Positions 1 through 64,000 of a DNA stretch of 64,000 nucleotides are shown here, piece after piece. The DNA is taken from positions 1-64,000 of the forward strand of contig NZ_BAEO01000027.1 of NCBI RefSeq assembly GCF_000314995.1, read 5' to 3'. The first letter of the stretch is position 1. Each line of letters opens with the position of its first letter. Source of the stretch: Paraglaciecola arctica BSs20135. Its GTDB lineage: Bacteria; Pseudomonadota; Gammaproteobacteria; Enterobacterales; Alteromonadaceae. Below the pieces are notes generated by a model that was not told where the DNA came from, ran no database searches, and saw nothing but the letters and a program-made list of their open reading frames with translations. A program made the translations under genes and the position numbers.

Positions 1-959
1 CGGCAGTACAGACCGGCGACCTTGAAGTTATCTCATTATTATTAGAGTTGGGTGCTGATGTTAATGCACATCCAGTGAGATCTGATCTGACTGCGTTGTA
101 TTTTGCGTCTAAAAGTCAGTGCTGCCCAGAGATCGTCAAGCTGCTAATCTCTGCCGGGGTAAATTTAAACGTCAGATATATCAACTCCACCTTAATAGCT
201 CATTTGTGCTATTCATTTGATAGTAGAGAAGTCAAATGCCTCAATAACAAACAGTACGAAATACTCCAATTGTTTTTAGATCATGGAGTTGATACAAAAA
301 CAACAGGAAAAGATGATCCAAATTCCTTATATGACAGTGCAATTGCATCCAATGACATAAGAACAGTTAGACTATTATTAACTCATAAAGTGAAGCTTAC
401 TCAGGCGAGAACGTATGATGCTGCGTGTGAGGCGGCATCTAAAGGAAATTATGAAGTATTGAAACTGTTGTTGGAATATAAATTTAAGCCAACTCCTAAA
501 AAAAATAGAGGCCATAGAGGTCAAGGTGTCTTGCAATCAGCTATTTATGGAGGCCACGAAAATATTGTACGACTTTTACTTGAATATGGAGCAACCATAG
601 AAGAACCTACTCACCCAAGCGGCGATTATTACCCTGCCAATGTATATGCAGCAGCAAAAATCAACTCGACAAAAATCATGAAGCTTCTTTTGGAGGCGGG
701 GTCAAATCCCGATGGCGGTGTTAGACAAAAGCCACTAATAGATATACATCCTTTAACATTAGCTGTAATCAATCATAATTCAGACATAGTCGAAATGTTA
801 ATACAGTACGGGGCAAATCCATCACCTGTAGATTACTTCCTAATAGAGGGAGAGGAGTTTAATTACTCTAAAAAAACCCCTTTAGATATATCTATTGAGA
901 AAGAGTTTTCCAATATAACCGAAATATTAATAACAAATGGTGCACAAAGTTCCGAATAA
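1..959 (+). CDS. Ankyrin-repeat protein, 5' end outside window
   Basis: The frame is already open at the left edge: translation from base 3 reads through an ankyrin helix pair before the TTG at 48, so 48 is not a true start and the N-terminus lies outside the window. What is visible is a series of roughly 33-residue ankyrin units with the usual LLL..GA/GAN pattern (for example ISLLLELGADVN, VRLLLEYGAT, MKLLLEAGSNPDG, VEMLIQYGANP). No signal peptide or catalytic domain is visible. Ankyrin stacks are protein-interaction scaffolds, so no specific role can be assigned. It is AT-rich. Sure about the fold, not about function. Confidence 0.85.
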   Translation, partial: AVQTGDLEVISLLLELGADVNAHPVRSDLTALYFASKSQCCPEIVKLLISAGVNLNVRYINSTLIAHLCYSFDSREVKCLNNKQYEILQLFLDHGVDTKTTGKDDPNSLYDSAIASNDIRTVRLLLTHKVKLTQARTYDAACEAASKGNYEVLKLLLEYKFKPTPKKNRGHRGQGVLQSAIYGGHENIVRLLLEYGATIEEPTHPSGDYYPANVYAAAKINSTKIMKLLLEAGSNPDGGVRQKPLIDIHPLTLAVINHNSDIVEMLIQYGANPSPVDYFLIEGEEFNYSKKTPLDISIEKEFSNITEILITNGAQSSE

Positions 960-1082
960 CATTGCAGTACTTTCGTATAAACCTAAAGCAGACACCCATT
1001 CTAGTAAATTAAGGTTACGTCAATATAATTCATAGCAATAAACAAGTGTTGGCTTCCTTAGAACATAGCACTTCTTGATGTT

Positions 1083-1110
1083 TGAGTAGAAAAGGAATAA
1101 TTTTTACTCA
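1083..1110. promoter_or_regulatory. Inverted repeat at the brnT start, candidate BrnA operator
   Basis: TGAGTA at 1083-1088 and its exact complement TACTCA at 1105-1110 flank a 16-base centre that contains the AAGGA ribosome-binding site of brnT. An A-run and a T-run extend the symmetry inward. BrnTA modules are known to be repressed by their antitoxin complex, so this position fits an autoregulatory operator. The assignment is inference from location and symmetry only. Confidence 0.35.
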
Positions 1111-1376
1111 TGCGCGAATTCGAATATGACATTTCTAAAAGCCTTAGCAATGAAGTTAAACACGGAATTTCATTTGATGCTGCGCAGAACCTGTGGAGTG
1201 ATCCGGAAGCGATCACATTGAAAGCTGACGAACATGGTGAAATTGGGTATTTGTTGTTCGCTAAACTATACAATAAACATTGGTCGGCAATATTCACCTA
1301 TAGGCAATTGAAAATTAGAATTATATCTGTGAGACGTTCCAGAAAAAATGAGGTTAATGTCTACGAAAGCAACTGA
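1110..1376 (+). CDS. brnT: BrnT family type II toxin (ribonuclease)
   Basis: 88 residues, the normal length of BrnT. It begins MREFEYDISKSLSNEVKHG, matching the BrnT pattern of an N-terminal F-E-(W/Y)-D, then S-N..KHGISF, and ends with the basic RIISVRRSRKNEVNVYE block that carries the residues of the BrnT RNase fold. BrnT toxins are RelE-like ribonucleases that stop translation and are neutralised by BrnA. The 3' end overlaps the downstream antitoxin gene by 29 bases, the usual toxin-first order for this family. An AAGGA box lies upstream of the ATG. Confidence 0.88.
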   Translation: MREFEYDISKSLSNEVKHGISFDAAQNLWSDPEAITLKADEHGEIGYLLFAKLYNKHWSAIFTYRQLKIRIISVRRSRKNEVNVYESN

Positions 1377-1620
1377 GTTTGATCGTAAATTTGATGAAAA
1401 TCAAGAAGATATACTTGAGCACTTCGATTTATCGACGGCTACTCGTATTAATTATAAACAGAAACGAATCAACGTTGATTTTCCTGAATGGGTCGTAAAC
1501 TCGCTAGATCGAGAGGCGAGCAGAATAGGAGTCACTCGACAATCCATAATTAAGATGTGGTTAGTTGAGAGGTTAGAAGCCCAGGAGGCTAATAAAAACA
1601 CGAAGACGGATAATTCATAA
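1348..1620 (+). CDS. brnA: BrnA family antitoxin
   Basis: 90 residues (87 if the second in-frame ATG at 1357 is used; it cannot be decided from the sequence). The C-terminal half, INVDFPEWVVNSLDREASR followed by GVTRQSIIKMWLVERLE, is the ribbon-helix-helix domain typical of BrnA, which both neutralises BrnT and binds the operon promoter. The N-terminal half is acidic, as expected for a toxin-wrapping segment. It overlaps brnT, so the two are co-translated. The module sits alone between an ankyrin gene and the next operon, as mobile stabilisation modules often do. Confidence 0.85.
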   Translation: MRLMSTKATEFDRKFDENQEDILEHFDLSTATRINYKQKRINVDFPEWVVNSLDREASRIGVTRQSIIKMWLVERLEAQEANKNTKTDNS

Positions 1621-1775
1621 GAGCGGTGAATTACCGTTTATGTAAGGTGTTAACCTTGCTAAATAGCTAGCTGATTTGCTTAGTCAAAATCGTCAAAAAT
1701 CAAATTCTCTAACCATTAGCTTGCCTGCAAGTGCCCAGCGTTATAGCTATTAGAACTCAGCCGTTATTCAACTTC

Positions 1776-1805
1776 TCGCTCATACTTACCCAAAAGTATG
1801 AGCGA
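1776..1805. terminator. 12-bp hairpin after the amidotransferase gene
   Basis: TCGCTCATACTT (1776-1787) and AAGTATGAGCGA (1794-1805) form a perfect 12-bp stem with a 6-base loop, 11 bases beyond the minus-strand stop codon at 1817. There is no clear U-run, so it could be a terminator or an mRNA-end stabiliser for the araC-amidotransferase transcript. Confidence 0.5.
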
Positions 1806-1816
1806 ATAAGCCTAAA

Positions 1817-2641
1817 TTAACGAAGTTGATCCAACCAATTTTTGATTTCTAAGCCGCGTATATTGCCATCTAGAATGTCTTGGTCAATGCCTAGAAGCCA
1901 GCCTGAAGTTTTGTTGTCAGGATCTGCTTCCAGTGTTCTGATGTGTTTCATGAAAAAGCTATAATCTTCCTCGGTGTTAATAAACCCTTGGTTGATCATG
2001 TCTTTTTTATACAGTTCAAATAGCATTCGCAATTGCGTCACGTCGAATTCGGGGTGATATTGAACGCCCCAAACCTCTGAGTTTTCTATAGGAATAATCG
2101 CACCTTGTACTGCACTGTGTTTATTACCGCACAATAAAGTGGCAGTTTTTGGCAGTTCGGTTACTTCATCATAGTGAATGCAAGGGGCATCATAAAAAAT
2201 CGGCTTGCCTTGCAGAAAGGCATGTTCAGTACCTTCAGGTGTTAAATGTATTTTTCGTGCGACACCTAATTCTCGTCCATTTTCGCTGGGGCCTACTTTA
2301 CCTCCCGCGGCTATTGCGGCTATCTGAAGCCCCCAGCAGCTACCTAAGATTGGTTTGCCTGTTTTGGCAAAATCAATTAACAAATCAATTTGATTTGTTA
2401 CCTCAGCAGTACTATCGAATGCCCTTAGGCTCGAACCAGAAATAACCATTCCGGCATAATCACTGAAACTTTTCCCCTGAGGGACTTTTTCGCCATCGGC
2501 TGCATTAACAATATCAATTTCAACTTGCGGATCGAAGAAACGAATGGCTCTGGTATACACTTCGGAGGCGGTTCCTACACCTATTTTTCTGGCTTTTTCC
2601 TGCACATCTAATGGGTTGCCTTCCATCATTAATATTCGCAC
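1817..2641 (-). CDS. Class I glutamine amidotransferase-like protein
   Basis: 274 residues, GTG start at 2641 preceded by TAGGAG. It is a stand-alone type 1 glutamine amidotransferase fold: the nucleophile is Cys102 in GSCWGLQ and the dyad His196/Glu198 is in YHPEFD. The family hydrolyses glutamine or a gamma-glutamyl substrate. There is no fused synthetase domain, so the acceptor reaction is unknown. It resembles the GMP-synthase-like stand-alone group more than PuuD. Only 12 bases separate it from the upstream araC gene, so they are probably one transcript. A role linked to the neighbouring carrier and receptor genes is possible but not shown. Confidence 0.8.
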   Translation of the reverse strand: MRILMMEGNPLDVQEKARKIGVGTASEVYTRAIRFFDPQVEIDIVNAADGEKVPQGKSFSDYAGMVISGSSLRAFDSTAEVTNQIDLLIDFAKTGKPILGSCWGLQIAAIAAGGKVGPSENGRELGVARKIHLTPEGTEHAFLQGKPIFYDAPCIHYDEVTELPKTATLLCGNKHSAVQGAIIPIENSEVWGVQYHPEFDVTQLRMLFELYKKDMINQGFINTEEDYSFFMKHIRTLEADPDNKTSGWLLGIDQDILDGNIRGLEIKNWLDQLR

Positions 2642-2653
2642 TAGTACTTTCTC

Positions 2654-3634
2654 CTAACTTGCGGAAACCATTCCCGTCATCATTTTTCTGTATGTTCTTG
2701 GACTGACACCAAACCACCTTAAAAAGGCTCGCGAAAAGGTACTGTGTTCAGAATACCCAAGCTTTAAGGCCATTTGTGCTAATGAAACATTTTTTGCTAA
2801 GGTCAATTCTCTAGATGCAAGATCCATCCGGCAATCATCCAACAAACTTTGATAAGACTTACCTTCAGCCATTAATTTTCGGCGTAGGGTGCGAGTTGAC
2901 AGGCAAAGTTCATTAGCCACAAATCCTTGGTTAACATCAGTTTCAAGTAAGGCGTTGTAAATAACGTATTTTGCTCGGTCAATAAAAAGCATTTTGCGAT
3001 TTTTTTGCGAGTAACGTTTTAAAAGTTCTGCAATTTCAGATTGTGAAGTAATGTTTTCGTGATTCAAAGGTTTTGCGAGGAACTTAGCAGGGAAAATAAT
3101 TTCGTTAACACTAGATGAGTAGATGACAGGTACATGTAAATGTCGGTGTAATTCAGCGTTAGCCTCGGTTTTAGGTGCTTCTATGCATATTTTGGCTTGG
3201 GAGAATAAATCTACAGATGCTGATTTTAAAAAGTTTGCAAAAATACTGAGGGTATAAAGTGCGTCTTGTTCTCTTGGCCAAATATTGGGGTCTAATACTT
3301 TGTAAACCAATCGAGCCGTATCGTCATTAACATCTAATTTCATCAAAGTGGCATCTTGAATGAGAGGATAAAACCGGCATAACCAATGAAGTCCCATGCC
3401 AAGGGTCTTAGCATTCATTGCCACTTTTCCTAAAATTCCTCTAGATAGGTAATTACAGGAACCGCCTACAAGCCAGGCTAGGTGGGGCTTTTCGGCATCT
3501 TTAGCTGCTTGCTCTAGCGAGCCAACAAACTCGCTTAATGGCATTTGGGTATCATTTTTATATTGGTCTATTTTTTCTGGCATCCACACTTGCCAATCGT
3601 CTAATACAGCAGTAGTCACTAAAGGTGTTGTCAT
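2654..3634 (-). CDS. AraC family transcriptional regulator, effector-binding N-domain
   Basis: 326 residues. The N-terminal two thirds look like the arabinose-binding-type sensor domain found in OruR/ArgR-like AraC regulators; the C-terminal 100 residues hold two helix-turn-helix units (GFVANELCLSTRTLRRKL and MALKLGYSEHSTFSRAFLRW, ending FGVSPRTYRK). It is divergent from the MFS gene at 3829 across a 194-bp AT-rich gap and leads into the amidotransferase gene, so it most likely controls one or both. A second regulator of the same architecture sits at 5078. The effector is unknown. Confidence 0.85.
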   Translation of the reverse strand: MTTPLVTTAVLDDWQVWMPEKIDQYKNDTQMPLSEFVGSLEQAAKDAEKPHLAWLVGGSCNYLSRGILGKVAMNAKTLGMGLHWLCRFYPLIQDATLMKLDVNDDTARLVYKVLDPNIWPREQDALYTLSIFANFLKSASVDLFSQAKICIEAPKTEANAELHRHLHVPVIYSSSVNEIIFPAKFLAKPLNHENITSQSEIAELLKRYSQKNRKMLFIDRAKYVIYNALLETDVNQGFVANELCLSTRTLRRKLMAEGKSYQSLLDDCRMDLASRELTLAKNVSLAQMALKLGYSEHSTFSRAFLRWFGVSPRTYRKMMTGMVSAS

Positions 3635-3828
3635 TATTATTATCCTAGTGCTTATAAAATGTCCTATTTACACTAAATAAATTCAGTCGATATAAATAAC
3701 CTTTAGCAATCAATAAATACTCTATTAGTATCAATTGTTAAGTATTTGACCAAAAATATCGACAATTCGTCCTAAGTTGCCAAGTTTCTTGATTTGAATC
3801 ATGACATCGTTATTAAAAAGAGGTAGTC

Positions 3829-4998
3829 ATGCAAAAAAATAATAATATTGATTTTAATTCGAATGGAGTAGTTGCTTCAGGTGTCATTCTTGGCACCATT
3901 GGCGTTTTATCTTTTATTGTGCAACCTGGCTTAGTACAAGGCTTTGTCACCGAAATAGGACTTTCAGAAGCCGACGCCAATGCTTTGGCTTTTGATGAAA
4001 TGCTGGGAGTGGCTATTGCTACTTTTGTTACATCATTTGTAAAAACAAGATTTAGTTGGCGACATATTCTAGTAGTGGCGCTGTCTTTTGCGATGATTGG
4101 TAACTTGTTTTCTGCCTTTGCTATTAAATCTCCAGAATTTCTGTCATCAGCAAGATTTCTTGCGGGCTTGGGGGAAGGTTCAATTATATCCTTGAGTTTT
4201 ACTATTGTAGGGTTAACCAAACGGGTTGAAAGAAATCTGGCAGCATATTTAACCTTGTTACTCACCTATGGAGCTTTAGGATTATGGCTAATGCCAAAAG
4301 CCTTTGATGTGTTAGGGATACAAGGCATATTTCTTGTGTGGGCTTTGCTAACGGCTTTTAGTTTTTATCTCGTAAAATTTATCCCTAGTGCATCAGATCA
4401 CGTTGACCATTCGGAATCGGAATCATTGGACATGCCTGTGTCCATTCGATTTCTCGCTCTTTTGGGGGTGTTATTGTTTAATTTGGCTATTGGTGTTGCC
4501 TGGGCGAATTTATTTTTAATTGGTATGGAAATCGAACCCAATGAGCAAGCCATTGCAAACGCGTTGTTAATTTCGCAATTTGTGGCCATTCTTGGGGCTT
4601 TAATTCCTGTTTTTATGGAGCGTCGTTTAGGTTTGTTCAAGCCTATTGCACTGACACTGTTTGCGAGTTCTATTTTTATTGCATTACTGTTAGATAATCC
4701 GAGTCTGACGATATTTGTCATAGCCGTCAGCGGCTTTAACTTTATGTGGAATTTTGGACTTCCTTTTGTATTAAGTGGGGTAGGTAACCTTGATAAAAAA
4801 GGCCATATGATTAGCCTTGCGATTGCATTACAAATGACCGGCTTAGGATTTGGTCCTTTCTTTGCCGCAATAATATTGGGCAATGATGGAAGTTTTTATG
4901 ATGTGGAGATATTCGTAATTACACTTTATTTATTAAGCGCAATACCACTTTTATTCGCATTAAAAGCCCATAAAAATAAGTTAAGTACTCAACTTTGA
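3829..4998 (+). CDS. Major facilitator superfamily transporter
   Basis: 389 residues with about twelve hydrophobic segments and no signal peptide, the size and layout of an MFS carrier in the inner membrane. A good ribosome-binding site (AGAGGTAG) precedes the ATG. The basic loop KTRFSWRHILVV between early helices is the usual MFS position. The substrate cannot be read from sequence. It lies between two AraC regulators and upstream of a TonB receptor, which suggests inner-membrane passage of the compound the receptor imports. Confidence 0.8.
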   Translation: MQKNNNIDFNSNGVVASGVILGTIGVLSFIVQPGLVQGFVTEIGLSEADANALAFDEMLGVAIATFVTSFVKTRFSWRHILVVALSFAMIGNLFSAFAIKSPEFLSSARFLAGLGEGSIISLSFTIVGLTKRVERNLAAYLTLLLTYGALGLWLMPKAFDVLGIQGIFLVWALLTAFSFYLVKFIPSASDHVDHSESESLDMPVSIRFLALLGVLLFNLAIGVAWANLFLIGMEIEPNEQAIANALLISQFVAILGALIPVFMERRLGLFKPIALTLFASSIFIALLLDNPSLTIFVIAVSGFNFMWNFGLPFVLSGVGNLDKKGHMISLAIALQMTGLGFGPFFAAIILGNDGSFYDVEIFVITLYLLSAIPLLFALKAHKNKLSTQL

Positions 4999-5077
4999 TA
5001 ATTAACTTTTAACTTGGCTTACGTGTGGTGTTTGGCGTATTGTTTAGGTACCTTTTTGCATATTAAAAAGATGCCTT

Positions 5078-6103
5078 TTGCAAAATTATAAAGCAAAACT
5101 AGAACCACAAATTTGGTCAAGCGTGCTCAGAAGTTTATTGTTACCACTTGCTGAGCATGGTGTTGATACGCAGAAATTATTGATTGAATGCGGAATTGAT
5201 ATACAAGAACTCGAGCTGACTAGTGGGCAAATCCCTTTGTCTCGTTATATTAATTTTATGAACAGGGCATCTGAAGAGACAGAGGATAGGTTACTTGGGA
5301 TCAAACTATCCAAGTCTACTGGTCCCGAACTTTTAGGTGCTCTAGGGTTTCTCTTTTTATCTTCCCGAAACCTTTTTGAGGGGTTAAATGCGATTTGCCA
5401 TTACCAAAACTTGTTTCAGGAATCTACCCACATGGCGCTTGAAAAAAATGGTCAATACTATTTTTTTCGATATGACATTTATGGATTAGGCTCGCTGGAT
5501 ACACGTATTGATATTGAATTCAGTATTGCTTTTACTGCTCGTTTAATTCGCCTTTATTCGAATAATGACGTGAAACCTTTAAAGATTGAGTTCAGACATG
5601 CCCCATCGGACTTAACAAAAAAATATCAACAATTGTTGTCTGTACCTTGTGACTTTAACCAAGACATCAATGGCATCTATATACGTGCTGAAGACGCTAG
5701 GTTTAAAGGCCGTAGATTTGATGCTGAATTAACTCGAATTTTGGAAAATTATCTGGATGCCGATCTTGCATCTAAAAATGCTGTTAATTTATTTTCAGAT
5801 CAAGTTAAACGCGCAATTATTGATACACAGGGGCAAGACTTTCCAACCGCAGAGCTCATAGCCAACAGACTTGGGGTATCTATACCTACTTTTTACAGAA
5901 GGCTCAAATCAGAAAAGGTGTCATTTAAAGCCATTATAGATGAACAATATTTTGAGTTTGCTAGGCAATACCTCGCGAGTACACAATTGAATGTTTATCA
6001 AATTGGCCATCTATTGGGTTTTTCAACTTCATCTTCGTTTATCAGAGCTTTCAAAAAGTGGAGTGGGGGCAAAAGCCCACTTAATTATAGAAAGTCAATA
6101 TAG
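5078..6103 (+). CDS. AraC family transcriptional regulator
   Basis: 341 residues from a TTG at 5078; no in-frame ATG lies just upstream because the ATG at 5071 runs into a stop at once. The N-terminal domain (about residues 15-200) is the arabinose-binding-like sensor type, and the C-terminus carries the AraC DNA-binding domain (LIANRLGVSIPTFYRRL, then YQIGHLLGFSTSSSFIRAF and the closing SPLNYRKS). It is followed on the same strand by the TonB receptor gene, so it is the obvious candidate regulator of the receptor-ferredoxin-sulfatase set. It shares domain order with the regulator at 2654-3634. Confidence 0.83.
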   Translation: MQNYKAKLEPQIWSSVLRSLLLPLAEHGVDTQKLLIECGIDIQELELTSGQIPLSRYINFMNRASEETEDRLLGIKLSKSTGPELLGALGFLFLSSRNLFEGLNAICHYQNLFQESTHMALEKNGQYYFFRYDIYGLGSLDTRIDIEFSIAFTARLIRLYSNNDVKPLKIEFRHAPSDLTKKYQQLLSVPCDFNQDINGIYIRAEDARFKGRRFDAELTRILENYLDADLASKNAVNLFSDQVKRAIIDTQGQDFPTAELIANRLGVSIPTFYRRLKSEKVSFKAIIDEQYFEFARQYLASTQLNVYQIGHLLGFSTSSSFIRAFKKWSGGKSPLNYRKSI

Positions 6104-6227
6104 GGGGCAACAGGCCTTGGTTTTTTTGTCAAAACTATTCTGTCCTCATATGCTAAGTACAATTTCAGAACAAATGAGTATGTTAGAGCCTCAAAAAAAA
6201 CTAAAACTGCACATCCGAGGCACAGAT

Positions 6228-8534
6228 ATGAAACTCAACTCAACATCCAAGTACGTTGCTTTAGCATTAGGCCTGACTATAACGGGTCAAACATATGCAC
6301 AAGAAAACAGTGATGAAACACAAAGCACTGGAATTTTTGAAAAAATCCAAGTCACAGCAACAAAACGAACAGAGTCAATTCAGGACGTACCCGTCTCTGT
6401 TTCTGCTCTTTCTGGTGAGCAGCTTGATGCGCTAGGGTTATCAGACAACGCGGAAATAACCCAGCAAATACCCAATTTTCAAGTGAATGCTTGGTCACCA
6501 CAAATTACTATATTCAACTTGCGCGGTGTTTCGCAAAATAACTTTGTGGATAACCTAGAGGCGCCAATAGCGGTGTATCAGGATGAAGCTTATGTTTCTA
6601 GTATGAATGCTATTTCCGGTCAAATGTTTGATATTGAACGAGTGGAAGTGTTAAGGGGCCCTCAAGGAACTTTATTCGGACGAAATGCCACAGGCGGCTT
6701 AGTTCACTACATTAGTCGCGGGGCGGAGGATGATTTTACGTCGGGTTACCTTGAAGCATCGGTAGGTTCTTATAATAGACAAAGTCTAGAAGGTGCAATA
6801 GGCGGAGAAATTACAGATAACGTTAGAGGGCGAGTAGCCTTTCGCCACGAGACTGCAGATGGCTACATTAAAGCTATGACCGATGGCCCAGAAGGCATTG
6901 ACCCAAGAGCAATAGGTGGAGCAGACGGTTATGGCGTAAGAGCTACATTAGAAGCAGATTTGTCTGATACCTTGTTAGCTGAATTTATCTTCAAATTCTC
7001 AAAAGACGATGATGTGCCAACCGGTGGATATGTATTTGAAAACTGTGATTTTGATGCCGATGAACTCTGCCCGGTTGATGCTTCTGGAAGAGCCATAGTT
7101 ACTGGTGGTGTCGTCTCTGGTGACCCCCATGTGCATATGAGCGATACGCGAGGCTTCCTTAATCGAGAAACGACCAGTGCAACACTTAAGTTAACCAAGG
7201 AATTTGATGATATGGAGTTGGTTTCTATCACAAATTATTTGAGCCTAGAAAAGTCTTATTTGGAAGATGGCGATGCTTTTCCGGCTCCTATCGTTGTGTT
7301 TGGCCAAGATATGGAGTTGAATCAGTTTTCACAAGAGTTGCGTTTATCAGGTAATACCGACACCTTACAATGGCAAGTAGGTGGTTATTATATGGACGTG
7401 GAAATGGATGCCGATGCGCTGACTATTGGTGCGCCAAATATTGACCTTTCTTTTGACCTTTTTGAAGCGGGTATTATTTCTGCGCCAACGGTTTTTGATG
7501 ATTTTCCCTTCGACGGTCGTTCTGACCGAGAATATAATCTCACAGTTGAAAATATGTCTATTTTTGGGCAAATCGATTACGAATTGGCAACAGACCTAAC
7601 ACTTACCGCCGGACTCCGTTATTCGAAAGACACCAAAGAAATCGATTGGGTGGCATTTTTCTCATCAGATCAACAAACAACATCTATCCCCTATGCAGCA
7701 ACGGCTAGCAATATAAACTCGACTAACCCTAATCTGTTTAATGTTTTTGACGATGATGAAATTAATTATTCTGATTATGCTGCAAGACTGTCTTTAAATA
7801 AAAAATTCACCAAAGAAACCATGGGTTTTGTGGCCTGGAATAGAGGTATAAAAGGTGGCAATTGGACTCTTTCGTCAGGCGTATCACCGGATCGATTTGT
7901 ACATAAGCCTGAAGTCCTGAATTCTTTTGAGGTGGGTATAAAAACAGAGTTAACAAAGAATACTCGTTTGAACGCCACAACTTATTATTATGACTACACC
8001 GATTATCAAACTTTTGTTGCTATTCCACCTGGAGAAATATCAGCTAACCCACAAATCGGAAACTCTGATGCTACAGCTTATGGTGCGGAATTTGAGCTAG
8101 TGAGTTCTGTAACAGATAATTTAGATGTGTTACTTGGTCTTGCATTTAGTAACTCTGAGGTGGAAGAAATTCAAGCCGGTGCCCTTCCTGTCATCAACGC
8201 TGAATTTCCAAATGCACCTAGTGTCTCAGGTAATTATTTAGTCCGTTATTATACCGAACTTGGCGAAAACGAAATTGTGTTGCAGTTTGATGGCGCATAT
8301 TACGGCGACCAATTTCTTGAGGTAACTAATGGCCCAGGTACGGTTCAAGAAGCTTATAATATTTCTAATCTAAGTGTCACTTATCAAACTGAAAATTGGA
8401 CTATTAGTCTCGCATCAAAAAATGTGTTTGATAAAATTTATAAAGCTTATTCACTTGATTTGGGCGCACTGGGTGCAACTTCTTATTATGCCCCACCTAG
8501 AACTACTAACCTCTCAGTTAAGTATCAGTTCTAA
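6228..8534 (+). CDS. TonB-dependent outer-membrane receptor
   Basis: The open frame starts further up, but the ATG at 6228 has a GAGG site and gives a clean signal peptide (MKLNSTSKYVALALGLTI...YAQ), for a 768-residue protein. After the signal come a TonB-box-like IQVTATKR, a plug domain (VEVLRGPQGTLFGRNATGG is the plug signature) and a 22-strand-type barrel ending in phenylalanine (VKYQF). This class (the pesticin/FyuA-like receptors common in sphingomonads and Alteromonadales) takes up siderophores or poorly soluble organic substrates. Neighbouring sulfatase and redox genes point to an organic, possibly sulfated, ligand rather than iron; that is inference. Confidence 0.88.
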   Translation: MKLNSTSKYVALALGLTITGQTYAQENSDETQSTGIFEKIQVTATKRTESIQDVPVSVSALSGEQLDALGLSDNAEITQQIPNFQVNAWSPQITIFNLRGVSQNNFVDNLEAPIAVYQDEAYVSSMNAISGQMFDIERVEVLRGPQGTLFGRNATGGLVHYISRGAEDDFTSGYLEASVGSYNRQSLEGAIGGEITDNVRGRVAFRHETADGYIKAMTDGPEGIDPRAIGGADGYGVRATLEADLSDTLLAEFIFKFSKDDDVPTGGYVFENCDFDADELCPVDASGRAIVTGGVVSGDPHVHMSDTRGFLNRETTSATLKLTKEFDDMELVSITNYLSLEKSYLEDGDAFPAPIVVFGQDMELNQFSQELRLSGNTDTLQWQVGGYYMDVEMDADALTIGAPNIDLSFDLFEAGIISAPTVFDDFPFDGRSDREYNLTVENMSIFGQIDYELATDLTLTAGLRYSKDTKEIDWVAFFSSDQQTTSIPYAATASNINSTNPNLFNVFDDDEINYSDYAARLSLNKKFTKETMGFVAWNRGIKGGNWTLSSGVSPDRFVHKPEVLNSFEVGIKTELTKNTRLNATTYYYDYTDYQTFVAIPPGEISANPQIGNSDATAYGAEFELVSSVTDNLDVLLGLAFSNSEVEEIQAGALPVINAEFPNAPSVSGNYLVRYYTELGENEIVLQFDGAYYGDQFLEVTNGPGTVQEAYNISNLSVTYQTENWTISLASKNVFDKIYKAYSLDLGALGATSYYAPPRTTNLSVKYQF

Positions 8535-8627
8535 ATAAAAATCATGGAATAATATTGTGGTTACTCAGTAGCTTAATACTGATGTAACCATGTTCAATTT
8601 ATCTTTGGCCTTATGGGGAGTCTCAAT

Positions 8628-8948
8628 ATGGCAGTTGTAAAATATATAGATACAAACGACAACGTGACAGAAGTCGAAATGGAGGCTGGTGAAACAGTCA
8701 TGTCGTTAGCTGTGAATAATATGGTAGACGGCATTGTGGGGGAATGTGGGGGAGCTCAAGCTTGTGCTACCTGTCATTGTTATTTAGATGAATCACTTTC
8801 TAAGTATTTTTCTCCCAGAAGTGAAATGGAAGAGGCAATGCTCGAAGCTGCACCAGAACGCAAAGAAAGCAGTCGTTTGTCTTGTCAATTAGAGCTAAAT
8901 GACGATCTTCCTGACATTGAAGTAAGATTGCCAGCGTCTCAATACTAG
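8628..8948 (+). CDS. 2Fe-2S ferredoxin, putidaredoxin/adrenodoxin type
   Basis: 106 residues from the ATG at 8628; GGGGAG at 8615-8620 is the ribosome-binding site, so the in-frame ATG at 8613 is not the start. Cluster ligands are Cys40, Cys46 and Cys49 (C-x5-C-x2-C in GECGGAQACATC) and Cys86 (RLSCQ), the spacing of vertebrate/bacterial P450-type ferredoxins. It passes single electrons from the adjacent FAD reductase to an oxygenase. Only 9 bases separate it from that reductase gene. No P450 or Rieske oxygenase is present in the window, so its electron acceptor is encoded elsewhere. Confidence 0.93.
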   Translation: MAVVKYIDTNDNVTEVEMEAGETVMSLAVNNMVDGIVGECGGAQACATCHCYLDESLSKYFSPRSEMEEAMLEAAPERKESSRLSCQLELNDDLPDIEVRLPASQY

Positions 8949-8957
8949 GGAAACCTT

Positions 8958-10163
8958 ATGCAACAAGTTGTCATTATTGGTGCAAGTCATGGAGGTGCAG
9001 AAGCGGCAATTGCGCTTCGCACCCAAGGTTGGGAAGGTAAAATATTGTTAGTCGGTGATGAGCCGACTTTACCTTATCAGCGCCCCCCGCTTTCAAAAGG
9101 GTATTTTCATCAGGCGGTATCTGATCAGCAATTATTAATTAAAAAGCCAACGTTGTATGAAAAAGCCAAAGTAGAGGTGATGTTAGGTGAGTCGGTAACC
9201 GCAATCGATAAAGCTAACAAAAGTATATCTTTGGCTTCTGGAGCGTCCATTTCCTTTGATTATTTAATCATAGCGACTGGTGCTCGGGCGAGAAAACTGA
9301 GTATTCCAGGATCTGACCTTAGTTGTATTAATTACCTTAGAACATTAGCCGATGCCGACAAGATAATTAGTCAGGTCAATGCCCAGTCTCACTTACTTGT
9401 TGTAGGTGCTGGGTACATAGGTTTGGAAATTGCTGCTTCAGCAAGCAAGCTTGGCGCAAAAGTGACTGTGCTAGAAAGTTTTCCTAGGGTTTTATCCAGA
9501 GTTACTAATGAACAAATGTCTGAATTTTATCAAAACCTACATGCTCAACATGGTGTAGACATTAAACTTAACTCTGGCGTAACTGAGTTTCGACGTTCTG
9601 GAGAACGTTATGTTGCTGTTCTGCCAGATGGTGAAGAACTTACTTTTGATTCTGCCGTTATAGGCATTGGTGTTATTCCTAATGTAGAGCTTGCCGAGTT
9701 AGCGGGGCTAGAGTGCGAAAATGGCATTGTGGTTGACAATAAAACCATTACTTCAGAGCCAGGCATATTTGCCATTGGTGATGTGAGTAATCATCCTAAT
9801 CCATTTTATCAACGGCAAATTAGGCTGGAGTCTGTACCTAATGCCATGGAACAAGCGAAAGTGGCGGCAGCGACGATTTGCGGCAAGGAAAAAACACATG
9901 ATGCATTTCCTTGGTTTTGGTCTGATCAATTTGATGTGAAACTGCAAACTGCTGGTTTGTCTCAAGGATATGACTCTACCGTTATTCGTGGCGATATAGC
10001 GGCGAAAAAGTTTGCATTATTTTACTTAAAAGAAGGAAAAGTGATTGCCGTAGATGCGATTAACTCTCCGAAAGACTTTATGAAAGCAAAAATGTTGATC
10101 CCCACGGGCATTAGTATTCCAGAGTCCAAACTGGCAGATACTAGTTCCGATTGGTTTGAGTAA
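8958..10163 (+). CDS. FAD-dependent ferredoxin-NAD(P)H reductase (putidaredoxin reductase type)
   Basis: 401 residues. Two dinucleotide-binding folds are visible: an FAD site near the N-terminus (VVIIGASHGGAEAAIALR) and an NAD(P)H site near residue 150 (LVVGAGYIGLEIAASASKLG), plus the late FAD motif GIFAIGDVSNHP. This is the rubredoxin/putidaredoxin reductase family, which moves electrons from NADH to the small ferredoxin encoded just upstream. The gene is 9 bases after the ferredoxin and 3 bases before the sulfatase, so the three are one operon with the receptor likely in front. Confidence 0.92.
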   Translation: MQQVVIIGASHGGAEAAIALRTQGWEGKILLVGDEPTLPYQRPPLSKGYFHQAVSDQQLLIKKPTLYEKAKVEVMLGESVTAIDKANKSISLASGASISFDYLIIATGARARKLSIPGSDLSCINYLRTLADADKIISQVNAQSHLLVVGAGYIGLEIAASASKLGAKVTVLESFPRVLSRVTNEQMSEFYQNLHAQHGVDIKLNSGVTEFRRSGERYVAVLPDGEELTFDSAVIGIGVIPNVELAELAGLECENGIVVDNKTITSEPGIFAIGDVSNHPNPFYQRQIRLESVPNAMEQAKVAAATICGKEKTHDAFPWFWSDQFDVKLQTAGLSQGYDSTVIRGDIAAKKFALFYLKEGKVIAVDAINSPKDFMKAKMLIPTGISIPESKLADTSSDWFE

Positions 10164-10166
10164 GCT

Positions 10167-11831
10167 ATGACGGGAATTTTGAATTTCTGTGTTGTTATTT
10201 TTGTGGTGTTTATCACCGCTTGCTCTACTACTGACAATGTTGCTGAAGTTGCCAGACCTAATATTTTACTGATTGTTGTAGATGATATGGGAATGGCTGA
10301 TTTAGCCAGCTTTGGCGGTGAAATTGCAACGCCTAATATTGATAATCTTGCTATGAGAGGTACAAAATTCAGTAATTTTCACAGTGCACCAGTGTGTTCT
10401 GCAACCCGCGTTATGATGTTAACGGGGGTCGATAATCACAAAGCGGGCATTGGTAATATGGCGGAAGAATTAGCACCTAATCAGGTAGGTAAGCCAGGAT
10501 ATGAAGGCGAGATAAATAATCGCGTTATCACCATAGCATCCATACTAAAAAATCAGGGTTATCAAACCTATATGGCTGGTAAGTGGCACCTTGGCATGAC
10601 ACAAGAGTCGAGTCCATGGGCACGAGGTTTTGAACGTTCTTTTGCGCTTCTACCCGGTGGCGCGAGCCATTTTTCTGATATGAAACCTGCGTACCATCCA
10701 GACCCCAATGGTAAAGCGCCTTATCGCCAAGATCAGCATATGCTGGATGAATTGCCTGACAATTTTGAGTACTCCACACAATTTTATGCTGATGAAATGA
10801 TCAAATACATCGAGCAGGGTAATTCAGACAAACCATATTTTGCCTATTTGTCTTTTACTGCGCCTCATTGGCCGTTGCAAGCCCCTCTAAAAACCGTTGA
10901 AAAATACCGAGGAAAATACGACATAGGATATGACGTTATTACTCAGCAACGATTAGAGAAACAAAAACAATTAGGCATTGTGCCAAATTGGGCACAGATT
11001 AATAAACAAACTTCAAAAACTACAAAGAGAGTGCCTTGGAATGAGCTTGATAAAGCTCAACAACAAACACAAGCTAAGGCGATGGAAATTTACGCCGCCA
11101 TGATTGAAGAAATTGATAATCATACTGGCAGAGTCATAGATGTATTGCGAAAACGCGGTGAGTTGGACAATACCATTGTCATTTTTCTTTCAGACAATGG
11201 GGCTGAAGGTCATGACGTTGATGAAACCTGGCCTATGGAAACATTTCCCGAAATAAGAAAAAACATTAACGCGCGCCACGATTTTAGTTATGAAAATATG
11301 GGGCAACCTAATAGTTACGTATTTTATGGAGCGGATTGGGCACAAGCAGGCTCACCTGTTTACAACCTCTATAAAGGTTTTCCTACAGAAGGAGGCACGC
11401 GAGTTCCTGCTTTCATCACCTATCCTAAGTATTTTTCAGAAGGGATAAATCACGCATATTCGAGCGTTAAGGATATTGTTCCGACCCTACTGGATGTGAC
11501 TAGTATTGAGCACCCAAGTCAAACAAATAGCCCTTTGGACTTAGAAGTGCCTACAGGAGATTCGATGATCCAAAGTTCAAACCCTGAGCGGATTGAAGGC
11601 ACTGAAATATTAGGCAAGTACTCGCTGCAACAAGGCCAATGGAAAATCGTCAACATGCCAGTACCTTATGGAAACGGGGAGTGGCAACTATATAACCTTG
11701 CTAAAGATTTATCTGAGTCCCAAGACTTATCTCAGCAATACCCAGACATGTTAGCTGAGCTGATAAAAGAATGGGAAAACTACAAAACCAACAATGGTGT
11801 GATTTTACCTAATGAAGTAAGTGGTTACTAA
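10167..11831 (+). CDS. Type I sulfatase, outer-membrane lipoprotein
   Basis: 554 residues. The signal ends in a lipobox (VFITAC, Cys19) with Ser at +2, suggesting outer-membrane anchoring. It is an alkaline-phosphatase-fold sulfatase of the arylsulfatase (AtsA-like) group: metal ligands in VVDDMG, the modification site Cys77 in VCSATR, GKWHLG, TAPHWPLQ, and SDNGAEG late in the protein. The Cys must become formylglycine; here the site is C-S-A-T-R rather than the commonest C-x-P-S-R, still within the accepted C-x-(P/A)-x-R form. No formylglycine-generating enzyme is in the window. It hydrolyses a sulfate ester, substrate unknown, probably of the imported ligand. Confidence 0.9.
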   Translation: MTGILNFCVVIFVVFITACSTTDNVAEVARPNILLIVVDDMGMADLASFGGEIATPNIDNLAMRGTKFSNFHSAPVCSATRVMMLTGVDNHKAGIGNMAEELAPNQVGKPGYEGEINNRVITIASILKNQGYQTYMAGKWHLGMTQESSPWARGFERSFALLPGGASHFSDMKPAYHPDPNGKAPYRQDQHMLDELPDNFEYSTQFYADEMIKYIEQGNSDKPYFAYLSFTAPHWPLQAPLKTVEKYRGKYDIGYDVITQQRLEKQKQLGIVPNWAQINKQTSKTTKRVPWNELDKAQQQTQAKAMEIYAAMIEEIDNHTGRVIDVLRKRGELDNTIVIFLSDNGAEGHDVDETWPMETFPEIRKNINARHDFSYENMGQPNSYVFYGADWAQAGSPVYNLYKGFPTEGGTRVPAFITYPKYFSEGINHAYSSVKDIVPTLLDVTSIEHPSQTNSPLDLEVPTGDSMIQSSNPERIEGTEILGKYSLQQGQWKIVNMPVPYGNGEWQLYNLAKDLSESQDLSQQYPDMLAELIKEWENYKTNNGVILPNEVSGY

Positions 11832-11851
11832 TAAACTAGAGTACCGGTTAA

Positions 11852-12745
11852 TTAACTAAACCTTGCATTACAGGCGTTAAGTATCCATTCCATAAATATT
11901 TTAATTTTGGTTGTGTTGTTTCTTTGTGCAGGGGACATAAGATAATAAGAATGTTCTTCATCTATAGGTTTATCAAATAATTTAACCAGTTGACCATCAA
12001 TAATAAATTGTTGTGTTTCTAGGGTGTTCGAAAGTGCAACACCTGCACCTAGTGTCGCGGCTCTAATGGCTTGACTGGTGCTTGGGAAATAAATGTTTGA
12101 ATCTATGGAAGTTATATCAACCCCGTATTGCTCCATCCAGCGCATCCATGATACCTGTCCATCATGGATCAATGTGAATGACGAAAGCTCTTGAGCTCTC
12201 ATCCGCTGTCTGCCTTGATTTAGTAAGGTAGGACTGCATACTGGGAATAATGTAGGGGCACCAATCTTAGTTAATAATCGCTCATCAGTCTGAGGTTTGC
12301 CGTAACAGATTGCGATATCAATATCATGGGGGATCACTTTTTGTAGCGGTTGTATTTCTGCGACTGTAATGGTTATTTCTGGATATTTTTCGTAGAAACT
12401 ACAAATGTGCTGGGCTGCCCAACTAGTTGCAATTGTTTCTGTGCAACCAATAACCAAAGAACCATTGATGTTCTGCGGATCAAGGTTTCTCGCCCCATCC
12501 ACTATTAAATCCAAACCCTGTGAAACGGCCGTTAATAACCTAATGCCAGCAGGTGTTAAAGCAAGTGTATTGTGGGCTCTAGAAAATAAGGAAACACCAA
12601 GGCGTTCCTCTAACAATCTAACTTGATGAGAGATTGCACCTTGGGTCACACCCAACTCACTTCCTGCTTTGCCCATATGTAAGTGTTGAGCCGCAGATTC
12701 AAAAGCACGTAGTGATGCTAAGGGTAAGGTTCGTCGATCAATCAT
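11852..12745 (-). CDS. LysR family regulator, GcvA/AmpR-like
   Basis: Start placed at the ATG at 12745 (297 residues) because GAGGAT lies just upstream; the frame extends to an ATG at 12775 without a good site. The N-terminus MIDRRTLPLASLRAFESAA with the helix-turn-helix ELGVTQGAISHQVRLLEERLG is typical of the GcvA/AmpR subgroup, followed by a periplasmic-binding-protein-like effector domain. It is divergent from gabD across about 110 bp, the classic arrangement for control of a neighbouring catabolic operon. It converges on the sulfatase gene with a 20-bp gap. Confidence 0.85.
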   Translation of the reverse strand: MIDRRTLPLASLRAFESAAQHLHMGKAGSELGVTQGAISHQVRLLEERLGVSLFSRAHNTLALTPAGIRLLTAVSQGLDLIVDGARNLDPQNINGSLVIGCTETIATSWAAQHICSFYEKYPEITITVAEIQPLQKVIPHDIDIAICYGKPQTDERLLTKIGAPTLFPVCSPTLLNQGRQRMRAQELSSFTLIHDGQVSWMRWMEQYGVDITSIDSNIYFPSTSQAIRAATLGAGVALSNTLETQQFIIDGQLVKLFDKPIDEEHSYYLMSPAQRNNTTKIKIFMEWILNACNARFS

Positions 12746-12854
12746 ACAAATATCCTCATGAATAATACTAATCATAACAGCTAATAATACTCGATTGTGT
12801 CTAAATTAATTATTTAATACCTTAGTTTCCATACACTCTTAAGGAATTTTTATA

Positions 12855-14312
12855 ATGTCATTTTTAACTGATGATCAATTGTTTCAGCCCCACGGTTTCA
12901 TCAATGGTGAATTTGTGGCTGCTGACAATAAAAGTACATTTGTTGTTTTTAATCCTGCTACTAAGCAGGCTATTGCTGAAGTGGCACGATGTGGCCGAGA
13001 AGAAACCAAAAGAGCGATTGAACATGCAAAAGACGCGATGTTTGGCTGGTCTCGATTAACTGCTAAGCAACGCTCAGAATTTTTAATGGCTTGGCATGAC
13101 CAAATCATTGCCAATAAAAAAGATCTTGCTAAATTACTGTCGTCAGAGCAAGGAAAACCCGTCGCAGAAGCCGAAGGTGAAATTGTTTATGGGGCGAGTT
13201 ATATAAAATGGTTCGCCGAAGAAGCTAAACGTATTTATGGGGATATTATTCCTCAATCGAGCAGTGATTCAAGATTGCTTTGTATCAAACAACCGGTCGG
13301 AGTTGTTGCCTGTATTACCCCGTGGAATTTTCCCAATGCCATGCTTACCAGAAAAATTGCTCCCGCATTAGCCGCTGGTTGCACTGTTGTGTGTAAACCG
13401 GCCAGTGAAACTCCTTTATCTGCATTGGCATTAGGTGAGCTGGCTAATCGTGCAGGTATTCCCAAAGGCGTGATTAATATACTGGCTGGTAGTACTGCAG
13501 AAATCAGTAGTGCGTTGACCGAAAGTTCAGTGGTGAGAAAGTTGACATTTACTGGCTCTACACCAGTAGGAAAATTACTGACAACCGAATGTGCCAAAAC
13601 ATTAAAGCGTACGTCAATGGAACTTGGAGGCAATGCACCCTTTATTGTTTTCGAAACGGCAGACTTAGATGCAGCTGTGAGTGGCTTAATAGCTAACAAA
13701 TTCCGCAACGCAGGCCAAACCTGTGTTTGCACCAACCGCGTCTTGGTTCAGTCTTCTGTGATTGAGAGTTTTACTGAAAAACTCATCACAGCAACCAACA
13801 AACTTAAGTTAGGAGACGCTTTTAGTGCTGATACTGATATTGGTCCATTGATCAATGAGTCAGCCGTTAAGAAAGTACGTGAATTGGTGGCAAATGCTGA
13901 GCAACTAGGTGCTCAAAGTGTTTCTGCTGAATCGAACTATCCGGCTGACAGTAACTTTGTAGCCCCTATTGTGATTAAAAACGCCACAACAGACATGGAT
14001 ATTTTTTCTGAAGAAATATTCGGCCCCGTTGCTGCCATCTTTGAATTTGAAAATGAAGCACAGGCAATAGAAATGGCAAACGATTCTCCATTCGGACTTG
14101 CCGCCTACTTTTATTCCAATGATATGAGCCAAGTTTGGCGTGTGGGAGAAGCACTCGAGGCCGGAATGGTAGGAATTAATGATTCAGCGATTTCCAATGA
14201 AATGATCCCTTTTGGTGGGGTGAAGGAGTCTGGTCAAGGCAGAGAAGGTTCTAAGTATGGTCTAGACGACTATATGGAAATTAAACATTTAAAAATGGGA
14301 GGGTTGAAATAA
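12855..14312 (+). CDS. gabD: NAD(P)-dependent succinate-semialdehyde dehydrogenase
   Basis: 485 residues, full length for GabD. It is an aldehyde dehydrogenase with catalytic Cys290 (AGQTCVCTNR) and general base Glu256 (MELGGNAPFIVF), and the cofactor segment ITPWNFPNAMLTRKIAPALA. In the family it oxidises succinate semialdehyde to succinate in the cytosol. The stop codon overlaps the ATG of the following gabT by one base, so the pair forms a tight GABA-degradation operon: transamination then oxidation. The divergent LysR gene is the likely regulator. Related semialdehyde dehydrogenases (glutarate semialdehyde) cannot be excluded by sequence alone. Confidence 0.9.
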   Translation: MSFLTDDQLFQPHGFINGEFVAADNKSTFVVFNPATKQAIAEVARCGREETKRAIEHAKDAMFGWSRLTAKQRSEFLMAWHDQIIANKKDLAKLLSSEQGKPVAEAEGEIVYGASYIKWFAEEAKRIYGDIIPQSSSDSRLLCIKQPVGVVACITPWNFPNAMLTRKIAPALAAGCTVVCKPASETPLSALALGELANRAGIPKGVINILAGSTAEISSALTESSVVRKLTFTGSTPVGKLLTTECAKTLKRTSMELGGNAPFIVFETADLDAAVSGLIANKFRNAGQTCVCTNRVLVQSSVIESFTEKLITATNKLKLGDAFSADTDIGPLINESAVKKVRELVANAEQLGAQSVSAESNYPADSNFVAPIVIKNATTDMDIFSEEIFGPVAAIFEFENEAQAIEMANDSPFGLAAYFYSNDMSQVWRVGEALEAGMVGINDSAISNEMIPFGGVKESGQGREGSKYGLDDYMEIKHLKMGGLK

Positions 14313-15619
14313 TGCAACTAACAAAAGATACCAAGTTAACAAATGCTCAGTGGCAACAACGTAAAGATCAGGCGTTTGCTCGCGGCGAGGCTAATTTAGC
14401 TCCTATTTATGTCACTAAAGGTAAAAACGCTCATTTGTGGGATGTGGAAGGTAACAAATACATAGATTTTGCTGCAGGTATTGCGGTGACTAATACCGGG
14501 CATTGTCATCCCAAAGTGGTTGCAGCCCTTAAACATCAAGTGGAACAGTTTTCTCACACTTGTGTCATGGTGACACCATACGACAGCGCAGTTTTGTTAG
14601 CTGAACAACTAAATGAATTAGCACCTGGTAATAGCCCTAAAAAAACCATGTTTGTGACAACAGGCGCAGAAGCAGTTGAAAACACGATTAAAATAGCCCG
14701 CGCTCATACTGGACGCAGAGCCGTGATTGCATTTAATGGTGGATACCATGGTAGAACTAATTTCACTTTAGGATTAACAGGAAAAAATGCGCCCTATAAA
14801 ACCTTGTTTGGGCCTTTCCCCGCAGATATTTATCGCGCTCCTTTTCCGATCCCTTACCACGGTGTAACTGAAGAGGGATCGTTACAGGCATTACACAATT
14901 TATTTAACTGTGACATAACGCCAGAAGAGGTTGCCGCGATAATCATTGAACCGGTGCAAGGAGAGGGTGGTTTTTATCCTGCTTCTAAATCTTTTATGCA
15001 GGCGCTTCGCAAAATTTGTGATGAACACGGTATTGTTTTTGTAGCCGATGAAATACAAACCGGCTTTGCGAGAACCGGTAAGTTGTTTGCCTGTGAGCAT
15101 TCAGATGTAGAGCCAGATCTGATTACAATGGCAAAAGGTATGGCTGGTGGTTTCCCAATAGCTGCGGTAGTAGGTAAATCTGAGATTATGGATGCACCAC
15201 TTCCTGGTGGGCTAGGTGGAACTTATGCTGGCTCTCCTGTGGGATGCGCCGCAGCATTGGCTGTATTGGACGTTATTAAAGAAGAAAACTTAGTTGAAAA
15301 AGCAGTTAAGATTGGTCAACTCTTTGCAGACTGTTTAGGCAAGTTGCAGCAACAATACCCGCTTTTAATCGGAGATATTCGTGCTGAACGAGGAGCTATG
15401 GTTGCACTAGAACTCATCGAAGAAGGTGACGCTAATAAACCAAACTCTGGGCTGTTAGCTAAGGTAATAATAGAGGCCCAATCTCGAGGACTAATCATCC
15501 TTAAATGTGGGATCCGCAACAACGTTATTCGCTTTTTACCACCTTTAACTATTGAAGAAGAAACCCTACAAGAGGGACTCTCTCTGTTCGTTGAAAGTTT
15601 TACCGCTGCGGCTAAATAA
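14312..15619 (+). CDS. gabT: 4-aminobutyrate aminotransferase
   Basis: 435 residues, a class III PLP-dependent aminotransferase. Cofactor-binding signatures are TTGAEAVENTIKIARAHTGR, the diagnostic VFVADEIQTGFARTG, and Schiff-base Lys275 in TMAKGMAGGFP. It transfers the amino group of GABA to 2-oxoglutarate, giving succinate semialdehyde for the upstream dehydrogenase. Translation is coupled to gabD by a one-base overlap (TAATG). The operon ends in a clear hairpin at 15658. A close relative acting on 5-aminovalerate is the main alternative. Confidence 0.9.
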   Translation: MQLTKDTKLTNAQWQQRKDQAFARGEANLAPIYVTKGKNAHLWDVEGNKYIDFAAGIAVTNTGHCHPKVVAALKHQVEQFSHTCVMVTPYDSAVLLAEQLNELAPGNSPKKTMFVTTGAEAVENTIKIARAHTGRRAVIAFNGGYHGRTNFTLGLTGKNAPYKTLFGPFPADIYRAPFPIPYHGVTEEGSLQALHNLFNCDITPEEVAAIIIEPVQGEGGFYPASKSFMQALRKICDEHGIVFVADEIQTGFARTGKLFACEHSDVEPDLITMAKGMAGGFPIAAVVGKSEIMDAPLPGGLGGTYAGSPVGCAAALAVLDVIKEENLVEKAVKIGQLFADCLGKLQQQYPLLIGDIRAERGAMVALELIEEGDANKPNSGLLAKVIIEAQSRGLIILKCGIRNNVIRFLPPLTIEEETLQEGLSLFVESFTAAAK

Positions 15620-15657
15620 TATCCGAATAAATGTGAAATAGGCGTTTAACATAAACT

Positions 15658-15690
15658 AAAAGGGCACATCAAATGTGCCCTTTTGTATAA
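15658..15690 (+). terminator. Rho-independent terminator of gabDT
   Basis: AAAAGGGCACAT (15658-15669) pairs perfectly with ATGTGCCCTTTT (15673-15684) around a three-base loop, with a T-run on the plus strand, 38 bases after the gabT stop. Confidence 0.85.
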
Positions 15691-15823
15691 AGGTTTTAGC
15701 TACCAAAACCATTAGCTAATAAGTAAATGCATAACGGCAGCAGCTATCTGCCTAAGTATGCCTTCGGTTATTCGCTGAATATTTGTTAAAGTACCCAGCT
15801 TAATTTACACAGGTTATTCCTTC

Positions 15824-16441
15824 ATGACACAAAGCTGCGCCGACTCCCTTATTGTATTGGATTTTGAAACCACTGGGCTGTCACCAGATATGGGAGATAG
15901 AGCCATCGAAATAGGTGCTGTTCGTCTTGAAAAAGGGCTGGTGGTTGACCGTTTTCAAGCACTTATGAATCCAGGGAAACGTGTCAGTGGCTTTATTGAA
16001 AACTACACTGGGATCACTAACCGGATGTTAAGCCAAGCTGCCCCTTGTGATGAAGTTATGGAACAGTTTGCTAACTTTATGGGTGACAGTAACCTTGTTG
16101 CTCATAATGCCTCATTTGATAAACGTTTTTTGGATGCGGAGTTAGGTCGAATTGCTAGATATTATAATGGCAATTTTGCTTGCTCTTTGCTTCTTGCAAG
16201 ACGTATTTATCAACAAGCGCCCAATCATAAGTTAGGTTCGCTTATAGCCTACAAAAACATTCCCTCTGATGGTGGTTTTCACAGAGCCTTATTTGACTCT
16301 GAAATGACGGCGAAATTGTGGATGACTATGTTGAACGATATTTCTCTGATGATAACGGCACAAGAGGTATCGTTTTCATTAATTCAAAAGCTCGCCAAAA
16401 CACCCAAAAATAATGTGCAAAAATTGCTGCAAGCACAGTAA
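15824..16441 (+). CDS. DEDDh 3'-5' exonuclease (DnaQ/epsilon-like)
   Basis: 205 residues. All DEDDh motifs are present: ExoI LDFETTG, ExoII HNASFDKRFLD, ExoIII HRALFDSEMT with the catalytic His. The family trims 3' ends of DNA or RNA; the short stand-alone form without a polymerase-binding tail resembles the Alteromonadales/Vibrio epsilon-like exonucleases rather than DnaQ itself. It stands alone. A 20-codon remnant that matches its N-terminus (SCADSLI.LDFETT) lies at 48195-48254, indicating an old duplication or rearrangement. Confidence 0.87.
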   Translation: MTQSCADSLIVLDFETTGLSPDMGDRAIEIGAVRLEKGLVVDRFQALMNPGKRVSGFIENYTGITNRMLSQAAPCDEVMEQFANFMGDSNLVAHNASFDKRFLDAELGRIARYYNGNFACSLLLARRIYQQAPNHKLGSLIAYKNIPSDGGFHRALFDSEMTAKLWMTMLNDISLMITAQEVSFSLIQKLAKTPKNNVQKLLQAQ

Positions 16442-16477
16442 TTAGTCAGCACAGTTGTTTTAGCTTCTCTGGGTCTT

Positions 16478-17323
16478 TTATGTAGCCTTGCATAAATGGT
16501 CATCGTTATCATTGCGAATAAAGTTACATACAGTATCTATCACGGTCGAATTACGCATTATTTTGCGATGACCTAGTCCAGACGTAGCGAAAAATCTGCC
16601 ATTGGGAATAACCTTTATTAGATTTTGTGCATCGCTAAATGGTACTTCCTCGTCATCACTATCGTGCACGAGCAAGGTGGGCTGTTGCAGTTCTTTTCCT
16701 CTACTGAGTAAGTCTATATCTTCGAATGGGATCCCAACCGTTTCTTCGACACTCTCGACGAATTTTTCTACTACAGATTTTGACATACCAATAAATCGCG
16801 CAAATCGCTTAGACAAATTCTGAAAATTTGCAGGGCCTGAAATTGAGATTACCTTTTCAACTTGCAGACCTTCAAGTGCGCTATACAAGGAGCATCCACC
16901 ACCCATTGAATGACCCACAACAGCATAAAATGGTCCGAAAGTTTGTTGTGCCAAAAATAGCGATTCTACAAAGCGCATTGGATGGGATTGTTGACCCTGT
17001 GAACGTCCGTGCGCGGGGGCATCTAATGCGATAATTTGAAAACCATTAGTGGTTAGAGGCTCTATAAAACCTGCCATTTGTGTCGCTCTTCCTTCCCAGC
17101 CATGCATCATTAAGATAGGAGGGCCTTGTCCCCATACAATAGCGCTGACGCCATTTTTTAAACGTATCCTATTGCCTTGTGCCTCAGCTTCTTCTTCCCA
17201 TGGTTTAGGATCATGACGTATAGGTGTAAAAAACAAATTAGTGGCGCGATTAAGTGCCGATTTTGGATCCATTAAACTTAGAAATCGGTTTTGTGTTCTG
17301 AATAGTTGTAATGCTAAATTCAT
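16478..17323 (-). CDS. Alpha/beta-fold hydrolase
   Basis: 281 residues, cytosolic. The alpha/beta hydrolase triad is complete: nucleophile in VVGHSMGGG, acid in LLVHDSDDEEVPF, and His in GLGHRKI; the oxyanion segment is ILMMHGWEGR. Esterase or lipase-like activity is expected, with unknown substrate. A perfect 12-bp palindrome that also occurs in front of the TetR gene lies about 80 bases upstream of its start, so it is very probably repressed by that TetR protein. Confidence 0.85.
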   Translation of the reverse strand: MNLALQLFRTQNRFLSLMDPKSALNRATNLFFTPIRHDPKPWEEEAEAQGNRIRLKNGVSAIVWGQGPPILMMHGWEGRATQMAGFIEPLTTNGFQIIALDAPAHGRSQGQQSHPMRFVESLFLAQQTFGPFYAVVGHSMGGGCSLYSALEGLQVEKVISISGPANFQNLSKRFARFIGMSKSVVEKFVESVEETVGIPFEDIDLLSRGKELQQPTLLVHDSDDEEVPFSDAQNLIKVIPNGRFFATSGLGHRKIMRNSTVIDTVCNFIRNDNDDHLCKAT

Positions 17324-17403
17324 GTTCTCTCCTATTAGCTAAAGTAAATTAACTCAAAGTAAAAATTTGGTTACTTTTTAGTGTATATTTAAAGTTTTAC
17401 CAG

Positions 17404-17420
17404 CCTTACGTAAGGTAGGT
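17404..17420. promoter_or_regulatory. TetR operator copy 1 (in front of the hydrolase gene)
   Basis: CCTTACGTAAGG at 17404-17415 is a perfect 12-bp palindrome, extended by TAGGT to 17420. The identical 17 bases occur in inverted orientation at 18024-18040, directly in front of the tetR start. Two copies of the same palindrome flanking one TetR gene, one in front of each gene, is a strong sign of the cognate operator. Confidence 0.75.
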
Positions 17421-17445
17421 TGAGGTGATTAAAAAAATCATAATG

Positions 17446-18021
17446 TTAACCCAACTTTACTAAACTCAGTGCTAAGGACTTACAGGTGTCGAATTCTTCT
17501 GTGTCTTGAGAGACTCTAGACGCTAACAATCCACCTTGTAACAAGGCAAATACTAGAGTTGAAAGTTCCTCTGGGGTTTTATCTGTCAGTGCAAATTCCT
17601 TTGTTTCTCGTCCGCGCTGAATAATTTTTGATAGTGATTCTTGGTGCAATCGATAAAGCTGCTGGACTTTAATTTGGGTCTTTTCTGGCACTGCATCCCA
17701 ACTTGCTGCAAAACTTGCCCCAGGGCAAAGCTTTTGTGCAGCTCCTATATGTTTAGCAAACCAATTGGTATACACATGCAATTGTTTGGCATTAGGTTGG
17801 TGTTCGATGTTTTTTAGGTTTTGCTTTAACAGAGCTATAGCACGATCAATGATGGCCTCACCTAACTCTTCTTTGCTCTCAAAGTGATAATAGACACTGC
17901 CTTTCTTAATCCCCACACCTTTTGCTAACGCCTGAAACGATACATTAGCAAATGACTTGGTTTGCAGGATCTCTTCTGCCAAGTTTATTAATGCTAGTTT
18001 TGTGGGATTCATTGTGTTCAT
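17446..18021 (-). CDS. TetR family transcriptional repressor
   Basis: 191 residues. The N-terminal helix-turn-helix SFQALAKGVGIKKGSVYYHFESKEELG is textbook TetR; the rest is a helical ligand-binding domain with a TetR_C-type end. The ATG at 18021 is used because AGGTAGGTG is just upstream, partly inside the operator; an in-frame ATG at 18012 is possible. It lies upstream of the alpha/beta hydrolase gene on the same strand, with an operator copy before each gene, so it most likely represses itself and the hydrolase until an unknown ligand binds. Confidence 0.88.
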   Translation of the reverse strand: MNTMNPTKLALINLAEEILQTKSFANVSFQALAKGVGIKKGSVYYHFESKEELGEAIIDRAIALLKQNLKNIEHQPNAKQLHVYTNWFAKHIGAAQKLCPGASFAASWDAVPEKTQIKVQQLYRLHQESLSKIIQRGRETKEFALTDKTPEELSTLVFALLQGGLLASRVSQDTEEFDTCKSLALSLVKLG

Positions 18022-18023
18022 TC

Positions 18024-18040
18024 ACCTACCTTACGTAAGG
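18024..18040. promoter_or_regulatory. TetR operator copy 2 (in front of tetR)
   Basis: ACCTACCTTACGTAAGG contains the perfect palindrome CCTTACGTAAGG (18029-18040) and is the exact reverse complement of the copy at 17404-17420. It overlaps the ribosome-binding region of the TetR gene, consistent with autorepression. Confidence 0.75.
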
Positions 18041-18239
18041 TTGTATGAATAATCAACAATATTATTGGATTTTTATATTCACACTACAAGTGTTCAAACT
18101 GAAGTTGTGATTGCTCAAAATTACTTCCAACTGGTTAAAGGGGAGCCAATTTTATTGAGTGTATGAACCTTGTCGCTTATTATGTGGATAGTAGACTGTT
18201 TAGTCTGATAGCCTCAAAAAAATATTTATAGGATTGATT

Positions 18240-19163
18240 TTGAAAATTACCTTATCGATTTATTTGCCACTAATGTTCACTGTTATATTGATTTCATCAT
18301 GTTCGCTAGTTAACCAAGACGCACAGCCTAGTCTTATTACAGCAAGCCCAGTTACAAAAAGTGTCCTTAAAAAAGAAACCAATTCCTTTGCAGATGTGGT
18401 TTCCGTAACTAGCTCATTGAGTCGACAATATGGTGCCGATAAAGTGCTAGTGGTGATGGATATTGATAACACTATACTCACTAGTACCTCAGATTTGGGT
18501 AGTGATGTTTGGTATCAATGGCAAACTGACAAACTTGAGGTTAAGCCTACAGCAGCACAAAAAGTTACTTGTTTGTTTGAAGATTCAATTGGCTTGCTTT
18601 ACGAGTTAGCTGTTATGGAGTTAACCGAAAACAAGCTAAACCAAACTATATCCAATTGGCAAAATGCTGGACATACAGTTATGGCATTAACGTCTCGTGC
18701 GCCTAAATATCGCGCCGCTACTGAACGAGAATTAGCCCGTAATCAAATTGAATTGGCTTCCAGTGCGCTGCTACCAGTAGGTCAAGATTCAATGCTGCTT
18801 AGAGAAATAAAGGGCAGAGAAATCAGCTACATGCAAGGTGTTATGATGAGCTCAGGCCTAAATAAAGGGGAAATGCTGCAATACTTGTTAGATAAAACTC
18901 AACGAGAATTTTCGGCTATAGTGTTCGTGGATGATTCTCAAAAAAATATTGATGATATGTACAAGGCCTATCAAAACGTAAAAAATCTGGATGTGCGTAT
19001 AGTGCATTACACACGGATAGAAGATGAACGGCATAAACAATTTGGTCAGGTATTAACGCAAGGTCAAGCAGATACTATGGCCGAGCAATGGAAGCAGTTG
19101 AACATCACCTTACAGCAAATATTCCCAGAAAGAGACTTAGCTCAAGGCTGTTTGTCTATTTAA
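18240..19163 (+). CDS. HAD-like DUF2608 lipoprotein
   Basis: 307 residues from a TTG at 18240, chosen because ATAGGA sits 7 bases upstream; a TTG at 18234 is in the same frame. The N-terminus is a lipoprotein signal (VILISSC, Ser at +2). The HAD nucleophile motif VVMDIDNTIL, the later TSRAPKYRAATERELARNQI segment and VFVDDSQKNIDDM make it a DUF2608-type HAD-fold protein of the cell envelope. Such proteins look like phosphatases, but no substrate is known. It appears to be a single-gene transcript. Confidence 0.75.
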   Translation: MKITLSIYLPLMFTVILISSCSLVNQDAQPSLITASPVTKSVLKKETNSFADVVSVTSSLSRQYGADKVLVVMDIDNTILTSTSDLGSDVWYQWQTDKLEVKPTAAQKVTCLFEDSIGLLYELAVMELTENKLNQTISNWQNAGHTVMALTSRAPKYRAATERELARNQIELASSALLPVGQDSMLLREIKGREISYMQGVMMSSGLNKGEMLQYLLDKTQREFSAIVFVDDSQKNIDDMYKAYQNVKNLDVRIVHYTRIEDERHKQFGQVLTQGQADTMAEQWKQLNITLQQIFPERDLAQGCLSI

Positions 19164-19175
19164 GTTTTACTAAGA

Positions 19176-19340
19176 TTGACGTATTTATCATTGCTTGGGG
19201 CGGAACAACGAAGAGTACTTTATTGGGAGCGGTATAATACCACTCTGGCCGAATATAAAGATCAGCCAGAACCCTTAAAACACCCTGTTCGTTTAATTCA
19301 GTTTGTCAAAATAATGATTTTATATTGTTTAATCTTTTAA
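19176..19340 (+). pseudogene. Possible C-terminal gene remnant, 54 codons
   Basis: In the same frame as the DUF2608 gene, after its stop, an open stretch runs from a TTG at 19176 to TAA at 19340. Its predicted sequence (RRVLYWERYNTTLAEYKDQP followed by EPLKHPVRLIQFVKIM) is charged, aromatic and protein-like rather than the usual translation of AT-rich spacer. There is no good ribosome-binding site. It may be the end of a decayed gene or a real small protein; I do not recognise the family. Confidence 0.25.
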
Positions 19341-19343
19341 GCA

Positions 19344-20612
<1,269 letters not shown>

Positions 20613-20858
20613 CTAGGGCTACTATTTGGGAAGGTAAAGCGTATATACGCTGATAATGCTGGTATGGATAAGTATTCATAGTCAGAGTATGCATGTTGCC
20701 ATCGGCAAACTTGTAATTCAATGGTGTGTATATCATTTATTGCTTTTTACCTCACCTAATACCGTAGAATTGAGCACTTAGCGTTATCAAACAAGGTTAG
20801 CCTTACTTGTTATACCAATAATGTGTACCCTTAGTTTAAAAAGCATTAGTAATCAAAC

Positions 20859-23792
20859 ATGATGATGTCGACTCAGATCTCAATATTTACAGCAGCAGTA
20901 GCTCAAATTTTAAAGCCGCAAGGTATCATTACTGAATACAGTAAACGTTATGCCTACGGAACAGACGCCAGTTTTTATCAGCTAACACCACAATTGGTGT
21001 TGATTGTCAGCAATCTCAGTCAATTAATTCAAATTGTTAAACTTGCCAATAGCTATCAGGTAGCCATTACCTTTCGCGCTGCAGGTACAAGCTTGTCTGG
21101 TCAAGCCGTCACTGATTCTGTTCTTATCATGTTGTCAGACGATTGGGTTGAATTTCAGATCCATGAACAAGGCCATAAAATCACCTTGCAACCTGGCATT
21201 ATTGGAGCAAAAGCGAATGAAATACTTAAACCTTTTGGACGTAAAATTGGTCCCGATCCTGCTTCTATAAATAGCTGCAAAATTGGTGGTATTGCTGCTA
21301 ACAATTCATCAGGTATGTGTTGTGGTGTACTACAAAATAGCTATCACACAGTTGCAGATATGACGATTATCTTTGCAGACGGTACTGAATTAAATACCGC
21401 TTGTGAACAAAGTTGTGGATCTTTTTTATCTACTCATCAAAGCTTAATTGAGCAGTTATTAGAGCTGTCAGCGAGCCTCAACAACAATACTGAACTTAAA
21501 CAAAAAGTTATCCAAAAATATCGATTAAAAAATACCACAGGTTATGGCATTAATGCGCTAATCGACTTTTCTGATCCAATAGAGATGATCAAACATCTGA
21601 TGATTGGCTCTGAGGGAACATTAGGATTTATCGCTGACATTAGCTTGCATACTGTCGAAGATAATCCATTTAAAAGTACCGGTTTTTTTATCTTTAGCAG
21701 TACTAAGCTTGCTTGTCAGCTAATTGAACAATTAGCTGACCTTGATGTGAATGCCCTAGAGTTACTCGATAAAGGTGCCCTCATGTCAGTAGCTGAACAT
21801 GACATTATGCCAAAAGCGATAGCAGAATTTCCCGTTGATTCTGTAGCGCTATTAATAGAAATTCAAGAGTCAAGTTTACAGTTATTAAACGATAAAGTTC
21901 TGAGTGTCACCCAGAAAATACAATCTTTTGACCATGCATTGTTAGCGCAAATTGCTTTTGATAGCGACGCACTGCGTAATCAAGCATTGTGGAATATTCG
22001 TAAAGGCACTTTTCCTGCTGTAGGCGCAATGCGAGATCCAGGCACAACTGTAATAATTGAAGATGTTGCATTTCCACTCGCTTCCCTTGCCACTGGCATT
22101 GTTGAATTACATAAATTATTTCAACAATATGGCTACCAAGAAGCCATTATTTTTGGTCATGCTTTAGCTGGAAATCTACATTTTGTTTTTACACAAGCAT
22201 TTGATACCGCTGAAAAAATACAAAGATATGATGCATTTATGGTTGCCGTTGCAAACCTTGTAGCAGTGCAATTAAGTGGCTCACTTAAAGCTGAGCATGG
22301 AACAGGCCGAAATATGGCGCCCTTTGTTGAACTGGAATGGGGGGCAGATGCATATCAAATAATGAAAGCGCTCAAAGAAGTGTTTGATCCTCTAAATATC
22401 CTCAACCCTGGCGTGATCATTAATGATGATGATAAAGCGCATATTAGGGATCTTAAAATAATGCCGGTTACTCACGACATTATAGATAAATGTATCGAAT
22501 GTGGTTTTTGTGAATCAGTGTGCCCATCTCAAGGGTTTACCTACACGCCTCGTCAGAGAATTAGTGTGCGTCGGCGAATTGAACATTTAAAACATACAAT
22601 AAGTGAGTCTGAAGCAAGTCCTGCAGCAAAAGACTCTTTGGCTGTGCTAAAAGACCAGTATCATCAACTGCAACATGACTATCAGTTTTTAGGTATTGAT
22701 AGTTGTGCTGCAACTGGACTATGCGAGATGCAATGCCCTGTGGGAATTAATACCGGTGATTTCATTAAGGCGTTACGTAAAGAAGATCACCAGCGTTCTG
22801 CAGTTAAAAAACAACTGGCTAATGTCAGCGCAAAACATTTATCTACAGTGACAAAAATAGCCAGTTTGGGTTTGAGCGCTGTCAGTAAAGGAAAAGCACT
22901 TGTTGGCGAGTCGTCTGTAACTAAAGGCTTTCAATTCTTAAATAAGTATTCCGCCGGTTTTGTTCCGCTGTATTTCTCAAGTTGGCCCAAAGGCGAGGGA
23001 AAACTTAAAACAGGTTTTTACCCATCTTCTAATCCTAGATTGAGGCAAAACTCACAAGACAATAAAGTCATCTATTTCCCAGCTTGTGCTGGCAGAGTAT
23101 TTGCTCCGCCCAGTGGAGGTGTTGCTAACTCCTTGTCGCAAGTTGTTGTTTCGGTCTTAAATAAAGCTGGCTTTGATGTTGTGATCCCTTTTGAAAGCCC
23201 ATCATTATGTTGTGGAATGGCATTTTCTAGTAAAGGGGATGAAAAAAATGCTACTGAGAAATTGAGCCAAACACATGGGGTTTTCATAGACTACAGCGAA
23301 AATGGAAAGTACCCCATTATCACAGATGCAAGTGCATGTGCTCTGTCATTAAAACAAGGTGAGCATGGTTTAAAAATTTACGAATCAGCTGAGTTTGTCA
23401 GTGATTTTATTTTGCCACATTTACAGGTTAGTTCGAAAAAAGACCACGTATTGTTACATGTTACTTGTAGTAGCAAGCGCGGTAATATTGAGCAGCAACT
23501 GGTAAATATTGCAAATCATTGTGCCCATAAGGTAGAGATCCCCGCGGACATTTCCTGTTGTGGCTTTGCCGGCGACAAAGGTTTCTATCAACCTGAATTA
23601 AATCAACACGCATTAAGGCATTTGAAAAAACAACGCCCAGATGATTGCATTGTTGGCTATAGCAATAATAGAAGTTGTGAAATAGGCTTAACGCGCCACA
23701 GCGAAATTCCCTACCAGTCAATTCTGTATTTGCTTGATGAAGTGAGCAAACCATTACCTAATTTAATTAGCGAGGTAAAAAACACAGTTTGA
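20859..23792 (+). CDS. dld: FAD/4Fe-4S D-lactate dehydrogenase (Dld-II type)
   Basis: 977 residues in three parts: an FAD-binding oxidase domain (FRAAGTSLSGQAVTDSVLI near residue 75, the ALELLDKGA and AEHGTGRNMAPFVE segments), a dicluster 4Fe-4S domain (CIECGFCESVCP and CAATGLCEMQCPVG), and a C-terminal CCG-type domain (SLCCGMAFSSKG, SCCGFAGDKGFY). This fits the quinone-linked D-lactate dehydrogenases of Pseudomonas/Shewanella type, at the inner face of the membrane; D-2-hydroxyglutarate dehydrogenase relatives are the alternative. It is the first gene of the plus-strand peptidoglycan series, and D-lactate is exactly what the downstream MurQ etherase releases. Confidence 0.83.
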   Translation: MMMSTQISIFTAAVAQILKPQGIITEYSKRYAYGTDASFYQLTPQLVLIVSNLSQLIQIVKLANSYQVAITFRAAGTSLSGQAVTDSVLIMLSDDWVEFQIHEQGHKITLQPGIIGAKANEILKPFGRKIGPDPASINSCKIGGIAANNSSGMCCGVLQNSYHTVADMTIIFADGTELNTACEQSCGSFLSTHQSLIEQLLELSASLNNNTELKQKVIQKYRLKNTTGYGINALIDFSDPIEMIKHLMIGSEGTLGFIADISLHTVEDNPFKSTGFFIFSSTKLACQLIEQLADLDVNALELLDKGALMSVAEHDIMPKAIAEFPVDSVALLIEIQESSLQLLNDKVLSVTQKIQSFDHALLAQIAFDSDALRNQALWNIRKGTFPAVGAMRDPGTTVIIEDVAFPLASLATGIVELHKLFQQYGYQEAIIFGHALAGNLHFVFTQAFDTAEKIQRYDAFMVAVANLVAVQLSGSLKAEHGTGRNMAPFVELEWGADAYQIMKALKEVFDPLNILNPGVIINDDDKAHIRDLKIMPVTHDIIDKCIECGFCESVCPSQGFTYTPRQRISVRRRIEHLKHTISESEASPAAKDSLAVLKDQYHQLQHDYQFLGIDSCAATGLCEMQCPVGINTGDFIKALRKEDHQRSAVKKQLANVSAKHLSTVTKIASLGLSAVSKGKALVGESSVTKGFQFLNKYSAGFVPLYFSSWPKGEGKLKTGFYPSSNPRLRQNSQDNKVIYFPACAGRVFAPPSGGVANSLSQVVVSVLNKAGFDVVIPFESPSLCCGMAFSSKGDEKNATEKLSQTHGVFIDYSENGKYPIITDASACALSLKQGEHGLKIYESAEFVSDFILPHLQVSSKKDHVLLHVTCSSKRGNIEQQLVNIANHCAHKVEIPADISCCGFAGDKGFYQPELNQHALRHLKKQRPDDCIVGYSNNRSCEIGLTRHSEIPYQSILYLLDEVSKPLPNLISEVKNTV

Positions 23793-23909
23793 CAAAGATT
23801 TGCCACAATGAAGCCGAGCGTTATTCCACCACAAGTTATACAATCTTGATTATCTGATCGTATAAAGCTATCGACATGATACTCAAAAATTACTAGTATG
23901 TTTTATTGG

Positions 23910-23925
23910 TGGAATAATTTATTTC
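23910..23925. promoter_or_regulatory. Candidate regulator site upstream of nhaC-like gene
   Basis: TGGAATAATTTATTTC, a near palindrome (GGAATAA-T-TTATTTC). Its first 14 bases recur exactly at 41135-41148 upstream of the sugar kinase, and GAATAATATATTC occurs at 25471 upstream of the symporter. RpiR-family regulators bind short AT-rich palindromes of this kind, so this may be a site of the regulator at 29276. Weak on its own because the region is AT-rich. Confidence 0.3.
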
Positions 23926-24034
23926 ATTTTTTAGCTAGATAATGCTGGTATTGTAATAAAGATTTTTTACCTTAATTTCCATGAAAGCACGACTAATAAT
24001 AACAAGCATTAAATTGCATTAAACAGGAATACAA

Positions 24035-25411
24035 ATGGATATCTATTCAATCATCCCCCCCATAGTCGCTATTGTGGTGGTTTTTTGGAAAAAAGAGGTC
24101 ATCCTCGCACTATTTTTAGCTATTTTAAGCTCTGAGTTTATTGGTCTATTTGCGTCACCAGATACATCAATGTGGCTTACCCCAATCAACACCATTGAAC
24201 AAATTGTAAATGTCGTCAGTAGTCCCGGTAATGCACGGGTTTTACTTTTCAGCTTGCTGGTTGGTGCTTTGTTGGCATTTATTAGAGACTCTGGAGGCGT
24301 GGCAGCAACGGTTAATTTATTAGTTAGCAAAGGCATAGGAAAAAGTAAAAGGCAGGTGGGCGCACTAACCATGTTCACCGGTATTGCGGTGTTTATTGAA
24401 TCAAATTTAAGTGTATTGACTGCAGGCATTTTGGCCCGAGGCTTATTTGATAAATACAAAATGAGTCGAGCACGCCTAGCTTATATTATCGATAGCACTA
24501 GTGCCCCTGTGTGTATTTTAATACTGCTCAATGGCTGGGGAGCCCTAGTATTAGGCTTACTCAGCAATTATGAATTAGCTGAAACGCCAGTCAGTATACT
24601 TGTGGGTACTATTCCTCTAAATTTCTACGCCATCATCACGCTATTAGTGGTCGCTTATACAATTGCCAAAGACAAAGTACATGGGCCGATGTTAGAGGCT
24701 GAGAAATTATGCAAAACATCAAGCCATGAATTAGAAAGTGCGGCTCCTACAAAAGCGCGTTTTATGTTGCTACCTTTGGCTGTCATGATCTTCGGTATGA
24801 TCGCTTTTATGCTGTGGACAGGTCAGGGTAATTTAATTCAAGGCAGCGGTACTAAGTCGGTACTTTATTCAACCTTCTTAGCTTGTGTTGTCGCTTATTT
24901 GTTATTGGTATGGCACAAACGCTACACTCATCATGAAGTTGTGCAACTTGGTTTTAAAGGCATTGGTGAATTATTGCCTGTGGTCACAATTGTATTATTA
25001 TCACTGACTTTAGGGGCTAGTTTAAAAACCTTGGGTACAGGTGTGTTTGTTGCAGGGTTAGTTGGTGATTACTTACCTTTAGTTTTAGTTGCTCCAATGT
25101 TATTTATTGCCGGTGGTATTATGTCCTTTACCACAGGTACATCTTGGGGAACCTTCGCTATTTTAGTGCCTATTGGTGTGCCGTTAATACAAACTTTAGG
25201 TTTGCCGCCTTCCTTGGTTATTGCTGCGATACTTGGTGGTGGTGTATTTGGTGATCATTGTTCACCCATTTCTGATACTACCGCTATTTCTTCGATAGCA
25301 GCTGGATGCGATATACTCACACATGTTAAAACACAAATGCCTTATGCATTGTTTGGCGGTGTCTTGAGTATCATTGCTTACATCATAGCCAGCTATGTGA
25401 TGATAGGTTAA
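24035..25411 (+). CDS. NhaC-family Na+/H+ antiporter-like membrane protein
   Basis: 458 residues with about eleven to twelve membrane segments. The SIIPPIVAIVVVFWKKEVILAL opening, the FTGIAVFIESNLSVLTAG segment and the TTGTSWGTFAILVPIGVPL...GGGVFGDHCSPISDTT block are characteristic of the NhaC/IT superfamily. A good AGGAATAC ribosome-binding site precedes the ATG. Family members exchange Na+ for H+, or organic acids such as lactate/malate. In this setting (after D-lactate dehydrogenase, before a sodium symporter) it could move D-lactate or an amino acid, or maintain the sodium cycle; the sequence does not decide. Confidence 0.82.
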   Translation: MDIYSIIPPIVAIVVVFWKKEVILALFLAILSSEFIGLFASPDTSMWLTPINTIEQIVNVVSSPGNARVLLFSLLVGALLAFIRDSGGVAATVNLLVSKGIGKSKRQVGALTMFTGIAVFIESNLSVLTAGILARGLFDKYKMSRARLAYIIDSTSAPVCILILLNGWGALVLGLLSNYELAETPVSILVGTIPLNFYAIITLLVVAYTIAKDKVHGPMLEAEKLCKTSSHELESAAPTKARFMLLPLAVMIFGMIAFMLWTGQGNLIQGSGTKSVLYSTFLACVVAYLLLVWHKRYTHHEVVQLGFKGIGELLPVVTIVLLSLTLGASLKTLGTGVFVAGLVGDYLPLVLVAPMLFIAGGIMSFTTGTSWGTFAILVPIGVPLIQTLGLPPSLVIAAILGGGVFGDHCSPISDTTAISSIAAGCDILTHVKTQMPYALFGGVLSIIAYIIASYVMIG

Positions 25412-25470
25412 GTAGCAGTTTTTTAGCTGTTCACTAATAAATTTTTATTTCTTTGTATACAATATTTAGT

Positions 25471-25495
25471 GAATAATATATTCTTGAATTATTCA
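25471..25495. promoter_or_regulatory. Inverted repeats in front of the symporter-murQ-namZ operon
   Basis: GAATAAT and ATTATTC form a 7-10-7 inverted repeat (25471-25494). Inside it are GAATAATATATTC and the perfect TGAATTATTCA (25485-25495). This lies 25 bases before the symporter ATG, a repressor-like position. The 13 bases AATTATTCATATT recur at 30267-30279 upstream of the RpiR gene, making it a candidate MurR-type operator. Confidence 0.4.
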
Positions 25496-25519
25496 TATTG
25501 AGAAATAAATGAGAACCCT

Positions 25520-27100
25520 ATGTTAGAACAATACACGGGCTTAGATTGGCTGGTATTTGCCATTTATGGTTTAGTGTTATTAGGTTCTGGTTGGTTTTTT
25601 AGTCGCAAATCGGCTAACAGCCAAGATTACTTTCTGGGTGGAAATTCCATGCCCGTTTGGGTTGTTGCCATTTCAGTTTTGGCAACATCTCAATCTGCCG
25701 CGACCTTTTTAGGTGGCCCTGATCAAGGTTATCGTGGTGATTTTTCCTATCTCAGTTCCAATCTAGGCGCCTTTATCGCAGCGCTATTTGTATCCTATTT
25801 TCTTATTCCTCGTTTTTACCAACTCAATGTCTACACTGTTTACGAATTACTAGAAAAACGCTTTGGAGCAAAAGCCAAGCAGTACTCTGGTTTAATGTAT
25901 TTATTTGGACGAGTGTTTGCCAGTGGTGCGCGTTTATATATGGCAGCTATTGCCATTTCGATGATCTTGTTTGGTGATATCGCCGCCATGAATGTTGTTA
26001 TCGCGGTATTTATTATTTCAAGTTGTGGATTGTTGTATACGGTTTATGGCGGTATTCGTTCTGTCATTTATAGCGATGTATTACAATGTGGCATATACGT
26101 GGGCGCGGCTATGGCCGTAGTCTATTTTCTTTATGCCGCTATACCTGCTGATTTCAGCACTATTTTACAAGCTTTATCCGATCCCGGTTCAGGAGCTGAG
26201 TCTAAACTGACGTTTTTCCATTTTGACCTGGATTTTAGCTCTAAAGGTGTATTTAACTTTTGGTCGGTGATCACCGGTTTTGTGCTGCTCAATATTGCCG
26301 CTTTTGGTTTAGATCAAGATATGACGCAACGAGTATTGACCTGCAAAAACGCTAAAGAGGGCAGCAAAGCAATGTTGTACTCAGTGATCATGGTTATTCC
26401 AGTGATGCTGATATTTATCTCAATCGGCTTATTGTTGTTTATATTTTATGACCGTCCCGACATCATGAACAACGGTTTAGCTAACGCAGTGGTGCCAAGC
26501 TTTAAAGGCGAGTCAGTCACTATCTTTATGTATTATGTGCTAAATGAAATACCTGCTGGTGTAAAGGCCTTGGTGACTGTGGGGATAATCGCGGCGGCGC
26601 TTTCGACCTTAAACTCAGGGTTAAATTCTATGTCATCTGTCATGGTGCAAGATTTGTATCGACCTTGGTTACTGCGTCGTAAACAAAAGGTGAATGATCT
26701 TCATTTTGTAAAAGCCGGCAGAATAGGCATGTTGGTGGTTGCGCTTGCGCTAAGTGCCATGGCTTGTTTGTGTTATTTCTGGCAACAACATTCGGATATG
26801 CCGCTGTTGCAATTTGCGCTTAGTGTGATGGTGTTTTCCTACAGTGGATTATTGGGTGTTTATTTTACTGTGTTATTCACCCAGCGGGGCAATCAAAAAA
26901 CAGTATTAGCCGCTTTATTAGGGGGCTTTATGCTGACACTATTTTTCCAACCTTATGTAATGGCATTAATTCTACCCAAGGCATGGTTGTTTGATCTAGG
27001 GTTTACTTGGCAGCTATGTATAGGTAGTGCTGCAGCCTTTTTGATCTGTATTAGCGGGGCTAGCCAAACAGAACAAACAGAATTAGTACAAGATAACTAA
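25520..27100 (+). CDS. Sodium:solute symporter (SSS family), candidate amino-sugar importer
   Basis: 526 residues with about thirteen to fourteen membrane helices. The SSS signatures are clear: GSGWFFSRKSANSQDYFLGG, the Na+-site helix SVLATSQSAATFLGGPDQG and TVYGGIRSVIYSDVLQ. The SGLT-like branch carries sugars. It is 70 bases before murQ on the same strand, so it is the natural inner-membrane importer for MurNAc, GlcNAc-MurNAc or another amino sugar; no PTS permease is present. The inferred consequence is that MurNAc enters unphosphorylated and needs a kinase, which the locus also supplies (41398). Confidence 0.85.
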   Translation: MLEQYTGLDWLVFAIYGLVLLGSGWFFSRKSANSQDYFLGGNSMPVWVVAISVLATSQSAATFLGGPDQGYRGDFSYLSSNLGAFIAALFVSYFLIPRFYQLNVYTVYELLEKRFGAKAKQYSGLMYLFGRVFASGARLYMAAIAISMILFGDIAAMNVVIAVFIISSCGLLYTVYGGIRSVIYSDVLQCGIYVGAAMAVVYFLYAAIPADFSTILQALSDPGSGAESKLTFFHFDLDFSSKGVFNFWSVITGFVLLNIAAFGLDQDMTQRVLTCKNAKEGSKAMLYSVIMVIPVMLIFISIGLLLFIFYDRPDIMNNGLANAVVPSFKGESVTIFMYYVLNEIPAGVKALVTVGIIAAALSTLNSGLNSMSSVMVQDLYRPWLLRRKQKVNDLHFVKAGRIGMLVVALALSAMACLCYFWQQHSDMPLLQFALSVMVFSYSGLLGVYFTVLFTQRGNQKTVLAALLGGFMLTLFFQPYVMALILPKAWLFDLGFTWQLCIGSAAAFLICISGASQTEQTELVQDN

Positions 27101-27170
27101 CGCAAATTGGTATATAAAACACACCAATATTGCTTATGTACATTAATCAAAAAAGAAATGTGAAAATACA

Positions 27171-28094
27171 ATGACTCAAAACCTTCTTTTAAATGAGCTC
27201 CATTCTATCTTGTCAGAGTCGCGTAACAGCAGCACTTTAGACATTGATTTGTTGTCAACTGAAGCAATATTACAAAAAATTAATGAGGAAGATCAGAAAG
27301 TAGCTCAAGCAATAAAACCTGCCTTACCTAATATCGCCAAAGCGGTCGACTCTATAGTTGCGGCTTTTCAAAATCAAGGTCGATTAATTTACATTGGCGC
27401 CGGTACCAGTGGCCGTTTAGGCATTCTTGATGCGGTTGAATGTATGCCAACCTTTAGTGTCACTGAAAACATGGTAGTTGGTATTATAGCTGGTGGAGAA
27501 AAAGCCATAAAGCGAGCGGTTGAGGGAGCTGAAGATAACGAAGAAGCGGCAATTATTGATTTAGCCGCAATAAATTTGAAGGCTAATGATGTTGTTGTGG
27601 GCATTGCGGCTAGTGGGCGTACGCCTTATGTCATTTCTGCATTAAGATACGCGAGAGAAATAGGGGCGACGTCAGTGTCAGTTAGTTGCAACCCCAATTC
27701 TGCTATTGCCAAAGAAGCAGACATTGATATTTGTGCCGCAGTAGGAGCTGAAATTCTCACCGGCTCAACCCGCATGAAATCGGGAACTGCACAAAAACTC
27801 ATCTTAAATATGTTGAGCACCGCCAGCATGATCAGAATTGGTAAAACTTACCAAAACCTAATGGTTGATGTGAGTGCCAGCAATGCCAAACTGTATGCTC
27901 GAGCCTTATTAATAGTTATGCAGGCCACGGACTGTGATGAGGAAACCGCTACACAAGCTTTAAAAGAAGCTGGTAATGAAGCCAAATTAGCTGTTTTAAT
28001 GGTATTAACAGATACCAGTGCCATTCAAGCGGCCGACCTATTGAAGCAACACCAGGGCTTTTTGCGCAAAGCAGTTCAAAGCAGAGCTCAATAA
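27171..28094 (+). CDS. murQ: N-acetylmuramic acid 6-phosphate etherase
   Basis: 307 residues. The SIS-domain signature [20 protein letters not shown] and the acidic segment [12 protein letters not shown] are those of MurQ, and the substrate loop [17 protein letters not shown] is conserved. The enzyme splits the lactyl ether of MurNAc-6-P in the cytosol, giving GlcNAc-6-P and D-lactate. It sits between the symporter and namZ; its two products feed the D-lactate dehydrogenase at 20859 and NagA/NagB at 55959 and 58461. Length and motifs match E. coli and Bacillus MurQ. Confidence 0.95.
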
Positions 28095-28097
28095 CCA

Positions 28098-29279
28098 ATG
28101 AATATGTCATTCTTACTTAAAGTAGTTTTACTTACATTGATTATGGCGATAACAGCTTGCTCCAGCTTGCAGACTCCCCAAGCTATTCAAGTAGGCGCTC
28201 AGCGTGGAGAGTTATATTTACCTCTACTGCAGAATAAAAAAGTGGCTCTGGTGGTTAATCAGTCCTCGCGGGTTAACAACCAACACTTGCTTGACTATTT
28301 GTTGTCAAAGCAGGTAAATGTAGTGCGTATTTTTGCACCAGAACATGGCTTTAGAGGCGACCATGATGCTGGTGCTCAGGTGAAAAATGCTATCGACCCT
28401 GTTACAGGTATTGCCATTACATCTATTTATGGAAAAAATAAAAAGCCTGAAAAATTTATAATGGATGAAGTGGATGTTGTCATTTTCGACATTCAAGATG
28501 TTGGCGTAAGGTTTTATACCTTCATCAGTTCAATGCACTACATGATGGAAGCGGCAGCAGAGTCCAACACCCAGTTTATTGTTTTTGATCGCCCCAATCC
28601 CAACGGAAAATTTGTTGATGGGCCGATATTAGAAGCTGAGTTTCAATCTTTTGTTGGTATGCACCCTATCCCCGTACTCCACGGTATGACGTTAGCCGAG
28701 TTGGCCTTAATGATAAAAGGAGAAGCTTGGATAAATAAAGCGGCATCCTTAGATCTCATCACCATAGCTAACAATCACTATGGTCGCGAATTACCCTATA
28801 CTTTGCCTGTGGCACCCAGCCCTAATTTACCCAATAGCCAAGCTATTCAGTTATATCCATCATTGTGTTTTTTTGAAGCCACACCTGTAAGTATTGGCCG
28901 TGGAACGGCGTTTCCATTCCAAGTGATGGGGCATGACTCGGTGCCACTAGGAGACTTTGAGTTCACCCCCATTGCAACGCCCGGAGCTGCCTTACATCCT
29001 AAACTTGAAAACCAATTATTGTTTGGGAAGGATCTACGCCAAAGTAACATTGAGGGGCTGAACTTAGATGGGTTTATTTATGCTTATCAGCAATTCAAAA
29101 GCGCGGGTTATGACTTTTTTGAGCGAGCCAATTTTATGGATAAATTAGCTGGCACAGATTCCTTACGCTTAGCTATTGAACAAGGGCAAAGTGCAGAGCA
29201 GATAAAGGCCGCGTGGCAATCCAACTTGCAAGCCTTTAAACAGCAACGTAAAGCGTATCTATTGTATCCAGACTATTAA
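28098..29279 (+). CDS. namZ: Exo-beta-N-acetylmuramidase (DUF1343), lipoprotein
   Basis: 393 residues with a lipobox (LIMAITAC, Ser at +2). The DUF1343 hallmarks are all here: VVNQSSRVNNQHLLDYLL, FAPEHGFRGDHDAG, VVIFDIQDVGVRFYTFISSM, FDRPNPNG and APSPNLPNSQAI. Bacillus subtilis NamZ (YbbC), of similar size, removes MurNAc from the non-reducing end of glycan after NagZ and AmiE have acted. Here it follows murQ by 3 bases in one operon and is anchored in the envelope, so it should deliver free MurNAc for import. Its stop overlaps the convergent RpiR gene by four bases. Confidence 0.93.
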   Translation: MNMSFLLKVVLLTLIMAITACSSLQTPQAIQVGAQRGELYLPLLQNKKVALVVNQSSRVNNQHLLDYLLSKQVNVVRIFAPEHGFRGDHDAGAQVKNAIDPVTGIAITSIYGKNKKPEKFIMDEVDVVIFDIQDVGVRFYTFISSMHYMMEAAAESNTQFIVFDRPNPNGKFVDGPILEAEFQSFVGMHPIPVLHGMTLAELALMIKGEAWINKAASLDLITIANNHYGRELPYTLPVAPSPNLPNSQAIQLYPSLCFFEATPVSIGRGTAFPFQVMGHDSVPLGDFEFTPIATPGAALHPKLENQLLFGKDLRQSNIEGLNLDGFIYAYQQFKSAGYDFFERANFMDKLAGTDSLRLAIEQGQSAEQIKAAWQSNLQAFKQQRKAYLLYPDY

Positions 29280-30124
29280 GACGTCCGTCTATATTCAGCA
29301 ACAACTGAATTAGTTTTTTCTAAGGTTTGACGACCTTGGCGAGATGATTGGGTGATGGCAATAAACAGAATATCAATAATAAACTCTTGTGCTGTTCGGG
29401 CTAATATTGATGATAAACGTGCAGATTCTTCATCAGCAATAGAATAGAGTTTTACATCTGCCAGATCCGAAATGGGGTTGCTACCATAACGAGTAATAGA
29501 AATAACTTTGCAATGATTCTTTTTGGCTTGGCTTACTACATTAATAATTTCTTTGGTGCTTCCAGACTCACTAATAGCAAAGACTAAGTCGTTGTCAGAC
29601 AAAGTACTGGCAAATGCAAGTTGCACATGGGCGTCTGGTTCTTCAATTGCTAAAATACCTAACTTTTGCAATTTATACGAAAAATCCTTACCCACCAAAG
29701 CAGAACCGCCCAAACCACAAATCAAAATGCGTTTGGATGACTTCAATATCTCTACTGCCGCTAAAAAGGCTTTTTCATCATTTAATTTTTGGGTTTCATT
29801 TAATACTGAAACTTTACTGCTGAGCAATTTATCGGACATCTGGCTAAAACTGTCATTGATGTTTATTTTTCCGTGCAAGGTGTTACTGGTTGGTACGGTA
29901 TTCACCGCATCAATAATACCCAATTTAAAAGCTGGATAACCTTTATAACCGAGTTTCTGAGCAAACTTTACTACACTTGATTGGCTTACCCCAACCACAT
30001 TAGCTAATTCTTGAGAAGATAGTTCGCGAATAGCATTAGATGAGCCTAAGGCAAATTTGGCTAGCTTTAACTCGCTGCTCGACAACGACCCTTTTAAGGC
30101 TTTTATTTTAGTAAAGGTAGACAT
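29276..30124 (-). CDS. murR: RpiR family regulator, MurR-like
   Basis: 282 residues: an N-terminal RpiR helix-turn-helix (SSQELANVVGVSQSSVVKFAQKLG) and a C-terminal SIS phosphosugar-binding domain (ILICGLGGSALVGKDFSYKL, VFAISESGSTKEIINV). MurR of E. coli, of the same architecture, represses mur genes and is relieved by MurNAc-6-P. Convergent with murQ-namZ, so it probably senses MurNAc-6-P or GlcNAc-6-P and controls this locus. The symbol is by context; the exact ligand is inferred. Confidence 0.85.
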   Translation of the reverse strand: MSTFTKIKALKGSLSSSELKLAKFALGSSNAIRELSSQELANVVGVSQSSVVKFAQKLGYKGYPAFKLGIIDAVNTVPTSNTLHGKININDSFSQMSDKLLSSKVSVLNETQKLNDEKAFLAAVEILKSSKRILICGLGGSALVGKDFSYKLQKLGILAIEEPDAHVQLAFASTLSDNDLVFAISESGSTKEIINVVSQAKKNHCKVISITRYGSNPISDLADVKLYSIADEESARLSSILARTAQEFIIDILFIAITQSSRQGRQTLEKTNSVVAEYRRTS

Positions 30125-30198
30125 GAAAACTCATAAATTATTTTAGCTTCAAATTAATTGTAAGTGTAACCCAAAGAAACTTGATTAATAAACGAAAA

Positions 30199-30274
30199 TA
30201 AACATTAATCTAGCGTTAAAGCCTGTTTTAAACATTAATATGTGCCTTCAAAAACATTACTATTCTAATTATTC
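30199..30274. promoter_or_regulatory. Direct repeats and inverted motif upstream of the RpiR gene
   Basis: TAAACATTAAT occurs at 30199-30209 and again at 30229-30239, exactly 30 bp (about three helical turns) apart, 75-115 bases upstream of the regulator start. Further up, 30261-30274 reads TATTCTAATTATTC, part of the 13-mer shared with the symporter promoter. Possible autoregulatory region; not proven. Confidence 0.25.
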
Positions 30275-30358
30275 ATATTATGTATAATTTTTTAGTTGTA
30301 TAAAGTTTTACATTTATTCAAGGCATTGAAATGCGAGTTTTTTTAACCTGTTATAACT

Positions 30359-31568
30359 CTACACTTTCCAAAATATGCGTTTCCGATAAAGCCAATACAT
30401 AAATATATAAGACAAAACTAGAAAGCTTAACGCAAACAGCAAAGAGCCATTTAGGGACCCAAACAAGGGCCGGAAAACATGCACAAACAACCAAGTTTTT
30501 AGGGATGTTTCACCAATAGGCCACATAATTAATAAACGTGCGACCACACCAGCGAACATAAAAAAGGCGATACTGTTAGCACCAAAAACCACAAAGGGAG
30601 CACTCCAATAAGTGATTTTTTTTGCTATCTAAGATAAAAATCAAACTCGCTAACACTAAACATGCATAGGCGCTGGTAAGCAGTACATAACTCGAGGTCC
30701 AAAGGGCTTTGTTGATGGGAAAATAACCGTGCCACAACTCACCCAGCAGCACACCAATACTACCCAAGACAAGAAGTACTATGGTTTTGTTACGGGTATT
30801 TAGTGATGACTGAGTGAGTAGATAACCCACTAACATACCTGAAATGCCACTGGCAACCGCAGGCAGGGTACTAAGTATGCCTTCAGGATCAAAGGCAAAG
30901 GGCGTCGCAGATGAATAATAAAGATGCGGCGCAGCAAATAACCATGAATCTAACCAGGCACTCAGGTTATTACCAAATTCAAGTAAACCACTATATGAGT
31001 TGCCTGCGTTGTCGTAATAAGGAATAGCGGCTAACGCTAACCAATAAAGTAGCAAGATCCCAACAAAACTCACCAATAGGCCACGTTTTGATAAAAACAA
31101 CCACATCAAAACGCAGATGAAATAGACTACCGCAATACGCTGTAGCACTCCCATAAAACGTATGTTCAGTAGTCTCTGTTCAACCCAGTTATAATGTTCA
31201 GCGCCAAAATCATAATAAAATAAGGCTAAAAACCAACCAAGTAAAACTAACTTAAAGGTTCTGAGTAATGCTTGTTTTATGATGCTAGAACGGCTGGTGC
31301 CACTAGCCAGCATACGCTGACCAGACAGCTGAATAGATACTCCAACAATAAAGATAAAGAACGGAAAAATCAGATCCGTCAATGTCCATCCATGCCACTG
31401 GGCATGGCGCATTGGTCCGTATATATGTTGCCAACTACCTGGGTTGTTTACCAAAATCATGGCGGTAATAGTAATGCCACGAAACACGTCTAAGGCAAGT
31501 AAACGATTACCAGGCTGTTGACCTAAGATAGCTTGGCAGTGTGATCTTATTGCTGTGGCTAACATCAT
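30359..31568 (-). pseudogene. nagX: nagX-like membrane acyltransferase gene, frameshifted at an A8 tract
   Basis: Two open frames (31568-30576 and 30592-30359) together encode one NagX/DUF5009 protein of about 402 residues. The break is at a run of eight A on the coding strand (30616-30623): read with seven A, the frame continues SKKITYWSAPFVVFGANSIA into the second part with its final helices and the family-typical C-terminus LYRKRIFWKV. The intact paralog at 48616 aligns across the joint. NagX is a polytopic inner-membrane protein related to heparan N-acetyltransferase, tied to GlcNAc uptake. It starts 9 bases after nagZ. Decay, sequencing error and slippage expression are all possible. Confidence 0.85.
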
Positions 31569-31577
31569 AATTGACTC

Positions 31578-33455
31578 TTATAGTTCGATAGAAACCGGCA
31601 AACTACCCGTTGCGATTATTTTTCCAGTAATAACATCTGCTAAGGCATTATAGATTGCGCCATTATATTGGGTGATGAAGCGTCCATAATCGTCCATATA
31701 TTCAGTTTTATTCAAGTTATAAGCAAAGCTTGCCAATATTACGTCTGCATACTCAGCAAACAATCCAACATTATAAGGGGTACGCAGACTTATAAAAATG
31801 GTGGTTTTACCTTGTGTTTTGGCCGCTTGCAGTTGCGCCAATTGTTGGCTTAGTTGTAATTCCTTTGGGGTTCTTTGACGCCAGGATTGAATATCATCCA
31901 TACCACCCAATTCAGCTAAACTTTGGTTTGGCGAGATATCTGCAGCGATCAACACATCTGCTTGTTCAAATAACGCAAGATTGGCAGTGGTATTACTACT
32001 GGCTAAACTACTACAGCTAATATGCACAGCAGGTAGTCGCGTTTTAAGAGCAAAGGTTAAAGCCATACATTTAGTGGTGTCTGGCATACTTAAATGAATA
32101 TTATTTACCTTGTTACTAACCGGCAGTACGTTATTGTTTTTGATTTGCACAATAGTACTGTTGGCTAATGCTTGTTCTACCTGACGATGTTGTTTGCTGC
32201 CTAAGGTATTTTGGGCTTGTTCTATAGCCTGTTCTAGAGGTAAAGCATTGCCTTGAGCAAGCTGATACTGGCTCTTGGCCTGCTCAATTCGTTGCGCAGA
32301 TTCTACTATTTCTTGGCGACTTAAACGCCCTTTGTGCACGGCTCTAACCACGTCATCAATGAGTTTATTCAGATCTTTAATATCTGCTGGACGCCTAATA
32401 GTGAGGGGCATTAAGGCAATATCTGCTCCGGCTGCAAATGTTTTAATCACCGCTTCGGTTTGATCAAAATAATGGGCTATGCCTGCCATATTTAAGGCGT
32501 CGGTTACTATGACGCCTTTAAAACCCATTTTGTTACGCAACAAATCCGTTAATATTTTCCGTGACATGGTTGCCGGCAAAATACTCGCTTCGCCCTCTTT
32601 GTTAGTAAATTCTGTATTGTCTAATTCTGGATATTGAATGTGCGCGGTCATGATCATCGCGGGTGAGTCATGCTCGATAGCATAGGAAAAAGGTAATAAA
32701 TCAGAATTTTCAATTTGCAGTAAATCATGATCCACCCGTGGTAAGCCGGTATGGCTATCTACGCTAGTATCACCGTGGCCAGGGAAGTGTTTTAAGGTCG
32801 CCAACATGCCTTGGCTTTGCATGGCTGCGAGTTGTACTCTGCCAAGTTCAGCTACTACCTTAGCTTCTTCGCCGTATGAACGTACATTGATCACCGGATT
32901 AAGTGGATTAACGTTCACATCCACAGTTGGCGCAAAATTAAGGTTAAATCCCAGTGACATTAATTCTTTGGCCATGATCTCGCCACTTTCACGAGCAAAC
33001 TTGCCTCCGTGTTTGGCATAGGTTGCGCCAATGGCCATATTACCAGCAAATGAGGTGCCCAAATTTTGTGGTATACGTACTACGCGGCCGCCTTCTTGAT
33101 CGATAGCAATAAACAGGGGAGGGTGGCCTGCAGCCTTAGCGGCTTGTTGTAAGGCATAGTTGAGGGTCAGTATTTGGCTAATGTCTTGTAAATTTTCAGC
33201 AAACAAAATAACCCCACCTATGCCTGTATCAGCAATCATATCGACTAAAGGTGGCAGCAATTCGATTAAAGGAGTTCGGCAAGTTTCTGCGGTATCAGCA
33301 TCCTCACAAAAATAGCGCAGATCTATCATCAATTTTTGGGCGACTGATTGTTTTAATAAAGGATCTTCTTTTGTTTTTACAGCGCAAGATGTACTCATTA
33401 ACAGAGCTAAGAAGATTGAAGTTTTGATCACTGTATGGGGTATTTTTATTAACAT
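31578..33455 (-). CDS. nagZ: Beta-N-acetylglucosaminidase, GH3 two-domain lipoprotein
   Basis: 625 residues with a lipobox (ALLMSTSC). The N-terminal GH3 barrel carries FIAIDQEGGRVVRIP, the NagZ signature KHFPGHGDTSVDSHTGLP with its mobile His-Asp loop, and the nucleophile in VVTDALNMAGI; an additional C-terminal domain (about residues 430-625) follows. This two-domain exported form is like Bacillus subtilis NagZ (642 aa), not the 340-residue cytosolic E. coli enzyme. It removes terminal GlcNAc from muropeptides or glycan ends in the envelope. It is in an operon with nagX and downstream of the TonB receptor. Confidence 0.93.
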   Translation of the reverse strand: MLIKIPHTVIKTSIFLALLMSTSCAVKTKEDPLLKQSVAQKLMIDLRYFCEDADTAETCRTPLIELLPPLVDMIADTGIGGVILFAENLQDISQILTLNYALQQAAKAAGHPPLFIAIDQEGGRVVRIPQNLGTSFAGNMAIGATYAKHGGKFARESGEIMAKELMSLGFNLNFAPTVDVNVNPLNPVINVRSYGEEAKVVAELGRVQLAAMQSQGMLATLKHFPGHGDTSVDSHTGLPRVDHDLLQIENSDLLPFSYAIEHDSPAMIMTAHIQYPELDNTEFTNKEGEASILPATMSRKILTDLLRNKMGFKGVIVTDALNMAGIAHYFDQTEAVIKTFAAGADIALMPLTIRRPADIKDLNKLIDDVVRAVHKGRLSRQEIVESAQRIEQAKSQYQLAQGNALPLEQAIEQAQNTLGSKQHRQVEQALANSTIVQIKNNNVLPVSNKVNNIHLSMPDTTKCMALTFALKTRLPAVHISCSSLASSNTTANLALFEQADVLIAADISPNQSLAELGGMDDIQSWRQRTPKELQLSQQLAQLQAAKTQGKTTIFISLRTPYNVGLFAEYADVILASFAYNLNKTEYMDDYGRFITQYNGAIYNALADVITGKIIATGSLPVSIEL

Positions 33456-33571
33456 GCTTTTACTACTTATTCAAACTTATGGATCCGCTTTATTAGCAAT
33501 GTAGCAGACTTATTTGCAAAAATAAATTATTACATATAAATCACAAATGTTGAATTTTATATTTATGATTA

Positions 33572-33606
33572 AATATAAAAAATCCCCGCATTAGCGAGGA
33601 TTTTAT
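33572..33606. terminator. Terminator after the large TonB receptor gene
   Basis: ATCCCCGC (33582-33589) pairs with GCGAGGAT (33594-33601) with G-U tolerance around a 4-base loop. On the minus strand it is followed by a run of six T; it is 37 bases beyond the receptor stop at 33638. The nagZ-nagX pair below it therefore probably needs its own promoter or read-through. Confidence 0.8.
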
Positions 33607-33637
33607 CTATAAACAGTTTAAATGACCTTCTTTACTA

Positions 33638-36600
33638 CTAAAAACCAATATTCACTGTCAACTGAACCCTGCGAGGTGTGATCGAGTTTTTAGCCTCACC
33701 AAAAGTATCATTTGAAACATAGGGGTCATAGTTATAACCCGTTTGCTTATCAAAGATATTGTACACTTCAGCTGTAAACTTCATGACTAAATCATCTGTT
33801 ATATCGAAGTTCTGGGTATAGTTTGCATCCAATTGCCAGTGGCTAGGCTCACGTCGGCTACCAGCAGGCTCTGAATAACGAATAGTTGAGCTACCAAATC
33901 CATATGCTGTACCATCCCATGCTTCCCATACATCACCAGATTGGTAAACAAAGTTAAAGCCAATGTCTGCATTCCAATCGGTGGTATAATAGCCCATCGC
34001 TTTGAGAATATGCGGCCTATCGCCGTTTAACTTACCGTATTTACCGTCCCATAATTGTCGACCATTGCCATCTCCCAAGTTAGAAGAGCCAACAAATAAG
34101 TTAGCGTCTGAACTAGCACTGGTAATATCTTGATCGTAGTTCCCGTAATAATGGCTCCATACATAAGAAACATTTAGATAAGAATTGTCTCCAGCGTACT
34201 CACCTTCAACACTAAATTCATAATACTTATTTTCAGCGCCATCTAAATCGGCAACAACGTAGGAAGAGCCGCCCACCTCGTCACGGTATGCTTGTAGATT
34301 TTCTATATATAGACCTTTGTCGGCTATATGCGCTGGAACACCACCGAAAGGACTTGTATAGTCGCCTGCTAAACGAGCGTTATTCGGCGTATCTTCCCAT
34401 GCATGTTTAGCTGTACGTTGACGAACATGGGTACGTAATAATAATTCGTTAGAAATAGCTTTAGTTGCACCTATAGTGATTTCATCTGTGCGACGTGGCT
34501 TCATATTAGGCTGGAAAAATTTACCAGATGAACCTGCTGCATCGGTATCACCAAGATACGCGCCATTTTCATCAAAATAGACGTTTTTACTTCTTCTCGT
34601 ATTCCGAGCCCAAGATGCCGCTCTGGCAAGTGATGACACATCAGGGTTATAACTGGAGTAATTTGCAAACACAGTATCTTCATCGTTATAAGCCCAAATA
34701 ATACCTAGACGCGGTTGGATCATATCTGCAAAATCAACTTCATACATTTTGTATTTATGGCCTGGCGCTAATTCATAACCAGATACATTGTTGCTATTTT
34801 CTTTTAGACCTTGTCCATACAAAATATCTTTGCTGATTAACACACCAACATTGTACGTAAAGTCGCCATGGGTGATAGTGTCATTAATTTCAAAATTGTA
34901 GTTTTCTGAAATTGAAGTAATAGCAGGAACTGCTTCACCACTACTATCTCTTAGGCTCATTTGTTCTACTGATGCAGAATAATAAACCGGTGTCTCACCG
35001 TCAAAATCGTCAGTGGGTGAGCCACCTATAAAACTAATACTTCCCCAGCCGTTAGAAAAGCGTGCCAACACTTCCTTATTTTCTTTCCATTGAAAGCCAG
35101 CATGGATACTGTGTTCCATACCAGCTATTTCAGTGTCATGGTCTAATTTTATTTCAAAACTATCCCTGTAGTATTCTACGCTATCAATAGTATTGTCAGC
35201 GCCAATGCTACCGCCACCCGCTCTAACATTGTCATCATTCAGAAAACCATAGTTATCAATTAGCACTTGAGCCGCGTCGTTATCATAACCTAGGGCTACA
35301 GCATCATCATCTTGAATAGTAGGAACACGAAATAGCCCTAATTGGTCCAGTTTAGTAAGGTCCAAGCTGTCTCCAATTCGCGGGATAACATCTGGCAATA
35401 ATGTATCAGCTCGAGTAGAACCCTTATCTTCGTATTTGCTGTATTGAAAGGATAGTTCTGTATCATCATTAACTAAATAAGTCCCTTCAAACGCATAAAT
35501 TCCTATCTTGCTATATGAACCTTCTGAAGTGGAATCTTGGTCTAAAGCGCCTACGGAATCGCCTACTTTTTCCTTATCTGAGTTACGTGCACTTAGGTTA
35601 AATAATAAATCATCGGTTGGCGCCCAAGTTAACTTACCAAAAAATTCATCACGTTTTGAGTCGTTATCTTTTACGGAGCCGTAAGCCGTTTCTTTATTGG
35701 TTCTTTTTGTTTCAGGGCGAAAGTAAGAGCCGTAGAAAAACAATTCATCTTCGATTAATGGCCCACTAATACTAGTAGTGATCCATGTTTTGTTGGTATC
35801 GTATTTAGTATTATCGGTACCATCTTTGTCAGCGTATAAGCTTTTAGGTTGAGTACGGTATTCAACATTGGCGTGGAAGTCATTGGTACCAGATTTTGAT
35901 GTTGTGTTAATGCTTAAACCGCCAGAACGGTTAAAACCAATAGCTTTTGCGCCGCCTCTATCGATGGTTACATAAGCGACATCATGAGTTGATGGCTCTG
36001 ACGACAGATTACCAAACATAGGCAGGGAGATATCTACGCCGTCAAACCCGTATTTATTATCACGACCAGAACCACCTGCTGAAGGTCCTAGAACGCCATT
36101 TTCTGAATATTGAACACCGGGAATAATGGCTAATAAATCGCGATAGCTTTGACCCGAGGGGATTTTAGACACTGTTTCTTGACTAAGGGAATTCGTTAGA
36201 GATGAGTCGCCATCCCTAATGACTTTTGAGCTGGTAATATATATAACTTCAACGTCACTAATAGGTGGTGCTTCGAATGCCACGTTAATGCTAGAAGACT
36301 GATTAAGTAATACTTCAACGTCTGTTTGACGGACAGTGCCATCAGCAGACGTAAAGGTAAGTGTATATTTGCCGGGTAATAATGCAGAAAGATTGTAACT
36401 ACCGTCTGCTTTTGTTGTAACTGTACGTGGCTTAGGCATGACATTACTCGATGCAGTCACCGTAACGCCTGCAATGGTAACACCTGCAATTTCGGTACTC
36501 ACCTTACCCTTTATACTACCGGACTGTTGGGCAAGTGCCGGAGAACTCATTAGAGCACCTGTCAGCATGACGGCTGTAATGGATACGGCTGGAGCATTCC

Positions 36601-36661
36601 ATGCTCTTCGAATCGCTTGATGTATGCGCCTTTTCAAAAAACTTTTGTGTTGTGTTGACAT
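33638..36661 (-). CDS. TonB-dependent receptor with carboxypeptidase-regulatory-like domain
   Basis: 1007 residues from the ATG at 36661, chosen for AGGTGG just upstream; the frame runs 34 codons further without a site. After a long signal peptide ending SSPALAQQ there is a carboxypeptidase-regulatory-like beta domain (about residues 45-130), a TonB-box-like EVIYITSSKV, plug domain, and a large barrel ending VNIGF. This Oar-like class imports or senses oligomers in marine Gammaproteobacteria. It heads the nagZ-nagX strand and is divergent from the amidase operon, so its probable ligands are muropeptides or glycan fragments. That specificity is inferred from context only. Confidence 0.9.
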   Translation of the reverse strand: MSTQHKSFLKRRIHQAIRRAWNAPAVSITAVMLTGALMSSPALAQQSGSIKGKVSTEIAGVTIAGVTVTASSNVMPKPRTVTTKADGSYNLSALLPGKYTLTFTSADGTVRQTDVEVLLNQSSSINVAFEAPPISDVEVIYITSSKVIRDGDSSLTNSLSQETVSKIPSGQSYRDLLAIIPGVQYSENGVLGPSAGGSGRDNKYGFDGVDISLPMFGNLSSEPSTHDVAYVTIDRGGAKAIGFNRSGGLSINTTSKSGTNDFHANVEYRTQPKSLYADKDGTDNTKYDTNKTWITTSISGPLIEDELFFYGSYFRPETKRTNKETAYGSVKDNDSKRDEFFGKLTWAPTDDLLFNLSARNSDKEKVGDSVGALDQDSTSEGSYSKIGIYAFEGTYLVNDDTELSFQYSKYEDKGSTRADTLLPDVIPRIGDSLDLTKLDQLGLFRVPTIQDDDAVALGYDNDAAQVLIDNYGFLNDDNVRAGGGSIGADNTIDSVEYYRDSFEIKLDHDTEIAGMEHSIHAGFQWKENKEVLARFSNGWGSISFIGGSPTDDFDGETPVYYSASVEQMSLRDSSGEAVPAITSISENYNFEINDTITHGDFTYNVGVLISKDILYGQGLKENSNNVSGYELAPGHKYKMYEVDFADMIQPRLGIIWAYNDEDTVFANYSSYNPDVSSLARAASWARNTRRSKNVYFDENGAYLGDTDAAGSSGKFFQPNMKPRRTDEITIGATKAISNELLLRTHVRQRTAKHAWEDTPNNARLAGDYTSPFGGVPAHIADKGLYIENLQAYRDEVGGSSYVVADLDGAENKYYEFSVEGEYAGDNSYLNVSYVWSHYYGNYDQDITSASSDANLFVGSSNLGDGNGRQLWDGKYGKLNGDRPHILKAMGYYTTDWNADIGFNFVYQSGDVWEAWDGTAYGFGSSTIRYSEPAGSRREPSHWQLDANYTQNFDITDDLVMKFTAEVYNIFDKQTGYNYDPYVSNDTFGEAKNSITPRRVQLTVNIGF

Positions 36662-37032
36662 GTGTTCCACCTGATATTTTTTAATTATGCTTTTAACGGC
36701 TTTCTTACTTATTTCGTTCCGTTTTACGTATGCTACTCTAAGTTTTACTAAGAGCCCCTTCATTTAACAAATAATACCTAAGAACGTCAAGAATAATATT
36801 TTCCAATTATAATGATTAGAAGTAATAAATTATCCTTTGATTAAAGTCGGTAATAAGTAGGCGGAATATTGTTATAAAACGCTGATATAGGCTCTGCAGT
36901 AGAATTGAAGAGGATCTATATGGCAAGAATATTTCTAATAATCAGTTACAATCTAATGAAAATTGTGTGTAGAATATTTATTCACAAGGTTTGTATTTTT
37001 TATAATTATTTATTCTTTAGTTGGGATTTTCC
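36662..37032. promoter_or_regulatory. Divergent promoter region between receptor and amidase operons
   Basis: 371 AT-rich bases with no gene on either strand. It must hold the promoters for the minus-strand receptor and the plus-strand amidase series. Candidate operator-like pieces are GAATAATATTTTC (36791-36803) and GAATATTTATTC (36972-36983), both variants of the motif seen upstream of nhaC, the symporter and the kinase. No hairpin or leader peptide stands out. Confidence 0.45.
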
Positions 37033-39525
37033 ATGAAACAGCGCGCACTATTTACATTTTCTCGTTTGGTCAATCTGCGAACAGGCGGTAAATCACTGGG
37101 ATTTTTTGGCATATTTTTACTGATAGTCAGTTGTTCAAACCTGCCACTTTCTTACATGCAGTCTAAAAATTATAGCCAACGTATTAAATTTTTAGTCATG
37201 CACTACACCGCCATTGATTACCAAAAGTCAGTTAGGGCGCTGGTAGATGAAGGTGGCTTAAGTTCTCATTACCTTATTCCAGAACGTAATGACCCCAGCT
37301 ACCAAGATACAGACTTAAAAGTCATACAGTTAGTTGAGGAATCAGGCAGGGCTTGGCATGCAGGCAACAGTTATTGGCAAGGTCGCGAAGATTTAAATGA
37401 CCAAAGCATCGGTATTGAAATTGTTAACGTACCCCATTGTATGCGGGACACCGCTTCAATGAACGCACTAAAACGTGAAAATTCCCCTGACCGACTGTGT
37501 GTGTTTCCAGATTACGACCCTAAACAAATTGAATTATTGATTACCTTATCAAAAGACATTTTGAAACGTAATCCTGATATCTTACCCACTGCGATAGTCG
37601 GACATTCTGATATTGCGGCCACCCGTAAAAATGACCCCGGCCCGCGCTTTCCTTGGTACCAACTTTACCAAGCCGGCATAGGTGCTTGGTATGACAATGA
37701 CACCCTAAAAAAATATTGGGAAATGTTTAATCATTCGCCCCTGAGTATTGGTTTAATGCAAAATGCATTAAGTCGTTATGGTTACGGTATTACTGAAACA
37801 GGCATAGTCGATGGCGCCACAGTGGATACCTTATCCGCTTTTCAAATGCACTTTTTACCTTGGTCGGTTAGCGGCAAACTAGACAGCAAAACCGCAGCAA
37901 CCTTATTTGCTTTAATCGAAAAATATTTTCCTGAACGTATTGAAGCTTTGTTACGCCGTTATGAAGCTGAAAAACATCCCATCAAGGCCGCGACTAACTT
38001 AGGTTTTTATCAGCTGAATGAAACTTTTCCAAATGTTGAACGTAGCACCCGTGAATGGGTCAATGATCGCTCTGTATTTAAGGCATATAAGGGCAAAGGG
38101 CAGATTATTATCGATAATGTTGATGCCCAAAGTGCCGATATCTACATCAATGGCCAAAAGCTCAATATTGAAACTTCATTACAAGCTTACCAGCGATATG
38201 AATATAGCTTGGCAAGGCGCACTAAAGACGGCGAAAATACTTTAAAGATTAAAAACGTTTTGCCGGAAGGCAGTAGTCTAAATGTGATGATCCCTTTTCC
38301 AACTCTGCAGGATACAAGCACCAAAAACCAAGGGCGATTTTCTAAAGTTGATGAATTGATTAATAGTGATGTTGCATCAGGGTTTCCTGGTGCAGTTTTA
38401 CTAGTCGTAAAAGACGGGAAAATTATTAAGCGCAGTGCTTATGGTGATGCCCGAAAGTTTGCTGATGGTGGCCAACCACTTGAAAAATCATTCAAGATGC
38501 AAACCACTCAAATATTTGATTTAGCCTCCAATACTAAAATGTTTGCCACCAATTTTGCTTTGATGAAATTAGTGTCTGAAGGCAAGATTGATGTAACAAA
38601 CCCCATCAATCAATATTTACCTGAGTATCAAGGCCAAGGACGAGAAAGTCGTTTAGTGCGTGATTTAATGACTCACACTGCGGGTTATTCACCACAAGTG
38701 CGTTTTTTCACTAAAGATAACCATCTAGGGCCTCGTTTTTTTTCACAAAACAAACAACAAACAGAACATTTATTGCTAAGCCGTGTGCCCTTTGAAACTG
38801 GCCGTCAAAATAAGGCCGTCTACAGTGACACTGATTATATGTTGTTGGGTTTATTGATAGAACGGGTAACCAATATGCCACTCGACCGTTATGTTGAACA
38901 AGAGATTTATCACCCGTTAAAGTTAAATAATACCCTGTTCAATCCATTGCAAAAAGGTTTTGCAAAACAACAGTTCGCCGCCACTGAAATTCAGGGAAAT
39001 ACCCGCGGCGGTACGGTTGATTTCGACAATGTGCGCACTTATGTATTGCAAGGAGAAGTACACGACGAAAAAGCCTATCACTCTTTTGCTGGTGTGGCTG
39101 GACACGCTGGATTATTTTCTGATGTTGACGATTTAGCAGTGCTGGCTCAAACCTTACTTAATGGTGGTGGTTATGGGCCAATAAAAGTGTTTGATCGCGC
39201 GGTATTAGATAAGTTTATTAAGCCAGAAGAGGGCGACAGTAGTTTTGGCCTTGGCTGGCGTCGTGCCGATCATGGGCAAAATAAGTGGCACTTTGGTCCT
39301 TACGCAAGTCCTTATGCTTATGGTCACACAGGATGGACAGGCACAGTTACCGTTATTGACCCCGTTTATGATTTGGCGATTATTCTTTTAACTAATGCCC
39401 GCCACAGTGAAATTGTTGAGCGTGAAGATGGCAAGGGCCTAGCGTTTAATGGCAAGTTATTTGAAACTGGCAAATACGGTAGTATTGTGAGTTTAGTTTA
39501 TGAAGCGTTACTCGAAAATCCATAG
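37033..39525 (+). CDS. Double amidase lipoprotein: AmpD-like Amidase_2 plus PG-binding plus AmiE-like serine hydrolase
   Basis: 830 residues from the ATG at 37033 (a TTG at 37021 is in frame). Lipobox LLIVSC (Cys34). About 50-215: zinc amidase of the AmpD/Amidase_2 fold, with His57 in FLVMHYTA, GIEIVNVP and VGHSDIAATRKNDPGPRFPW. About 235-300: a peptidoglycan-binding helical repeat (MQNALSRYGYGI...TLSAFQMHFLP). About 350-430: a beta-rich linker. About 435-830: beta-lactamase-fold serine hydrolase with S499-x-x-K502 (ASNTK), Tyr597 in YSDTD and GHTGWTG. AmiE of B. subtilis, in the same fold, is a MurNAc-L-Ala amidase encoded beside nagZ and namZ. Role: cleave peptides from sugars on the cell surface or in the periplasm. 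Confidence 0.9.
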   Translation: MKQRALFTFSRLVNLRTGGKSLGFFGIFLLIVSCSNLPLSYMQSKNYSQRIKFLVMHYTAIDYQKSVRALVDEGGLSSHYLIPERNDPSYQDTDLKVIQLVEESGRAWHAGNSYWQGREDLNDQSIGIEIVNVPHCMRDTASMNALKRENSPDRLCVFPDYDPKQIELLITLSKDILKRNPDILPTAIVGHSDIAATRKNDPGPRFPWYQLYQAGIGAWYDNDTLKKYWEMFNHSPLSIGLMQNALSRYGYGITETGIVDGATVDTLSAFQMHFLPWSVSGKLDSKTAATLFALIEKYFPERIEALLRRYEAEKHPIKAATNLGFYQLNETFPNVERSTREWVNDRSVFKAYKGKGQIIIDNVDAQSADIYINGQKLNIETSLQAYQRYEYSLARRTKDGENTLKIKNVLPEGSSLNVMIPFPTLQDTSTKNQGRFSKVDELINSDVASGFPGAVLLVVKDGKIIKRSAYGDARKFADGGQPLEKSFKMQTTQIFDLASNTKMFATNFALMKLVSEGKIDVTNPINQYLPEYQGQGRESRLVRDLMTHTAGYSPQVRFFTKDNHLGPRFFSQNKQQTEHLLLSRVPFETGRQNKAVYSDTDYMLLGLLIERVTNMPLDRYVEQEIYHPLKLNNTLFNPLQKGFAKQQFAATEIQGNTRGGTVDFDNVRTYVLQGEVHDEKAYHSFAGVAGHAGLFSDVDDLAVLAQTLLNGGGYGPIKVFDRAVLDKFIKPEEGDSSFGLGWRRADHGQNKWHFGPYASPYAYGHTGWTGTVTVIDPVYDLAIILLTNARHSEIVEREDGKGLAFNGKLFETGKYGSIVSLVYEALLENP

Positions 39526-39534
39526 GAGCATGGT

Positions 39535-41097
39535 ATGCCAAAGCTGAGCCCGCTACTTTTTACCTTTGTAGCCCTAATAAGTAGTATCAATTTGAATGTT
39601 CAGGCAAAAACTTTAAACGAGCAAAAAATTGATTCCATTATGGAACACTTCAAAATACCTGGAGCGGCCATTGGTATAGTACAAAATGGTAAGGTGGTTG
39701 CTGCACAGGGGTTTGGTGTCAAAACTCTAGGCAACGCGGCTCCTATCGACGGCGACAGCATTTTTAAAATTGCTTCGAATACCAAAGCCTTCACCTCTGC
39801 CGCGTTAGCCATTTTAGTTGACGAGGGTAAGCTAAGTTGGGATGGCAAGGTTCAATCCTATCTAAAAGATTTTAAATTGCATGATCCTTGGGTCAGCCAG
39901 CAATTTAATATTATTGATTTACTCACCCATAGAAGTGGCTTAGGCCTAGGTGCGGGTGACTTAATGTTATGGCCGGAGCCTTCAAGCTTTACGCGCCAAG
40001 AAGTATTGCACAACTTGCGTTATCTTAAACCCACAGGAGAGTTTCGCGCCGATTACGCTTATGACAACTTACTCTATATAGTTGCAGGCGAACTCATTCC
40101 AGCTGTCACTGGTCAAAGTTGGGAACAGTTTGTTGAACAACGTATTATGCAGCCACTTGGCATGAGCCATTGTTTTGCAGGTAATGTTAGTGACTCAAAG
40201 CAACAACATATCGCCACGCCACACGGCATAGTAAACGGTCAGCTACAAACTATCATTCGTACCACAGATCCTAATAAACCTAGCGTATCTGGTCCTGCTG
40301 GAGGCATACAGTGTAGCTTGAATGACATGTTACTTTGGGTAAAAGTGCAATTGGCTCAAGGAAAAATCAATTCGACAAAACACCTATTTAGCTCAGAACA
40401 ACACAAAATGATGTGGCAAACACAAACCATTATGCCTTTATCGGCTAGCAGTAAAAGGCGCGACAACAGTCATTTTAGTGCCTATGCCTTGGGCTGGCGA
40501 GTGAATGATATGGACGGCACTTTACAAGTGCATCACACCGGAAGTTTAGCCGGTATGTATTCTTTTGTGAGCTTGTTTCCTGAATTAGACTTGGGGTTTG
40601 TGGTACTGACGAATCAACAATCTAGCGCCGCGAGAAGCAGCTTAATGTACACTGTGATGAAACCCTACTTAGGTGATAATAAAACCGATTGGTTGCGAGA
40701 ATTTAGCCCTAAAAAATCCCAAGTAAACAAAGCAAACATTGTTGCTCAACAAAGTTCTATTTTATCCCAAGCAAAAGTAAATGAAGCCATCAATCAGCAG
40801 TATCTTGGTGCTTATGATGACCCTTGGTTAGGGCGTTTTATAATTGAAGCTCACCAAGACAGATTACAAATTCGCGCCTTACGTATTGAAAAATTTATAG
40901 GCGATTTATATGAATATGGTAAAGATCAATTATTGATCCGCTGGCACGACCGCAGCCTAGAAGCCGATGCCATTATTAGTTTTAAACGAGATGGCGAGGC
41001 TAAGGTTAGCGGCATGACAATAGCCCCTGAGTCGAGCAAAATTGACTTTAGCTACGATTTTCAGGACTTAGATTTTACTAAAGTTAAAATACAATAA
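39535..41097 (+). CDS. Exported beta-lactamase-fold serine hydrolase with DUF3471-type tail
   Basis: 520 residues with a Sec signal (MPKLSPLLFTFVALISS...NVQA). The class C beta-lactamase/D-peptidase fold shows S-x-x-K in FKIASNTKAFTS, the YxN box as YAYDN, and HHTGSLAGMYS; a C-terminal domain after about residue 410 resembles DUF3471. It follows the double amidase by 9 bases in the same operon. Likely a D-amino-acid peptidase, esterase or second AmiE-like amidase acting on muropeptides. It should not be read as an antibiotic-resistance gene. Precise bond specificity cannot be told from sequence. Confidence 0.85.
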   Translation: MPKLSPLLFTFVALISSINLNVQAKTLNEQKIDSIMEHFKIPGAAIGIVQNGKVVAAQGFGVKTLGNAAPIDGDSIFKIASNTKAFTSAALAILVDEGKLSWDGKVQSYLKDFKLHDPWVSQQFNIIDLLTHRSGLGLGAGDLMLWPEPSSFTRQEVLHNLRYLKPTGEFRADYAYDNLLYIVAGELIPAVTGQSWEQFVEQRIMQPLGMSHCFAGNVSDSKQQHIATPHGIVNGQLQTIIRTTDPNKPSVSGPAGGIQCSLNDMLLWVKVQLAQGKINSTKHLFSSEQHKMMWQTQTIMPLSASSKRRDNSHFSAYALGWRVNDMDGTLQVHHTGSLAGMYSFVSLFPELDLGFVVLTNQQSSAARSSLMYTVMKPYLGDNKTDWLREFSPKKSQVNKANIVAQQSSILSQAKVNEAINQQYLGAYDDPWLGRFIIEAHQDRLQIRALRIEKFIGDLYEYGKDQLLIRWHDRSLEADAIISFKRDGEAKVSGMTIAPESSKIDFSYDFQDLDFTKVKIQ

Positions 41098-41397
41098 AAC
41101 AATGGCCCTCAATATTCACACTTTAACTTTAATTTGGAATAATTTATTAAGTGTCAATTAACTATAGGGCTAAGCAAAATGTAAGTAACAGTTCAGCTAT
41201 TTTTAGCATCATTAAGCCGTCTTTAAAATCGCTGATATTTTTCCTGTCTAACCTATAATTCCATAGAGTATCGTTTAACCGCTGATGATTTCGGCGCTAA
41301 AACACAACTATTTGTTAATCCTAACAGGATTAACTTGTTGAAATAAATATTCCTTGATATTCTTTTATTTGGAATACAATATTGTTAAGGCGATTTA
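41098..41397. promoter_or_regulatory. Regulatory gap before the kinase operon
   Basis: 300 AT-rich bases without a gene. It contains TGGAATAATTTATT (41135-41148), the same 14-mer found upstream of the nhaC-like gene; a perfect inverted repeat GTTAATCC-TAACA-GGATTAAC (41314-41334); and TGGAATACAATATTG (41370-41384) just before the start. A promoter and regulator sites for the kinase-to-racemase series are expected here. Confidence 0.4.
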
Positions 41398-42282
41398 ATG
41401 GATCACGACGCGACACTCTATGCTGGAATTGATGGTGGTGGCTCTAAATGCAGTGCCATACTGTTTAATGGTAAAGGAGAAGTTGTTGCTAAAGGACTCG
41501 CGGGCGCTGCGAATGCAGCAAGAGATTTACCCAAGACCTTAAATTCAATTGTCACCTCCATAGAATTGGCCTTAAAACAAGCCAACTTAGGTGCTGAGCA
41601 TATTTCTCGGGTTCATGTAGGTGCTGGATTGGCTGGCGCTTTTGTTCCTAATATTAATGCCCAATTAATGGCGTGGAAACATCCTTTCGCCCGTTTTAAA
41701 GTATCCAGTGATTTAACTACTGCCTGTTTAGGCGCCTTTGGGGGCAAAGACTGTGCCTTATTGATTGTGGGGACTGGGTCATCTGCTGCTCGTATGTTGG
41801 ATGGCCAATTAACCCAATTGGGGGGCCATGGGTTTTTACTCGGAGATAAAGGAAGTGGTGCCTGGTTTGGTCGAGCAATTGTAACATCTACTCTAGAAGC
41901 ACTGGATGGTCTGATAGCCCTGAGCTCTATTCATAAACACATAATGAAGACTCTTTCGGTGACCAATAGTACCGATTTAGTACAAAGCATGATCGGCGCC
42001 ACACCAAGTCAATTTGCGATGTTAGCCCCTCACGTCATTACATTCGCAAAACAAGGTGACAATTGTGCTGTAGCTTTGGTAGAAGATGGGGTGGATTACT
42101 TAAACAAACTTTGCCTTAGAGCCTTAGTCGATATTGATTTGCCTTTAGTCTTAATGGGGGGCTTAGCTCCCTCGCTAGAACCTTGGTTTAGTACAGTTAT
42201 CCGTGAACGTATTGTTAAGGCGTTAGGCGGGCCAGAATGGGGTGCCATGCGGCTACTGCAATCTGAACTAGAAATTGTCTAA
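41398..42282 (+). CDS. BadF/BadG-family amino-sugar kinase, candidate MurNAc kinase
   Basis: 294 residues, an actin-like-fold sugar kinase: phosphate-1 loop YAGIDGGGSKCSA, GAANAARDLP, and LLIVGTGSSAARM...GGHGFLLGDKGSGAW. The paralog at 57095 in the nag operon has the same motifs and is the expected GlcNAc kinase. MurK of Clostridium acetobutylicum, in this family, phosphorylates both MurNAc and GlcNAc at C6. The locus has murQ but no MurNAc PTS and no AnmK, so a kinase of this kind is needed; this copy is best placed. Specificity is inferred. It overlaps the frame of the next gene slightly at its end. Confidence 0.85.
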   Translation: MDHDATLYAGIDGGGSKCSAILFNGKGEVVAKGLAGAANAARDLPKTLNSIVTSIELALKQANLGAEHISRVHVGAGLAGAFVPNINAQLMAWKHPFARFKVSSDLTTACLGAFGGKDCALLIVGTGSSAARMLDGQLTQLGGHGFLLGDKGSGAWFGRAIVTSTLEALDGLIALSSIHKHIMKTLSVTNSTDLVQSMIGATPSQFAMLAPHVITFAKQGDNCAVALVEDGVDYLNKLCLRALVDIDLPLVLMGGLAPSLEPWFSTVIRERIVKALGGPEWGAMRLLQSELEIV

Positions 42283-42319
42283 AAATACACTATGGTCCCA
42301 ATTAAAAAGAGTAATAACT

Positions 42320-43757
42320 ATGTTTAACCTGACCCCTTTAAGTCTTAGTCACTGCCGTTGGTGTCAGCGTGTATGCCAATCATTGGTGCTGTTATTTGCA
42401 TTAAGTACGTGCAGTTGGATTGCGCTAAGTGCCAGTAACATACCCGATGTCACTCCCCATCAACTCCATGCACAATATTGGCAAGCTAAGCTTGTTAGTG
42501 ATGAGGTAATGTCAATGAATAACAGTCAAGTCAAAGCCTTCAATCAGCATCTTTTTGCAAATAATCAGCACATGGTGCATCCATTAGAAACGCCTACTAG
42601 TTTAGCTAAAAACATCTTAAGCAAAAAAAATAGCGAGTATTAGTAGTGTACCCAGTAGCGCGCGTTTTTATGCTAATGGCAGCCAATTAAACAAATCGCA
42701 CTTTCAACAATATTTAAACAATACCAACACCCAAGCGATTAAAGACAGTAACCCTGTGCAATTTGGTTTAGTGGTAAAACGTGCAGCTTTACGCACTTTC
42801 CCCACTTTAGATCGGGTATTTAACAAGTACATGGATTTAGATCTAGACCGCTTCCAAGAAACGGCAGTCTTTCCCGGTGAGGCCGTGGCCATTTTGCACC
42901 AAAGTGCCGATAAAGCTTGGTACTTAGTCCAAAATTACAATTATTTGGCTTGGGTAAAGCAAGATGCCATCGCTATTGGCGACAAACAACAAATTCAAAC
43001 ATTTGTAGATGACCAAAACTTTTTATTGATCACTGGCGCTAAGGTGTTTACCAGTTATGTTCCTTCTGAATCCAGAATTTCACAAGTGCAACTGGATATG
43101 GGCGTTAAACTGCCTTTATTGAGCGCAGACAAGCAACATCCAGAGTTATACGGTCAAAGTACGATGGCAAGTTATGAAGTACAGTTACCTGTGCGTAATG
43201 ACGACGGTAGCCTGAGCATACAAACCGCATTAATAGGTCGCACTCAAGATGTGCATCTTGGTTATATTGATTACACGCCACAAAATTTAATCGCCCAAGC
43301 GTTTAAATTTTTAGGCGAACGTTACGGCTGGGGACACGATTACAACGGCCGTGATTGCACTGGGTTTGTGGGAGAAATATACAAAACTTTTGGCATTTTT
43401 ATGCCACGTAATTCAGGACAACAAGGCAAGGGCGAATACGGTACAAATTTTCGATTTGGCAACACTTCTGATGTAACCAGAAAATTGGCTGTGATTGAAC
43501 AATTACAGGTAGGTGACCTGATTTATATACCTGGTCACGTGATGATCTATTTAGGTAAAGAAAACGGCCAGCCATTTGTGATCCATGATGTTAAAGGGCT
43601 CGCATATTGGACTCCTGAAGGGGAGTATTACAGTGGTGTTCTGAATGCAGTATCAGTAACGCCCTTAATTAAATTACACCTCAACAAACAAACCACTTAC
43701 CTAGATAAAATTTATAATATTAAGCGCATCACCCTTAATAACACTCTAGGGAAATAA
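42320..43757 (+). pseudogene. SH3/NlpC-P60 gamma-D-Glu-diamino acid endopeptidase, frameshifted at an A8 tract
   Basis: The gene is broken into 42320-42643 and an unstarted frame to 43757. The first part gives a signal peptide and the NlpC/P60 N-terminal stabilising domain; with seven instead of eight A at 42623-42630 the frame reads on as SKKIASISSVPSSARFY into bacterial SH3 domains and the NlpC/P60 catalytic domain, total 478 residues. The catalytic Cys346 is in YNGRDCTGFVGE, with His in YIPGHVMIYLG and VIHDV. Close to YkfC, which cuts gamma-D-Glu-meso-DAP bonds in released stem peptides. It is six bases before the Ala-Glu epimerase gene. Confidence 0.85.
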
Positions 43758-43763
43758 GCCATT

Positions 43764-44867
43764 ATGAAAATCACAGCAATTCGTTTTGCGAAATTAGAGG
43801 TGCCATTAAAAACCCCCTTTAAAACAGCCATGCGTACGGTAGAAAATATCACTGATTTAGTGGTCATTGTTGAAACCGATAGCGGCGAGCTCGGTTATGG
43901 TGCAGCACCAGCAACACCTGTGATAACCGGTGATACCCATGGCTCGATGTTTTATGTTATTGACAAAGTTATAGGGCCACAAATTTTAGGTAGGGATATT
44001 GAAGATCTCAATAACATTTGTCACATTATTCAACATGCTGTAGTCGGCAATAGTAGTGCGAAGGCCGCGCTTGAGATCGCCATGTATGATCTTTGGGCTA
44101 AGCATTATAAAGCGCCACTGTACAAGATGCTCGGTGGTGGTGATACACATTTGCGAACAGATGTGACTATCAGTGTCGATCATATTGATAAAATGTTGGA
44201 TGACGCCACTTTAGCTCTGAGTCGGGGATTTGAGATCCTCAAAATTAAAATTGGTACCAACATTGAGAAAGACATTGCTCGGGTAAACGCCATCTATAAG
44301 GAATTAGACAAACGCGCCACTATTAGGCTGGATGTCAATCAGGGATGGACCGCCAAACAAACTGTTTATGCAATACAAAAACTAGAAAAAATGGGGGTTG
44401 AGTTAGAGTTAATTGAACAACCGGTTAAAAGCAACGATATTGAAGGCTTACGTTATATTAGTCAGCGGATTGTGACTCCGGTAATGGCCGATGAAAGTGC
44501 CTTTTCACCCTTACAAGTTATTGAGCTTATTCGCACGGGGGCGGCTGACATTATCAATATCAAACTCATGAAAAGTGCGGGTTTAAGTCAAGCCATTAAA
44601 ATTGCCGATTTATCCGAATTACACAACATACCTTGCATGATTGGTTGCATGTTAGAAGGCAGCATAAGTGTTGCCGCTGCAGCACATTTAGCTAGCGCCA
44701 AAACCTCTAGTATTAGCTTGATTGATTTGGACGGACCCACATTGGGCCAATATGATCCAGTAGAGGGCGGTGTTAACTTTGAACATTCACATATTGAACT
44801 TGGTCAAGGCCCGGGACTGGGAATTAAAACTATAAAGGGTTTACAGGAGCTAACATGGCCATTTTAA
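43764..44867 (+). CDS. ykfB: L-Ala-D/L-Glu epimerase (enolase superfamily)
   Basis: 367 residues of the muconate-lactonizing-like enolase subgroup. Visible active-site set: KIKIG (first catalytic Lys), RLDVNQGW (Asp ligand), LIEQPV (Glu ligand), MADES (Asp ligand), INIKLMKSAG (second Lys), and the dipeptide-recognising DLDGP near the C-terminus, which distinguishes YkfB/YcjG. It turns L-Ala-D-Glu, released by NlpC/P60 endopeptidases, into L-Ala-L-Glu so ordinary dipeptidases can act. It immediately follows the YkfC-like gene, as in B. subtilis ykfBC, and overlaps the next gene by 13 bases. Confidence 0.92.
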   Translation: MKITAIRFAKLEVPLKTPFKTAMRTVENITDLVVIVETDSGELGYGAAPATPVITGDTHGSMFYVIDKVIGPQILGRDIEDLNNICHIIQHAVVGNSSAKAALEIAMYDLWAKHYKAPLYKMLGGGDTHLRTDVTISVDHIDKMLDDATLALSRGFEILKIKIGTNIEKDIARVNAIYKELDKRATIRLDVNQGWTAKQTVYAIQKLEKMGVELELIEQPVKSNDIEGLRYISQRIVTPVMADESAFSPLQVIELIRTGAADIINIKLMKSAGLSQAIKIADLSELHNIPCMIGCMLEGSISVAAAAHLASAKTSSISLIDLDGPTLGQYDPVEGGVNFEHSHIELGQGPGLGIKTIKGLQELTWPF

Positions 44868-45631
44868 GCAAACATAACCTCATCAAAGTTGCGATAGTTG
44901 TACTGATGACATTACTCGCGGCCTGTGCCAAAACACTCAAAACCGAGTTACCTTTGTTACAGCAAATGGATACCAAACAAATAGTGGTGGTGATATCCGA
45001 TGATTGGGACGCAACCACAGCAAAATTACAAAAGTTTGATTGGAAAGATGGTCAATGGCAAGCGGCTGACGCAGCCTTTGCGGTTAATATTGGTCGTACC
45101 GGACTCGCTTGGGGTTTAGGTTTGCATCCACCACAAAATGGCTATTACAAACAAGAAGGTGATGGTAAAGCCACAGCAGGGCTATTCGATTTAACACAAA
45201 CCTTCGGATATTTAGAGCAGCTTAATACCACCATGCCCTATAGTGCGATGAGCGCAGGCAACTACTGCATAGACGTAAACGGCTCATCACTTTACAACCA
45301 AATAGTGGATGAAAATATTGTTGGTAAAGAGGCCGTTAAAGACTCTAGCGAACCCATGCGTCGTGATATTCATAAGGATAACCAAGACATCTATAAAAAG
45401 GGCATAGTGGTCGATCACAATGAGGCCAATGTTAGTGGTCAAGGTAGTTGTATATTTTTACATATATGGTTTGGACCAGGTGTGGCCACTGCTGGTTGCA
45501 CCGCTATGGCTGAGCCTAATATGGATAGGTTACTCGCTTGGTTAGATCCTAACAAAAAGCCCCGTTATGTGGCATTGCCTCGGGCAGAATATATGGCCAA
45601 GCAACAAGCTTGGGGCTTACCAGCCCTTTAA
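44855..45631 (+). CDS. L,D-transpeptidase-fold (YkuD-like) lipoprotein
   Basis: 258 residues with a lipobox (LMTLLAAC, Ala at +2). The C-terminal half has the catalytic His and Cys of the YkuD/ErfK fold in FLHIWFGPGVATAGCTAM, here T-A-G-C rather than the usual S-x-G-C-I-R, and the substrate-like YSAMSAGNYCIDVNGSSLY segment. It belongs with the COG3786-type group. L,D-transpeptidases crosslink or, with water, cut at DAP carboxyl groups. Embedded in a degradative operon, an L,D-carboxypeptidase or endopeptidase role is attractive but unproven. It overlaps the epimerase end, so the two are translationally linked. Confidence 0.72.
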   Translation: MAILSKHNLIKVAIVVLMTLLAACAKTLKTELPLLQQMDTKQIVVVISDDWDATTAKLQKFDWKDGQWQAADAAFAVNIGRTGLAWGLGLHPPQNGYYKQEGDGKATAGLFDLTQTFGYLEQLNTTMPYSAMSAGNYCIDVNGSSLYNQIVDENIVGKEAVKDSSEPMRRDIHKDNQDIYKKGIVVDHNEANVSGQGSCIFLHIWFGPGVATAGCTAMAEPNMDRLLAWLDPNKKPRYVALPRAEYMAKQQAWGLPAL

Positions 45632-45664
45632 TAACAACGAGTTTGTTCGCCGCTGATAAAATTG

Positions 45665-45696
45665 CAGCACCAATAGGCTAATGTCCATTGGTGCTG
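45665..45696. terminator. Stem-loop between the L,D-transpeptidase-like gene and lysA
   Basis: CAGCACCAAT (45665-45674) and ATTGGTGCTG (45687-45696) form a perfect 10-bp stem with a 12-base loop. There is no plus-strand T-run after it, so it may attenuate or process the transcript rather than end it fully. Confidence 0.45.
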
Positions 45697-45764
45697 TAAA
45701 CACAATTCATAAATGACAGCTTTCCTGTTCAAGTCAACCTGACCAGCATCTTTAGAGAAATATC

Positions 45765-47036
45765 ATGGATCAATTTAACTACAATAATGGCACTTTATTC
45801 ATTGAAAAAACGTCCATTGAAGACCTTACTCAAGAACTCGCCACCCCATTTTATCTCTATTCAAATGAGGAAATCTGCAATAATTATCACAAGCTTAATA
45901 ACGCACTTGGCAATCTTAATGCGCAAATTTGTTATGCCGTAAAAGCAAATTCCAACCAAGCGATTTTAACCTTGTTGGCTTCAATGGGCTCAGGTGCCGA
46001 TGTTGTAAGTGAGGGAGAACTTAAGCGAGCATTATCTGCAGGTATTGCTGCCAATAAAATTGTATTTTCTGGTGTGGGTAAAACATCACAAGAAATAACC
46101 TTTGCTTTAAAGAGCGGCATTTTTCAGTTTAATGTTGAGTCAGAGCCTGAACTTAAACATATCAGTGAGTTATGTGTGTTATTAAACCTCACCGCCAATA
46201 TCGCTATCAGAATTAATCCCGATATTGCTGCCGACACTCATGAAAAAATTTCGACCGGAAAAGCTGAAAATAAATTTGGCATTGAACATACAAGAACATT
46301 AGAAATTTATGCTTATGCAGCTAAATTACCTGGTATTAAGGTACAAGGAATAGATGTACATATAGGTTCGCAGATAAACGATTTAACCCCCTTTGAGGCG
46401 ACCTTTAAAAGGTTAGCTGAACTAGTAATAAAACTTAAAAAAGCAGGACATGACATTAATGTCATCGATATTGGTGGTGGATTGGGCGTAACTTATAACC
46501 CAGAGCAAGATAAAAAATATGATCTGCAACACTATGCTAATTTAATTCATCAATATCTAGCACCGTTAAACTGCAAAATTATTGTTGAGCCCGGTCGTTC
46601 AATTTTAGCCAGTGCAGGTGTATTAGTAACCAAAATAAACTACATAAAAACCACGCCTACTAAACAATTCTTAATTTTAGACGCTGGCATGAATGATTTT
46701 GCGCGACCGAGTTTATATGACGCTTATCATCAGATAATGCCAATAAAGCAACATAGTACTGGTGAAACCAGCTACGACATTGTTGGGCCAGTTTGTGAAA
46801 CAGGCGATACCTTTGCTAAATCGAGAAACATGCCAATTGTAGCTCAGGGTGATTATCTAGTTATTAAAGATACCGGTGCTTATGGTGCTGCGATGTCATC
46901 CACTTACAATACTCGGCCCTTGATCCGTGAAGTTATGGTAAAAGGTCTTCAATACTCGACTATTCGCGCGCCGCAAACTATTGATGACATCATCAATCAA
47001 GACAAACTTCCCGAATGGTTAATCGATGAAGATTAA
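45765..47036 (+). CDS. lysA: Diaminopimelate decarboxylase
   Basis: 423 residues. PLP Lys60 lies in ICYAVKANSN; HIGSQI, the glycine loop IDIGGGLGVTY, and GPVCETGDTF with the catalytic Cys are all in place. It converts meso-DAP to L-lysine in the cytosol. In most genomes lysA sits with dapF; here it ends a muropeptide-degrading series next to alanine racemase, so it may serve to salvage DAP from imported stem peptides, possibly as a second copy. Whether another lysA exists outside the window cannot be seen. Confidence 0.93.
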   Translation: MDQFNYNNGTLFIEKTSIEDLTQELATPFYLYSNEEICNNYHKLNNALGNLNAQICYAVKANSNQAILTLLASMGSGADVVSEGELKRALSAGIAANKIVFSGVGKTSQEITFALKSGIFQFNVESEPELKHISELCVLLNLTANIAIRINPDIAADTHEKISTGKAENKFGIEHTRTLEIYAYAAKLPGIKVQGIDVHIGSQINDLTPFEATFKRLAELVIKLKKAGHDINVIDIGGGLGVTYNPEQDKKYDLQHYANLIHQYLAPLNCKIIVEPGRSILASAGVLVTKINYIKTTPTKQFLILDAGMNDFARPSLYDAYHQIMPIKQHSTGETSYDIVGPVCETGDTFAKSRNMPIVAQGDYLVIKDTGAYGAAMSSTYNTRPLIREVMVKGLQYSTIRAPQTIDDIINQDKLPEWLIDED

Positions 47037-47102
47037 GCCTGTTTTCAATAAGTTTGCTCTGCTTACAGATGACTTTCCTGATCTTTAATATATATTAGCT
47101 TT

Positions 47103-48182
47103 ATGCCAAGAAATACCAAAGCCACTATCCATCTAGATGCCATTATCGCTAATTACCAGTTAGCGGTTCAGGCTGCCCCTAATTCAGAAAATATTGCTGT
47201 CATTAAGGCTGATGCATACGGTCATGGCAGTGTTCGAGTTGCTCAAGCATTGGAACCTTATGTGCCTGCTTTTGCTGTCGCAATTTTTGAAGAAGCAGTT
47301 GTATTAAGAGAGGCCGGTATCCGCAAACCTTTATTAGTACTTCAAGGGATCAATGATTCATCTGAACTCGAGTTTGCTGCCGCCAATACCATTTGGCCGA
47401 TGGTCGAAAATGATGAACAAGCAAAACTGATTGGTAAAACACCACTAAAATCAGCGCTTAAGGTATGGCTGAAGATAGACACAGGTATGAATCGACTTGG
47501 CTTAAATGATGTTAATTTATTAGCGGTTATTAACCGATTAAAGCGTTGTTCTTGGGTTGATGAAAATATCGTTTTAAGTTCGCATTTGGCCTGCGCTTCA
47601 GACTTAACTAATGTGATGACAAATTATCAGTTGCAAAAATTTTCACAACTAACTAAAAAGCTAAATTTGTCTACTAGTGTCGCTAACTCAGCCGCTTTGC
47701 TGGGTTTTCCAGACGCACGAATGAATTGGAACCGCCCGGGTATTATGCTCTATGGCTTATCGCCCTTTGATGATATTAATCCGCAAGACAAATTGTTAAA
47801 ACCTGCGATGACCTTTTCTTCCAGTGTTATAGCTATTCGTGAAGTGAAAAAAGGCGAAGATGTGGGGTATGGAAGTTTTTGGCAGGCAAACAAACCATCA
47901 ATTATTGCCACTATCGCTGTAGGTTATGCTGATGGATATCCTCGCCATGCAGCGAATGGTACGCCACTATTGGTTGCTGGACAAAAGGCATATCTAGCAG
48001 GAAGAGTCTCTATGGATATGATAACTGCAGACATTAGCCAATGCACAAATATACAGATTGGTGATCCCGTAGAACTTTGGGGAAAAACAATTAACGCTAA
48101 TGAAATAGCACGCTGTGCGCAAACAATTGGCTATCAACTACTAACGAGTGTAAGCCAGCGAGTCCCCCGTCAATACGACTAA
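47103..48182 (+). CDS. alr: Alanine racemase
   Basis: 359 residues, fold type III PLP enzyme. Lys35 in AVIKADAYGHG is the Schiff base; GYGSFW carries the catalytic Tyr region; VSMDMITADIS and VELWG are the late family motifs. Usual length. It interconverts L- and D-alanine; at the end of a series releasing D-Ala from stem peptides it would act in the catabolic direction (like DadX), feeding L-Ala to metabolism. It is 66 bases after lysA on the same strand and is followed at once by the exonuclease remnant. Confidence 0.95.
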   Translation: MPRNTKATIHLDAIIANYQLAVQAAPNSENIAVIKADAYGHGSVRVAQALEPYVPAFAVAIFEEAVVLREAGIRKPLLVLQGINDSSELEFAAANTIWPMVENDEQAKLIGKTPLKSALKVWLKIDTGMNRLGLNDVNLLAVINRLKRCSWVDENIVLSSHLACASDLTNVMTNYQLQKFSQLTKKLNLSTSVANSAALLGFPDARMNWNRPGIMLYGLSPFDDINPQDKLLKPAMTFSSSVIAIREVKKGEDVGYGSFWQANKPSIIATIAVGYADGYPRHAANGTPLLVAGQKAYLAGRVSMDMITADISQCTNIQIGDPVELWGKTINANEIARCAQTIGYQLLTSVSQRVPRQYD

Positions 48183-48194
48183 TTTAACTTGAAC

Positions 48195-48254
48195 ATGAGC
48201 GCAAGTTGCGCCGACTCACTTATCTTGCTTGATTTTGAAACCACACTTGATTAA
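48195..48254 (+). pseudogene. N-terminal remnant of a DEDDh exonuclease gene
   Basis: An ATG at 48195 opens 19 codons (SCADSLILLDFETT, then a stop). Fourteen of the first seventeen residues match the start of the intact exonuclease at 15824 (SCADSLIVLDFETT), and the DNA also agrees closely up to the ExoI motif, after which similarity ends abruptly. It is the stump of a duplicated gene, showing a deletion or rearrangement breakpoint at about 48248 between the peptidoglycan and GlcNAc segments. Confidence 0.8.
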
Positions 48255-48264
48255 CTGCTGGGAA

Positions 48265-48435
48265 TTAGTCAAGTTTGCTGATAGTGATTTCAATATTTTT
48301 ACTATTACCAGCAAACCATTTTTGAACATAAATACTGCCTATAACGGGTGGCATTCCCTCTTCAGGTATTTCTTTATATCGAATACTATTTTTGTTCTGT
48401 TTTTCTAACTCAAATTTAACTTTTTTCTCGGACAT
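48265..48435 (-). CDS. Small conserved-looking protein, 56 residues
   Basis: ATG at 48435, stop at 48265. The sequence begins MSEKKVKFELEKQNKNSIRY, then EIPEEGMPPVIGSIYVQKW, and ends ITISKLD. The layout (a short strand, R-Y, P-P-V-I-G-S-I-Y-V-Q-K hairpin, closing strand) is that of a small beta-rich family of single-domain cytosolic proteins I have seen in many bacteria but cannot name with certainty. No membrane segment. Function unknown. It is shorter than the usual gene-calling cut-off and lies on the same strand as nagX but beyond its hairpin. Confidence 0.7.
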   Translation of the reverse strand: MSEKKVKFELEKQNKNSIRYKEIPEEGMPPVIGSIYVQKWFAGNSKNIEITISKLD

Positions 48436-48521
48436 GAATGATGCCTTAGGGCGTGTGATTATATGTTGGGGTGATCTTAACCGATCGAATGAAGCACTGC
48501 AGGCTTTTGCTTAGGGTAAAT

Positions 48522-48553
48522 ATTCGACCATAATAATAGTATTATGGTCGAAT
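48522..48553 (-). terminator. 13-bp hairpin after nagX
   Basis: ATTCGACCATAAT (48522-48534) pairs perfectly with ATTATGGTCGAAT (48541-48553), loop of six, 62 bases past the nagX stop. The minus-strand tail is only weakly T-rich. It probably closes the nag operon transcript. Confidence 0.6.
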
Positions 48554-48615
48554 CACGTTTTATAGTGAGAATTTTGTTCACATCTTAAAAGTTCAGGATT
48601 TGGGTTTCTAGCTCT

Positions 48616-49716
48616 TTAAAGTTTAATAAATATCCGCTTTTTATATAACACCAAAGCGATGCCGTAAAACAATGCGGTGAACACTATTGCGTATAGCAGT
48701 GAAGCGAGTTTGTCAGTCATGAGGCTTTGAAGGCTGCTGTATATCCATACCTGAATTGAGTTGGATTGTGTTCCTATGGTGATGCTAAATCTGTTTAAAA
48801 ATATAGCAAAGACCCAAGCGGCCACGTAGATGAAAATAGGATTGCTGCCATATATTTTCAACCCATTTAGTACGGTATTTACCACTGGTACACGCCAAAG
48901 CAATATGATCACCGCAAGACTTAAACACGCAAATGCGCTACTGACCAGCACATACGAACTCGTCCATAAGCTTTTATTAATGGGATGCCAAACTGACCAC
49001 ACAAAGCCTAATGCAAGTAAAATTGCTCCTACAATCATAAGTTGTAATATTTGTTGCTTCTGGTTTTTTTGTTGCAGGACATTGACACATATTAGGTAAC
49101 CACTTAATACTGTCATTGCCGCGCCAATAGTGCTGAGTAACCCTTCTGGATCGAAAGGTAATCCTTTTCCCTGCCACATATGGGCACTGCCGAGTATCGC
49201 CATGTCAAAGTGCCGAACACTATTATTTTCTAGTGAGTAGGGTGCTTGACCTGCCGATAACAGCAGCAGCCAATAAACAATTAAGGTAACGACGGCGCTC
49301 AACAATAACCAACGCTCTTTTATTATCGCCAGCATGCTAGCGACCAATAAAAAGCATAAACCTATACGTTGTAATACTCCCATTATTCGCCAAGTGTCAG
49401 GGGCTTGATCGAATGGGATAATTTGTAATAAAAAGCCAATAAAAACCAACAAAAAACTACGCTTAAAAATCGATAGCCATGGGAGACCAGATGCCTGGAT
49501 TTGACCTCTTAAAGAACACGCCATAGATGCACCCATAACGAACAAAAAGAAAGGAAAAACCAAATCTGTTGGTGTTAGCCCATGCCAGTCAGCATGTAAA
49601 AAAGGAGCATAAACTGCTGACCATGAACCTGGATTATTGACCAGCAACATGAGTGCTAACGCCAGCCCCCTTAATACATCAATTGCTTCTATACGTGTTT
49701 GTATTGATTGATTCAT
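48616..49716 (-). CDS. nagX: NagX-like inner-membrane protein (DUF5009)
   Basis: 366 residues with about ten membrane helices. Family marks: IDVLRGLALALMLLVNNPGSW near the N-terminus, HADWHGLTPTDLVFPFFLF, FDPEGLLSTIGA, and the C-terminal LYKKRIFIKL. It is related to the transmembrane heparan-alpha-glucosaminide N-acetyltransferases and occurs in nag clusters of Shewanella and Xanthomonas, where a part in GlcNAc or chitooligosaccharide uptake has been proposed. Last gene of the minus-strand GlcNAc series, 63 bases after the hexosaminidase. A frameshifted paralog lies at 30359-31568 in the peptidoglycan segment. Confidence 0.87.
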   Translation of the reverse strand: MNQSIQTRIEAIDVLRGLALALMLLVNNPGSWSAVYAPFLHADWHGLTPTDLVFPFFLFVMGASMACSLRGQIQASGLPWLSIFKRSFLLVFIGFLLQIIPFDQAPDTWRIMGVLQRIGLCFLLVASMLAIIKERWLLLSAVVTLIVYWLLLLSAGQAPYSLENNSVRHFDMAILGSAHMWQGKGLPFDPEGLLSTIGAAMTVLSGYLICVNVLQQKNQKQQILQLMIVGAILLALGFVWSVWHPINKSLWTSSYVLVSSAFACLSLAVIILLWRVPVVNTVLNGLKIYGSNPIFIYVAAWVFAIFLNRFSITIGTQSNSIQVWIYSSLQSLMTDKLASLLYAIVFTALFYGIALVLYKKRIFIKL

Positions 49717-49779
49717 ATTTAGTACTTCTTATCTTTATTTATACCGCCGCTAAGGGCTCCAAAATAGGCATTTTCTAAA

Positions 49780-52425
49780 CTATTGCTTTTCTACAGACAA
49801 AGTTTGCTCGCGGCTGGTAACTTGTGTATTAGGAATTTTAGCCCTTATGCGAATATCACCCTGTGTTTGTGGTTTCAGCGGGTTTTCAAACACTTGCCAG
49901 TTTTGACCTGACATTTGATACTCAAGTTGTAAGCCATTAAAAGCAGATTGCATAAATAACATCCTATCTTTTATTATTGCGCCGGGTAATGGGACTCTTG
50001 GCTGGATGCCATCTTTCACCAGTTGTGGCATGGCTTTATGAACCAATACACGGGTAAAACCAAGCCAGTCTGCATCCATCGCACTTTTTTGTGTTGAATC
50101 AAAATGACCCGTTTGAGCCGAATAGCTAACACCCGCTTGATATTTTTCCGCCCATTCAGGCTTATGCCATGCGCGTTCAGCTACCGCTAATAACCGGGGA
50201 AAAAGCATGTAGTTGGCCTGAGCGTCGGAACGCACAGTTTCACCCCATATTTGGGCTTGTATACCTAATATTTTTCGATTGTCTTGAATATCAACACTGG
50301 CTGTTGTTGCATAATTATGACCCAATTTATCGGTCCATATTTCAGCGTGTACAGGTAAGTTATGAGGCATAAACTGAAAAACTTGATAACTGTCGGTAAA
50401 TCTTGAACCCCAATAGTAGCCAGGTTCGATAGGGTCTGCTTCGTAGGGGAAATCAAAATAGAGTACGTCTGGTGTAGACAGCACAACATCCCAACCATTA
50501 TTTATCATTTTGTGGACTTTATTGTTTGCTCCTTGATAAAGAGCTTCCCATGCGTGGGATTGAATTTTTTTAGGTAAGTTATCAGGATTTGCATGGGATA
50601 AGCCATCACTCCATGCTGCAGGTATAACCCCCAATTCACTGACATTTGTGGCTACTTTTTCTACAAAATATGCTCCAAGCTGCTTAACATCAGTAAGACT
50701 ATCGTTTTTGGCAATCAGTGCTGCGCATGCCGGAGACTCTGTCCATGCACCAGCAGTTTCATCTGCCCCAATGTGATAGCGTTTTAATGGTACGTTTGCC
50801 ATTTTATGCATGTCGATTAATTGTTCAAGCACTTCACCTATAAAAGTATAGGTAGCAGGCAAACAAGGATTTAATGTGTTGTCGTTATAGTGTTGAATAG
50901 AGCGATATTGGCTTTTATCGTCGGGCTCGCTTAATAAATATTGTGCTGCCTCATCAGGCTTTTCTTCTTTTATTAGGCGGTTGTATCTAGCGTTCATTGA
51001 GACAATCGCTGCCCGTGAATGTCCTGGCATGTCTAAAGAGGGGAGTACCTCAATTTGACGTGCGTCAGCATATTGTAAAATTTCAATATAGTCCTCGATA
51101 CTATAAAAACCGCTGTTTTGTCGCGTTGCAGCTAACTTGCCATTACCGCTAGCGAGTTGTGGCATCAAACAACTTTGCTCCGATTCATCAAAGCATCGAA
51201 ATGCGCCTACATCGGTTAATTCAGGTAAAGAATCAATTTGTAACCTCCAGCCCTCATCGTCTGCTAAATGCAAATGTAACTTGTTGAGTTTGTAGTAAGA
51301 CATTTGATCTAAGGCTTTTAAAATAAAGTCTTTACTACGGAAGTTACGGGATACATCAATGTGTAGACCGCGATATGTCATGTCGGGTTGATCTTCTGCT
51401 AATCCTAAGGGTAGAGACTTGTTTTTTGCATCATAAAGTTGCGCGATTGACATCATTGCATAATAAAAGCCTGCTGAATCTGCATAAGAAATTTGTATGT
51501 CATCAGCAGTGACCAACAAGGTATAACTTTCTGGAATTGCATTTGTCTGTAGCTTGGTTTTTATGGGTAAACCTTGTGCGTTTATTTGTAATGCGTTGCT
51601 GTTAAATCGTTGGGTAATCGCAGTGGCGAAGTTGGGTTTAACATTTTTTGGCATGTCGGGTAATTTGATCCCGGCCGAAAGCTCAATTGTTTTGCCTGAC
51701 CAACTAGCCGTATTTAGTTTAGGTATGATACGTGGCTCGTTACTTACCCTGTCCTCAACCCCATGTGAAGAAAAGCGAGCAAAACGCTCTTGTGCATCAG
51801 CAATGGCGACTTTGTCGTCTGCTGTTCTGAGTAATTGTTCAGGGCGAGTAAAAGGCACAACGTGTTGAGGTCGTGCTAGCTGATAACCAGCAGTTAACTT
51901 TTCGGTGGTTGAAGTAATCACACTTGCTTCGCCGTTATCTGCCACCAATATATAATTAGGAAACAATACTGACTCAGAGGCTAGTGGTGAATTACCATAA
52001 AACTGAATTTCATATGGGGTGTTTGCCTTTATATCCGCATTTTTGGGGGTAATTTCATGCATGTCACCATTAACATGCACTAGGTTCAATGCATTGCTAG
52101 TGCTGGCGATGATTGGCGTTAAACTACTGAACATGATGCGCCAGGCATTGGGCATATGCTCGGGCAATGCAATTGTCATAGTGGCCTGATAACAACTCTT
52201 AACGTTGTTTGGGCAACCTTCTGTTAAGTAATTATTATCGACCCTCAATTTAACCTGAATTTGCTCTGCTGCTTGGCTAACTGAACTTAACGGATTAGCA
52301 GCAGTGGCTATTTGAGTTTCGTCTGCCTGTTCACAACCAGCCATAAAAAGAGTTGCCACTATAGTCAGGCTGGCAAGTGATCTTCGTTTTAATTTACTGG
52401 TCATTGGCATAGTGTTAATTGTCAT
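49780..52425 (-). CDS. Beta-N-acetylhexosaminidase, GH20 chitobiase-type lipoprotein
   Basis: 881 residues. Lipobox LFMAGC, Glu at +2. Domains in order: CHB_HEX N-terminal carbohydrate-binding-like domain (about 50-200), GH20b (about 230-345), the GH20 barrel with RGLHIDVSRNFRSKDFILKA and catalytic Asp555-Glu556 in HIGADETAGAW, and a CHB_HEX C-terminal domain (about 800-881). It releases GlcNAc from chitobiose and chitooligomers in the periplasm or at the outer membrane, supplying the transporter and kinase encoded upstream on the same strand. Size and domain order match Vibrio and Alteromonas chitobiases. Confidence 0.93.
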   Translation of the reverse strand: MTINTMPMTSKLKRRSLASLTIVATLFMAGCEQADETQIATAANPLSSVSQAAEQIQVKLRVDNNYLTEGCPNNVKSCYQATMTIALPEHMPNAWRIMFSSLTPIIASTSNALNLVHVNGDMHEITPKNADIKANTPYEIQFYGNSPLASESVLFPNYILVADNGEASVITSTTEKLTAGYQLARPQHVVPFTRPEQLLRTADDKVAIADAQERFARFSSHGVEDRVSNEPRIIPKLNTASWSGKTIELSAGIKLPDMPKNVKPNFATAITQRFNSNALQINAQGLPIKTKLQTNAIPESYTLLVTADDIQISYADSAGFYYAMMSIAQLYDAKNKSLPLGLAEDQPDMTYRGLHIDVSRNFRSKDFILKALDQMSYYKLNKLHLHLADDEGWRLQIDSLPELTDVGAFRCFDESEQSCLMPQLASGNGKLAATRQNSGFYSIEDYIEILQYADARQIEVLPSLDMPGHSRAAIVSMNARYNRLIKEEKPDEAAQYLLSEPDDKSQYRSIQHYNDNTLNPCLPATYTFIGEVLEQLIDMHKMANVPLKRYHIGADETAGAWTESPACAALIAKNDSLTDVKQLGAYFVEKVATNVSELGVIPAAWSDGLSHANPDNLPKKIQSHAWEALYQGANNKVHKMINNGWDVVLSTPDVLYFDFPYEADPIEPGYYWGSRFTDSYQVFQFMPHNLPVHAEIWTDKLGHNYATTASVDIQDNRKILGIQAQIWGETVRSDAQANYMLFPRLLAVAERAWHKPEWAEKYQAGVSYSAQTGHFDSTQKSAMDADWLGFTRVLVHKAMPQLVKDGIQPRVPLPGAIIKDRMLFMQSAFNGLQLEYQMSGQNWQVFENPLKPQTQGDIRIRAKIPNTQVTSREQTLSVEKQ

Positions 52426-52557
52426 AGGTTAAGTCCTGTGTAAATATTCTAAAAATTTGCCGTGTGGTTTGGGTATAGACGTTGATCTCTAGTAATTTTA
52501 TCAACAGAATCAATAACAAATTGCTTCAATTCCGCGGAGACACTCGCCTTTTTTATC

Positions 52558-54498
52558 CTAACGATTCAGCCTGTTTTCTATTAAATCTTCTACCACACTA
52601 GGTTCGGCCAGAGTTGAAACATCACCTAGTTGGTCATATTCATTGGCCGCAATTTTACGTAATATTCTGCGCATTATTTTACCAGAGCGGGTTTTAGGTA
52701 AACCTTGTGTCCATTGGATCATATCGGGAGTGGCGATAGGGCTTAATTCTTTACGTACCCAGTTTTTAAGTTCGCTGGTGAGTTCATCATTATAGCTTTG
52801 CCCTTCTACAGGACTCACAAAGACATAAATCCCTTGGCCTTTTATGTCGTGTGTGAATCCCACAACAGCAGCCTCGGCAACAGCGGGGTGGGAAACCAAG
52901 GCACTTTCTATTTCGGCGGTGCCTAAACGATGCCCAGATACATTAAGCACATCATCAACCCGTCCTGTTATCCAGTAGTAACCATCCTCATCTCTTCGAC
53001 AGCCATCGCCTGTAAAGTATTGATTTTTATAGGTGCTAAAGTAGGTTTGGATAAAGCGGGCATGGTCACCATAAATGGTTCTAGCTTGGCCCGGCCAACT
53101 ATCGCGGATCACCAAGTTGCCTTCGGTTGCGTGTAGTAACTCTTCGCCGTGTTTATCGACTATGGCTGGCTGGATCCCAAAAAATGGCATACTAGCAGCG
53201 CCTGGTTTTAAAGCGGTAACACTAGGCAAAGGGGTGATCATAATGCCACCGGTTTCAGTCTGCCACCAAGTGTCTACAATGGGGCAGCGACTTTTACCTA
53301 TGGTTTCATAGTACCACTGCCAGGCTTGGGGATTGATCGGTTCGCCTACCGAACCTAAAAGTCGCAGTGAATTACAGTGCGTACCATCTGCTGGATAATC
53401 ACCATGGGCCATTAATGCCCGTATTGCAGTAGGCGCAGTATAAAGAATATTGACCTTATGTTTGTCTACTATTTGGCAAATTCGTCTTACATCTGGGTAA
53501 GTGGGTACACCTTCAAATAATAATGTAGTGGCTCCGTTTGCTAATGGCCCGTACACCATATAACTGTGGCCAGTTATCCAGCCTACATCTGCTGCGCACC
53601 AGTAAATGTCGCCAGGGTGATAGTCAAATACATATTTGTGGGTCAATGCTGCATACACTAGATAACCACCAGTGGTATGCACCACTCCTTTAGGGGTACC
53701 AGTTGAGCCGGAAGTGTAGAGAATAAATAATGGGTCTTCGGCATTCATGACAGTAGGAGCGCAGTCTGTGGAAAAATCTGCGACCAATCTGTGCCACCAC
53801 AAATCTCGAGGAGTAAATTGCACCTCTCCACTGGTATTTTGAAATACTATGCAATGGGTAATACTTGGGCAGCGATTATCTTTTAAGGCTTCGTCCACAT
53901 TGACTTTTATTGGGGTGGTTTTACCACCGCGGCGCCCTTCGTCAGCAGTGATCACTACTTTTGCATCGCAATCGTTGATACGATCAGCTATGGCATTAGG
54001 CGAAAATCCTGCGAAAATAATAGAATGTACTGCGCCAATTCTAGTGCAAGCTAACATTGCATAAGCTGCTTCTGGCACCATGGGCATATAAATAGCCACA
54101 CGATCGCCTTTATTCACTCCTAGTTTTTTTAAGCCATTAGCTAAGCGACACACTTCATCATGTAATTGTTGATAGCTGATGTTTTGGTCTGTGTCAGTAG
54201 AGTCACCTTCCCAAATAATAGCGGTCTGCTGTGCGTGATGCGCCAAATGCCTATCAATACAATTGTAGCTGACATTTAACTGCCCATCTTCAAACCACTT
54301 TATGTGTAGATCGTCTTCAGAAAAACTGCTGTTTTTGATGATAGTCGGAGCTTTATACCAATCCAAAATGGCCGATTGCTGTTGCCAAAATTCATTGGGA
54401 GACTCAATCGATTGGCGATACATAGCTTGATACTTTTCAGTACTTAAAAAAGAATCCTGCTTGGCTTGTTCTGGCACGGGATAAAGCATTTCAGTCAT
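52558..54498 (-). CDS. acs: Acetyl-CoA synthetase
   Basis: 646 residues, full length for Acs. AMP-forming ligase motifs: [51 protein letters not shown], and the regulated lysine in [11 protein letters not shown]. It activates acetate to acetyl-CoA in the cytosol. Its place between nagP and the hexosaminidase on the same strand makes sense: NagA releases acetate from every GlcNAc-6-P, and this enzyme recovers it. Propionyl-CoA synthetase is a close relative, but the motifs and length fit Acs better. Confidence 0.92.
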
Positions 54499-54563
54499 GA
54501 CTACTTCCGGTAAAAAGGTTTGCTGATAGGTTTGTCAGATAATTACATTTATGTTGTTTACTC

Positions 54564-54586
54564 GCCTAAGGTGGGTCACCTTAGGC
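54564..54586. terminator. 10-bp stem-loop between nagP and acs
   Basis: GCCTAAGGTG and CACCTTAGGC form a perfect stem with a three-base loop, 22 bases past the nagP stop. No T-run follows on the minus strand, so it may only reduce read-through from nagK-nagA-nagP into acs. Confidence 0.5.
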
Positions 54587-54607
54587 TCGAATAATCGCTA
54601 AAAAGGC

Positions 54608-55921
54608 TTAAGACCATTGTCTTATTTTGTGTCCTTTAAGGGCATAAAATAGGATGAAACCGTAACAGGGGAGCATCATCCAATAAGCTGACTGATTATC
54701 AAAATGGTCGGCTAAAAAACCATAACAAAGTGGTAAAACAGCGCCGCCAGATATGCCCATAATCAACCACGCAGATCCTCGTGCAGTTAAACTGTATAAA
54801 CCATCTAGCGCTAAGGGCCAAACAGCAGGCCAAACCAATGCATTGGCAAAGCCTAATATTGCAATAAGAGTGATAGCATTAGGTAGTTCAGCAATTCCCA
54901 TCCATCCCCACAAAAAACTTGAAATTGATGTGGATTGCACGTCAGCAAACACCACCGCCACACTCAATATTAAACCTAGAATGGCAGAGCCAGCTAACGC
55001 CTGAGCCTGATCAATCAGCCTTGGAATAAGCATTAAGCCTATTAAATAGCCCAGTACCATAAAGGCCATAGTATAAGAAGTTAACGATGTGGCGTTTGCT
55101 ACACCTAGCTGAGAACCAAACAGGCCAATTGTATCCCCAGCTATTACCTCGACTCCCACATATAAAAATAGCGCTAACACGCCAAGAATCAATTGTGGGT
55201 AAGCTTTTAAACTGCCTGCTTCTGCATCCGCTGATTCGGGTTTTTCAAGGACTAAGTCGGGTAATGAAGAAAACTTTAATAAAACGGATAATGCAAATAA
55301 GGCCAAAGCCATATAAGCATAAGGTAAAACTAGTCCATCAGATAAAGCCGTAATTTGGGCAACACGTTCGATTTCTGGCAGTGCCGCTATGGATTGAGCA
55401 TTCACCCCTGCAAATTCTCCCAACACTAAGGCAGTAAACACTATTGGTGCTAGGAATCCGGCAAATTTATTCAGTAAACCCATAATGGAAATACGCACAG
55501 CTGCGGTTTCCTGCGGTCCGATTTTAACAATATATGGGTTTGATGCTGTTTGCAGAATAGTCAGACCTGTTCCCACAATAAACTGAGCAAAAAGAAAAAC
55601 GGCGAATTCTTGCGAATATGCAGCTGGGATAAACAGTAGACAACCTAAGGCTATTCCCACTAAGCCTAAACACATTGAATGTTTGTAGCCTACTTTGTCT
55701 AACACCCAAGACATGGGTAGAGCCATTACTACATAGGCAATATAAAAGGAAAAAGCGACGAGTAATGCTTGTGACTCTGTTAAGTCACAGACTATTTGTA
55801 AAAACGGGATCAGGGCGCCGTTAAGCCATGTGACAAAACCAAATACGAAGAACAACATGCCTATGATAAGCATTGGTATTAGTGCACCTGATTTAGACTG
55901 CTGTGTGTTAATTGTTTGCAT
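54608..55921 (-). CDS. nagP: GlcNAc MFS permease (FucP-like)
   Basis: 437 residues with twelve predicted membrane helices and no cleaved signal. It belongs to the FucP/sugar:proton MFS group: FGFVTWLNGALIPFLQIVCD at the first helix is diagnostic, with LNKFAGFLAPI and WPLALDGLYSLTARGSAWLIMG later. NagP of Shewanella imports GlcNAc unphosphorylated. It follows nagA by 37 bases in an operon with the GlcNAc kinase, so the same job is very likely here. Confidence 0.92.
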   Translation of the reverse strand: MQTINTQQSKSGALIPMLIIGMLFFVFGFVTWLNGALIPFLQIVCDLTESQALLVAFSFYIAYVVMALPMSWVLDKVGYKHSMCLGLVGIALGCLLFIPAAYSQEFAVFLFAQFIVGTGLTILQTASNPYIVKIGPQETAAVRISIMGLLNKFAGFLAPIVFTALVLGEFAGVNAQSIAALPEIERVAQITALSDGLVLPYAYMALALFALSVLLKFSSLPDLVLEKPESADAEAGSLKAYPQLILGVLALFLYVGVEVIAGDTIGLFGSQLGVANATSLTSYTMAFMVLGYLIGLMLIPRLIDQAQALAGSAILGLILSVAVVFADVQSTSISSFLWGWMGIAELPNAITLIAILGFANALVWPAVWPLALDGLYSLTARGSAWLIMGISGGAVLPLCYGFLADHFDNQSAYWMMLPCYGFILFYALKGHKIRQWS

Positions 55922-55958
55922 TGTTCACCTTCTTATTGATTTTAGTGCTAAGTCTGGT

Positions 55959-57086
55959 TTAACCGAATACTTGTTCACCAGCTATATAAGTGGCATTCAC
56001 ATCATATTGATCGGTTAATACAACCCAGTCTGCAGCAAACCCTGGAGCCAAATAGCCCTTGTGTTGTTGCAAGCCTAGGAATGTGGCTGGAGTAGTTGAA
56101 GCCATCTTGATGGCGTCTTCAATAGTGCAGTGTAAATCAAGTATGCAGTTACGAACGGCACTGGCCATATCAAGTGCCGAACCCGCTAATCTACCGCCTT
56201 CAATGGTTAATTTATTGCCTTGTCGATTGATCTGCATACCAGCAAATTGTAATTCGATTTGTTCACTACCGACATGAGACATAGCATCGGTAACTAGCAT
56301 AATACGCTCTGGCGTTTTACATTTAATCGCCAATTGGCAGCTGGTCATATCCACATGTTCATGGTCGACAATCAATCCACAATAGCTAGATGCGTCTAAT
56401 AATGCCGCTCCAACCATGCCCGCTTCTCTACTTTGCAGAGGCGACATAGCATTGAATAAATGGGTAAAACCTTGCGCACCAGCTTTAAGCGCCGCAAACG
56501 TCTGATCGGCACTCGCATTAGAGTGACCTAAACAGATTTTAACGTTAGCTTGCACTAACTCCTCAATTATCTCGACAGATACGTTTTCAGGAGCCAAAGT
56601 GACACAAACTAAACCAAGATCTGTGCGTTTAAACAAGGCCATTTCTTCTGGACTAATTTGCCGAATATGCTGCGATGGGTGAATGCCTTTTTTAGGTTGG
56701 CTTAAATGGGGTCCTTCAAAATGAATGCCTACTATGCCTTTTACATTTTGTGCGATGGCAGATGCCACGGCATTGGCTGCCAATTGCATAGTTTCAAAAT
56801 CATCGGTTATAAGAGTAGGCAAGATAGCAGTGCTACCAAATTGTTGATGGGCTTGGCTCATGGTAATCAAAGTGTCTAGGTTCGGTTGATTATTAAATAA
56901 TACTCCGCCACCACCATTAACCTGTACGTCCACAAAACCAGGAACAACTAAACCAGACAATGGAATAACATCGCCTTGAAACCGTGCTGATTCAACTGAG
57001 TGTATTGTGCCGGACTCAACAGTAATCATTTGATTCTTTTTAACGGTTTCACCATCAAACAAATTTTCTGCAAAAAAACGCTGCAT
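55959..57086 (-). CDS. nagA: N-acetylglucosamine-6-phosphate deacetylase
   Basis: 375 residues, amidohydrolase barrel. VPGFVDVQVNGGGG, the metal-binding HFEGPHLSQPKKG, LGHSNASADQ, GFTHLFNAMSPL and the catalytic Asp in LVTDAMSHVG are all present. It removes acetate from GlcNAc-6-P to give GlcN-6-P for NagB. It joins the chitin branch and the MurQ product of the peptidoglycan branch. It is 8 bases after nagK in the operon. Confidence 0.95.
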   Translation of the reverse strand: MQRFFAENLFDGETVKKNQMITVESGTIHSVESARFQGDVIPLSGLVVPGFVDVQVNGGGGVLFNNQPNLDTLITMSQAHQQFGSTAILPTLITDDFETMQLAANAVASAIAQNVKGIVGIHFEGPHLSQPKKGIHPSQHIRQISPEEMALFKRTDLGLVCVTLAPENVSVEIIEELVQANVKICLGHSNASADQTFAALKAGAQGFTHLFNAMSPLQSREAGMVGAALLDASSYCGLIVDHEHVDMTSCQLAIKCKTPERIMLVTDAMSHVGSEQIELQFAGMQINRQGNKLTIEGGRLAGSALDMASAVRNCILDLHCTIEDAIKMASTTPATFLGLQQHKGYLAPGFAADWVVLTDQYDVNATYIAGEQVFG

Positions 57087-57094
57087 CTGTGCCT

Positions 57095-57985
57095 CTAGTA
57101 TACTTTGTTAGTTAATTTCATCTTGGAATATAGAATTGCGCCTTGCTCTGGAGATGCTTTGGCGGGTTGAATGATATCCTGTAGTTGGCTATTCAAATAT
57201 GGCAGTAAGGGTTGTGTAATACCACCAATCAAAGACAAGCGATCTAGATTACCGCTTAATAAACGTTGGCAAATCTTATTGATATAAGTGGCGGCTTGAT
57301 TTACCAATAATAATGCATCTTCTTGCTGACTTGCCGCTAATTGCAAAATCAGCGGTGCAATTGATGCATAAAACACTGGTTTTGCCTCTAGTGTTAAACT
57401 AACCAAATCGTAAGCATTATCACAATTAAGTAAACTCATTACCTGTTCGCAAAGAGGATTGTTAGGAGTGATACCATCTAATGTTTCAAGGCAATGACTA
57501 ATCGCCATCTTGCCAAGCCATGCACCACTGCCTTTGTCGCCGACTACAAAACCATGACCGCCAACTTCTAACTGTTGACCGTTGTGGATAGCGATTCCAG
57601 ATGAACCTGTTCCTACTATCACTATGGCTCCGTCTAGACCTAAATGAGCGCCAAGGCAAGCAATATGCAAATCAGTGGTTATCTGCCAACTAGCAAAGGG
57701 TAAGGATTGTTTTAGAAAAGCTTGTTTAACTTGTGGAATATTAATACCTGCCAAGCCAATTCCAGCATGGATTTGGTTTAGTCTTAACCCTTTAATATTA
57801 GCATTGGCGATTGCTTTTTCACTGGCTTCAAGCACAGCGGCAACTGAACCTGTTAAATGACGGGCAGCATTAGCCGGACCTGAGGTCGCTTCAGCCAAAA
57901 GGTTTCCCTGTGCATCTTCTAGGCGAGCTTTACATTTGGTGCCGCCGCCATCAATGCCTAGAAAGAAGTCCGTTGAATTAGTCAA
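57095..57985 (-). CDS. nagK: N-acetylglucosamine kinase (BadF/BadG family)
   Basis: 296 residues. Phosphate loop FLGIDGGGTKCKARLED, GPANAARHLTG, and IVIVGTGSSGIAI...GGHGFVVGDKGSGAW define the BadF-type GlcNAc kinases of Shewanella and Xanthomonas nag operons. It phosphorylates imported GlcNAc at C6 in the cytosol. First gene of nagK-nagA-nagP; its promoter has a NagR operator at the predicted start site, 160 bases upstream. The paralog at 41398 shares every motif and may act on MurNAc. Confidence 0.9.
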   Translation of the reverse strand: MTNSTDFFLGIDGGGTKCKARLEDAQGNLLAEATSGPANAARHLTGSVAAVLEASEKAIANANIKGLRLNQIHAGIGLAGINIPQVKQAFLKQSLPFASWQITTDLHIACLGAHLGLDGAIVIVGTGSSGIAIHNGQQLEVGGHGFVVGDKGSGAWLGKMAISHCLETLDGITPNNPLCEQVMSLLNCDNAYDLVSLTLEAKPVFYASIAPLILQLAASQQEDALLLVNQAATYINKICQRLLSGNLDRLSLIGGITQPLLPYLNSQLQDIIQPAKASPEQGAILYSKMKLTNKVY

Positions 57986-58130
57986 AAATTATTCCTCTGT
58001 TTTTAGAACAATGCCTACTTTGTTTATTCGTCATCACTTTTTATACTTTTACAGCTCTATCGCTACACTCATCTTTTGAGTACCGCTGGCTATTCAAAAC
58101 ATGGAAATAGTAAAAATGGTTTACAAACAT

Positions 58131-58178
58131 AATGACAGCGTTGTCATTCTATTTTACATGTCATCAAACTATTTGCAA
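58131..58178 (-). promoter_or_regulatory. nagKAP promoter with NagR operator 1
   Basis: On the minus strand: TTGCAA (58178-58173), 16 bases, TAAAAT (58156-58151), then the operator. The operator AATGACAGCGTTGTCATT (58131-58148) matches the LacI-type NagR consensus AATGACARCGYTGTCATT of Shewanella and sits over the expected start, a repression position. The -35 region and the bases around it (ATTCAAAATGTTG, AAATAGTTT) are repeated in the nagB promoter. Confidence 0.85.
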
Positions 58179-58264
58179 CATTTTGAATACATGATTCATT
58201 TATTTGAATATAAACTAAATCTTCTGTCGGCTTTAACCGCAGCAAACTTTCAATAGATCTTTTT

Positions 58265-58295
58265 GAAAAAAGACCGGAACAATTTTGTTCCGGCC
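58265..58295 (-). terminator. Rho-independent terminator after nagB
   Basis: GACCGGAACAA (58272-58282) pairs with TTGTTCCGGCC (58285-58295; one G-U) and on the minus strand is followed by a run of six T. It separates nagB from nagK. Confidence 0.85.
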
Positions 58296-58353
58296 AAAAC
58301 ACACATAAAAATAGATGTTTACGCCGCCATAAAATTTTCTACATTAGAATATT

Positions 58354-58371
58354 TTTGACAGCGTTGTCATT
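58354..58371. promoter_or_regulatory. NagR operator 2
   Basis: TTTGACAGCGTTGTCATT, core TGACAGCGTTGTCA identical to the other three sites. It lies 223 bp from operator 1, beyond the nagB stop and away from a recognisable minus-strand promoter, so it may act as an auxiliary site for DNA looping. Confidence 0.8.
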
Positions 58372-58460
58372 TGTATGAATTTAAGTTAAATCAAATATAT
58401 TGCTACTGCAACAACTATCGTAAAAGTAAAGCAGGACAACTGTTCTTTTTAAATAAGTAT

Positions 58461-59267
58461 CTAATAGTTATGGAAATAACCAAAATCTTCAATTAGCTTA
58501 CGATTTTCGTTATCAGCCCATTGATAGTAACTTTGGTCGCTCAATTCACTAGCCGCCGCTTTATCTAACAATACAATTGCATTTTCATGCATTTGCAGTG
58601 CGGATGCGGGACACATAGCGGAAACACCACCGGTAATCATTGCTTTAACTGCATTTGCTTTGTTAACGCCAGTCGCCATTAATAATACATAACGTGCATC
58701 CATAATAGTGGCGATACCCATAGTCATAGCCATGGTTGGTTGTTTTTCTTCGGGCTTAAATAAACGGCTGTTATCGGTAATAGTTTGTTGGGTCAAAGTT
58801 TTAATACGTGTACGTGATGACAAGCTTGACGTTGGCTCGTTAAAACCAATATGTCCATTTGCACCTATACCTAAAATTTGTAAATCAACGCCACCTGATT
58901 GTTTGATTTTTTGTTCATAAGCCAATCCTTGTGTTCTGGGGTTTTCGCCCAGAGCGCAGGTAGGTAAAAAGGTATTGTTCACATCTATATCAACATGATT
59001 AAATAAGTTTTTATCCATAAAGCTGCGATAGCTTTGTGGATTGGCTGCATCTATTTGGTGATATTCATCTAGGTTGAATGTGGTGACGTTTTTAAAGCTA
59101 AGGTTGTTTGCTTTATATTGTTCAACCAACTGTTTGTATAAACTAATAGGTGTACTACCTGTTGCTAAACCTAATACAGGGTCAGTTTTTTTCTTAATCA
59201 GTTCTTTTACCCATTTAGCAGCACTTTCGGCAACTTGCTGAGCATCGTCATAAATAATAATTTGCAT
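58461..59267 (-). CDS. nagB: Glucosamine-6-phosphate deaminase
   Basis: 268 residues, equal to E. coli NagB (266). LGLATGSTPISLYKQL is the phosphosugar loop; the catalytic Asp67 is in TFNLDEYHQ, and GIGANGHIGFNEP carries the later active-site residues. It deaminates and isomerises GlcN-6-P to fructose-6-P and ammonia, the last step of both the chitin and peptidoglycan sugar branches. A strong GAAGGAAG site precedes the ATG. Transcribed alone from its own NagR-controlled promoter with a 165-base leader. Confidence 0.96.
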   Translation of the reverse strand: MQIIIYDDAQQVAESAAKWVKELIKKKTDPVLGLATGSTPISLYKQLVEQYKANNLSFKNVTTFNLDEYHQIDAANPQSYRSFMDKNLFNHVDIDVNNTFLPTCALGENPRTQGLAYEQKIKQSGGVDLQILGIGANGHIGFNEPTSSLSSRTRIKTLTQQTITDNSRLFKPEEKQPTMAMTMGIATIMDARYVLLMATGVNKANAVKAMITGGVSAMCPASALQMHENAIVLLDKAAASELSDQSYYQWADNENRKLIEDFGYFHNY

Positions 59268-59420
59268 AAAACTTCCTTCGAACTAGATTTCTCACCTGTA
59301 TTATTATTGAATAATACATACTTTGTTTTTTCATCTTTGTTAGATGATTAGCATACATTTTTAGCTTTATTCCTAAACCCATTCATTATCAATTGATACT
59401 AGGTTTACTTTTTCCCAGCC

Positions 59421-59467
59421 TGTGACAGCGTTGTCATTTATTCTACCTTTTATTAAACTATTTACAA
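59421..59467 (-). promoter_or_regulatory. nagB promoter with NagR operator 3
   Basis: Minus strand: TTGTAA (59467-59462), 16 bases, TAGAAT (59445-59440), then the operator core TGACAGCGTTGTCA inside 59421-59438. The arrangement is the same, base for base in spacing, as at nagK, and the upstream flank ATTCAAAATGTTG is identical. Confidence 0.85.
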
Positions 59468-59689
59468 CATTTTGAATGGGCTATTTAACGACAAGTAATA
59501 AGTAGCCCGCTAGGAAGAGTAGTTTAGATATTCTGTTATCATGTTTTTTTGCCTAAAGTTGGTATTCAAACAGGCTTTTACTGCTGCAATTCGTCAATTA
59601 TTTTAAAACCTTCAATATCCTCTTGATTGCTTGTTTTTAATTAAAATGTGTTCTCCATATCTGAAGATATATCAACCGTAATCATCATT

Positions 59690-59727
59690 TTTGACAGCGT
59701 TGTCATTTGTGTCGGCAGGAGTATAAT
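59690..59727 (+). promoter_or_regulatory. Halogenase promoter with NagR operator 4
   Basis: TTTGACAGCGTTGTCATT (59690-59707) contains a TTGTCA (59700-59705) that serves as a -35 box; 16 bases later is a perfect TATAAT (59722-59727). Repressor binding would block RNA polymerase directly, putting the plus-strand halogenase-like gene at 59846 in the NagR regulon. Confidence 0.8.
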
Positions 59728-59845
59728 GAGATAACATTCTATGTTCAGATCTTGTTAGTTGATTTTGAAATTCAAACTCTCTCTATAGCAATGATGCGGG
59801 TAACAGGGTAAAGATAGTCAACAGACTATGGGGAAATAATTAGAT

Positions 59846-61351
59846 ATGGTAAAACCTATTAACAAGATAGTCATAGTTGGTGGTGGTACCGCTGGTTGGA
59901 TGGCGGCGGCCAGCCTTGCAAAGTATGCTCAAGGAAAGTCTCTTGATATTTGCCTGATAGAATCATCGTCTATACAAACGGTTGGAGTAGGTGAGGCGAC
60001 TATTCCCAACATAGTCGAATTTAATCGTATCCTTGGTATAGATGAAATAGAGTTAATCAAGGCCACTAAGGCTACCTTCAAGCTAGGTATTCAGTTTGAA
60101 GACTGGCACCAGAAGGGGGAAAGCTTTTTTCATCCGTTTGCTGACTACGGTCTTAAGATTGATCAGCTAGAGTTTCACCAATATCTGAACAGACTTGCCG
60201 CTGGTGGTGAAAAAGTTTCAATTCAAGATTATAGTTTTTCCTGCGCACTGGCCAAATTAGGACATTTTGCGCAACCCCACCCACAGCCACCTTCGCCACT
60301 TGCTGATTATTCCTACGCTTATCATTTCGATGCCAGCCTGTACGCACAATTTTTACAAAAATTTGCAGTCAATTTAGGCGTGACTCATATCGACGCAAAG
60401 GTGGAAAAGGTCAATTTGCACTCCAGCAATGGATTTATAAACTCAGTGACTCTTGATGACGGGCGAGACATTGAAGGACAGCTGTTTATTGATTGTTCAG
60501 GATTTAAGGGGTTACTGATAGAACAGGCCCTACACACTGGTTACGAGGATTGGAGCCATTGGTTGTTTTGCGACACGGCTGTGGCGGTGCAGACTGAGTC
60601 CGTAGGTGTCACCAATCCCTACACCCGCTCCATTGCAGGCGATGCTGGCTGGCAGTGGCGAATTCCATTGCAACATAGAACGGGTAACGGTTATATCTAC
60701 AGCAGCCAATTTGAGAAAGATGAGGATGCAGAAAATAAACTGCTGGAAACGTTGCAAGGTAAGCCTATTAATCAACCTCGTAAAATAGCTTTTACTCCGG
60801 GGCGGCGTAAGCAGATATGGAACAAAAATTGTTTTGCTCTAGGGCTTGCCAGTGGCTTTCTTGAACCTCTTGAATCGACCAGTATTTCCTTGGTACAAAC
60901 CGCCATTGCTAAGTTGTTAAACTTTTTTCCAGATACAGACTTTAACCCTTATGACATTGCTGAGGTCAATCGTCTGCACAATAGGGAAGTGGAAAATATA
61001 CGTGATTTTTTGATCTTGCATTACAAGATGACTGGGCGCAGTGATACTGACTTTTGGCGTCGTTGCCAAGCCATGGAAATTCCCGACCTATTGGCCCACA
61101 AGATGGGGGTTTATCAAAGTCGCGGGCATATTGTGATGACAGACAATGAATCTTTCCAGAGTGCCAGCTGGCTAACTATGTATCAGGGTTTTAACCACCT
61201 AAGTAAACGGTTTGACCCCAGAGCCGAGACGGTTGAGCTAGCTGTATTGAGACAAAAATTAGCGCAGATGCGACAATCTATAGATTCGGCGGCACAGCAA
61301 GCTATGAGCCATGATAGTTTCATCGATACACATTGCCGGGCTCAACTTTAG
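59846..61351 (+). CDS. Flavin-dependent tryptophan-halogenase-like protein 1
   Basis: 501 residues. FAD site IVIVGGGTAGWMAAASLA; Lys79 in ATFKLGIQFEDW, the position of the catalytic lysine of PrnA/RebH; the halogenase box W269-Q-W-R-I-P274; and EPLEST (341-345 region) which contains the Glu/Ser pair near the active site. All parts needed for HOCl or HOBr chemistry are present. Such genes are frequent beside TonB receptors and sugar-use operons in Alteromonadales, Caulobacter and Xanthomonas, where the true substrate is mostly unknown. Its promoter carries a NagR operator, tying it to GlcNAc use. Tryptophan as substrate is doubtful. Confidence 0.88.
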   Translation: MVKPINKIVIVGGGTAGWMAAASLAKYAQGKSLDICLIESSSIQTVGVGEATIPNIVEFNRILGIDEIELIKATKATFKLGIQFEDWHQKGESFFHPFADYGLKIDQLEFHQYLNRLAAGGEKVSIQDYSFSCALAKLGHFAQPHPQPPSPLADYSYAYHFDASLYAQFLQKFAVNLGVTHIDAKVEKVNLHSSNGFINSVTLDDGRDIEGQLFIDCSGFKGLLIEQALHTGYEDWSHWLFCDTAVAVQTESVGVTNPYTRSIAGDAGWQWRIPLQHRTGNGYIYSSQFEKDEDAENKLLETLQGKPINQPRKIAFTPGRRKQIWNKNCFALGLASGFLEPLESTSISLVQTAIAKLLNFFPDTDFNPYDIAEVNRLHNREVENIRDFLILHYKMTGRSDTDFWRRCQAMEIPDLLAHKMGVYQSRGHIVMTDNESFQSASWLTMYQGFNHLSKRFDPRAETVELAVLRQKLAQMRQSIDSAAQQAMSHDSFIDTHCRAQL

Positions 61352-61371
61352 AACTAGTTATTACCTTCCTA

Positions 61372-62895
61372 TTATGGTTTAGGCGCTCGGCAGTATTCTT
61401 GTATAAATGCATCGTGGCTCGGCTGTTGCCGCGCAATGTTTGTTATGGCTTGTTGGCCGCTGTGCAAGGAGGTTTTTAGTTTTACATAGTCAAGGGCATC
61501 TGCGGTGGGGTTGTAGCGTTGCGGCTTGACCCCCATACCGTCAAAAACCGCGTACCAGCTGGTGGGCTGAAATAACTCTTCTACTCCGGGAATTAGGCCG
61601 CCTGCTACGGAGAAAAAATCAATTTTTTGCTGCAGGCTTTCGGGTATAGGCATGTTGGCGCAGTAACGCCAAAACTCGCTGTCATCTCTTTCTGTGGTGC
61701 AATAGTGCAACACCAAAAAATCGCGGATTTCTTGGTAGTCGGCGCGAACACGGCGGTTAAATTCATCGATCTGCACTTGATTAGTCTGTCTGTCGGGAAA
61801 CATACGAACAAAAAATGCCAGAGTTTTAGATACCAAATGAATGGCGGTAGATTCCAAAGGCTCTAAAAAACCCTGTGCTAAGCCCAAAGCTAAACAGTTC
61901 TTATGCCAGGTTTTTTTGCGTATGCCGGTGACAAAAGGGATTACTCTGGGCTCTCCAATGACCTTGCCCTCAACAGAATCTAACAAGGTATCGATGGCTT
62001 GTTGATCGCTACAGTACTTATCACAAAACACATAGCCGTTTCCGGTCCTATGTTGCAGCGGTATTCGCCATGTCCAACCTGCATCACGGGCCTTTGACAC
62101 AGTATAGGGTGGCGTAGCGCCAACATTTTCAGTTTGCACCGCAACGGCGCGATTACAAGGTAGATAAGCAGACCAATCGTCGTATCCACAATTGAGGCTT
62201 TGCTCAATCAATAAGCCTCTAAACCCTGAGCAATCTATGAAAAAGTCCCCTTGTATTTGTCGACCTGAGTTGAGTACCACGCTATGGATTTCGCCATTTG
62301 CATTTTGTTCTACTGTTTCAACCTTGCCTTCGCTGCGCACCACGCCCAATTTCTCGGAAAACTTCCGCAGAAACTTGCCAACTAAAGCAGAATCAAGGTG
62401 CAGGGCATATTGCGCTCCGGCTAAGGGAGTGCCGGCGGCTTTAAAAGGTAGAAAAAACCGCCCTTGCTCAGACAAAACTGCTTCAGGTGAATGGGCCATT
62501 AGAGGGGGGGTATCCCCTTCGGCCTGAGATTTTAACCAAAGCTGATAAAAATCATGGCCGTCAATAATGCTGCCAATGCTGCCGAAGGGATGAAAATAGG
62601 ATCCGCCTTTTATGCGCCAATCTTCAAATTGTATGCCCCATTTAAAACTAGCCTGAGTAGCTTTAATAAATTCGACTTCATCTATGCCCAAACTTCTAAT
62701 AGTAGCCAAAAGCGGAGGAATGGTAGCTTCGCCCACGCCAATAATGCCAATTTCATCGGACTCTACCAGTTCTATTTGCACATCTTTTTGCTTGAATATA
62801 TTGCCTAGAGTTGCCGCGGCTATCCAGCCAGCAGTTCCGCCCCCAACGATAACAATTTTCTTGATGGGATCTTGAGTCGGTTTCATAAGTAACAT
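61372..62895 (-). CDS. Flavin-dependent tryptophan-halogenase-like protein 2
   Basis: 507 residues from ATG 62895 (ATG 62886 is equally possible). FAD site IVIVGGGTAGWIAAATLG, Lys in ASFKWGIQFEDW, WTWRIP, LGLAQGFLEPLESTAIHLV. It is clearly a paralog of proteins 1 and 3, with conserved catalytic residues. It is downstream of protein 3 by 31 bases on the minus strand and converges with protein 1 at a 20-base gap. No own promoter is visible, so it is probably read from beyond the right edge. Confidence 0.87.
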   Translation of the reverse strand: MLLMKPTQDPIKKIVIVGGGTAGWIAAATLGNIFKQKDVQIELVESDEIGIIGVGEATIPPLLATIRSLGIDEVEFIKATQASFKWGIQFEDWRIKGGSYFHPFGSIGSIIDGHDFYQLWLKSQAEGDTPPLMAHSPEAVLSEQGRFFLPFKAAGTPLAGAQYALHLDSALVGKFLRKFSEKLGVVRSEGKVETVEQNANGEIHSVVLNSGRQIQGDFFIDCSGFRGLLIEQSLNCGYDDWSAYLPCNRAVAVQTENVGATPPYTVSKARDAGWTWRIPLQHRTGNGYVFCDKYCSDQQAIDTLLDSVEGKVIGEPRVIPFVTGIRKKTWHKNCLALGLAQGFLEPLESTAIHLVSKTLAFFVRMFPDRQTNQVQIDEFNRRVRADYQEIRDFLVLHYCTTERDDSEFWRYCANMPIPESLQQKIDFFSVAGGLIPGVEELFQPTSWYAVFDGMGVKPQRYNPTADALDYVKLKTSLHSGQQAITNIARQQPSHDAFIQEYCRAPKP

Positions 62896-62926
62896 CCATT
62901 GGCTGGCGGGAAAGTTTTATTCAACA

Positions 62927-64000
62927 TTACTGTGTATTAGCCTTATAGGCACAAAAACGGCTTAGGAATTCAAGGTGGGAAGGCACCGGTGTAACCATAT
63001 TTTTAATAGCGCTGCGCATTTTCGCCAGATTGGTATTTAAATATTCTGTCGGCATATTATCTACTTCAGCAGCATAAGTGTCTGGCAAATAATTAAACCC
63101 AGAATAAATGGCTAACCAACTATCAGGACCGAATATTTCCCAAGGGGAGCGACTTAGATCTCCCACGGATTTAAAGGCCTGCATCTTTTCGTTTAAGCTA
63201 TCCGGCACCGACATTTCCCGGCAATATCGCCACATAGGTGAGTCATCTCTTTGATTGGCTTTGTAGTGCAAGATTATAAAGTCTCTTACTCTCTCGTATT
63301 CAGTGGCGGTGACCTGATTAAATTTATCTACTTCGGTTTGACTAAAGGCAGCTTTGGGGAAAGATTGAATGATCTTATCTATAGCCGTCTCTACCAAAGC
63401 AATACTGGTACTTTCTAGAGGTTCAAGGAAGCCTGCCGCCAAACCAACCGCAATACAGTTTTTATGCCATGCATTCTTACGTCGACCTGGCTTAAACGAG
63501 AATTGGCGAGGTGAATGCAGGGCTTTGCCGTCTAAATTTTCAATTAGGGTTTGCAGGGCATCATCGTCGCTTATGTATTGACTACTATATACATGGCCAT
63601 TGCCGCTTCTGTGTTGTAAAGGGATTTTCCACTGCCAGCCGGCTTGATGCGCTTTGGCTATGGTGCGGGGAATAGGCGCGCCAACAGATTCAGTTTGCAC
63701 TGCAAACGCTTTGTCACATAGCAGCCATTGGCTCCAATCTTCAAATCCGCAATGCAGGGCTTTTTCTATAAGCAGACCGGCAAAGCCTGAACAGTCAATA
63801 AACAAGTCACCGTTTATTTGTCGGCCATCTTCAAGTTGCAGGGTTTTAATATCACCGTTTTGTGAATCTAACACTACTTCGGCGATTTTACCGTCAATGG
63901 CGGTGATGTTGTTTTTTATGGCGTGAGTACGCATCAAATCAGCAAAAAGAGCGGCGTCAAAATGTAAGGCCCAGTCAAAAATCTGCAAAGCTGATTCTGG
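62927..64000 (-). CDS. Flavin-dependent tryptophan-halogenase-like protein 3, N-terminus outside window
   Basis: The frame is open at the right edge (codons P-E-S-A-L-Q-I-F before the internal TTG at 63988), so the FAD-binding N-terminus is outside. The visible 358 residues contain DCSGFAGLLIEKAL, WQWKIPLQHRSGNGHVYSSQ, and AVGLAAGFLEPLESTSIALV, the same landmarks as the two neighbours. First gene seen of a minus-strand pair with protein 2. A TonB receptor upstream of it would be the usual arrangement but cannot be seen. Confidence 0.87.
   Translation of the reverse strand, partial: PESALQIFDWALHFDAALFADLMRTHAIKNNITAIDGKIAEVVLDSQNGDIKTLQLEDGRQINGDLFIDCSGFAGLLIEKALHCGFEDWSQWLLCDKAFAVQTESVGAPIPRTIAKAHQAGWQWKIPLQHRSGNGHVYSSQYISDDDALQTLIENLDGKALHSPRQFSFKPGRRKNAWHKNCIAVGLAAGFLEPLESTSIALVETAIDKIIQSFPKAAFSQTEVDKFNQVTATEYERVRDFIILHYKANQRDDSPMWRYCREMSVPDSLNEKMQAFKSVGDLSRSPWEIFGPDSWLAIYSGFNYLPDTYAAEVDNMPTEYLNTNLAKMRSAIKNMVTPVPSHLEFLSRFCAYKANTQ

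Follow-up and report, generated by a model that had tools for sequence, protein, structure and literature searches.

Why should three genes that resemble flavin-dependent halogenases lie beside the genes for GlcNAc use in Paraglaciecola arctica BSs20135? In flavin halogenases, FADH2 and O2 give a flavin hydroperoxide that is attacked by halide, the hypohalous species so formed travels to a lysine, and an aromatic substrate reacts; PrnA, RebH and PyrH, for example, serve secondary metabolism. The window, by which we mean the whole stretch of 64,000 nucleotides analysed here (positions 1 to 64,000 of contig NZ_BAEO01000027.1), ends in such a cluster, and our answer is that the family to which its genes Hal1, Hal2 and Hal3 belong probably serves nutrient uptake rather than antibiotic making. 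More specifically, we see about an even chance that these enzymes act as accessories of a TonB-dependent receptor (TBDR) in a NagR-controlled GlcNAc/chitin-oligosaccharide locus, as their relatives would in other sugar loci.

The preliminary description of this DNA, made from the letters alone, had claimed three halogenase-like paralogs beside nagB with intact Lys79, WxWxIP and EPLEST motifs, and all of this is borne out by a profile search and an alignment (Table 1). Each of Hal1–Hal3 is a full-length PF04820 protein (cut-off 21 bits), with Hal3 running 450 bases beyond the window. Hal1 and Hal2 are convergent, TBDR, Hal3 and Hal2 lie in tandem on the minus strand, and a LacI gene follows beyond the TBDR. 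The neighbouring open reading frame that we take to be a nagA-like deacetylase is so named from its context.

Table 1. Features of the halogenase locus, with positions counted from the first letter of the window
Feature	Position	Strand	Basis or remark
GH20 beta-hexosaminidase	49780..52425	-	PF00728, PF03173
Acetyl-CoA synthetase-like gene	52558..54498	-	PF00501, PF16177
nagP-like sugar transporter	54608..55921	-	PF07690 MFS_1; role by context
nagA-like deacetylase (presumed)	55959..57086	-	ORF; name by context
nagK-like GlcNAc kinase, BadF/BcrAD ATPase family	57095..57985	-	PF01869; role by context
NagR-type operator before nagK	58133..58146		
NagR-type operator between nagK and nagB	58356..58369		
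nagB, glucosamine-6-phosphate deaminase	58461..59267	-	TIGR00502 over cut-off
NagR-type operator before nagB	59423..59436		
NagR-type operator before Hal1, TGACAGCGTTGTCA	59692..59705		
Hal1 sigma-70-like promoter, TTGTCA-16-TATAAT	59700..59727	+	11-of-12 match
Hal1, flavin-dependent halogenase-like, 501 aa	59846..61351	+	PF04820 612 bits; K79, WQWRIPL, EPLESTS
Hal2, flavin-dependent halogenase-like, 507 aa	61372..62895	-	PF04820 585 bits; motifs intact
Hal3, flavin-dependent halogenase-like, 507 aa	62927..64450, window holds to 64000	-	PF04820 596.6 bits; motifs intact
TonB-dependent receptor (TBDR) of C46	64621-67674, outside window	-	TIGR01782
LacI-family regulator	68413-69477, outside window	+	

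Are these proteins likely to be working halogenases? Hal1–Hal3 carry GxGxxG, Lys79 (exactly residue 79 in Hal1), WxWxIP and the catalytic Glu, and in an alignment of 177 relatives (13 from this genome and 164 from 80 loci elsewhere) Lys79 is kept in 168, Glu343 in 166 and the two WxWxIP tryptophans in 175 and 160. The FAD-binding GGGTAGW starts at residue 12 in Hal1, 18 in Hal2 and 15 in Hal3, too near the N-terminus, judged by eye, for a signal peptide to precede it; all three should accordingly be cytosolic. The Hal1 model (mean pLDDT 86.8) has three structural matches that tie, namely 9luq, a halogenase of Pseudoalteromonas L11 (Z 54.2, rmsd 1.8, 486 residues), BrvH of Brevundimonas sp. BAL3 (PDB 6frl; Z 53.9, rmsd 1.6, 487 residues, 44% identity) and Xcc4156 (PDB 6y1w; Z 53.5, rmsd 1.6, 490 residues), followed by PrnA (4z43) at Z 47.7. 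Halogenating activity is what we infer from this. PrnA, RebH and PyrH share with Hal1 the fold, the FAD motif, Lys79, the catalytic Glu and WxWxIP, but only about 32% identity, and the C-terminal motif for tryptophan binding (YYHGFETYS in PyrH, from the motif list of PMC8269204) has no counterpart in the one paralog aligned to it, Hal1. In Hal3 we read ATIPTL and HPFGL where that list prints ATIPTI and HPFGL for BrvH.

One might suppose that halogenation has been lost here in favour of another flavin oxidation, for example hydroxylation of protein Trp or Tyr in the manner of QhpG or LodB, or peroxide production. There are weak matches to QhpG and LodB, with one paralog also weakly matching the GoxB model; EPLES is replaced beside the catalytic Glu by EPLEA, once EPIEA, in seven of the 13 paralogs of this genome, none of them Hal1–Hal3; and Fe(II)/2OG oxygenases occur as partners of these genes. 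Yet we consider this improbable, given the conservation of Lys79 and Glu343 and the scores themselves, since Hal1, Hal2 and their paralog C58c reach 29–37 bits against a cut-off of 240 for the QhpG family and 23–28 bits against 400 for LodB, whereas the CmlS halogenase model gives the same three proteins 29.3, 45.9 and 39.4 bits, equal to or above those values. Moreover BrvH, with which Hal3 groups, does brominate according to its authors (PMC5945002).

The grouping comes from a tree of the 177 relatives with four PDB chains as sole references. Hal1, Hal2 and Hal3 belong to three separate groups, and every group also draws on loci of Paraglaciecola, Thalassotalea, Shewanella and Pseudoalteromonas; Hal3 joins BrvH with support 1.0, Hal1, Hal3 and BrvH come together at 0.987, and the Hal2 group is separate (0.988), including C58c and members from other families. 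The phylogeny that had been proposed at the outset gives a placement with the BrvH/Xcc group (group C as delimited in PMC8269204), with Hal2 in a group apart, while Xcc4156 and 9luq are nearest to two other paralogs of this genome, C34a and C8b. In the comparison with Paraglaciecola hydrolytica synonymous sites are saturated; the distances at nonsynonymous sites (dN) are 0.193 for Hal1, 0.155 for Hal2, 0.176 for Hal3 and, for the TBDR, 0.145. Three separate enzymes have thus been held under strong constraint beside the same receptor, for which three sites or three partners would be a better fit than redundancy.

Is the cluster really controlled by GlcNAc? The word in Table 1 is found exactly at four sites in the window, and when up to two mismatches are allowed there are 8 matches over both strands against 0.30 expected from shuffles. 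A NagR operator had been claimed over the -35 box of Hal1, and a NagR-type operator is indeed there, TTGTCA being the second half of the operator, in a promoter that is the best of four promoter-like sites in the upstream stretch (2.0 expected). Across the 5.96 Mb genome, TGACANCGNTGTCA has nine sites and the reversed control pattern has none. Seven lie in the present locus (C46), at 58133 and 58356 before nagK, at 59423 before nagB, at 59692 before Hal1, at 67703 and 67767 right before the TBDR, and at 68067 in front of the LacI gene; the remaining two flank a second locus (C58), which holds GH18, Gfo/Idh, three halogenases, two Cupin_8 genes, a TBDR and a D-serine-dehydratase-like gene. All nine thus fall in two GlcNAc/chitin loci that carry six of the 13 full-length halogenases of the genome. 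The seven Hal1 orthologs of the tree (L034–L040) include six (L034–L039) with the operator at most 700 bases before the gene start, and in the seventh, L040 of Pseudoalteromonas luteoviolacea, the operator word appears nowhere in the locus. The LacI regulator of the present locus is 67% identical to that of L063 and 54% to that of L038.

A LacI gene in the locus and an operator common to the nag genes are what one looks for in a NagR (LacI) regulon, and the operators make a strong case, at the level of sequence, for GlcNAc control of the Hal genes, with NagR as their presumed binder. Binding of NagR to its operator has been tested in Shewanella oneidensis (PMC3223726), where the LacI-type regulon likewise comprises a LacI regulator, nagK-nagB-nagA, nagP and the omp-Nag TBDR (PMC3223726, PMC2996990). 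The two differ in that nagB is of the nagB-II type there and of the TIGR00502 type here, and the main texts of both papers mention no halogenase. The same operator word also stands in three Brevundimonas-type loci (L059, L065 and L103), but we do not count the word there as evidence for NagR: the genes that it flanks in L059 are GH3 and GH5 ones, and the LacI protein of that locus is 33% identical to the one found here. NagR control of the Hal genes is therefore well supported by sequence but not special, since this halogenase branch is found with sugar TBDRs in glycan loci of several sorts.

Our genome is instructive in this respect. A profile search finds its 13 full-length PF04820 genes in seven loci, with four further matches short or weak, and a TBDR is present in all seven, 58 to 170 bases from the nearest halogenase in six of them; in the C8 locus a SapC gene and a Cupin_8 gene stand between the two. 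All four Cupin_8 genes of the genome and three of its four SapC matches belong to halogenase loci, and one C1 gene is a 671-residue halogenase–SapC fusion with SapC as its C-terminal part. The sugar genes differ from locus to locus, with GH94, GH5 and a sugar carrier in C34 and GH3 and GH65-type genes in C1. Conversely, with 84 PF00593 matches and 19 TIGR01782 receptors over the cut-off in this genome (the C13 receptor, although in a halogenase locus, is absent from the 19), most of its TBDRs must do without an adjoining halogenase.

The pairing extends well beyond this organism. We took the 80 loci in GTDB species genomes that match Hal1 best; a few of them share a genome, and by title they come from Alpha-, Beta- and Gammaproteobacteria. 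As likeness to Hal1 decided the choice, what they show holds for the Hal1 branch rather than for PF04820 as a whole. Of the 80, 78 have a TBDR, whole or in part, at most 500 bases from a halogenase in 73 and at most 200 bases in 65, a count that adds the L094 receptor by its likeness to L090 and an L107 receptor broken into several frames, and leaves out L078, in which the only TBDR match is cut and weaker; none was found in L070. By blastp alone, a TBDR of at least 500 aa is seen in 65 of the 80, and by profile an at least partial match at E 1e-3 in 71, while ten frames from 10 of the 15 loci that lack a long blastp match all match Pfam TBDR models (L111 by the plug domain only). Two to four halogenase frames per locus occur in 53 of the 80.

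What else surrounds these pairs? Among 119 proteins of 150–700 aa adjoining halogenase–TBDR blocks in loci L040–L113 (L034–L039 being left out), the 25 commonest of 71 families include Cupin_8 (8), LacI, 2OG-FeII_Oxy_5 and GH43 (6 each), further PF04820 (5), and DUF6445, GH10, GH5 (Cellulase) and alpha-amylase (4 each). The TBDR is thus the constant element, around which glycosidases, regulators and carriers vary, and the HxD motif and distal His are invariant in all 13 Cupin_8 proteins compared. The suggestion that regulation with amino-sugar use indicates a role outside secondary metabolism agrees with this nutrient-uptake setting and with the operators, but the amino-sugar part of it proves too narrow: the link of these halogenases is with TonB-dependent sugar receptors in general. 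Likewise, of the sugar-linked or surface target that had been proposed, a GlcNAc-linked substrate is unlikely to explain a family whose TBDR loci carry GH5/GH94, GH3/GH65-type, GH43, GH10, alpha-amylase and LacI genes, and what we retain, as the leading reading, is a surface or receptor-linked target, to which we give roughly even odds.

Two other substrates deserve discussion at this point. The enzymes might act on a small aromatic compound that the TBDR admits together with the glycan, such as an aryl glycoside or a phenolic, for its detoxification or use. Enzymes without a signal peptide that adjoin uptake and catabolic genes would suit such a task, as would the weak bromination of free indole in vitro by BrvH, the natural substrate of which is not known according to its authors (PMC5945002), and the place given to the Xcc enzymes among indole halogenases (PMC8269204). 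This is a fair rival, but on balance we hold it to be unlikely: loci of one family differ widely in their glycosidases, there is no aromatic group in GlcNAc or chitin, and multiple halogenase frames in one locus are common.

Alternatively, the enzymes might build or alter a halogenated compound, be it a signal, an antibiotic or a siderophore-like molecule, that cells release or take up in times of ample sugar. The best known members of PF04820 are after all those of secondary metabolism. Colwellia halogenase transcripts have also been read as competition in a metatranscriptome study (PMC11337851). We regard this as decidedly improbable, because no biosynthetic gene is seen among those neighbours that were annotated (in the loci elsewhere, the 25 commonest of 71 families), because Hal1 lacks the motif for tryptophan binding described above, and because a separate copy would be required for each sugar locus. 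A phage origin was considered as well and rejected: among the 10 phage matches listed of 80, most are distant ones to cyanophages at about 30%, and the two closer ones, at 47%, come from human faecal samples and carry no annotation.

If the receptor is the partner, does it bear a mark of the halogenase? Two tryptophans, W568 and W635 in the numbering of the C46 TBDR, seemed candidates: of 71 halogenase-linked TBDRs (C8b left out) 73% have the first and 72% the second, against 0% and 17% of 12 unlinked TBDRs of this genome. This idea fails in a second alignment, in which one linked receptor (L146) counts as such by a SapC match only and in which, for distant receptors, the column positions shift relative to the first. 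There W568 is kept by every one of 16 related TBDRs scored as lacking a halogenase within 1.5 kb (W635 by only four), among them homologs of about 67% identity from genomes in which a linked copy is present too (L157, L160 and L182). The signature is therefore a property of the receptor clade. Nor do halogenase-linked TBDRs form one clade in this genome (8 marked as linked of 20, C8b included). One of the 16, L166, has a halogenase just past its stretch, so that 15 relatives of the C46 TBDR are unpaired, which together with the unpaired majority of TBDRs in this genome indicates that not every such receptor needs a halogenase in cis. Across the 128 genomes of the family, a Hal1 relative occurs in 116 (E 1e-50) and a C46 TBDR relative in 29 (E 1e-70).

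Among 30 SapC loci in the host's family, a halogenase match lies no more than about 1.5 kb away in 15, and in 14 that distance shows nothing that matches a halogenase, Cupin_8 or a TBDR, so SapC is no strict halogenase partner. Its model is confident (pLDDT 93.1), with no PDB match at a Foldseek E of 0.001 or less, nothing at Z of at least 2 among 999 chains and no viral model at E 0.001; the predicted fold offers no functional clue, although it may still be a known one.

How might the system work? We favour an oxidation or bromination that takes place in the cytosol and whose target is linked to the TBDR and may be the receptor polypeptide. The LacI-type NagR would repress nagK-nagA-nagP, nagB, Hal1 and TBDR-Hal3-Hal2 until GlcNAc lifts the repression. 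Hal1–Hal3 would remain in the cytosol and consume FADH2, O2 and a halide, which in the sea is probably bromide, and their Lys79 and Glu343 would give a hypohalous species that attacks an electron-rich aromatic group on something receptor-tied. The loci have the receptor and not the sugar in common, and the partner oxygenases and SapC suggest a substrate that could be open to more than one modifying enzyme of the cytosol. A receptor polypeptide awaiting export would be of this kind, though as one version of the receptor-linked reading it can be put forward only tentatively.

The case for the enzymes as receptor accessories is built on the intact motifs, the fold match to BrvH, Xcc4156 and 9luq, the nine operators, the TBDR pairing at home (7/7) and elsewhere (78/80), a constraint on the paralogs close to that on the TBDR, the constancy of the TBDR amid varying glycosidases, and the Cupin_8, 2OG-FeII_Oxy_5 and SapC partners. 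Against it we count the unpaired TBDRs, the failed tryptophan test, the scatter of linked TBDRs over more than one clade, the loose partnership of SapC and the L040 locus with no operator word; indeed, gene neighbourhood can reflect shared regulation only.

Has the pairing been seen before? We found no description of it among the matches listed from the open-licence literature, and the subscription literature may hold one. A paper on peptide-modifying dioxygenases by Iyer and colleagues, of about 2010, reportedly may describe neighbourhoods of TonB, halogenase, SapC and JmjC genes, and a 2006 paper reportedly treats the GlcNAc pathway of Shewanella, so that a prior description is possible.

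What, finally, does all this mean for the family? Structures of BrvH, Xcc4156 and related enzymes exist. Genes of this sort are taken to encode antibiotic or tryptophan enzymes, and an idea of competition has been rested on transcripts of this halogenase family (PMC11337851). The genomic setting points to sugar uptake through TBDRs, with GlcNAc as the presumed inducer and with a regulator and a candidate target close by. The boldest reading, which we think distinctly doubtful, is that halogenases, JmjC-like or TPR-2OG oxygenases and SapC form a module that edits aromatic residues of sugar TBDRs before their export. If true, such editing would tune ligand binding or hide the receptor from phages and bacteriocins, and it would amount to a protein-modification system assembled from enzymes that have been filed under secondary metabolism.

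The flavin-halogenase and SapC (PF07277) families are, as judged from sequence, tied together by a single gene fusion on contig C1 of this genome, which adjoins genes for a TonB-dependent receptor (TBDR) and glycosidases. SapC itself is found in 54 of the 59 genomes of the organism's taxonomic family. Its structure, modelled for L197:1471-2241, is predicted with high confidence, and comparison of this model with solved structures found no match.

Features discussed in this part
Feature	Location	Context
Flavin halogenase fused to C-terminal half of SapC, 671 residues	L033:7793-9808 (contig C1)
TPR and 2OG-Fe(II) oxygenase (PF13759)	L090:11498-12853	after halogenase
Acetyl-CoA synthetase	window 52558-54498	inside nag cluster, adjoins nagP

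The oxygenase partner of the halogenase is of a different type at locus L090, where the TPR-oxygenase occupies the place of Cupin_8. Loci L094, L104 and L111 carry frames at the equivalent position, matched by that position, the PF13759 assignment having been seen individually for the L090 protein only; by profile count, 6 of 119 neighbour proteins of halogenase–TBDR blocks (members not named individually) match PF13759.

Among the genome's own halogenases, alignment places EPLEA or EPIEA where Hal1-3 have EPLES in C34b, C8a, C58a, C58b, C4, C13 and C1, a second subgroup beside Hal1-3. For C58b, the top-scoring PDB chains are tryptophan 5- and 6-halogenases.

Tryptophans 349, 568 and 635 of the TBDR in the Hal1-3 locus (L027:1621-4674) form a conserved set among its near relatives, in which W568 is kept regardless of a nearby halogenase gene, and these residues may stack against the ligand. 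Within the same GlcNAc locus, the acetyl-CoA synthetase could reclaim the acetate released by NagA.
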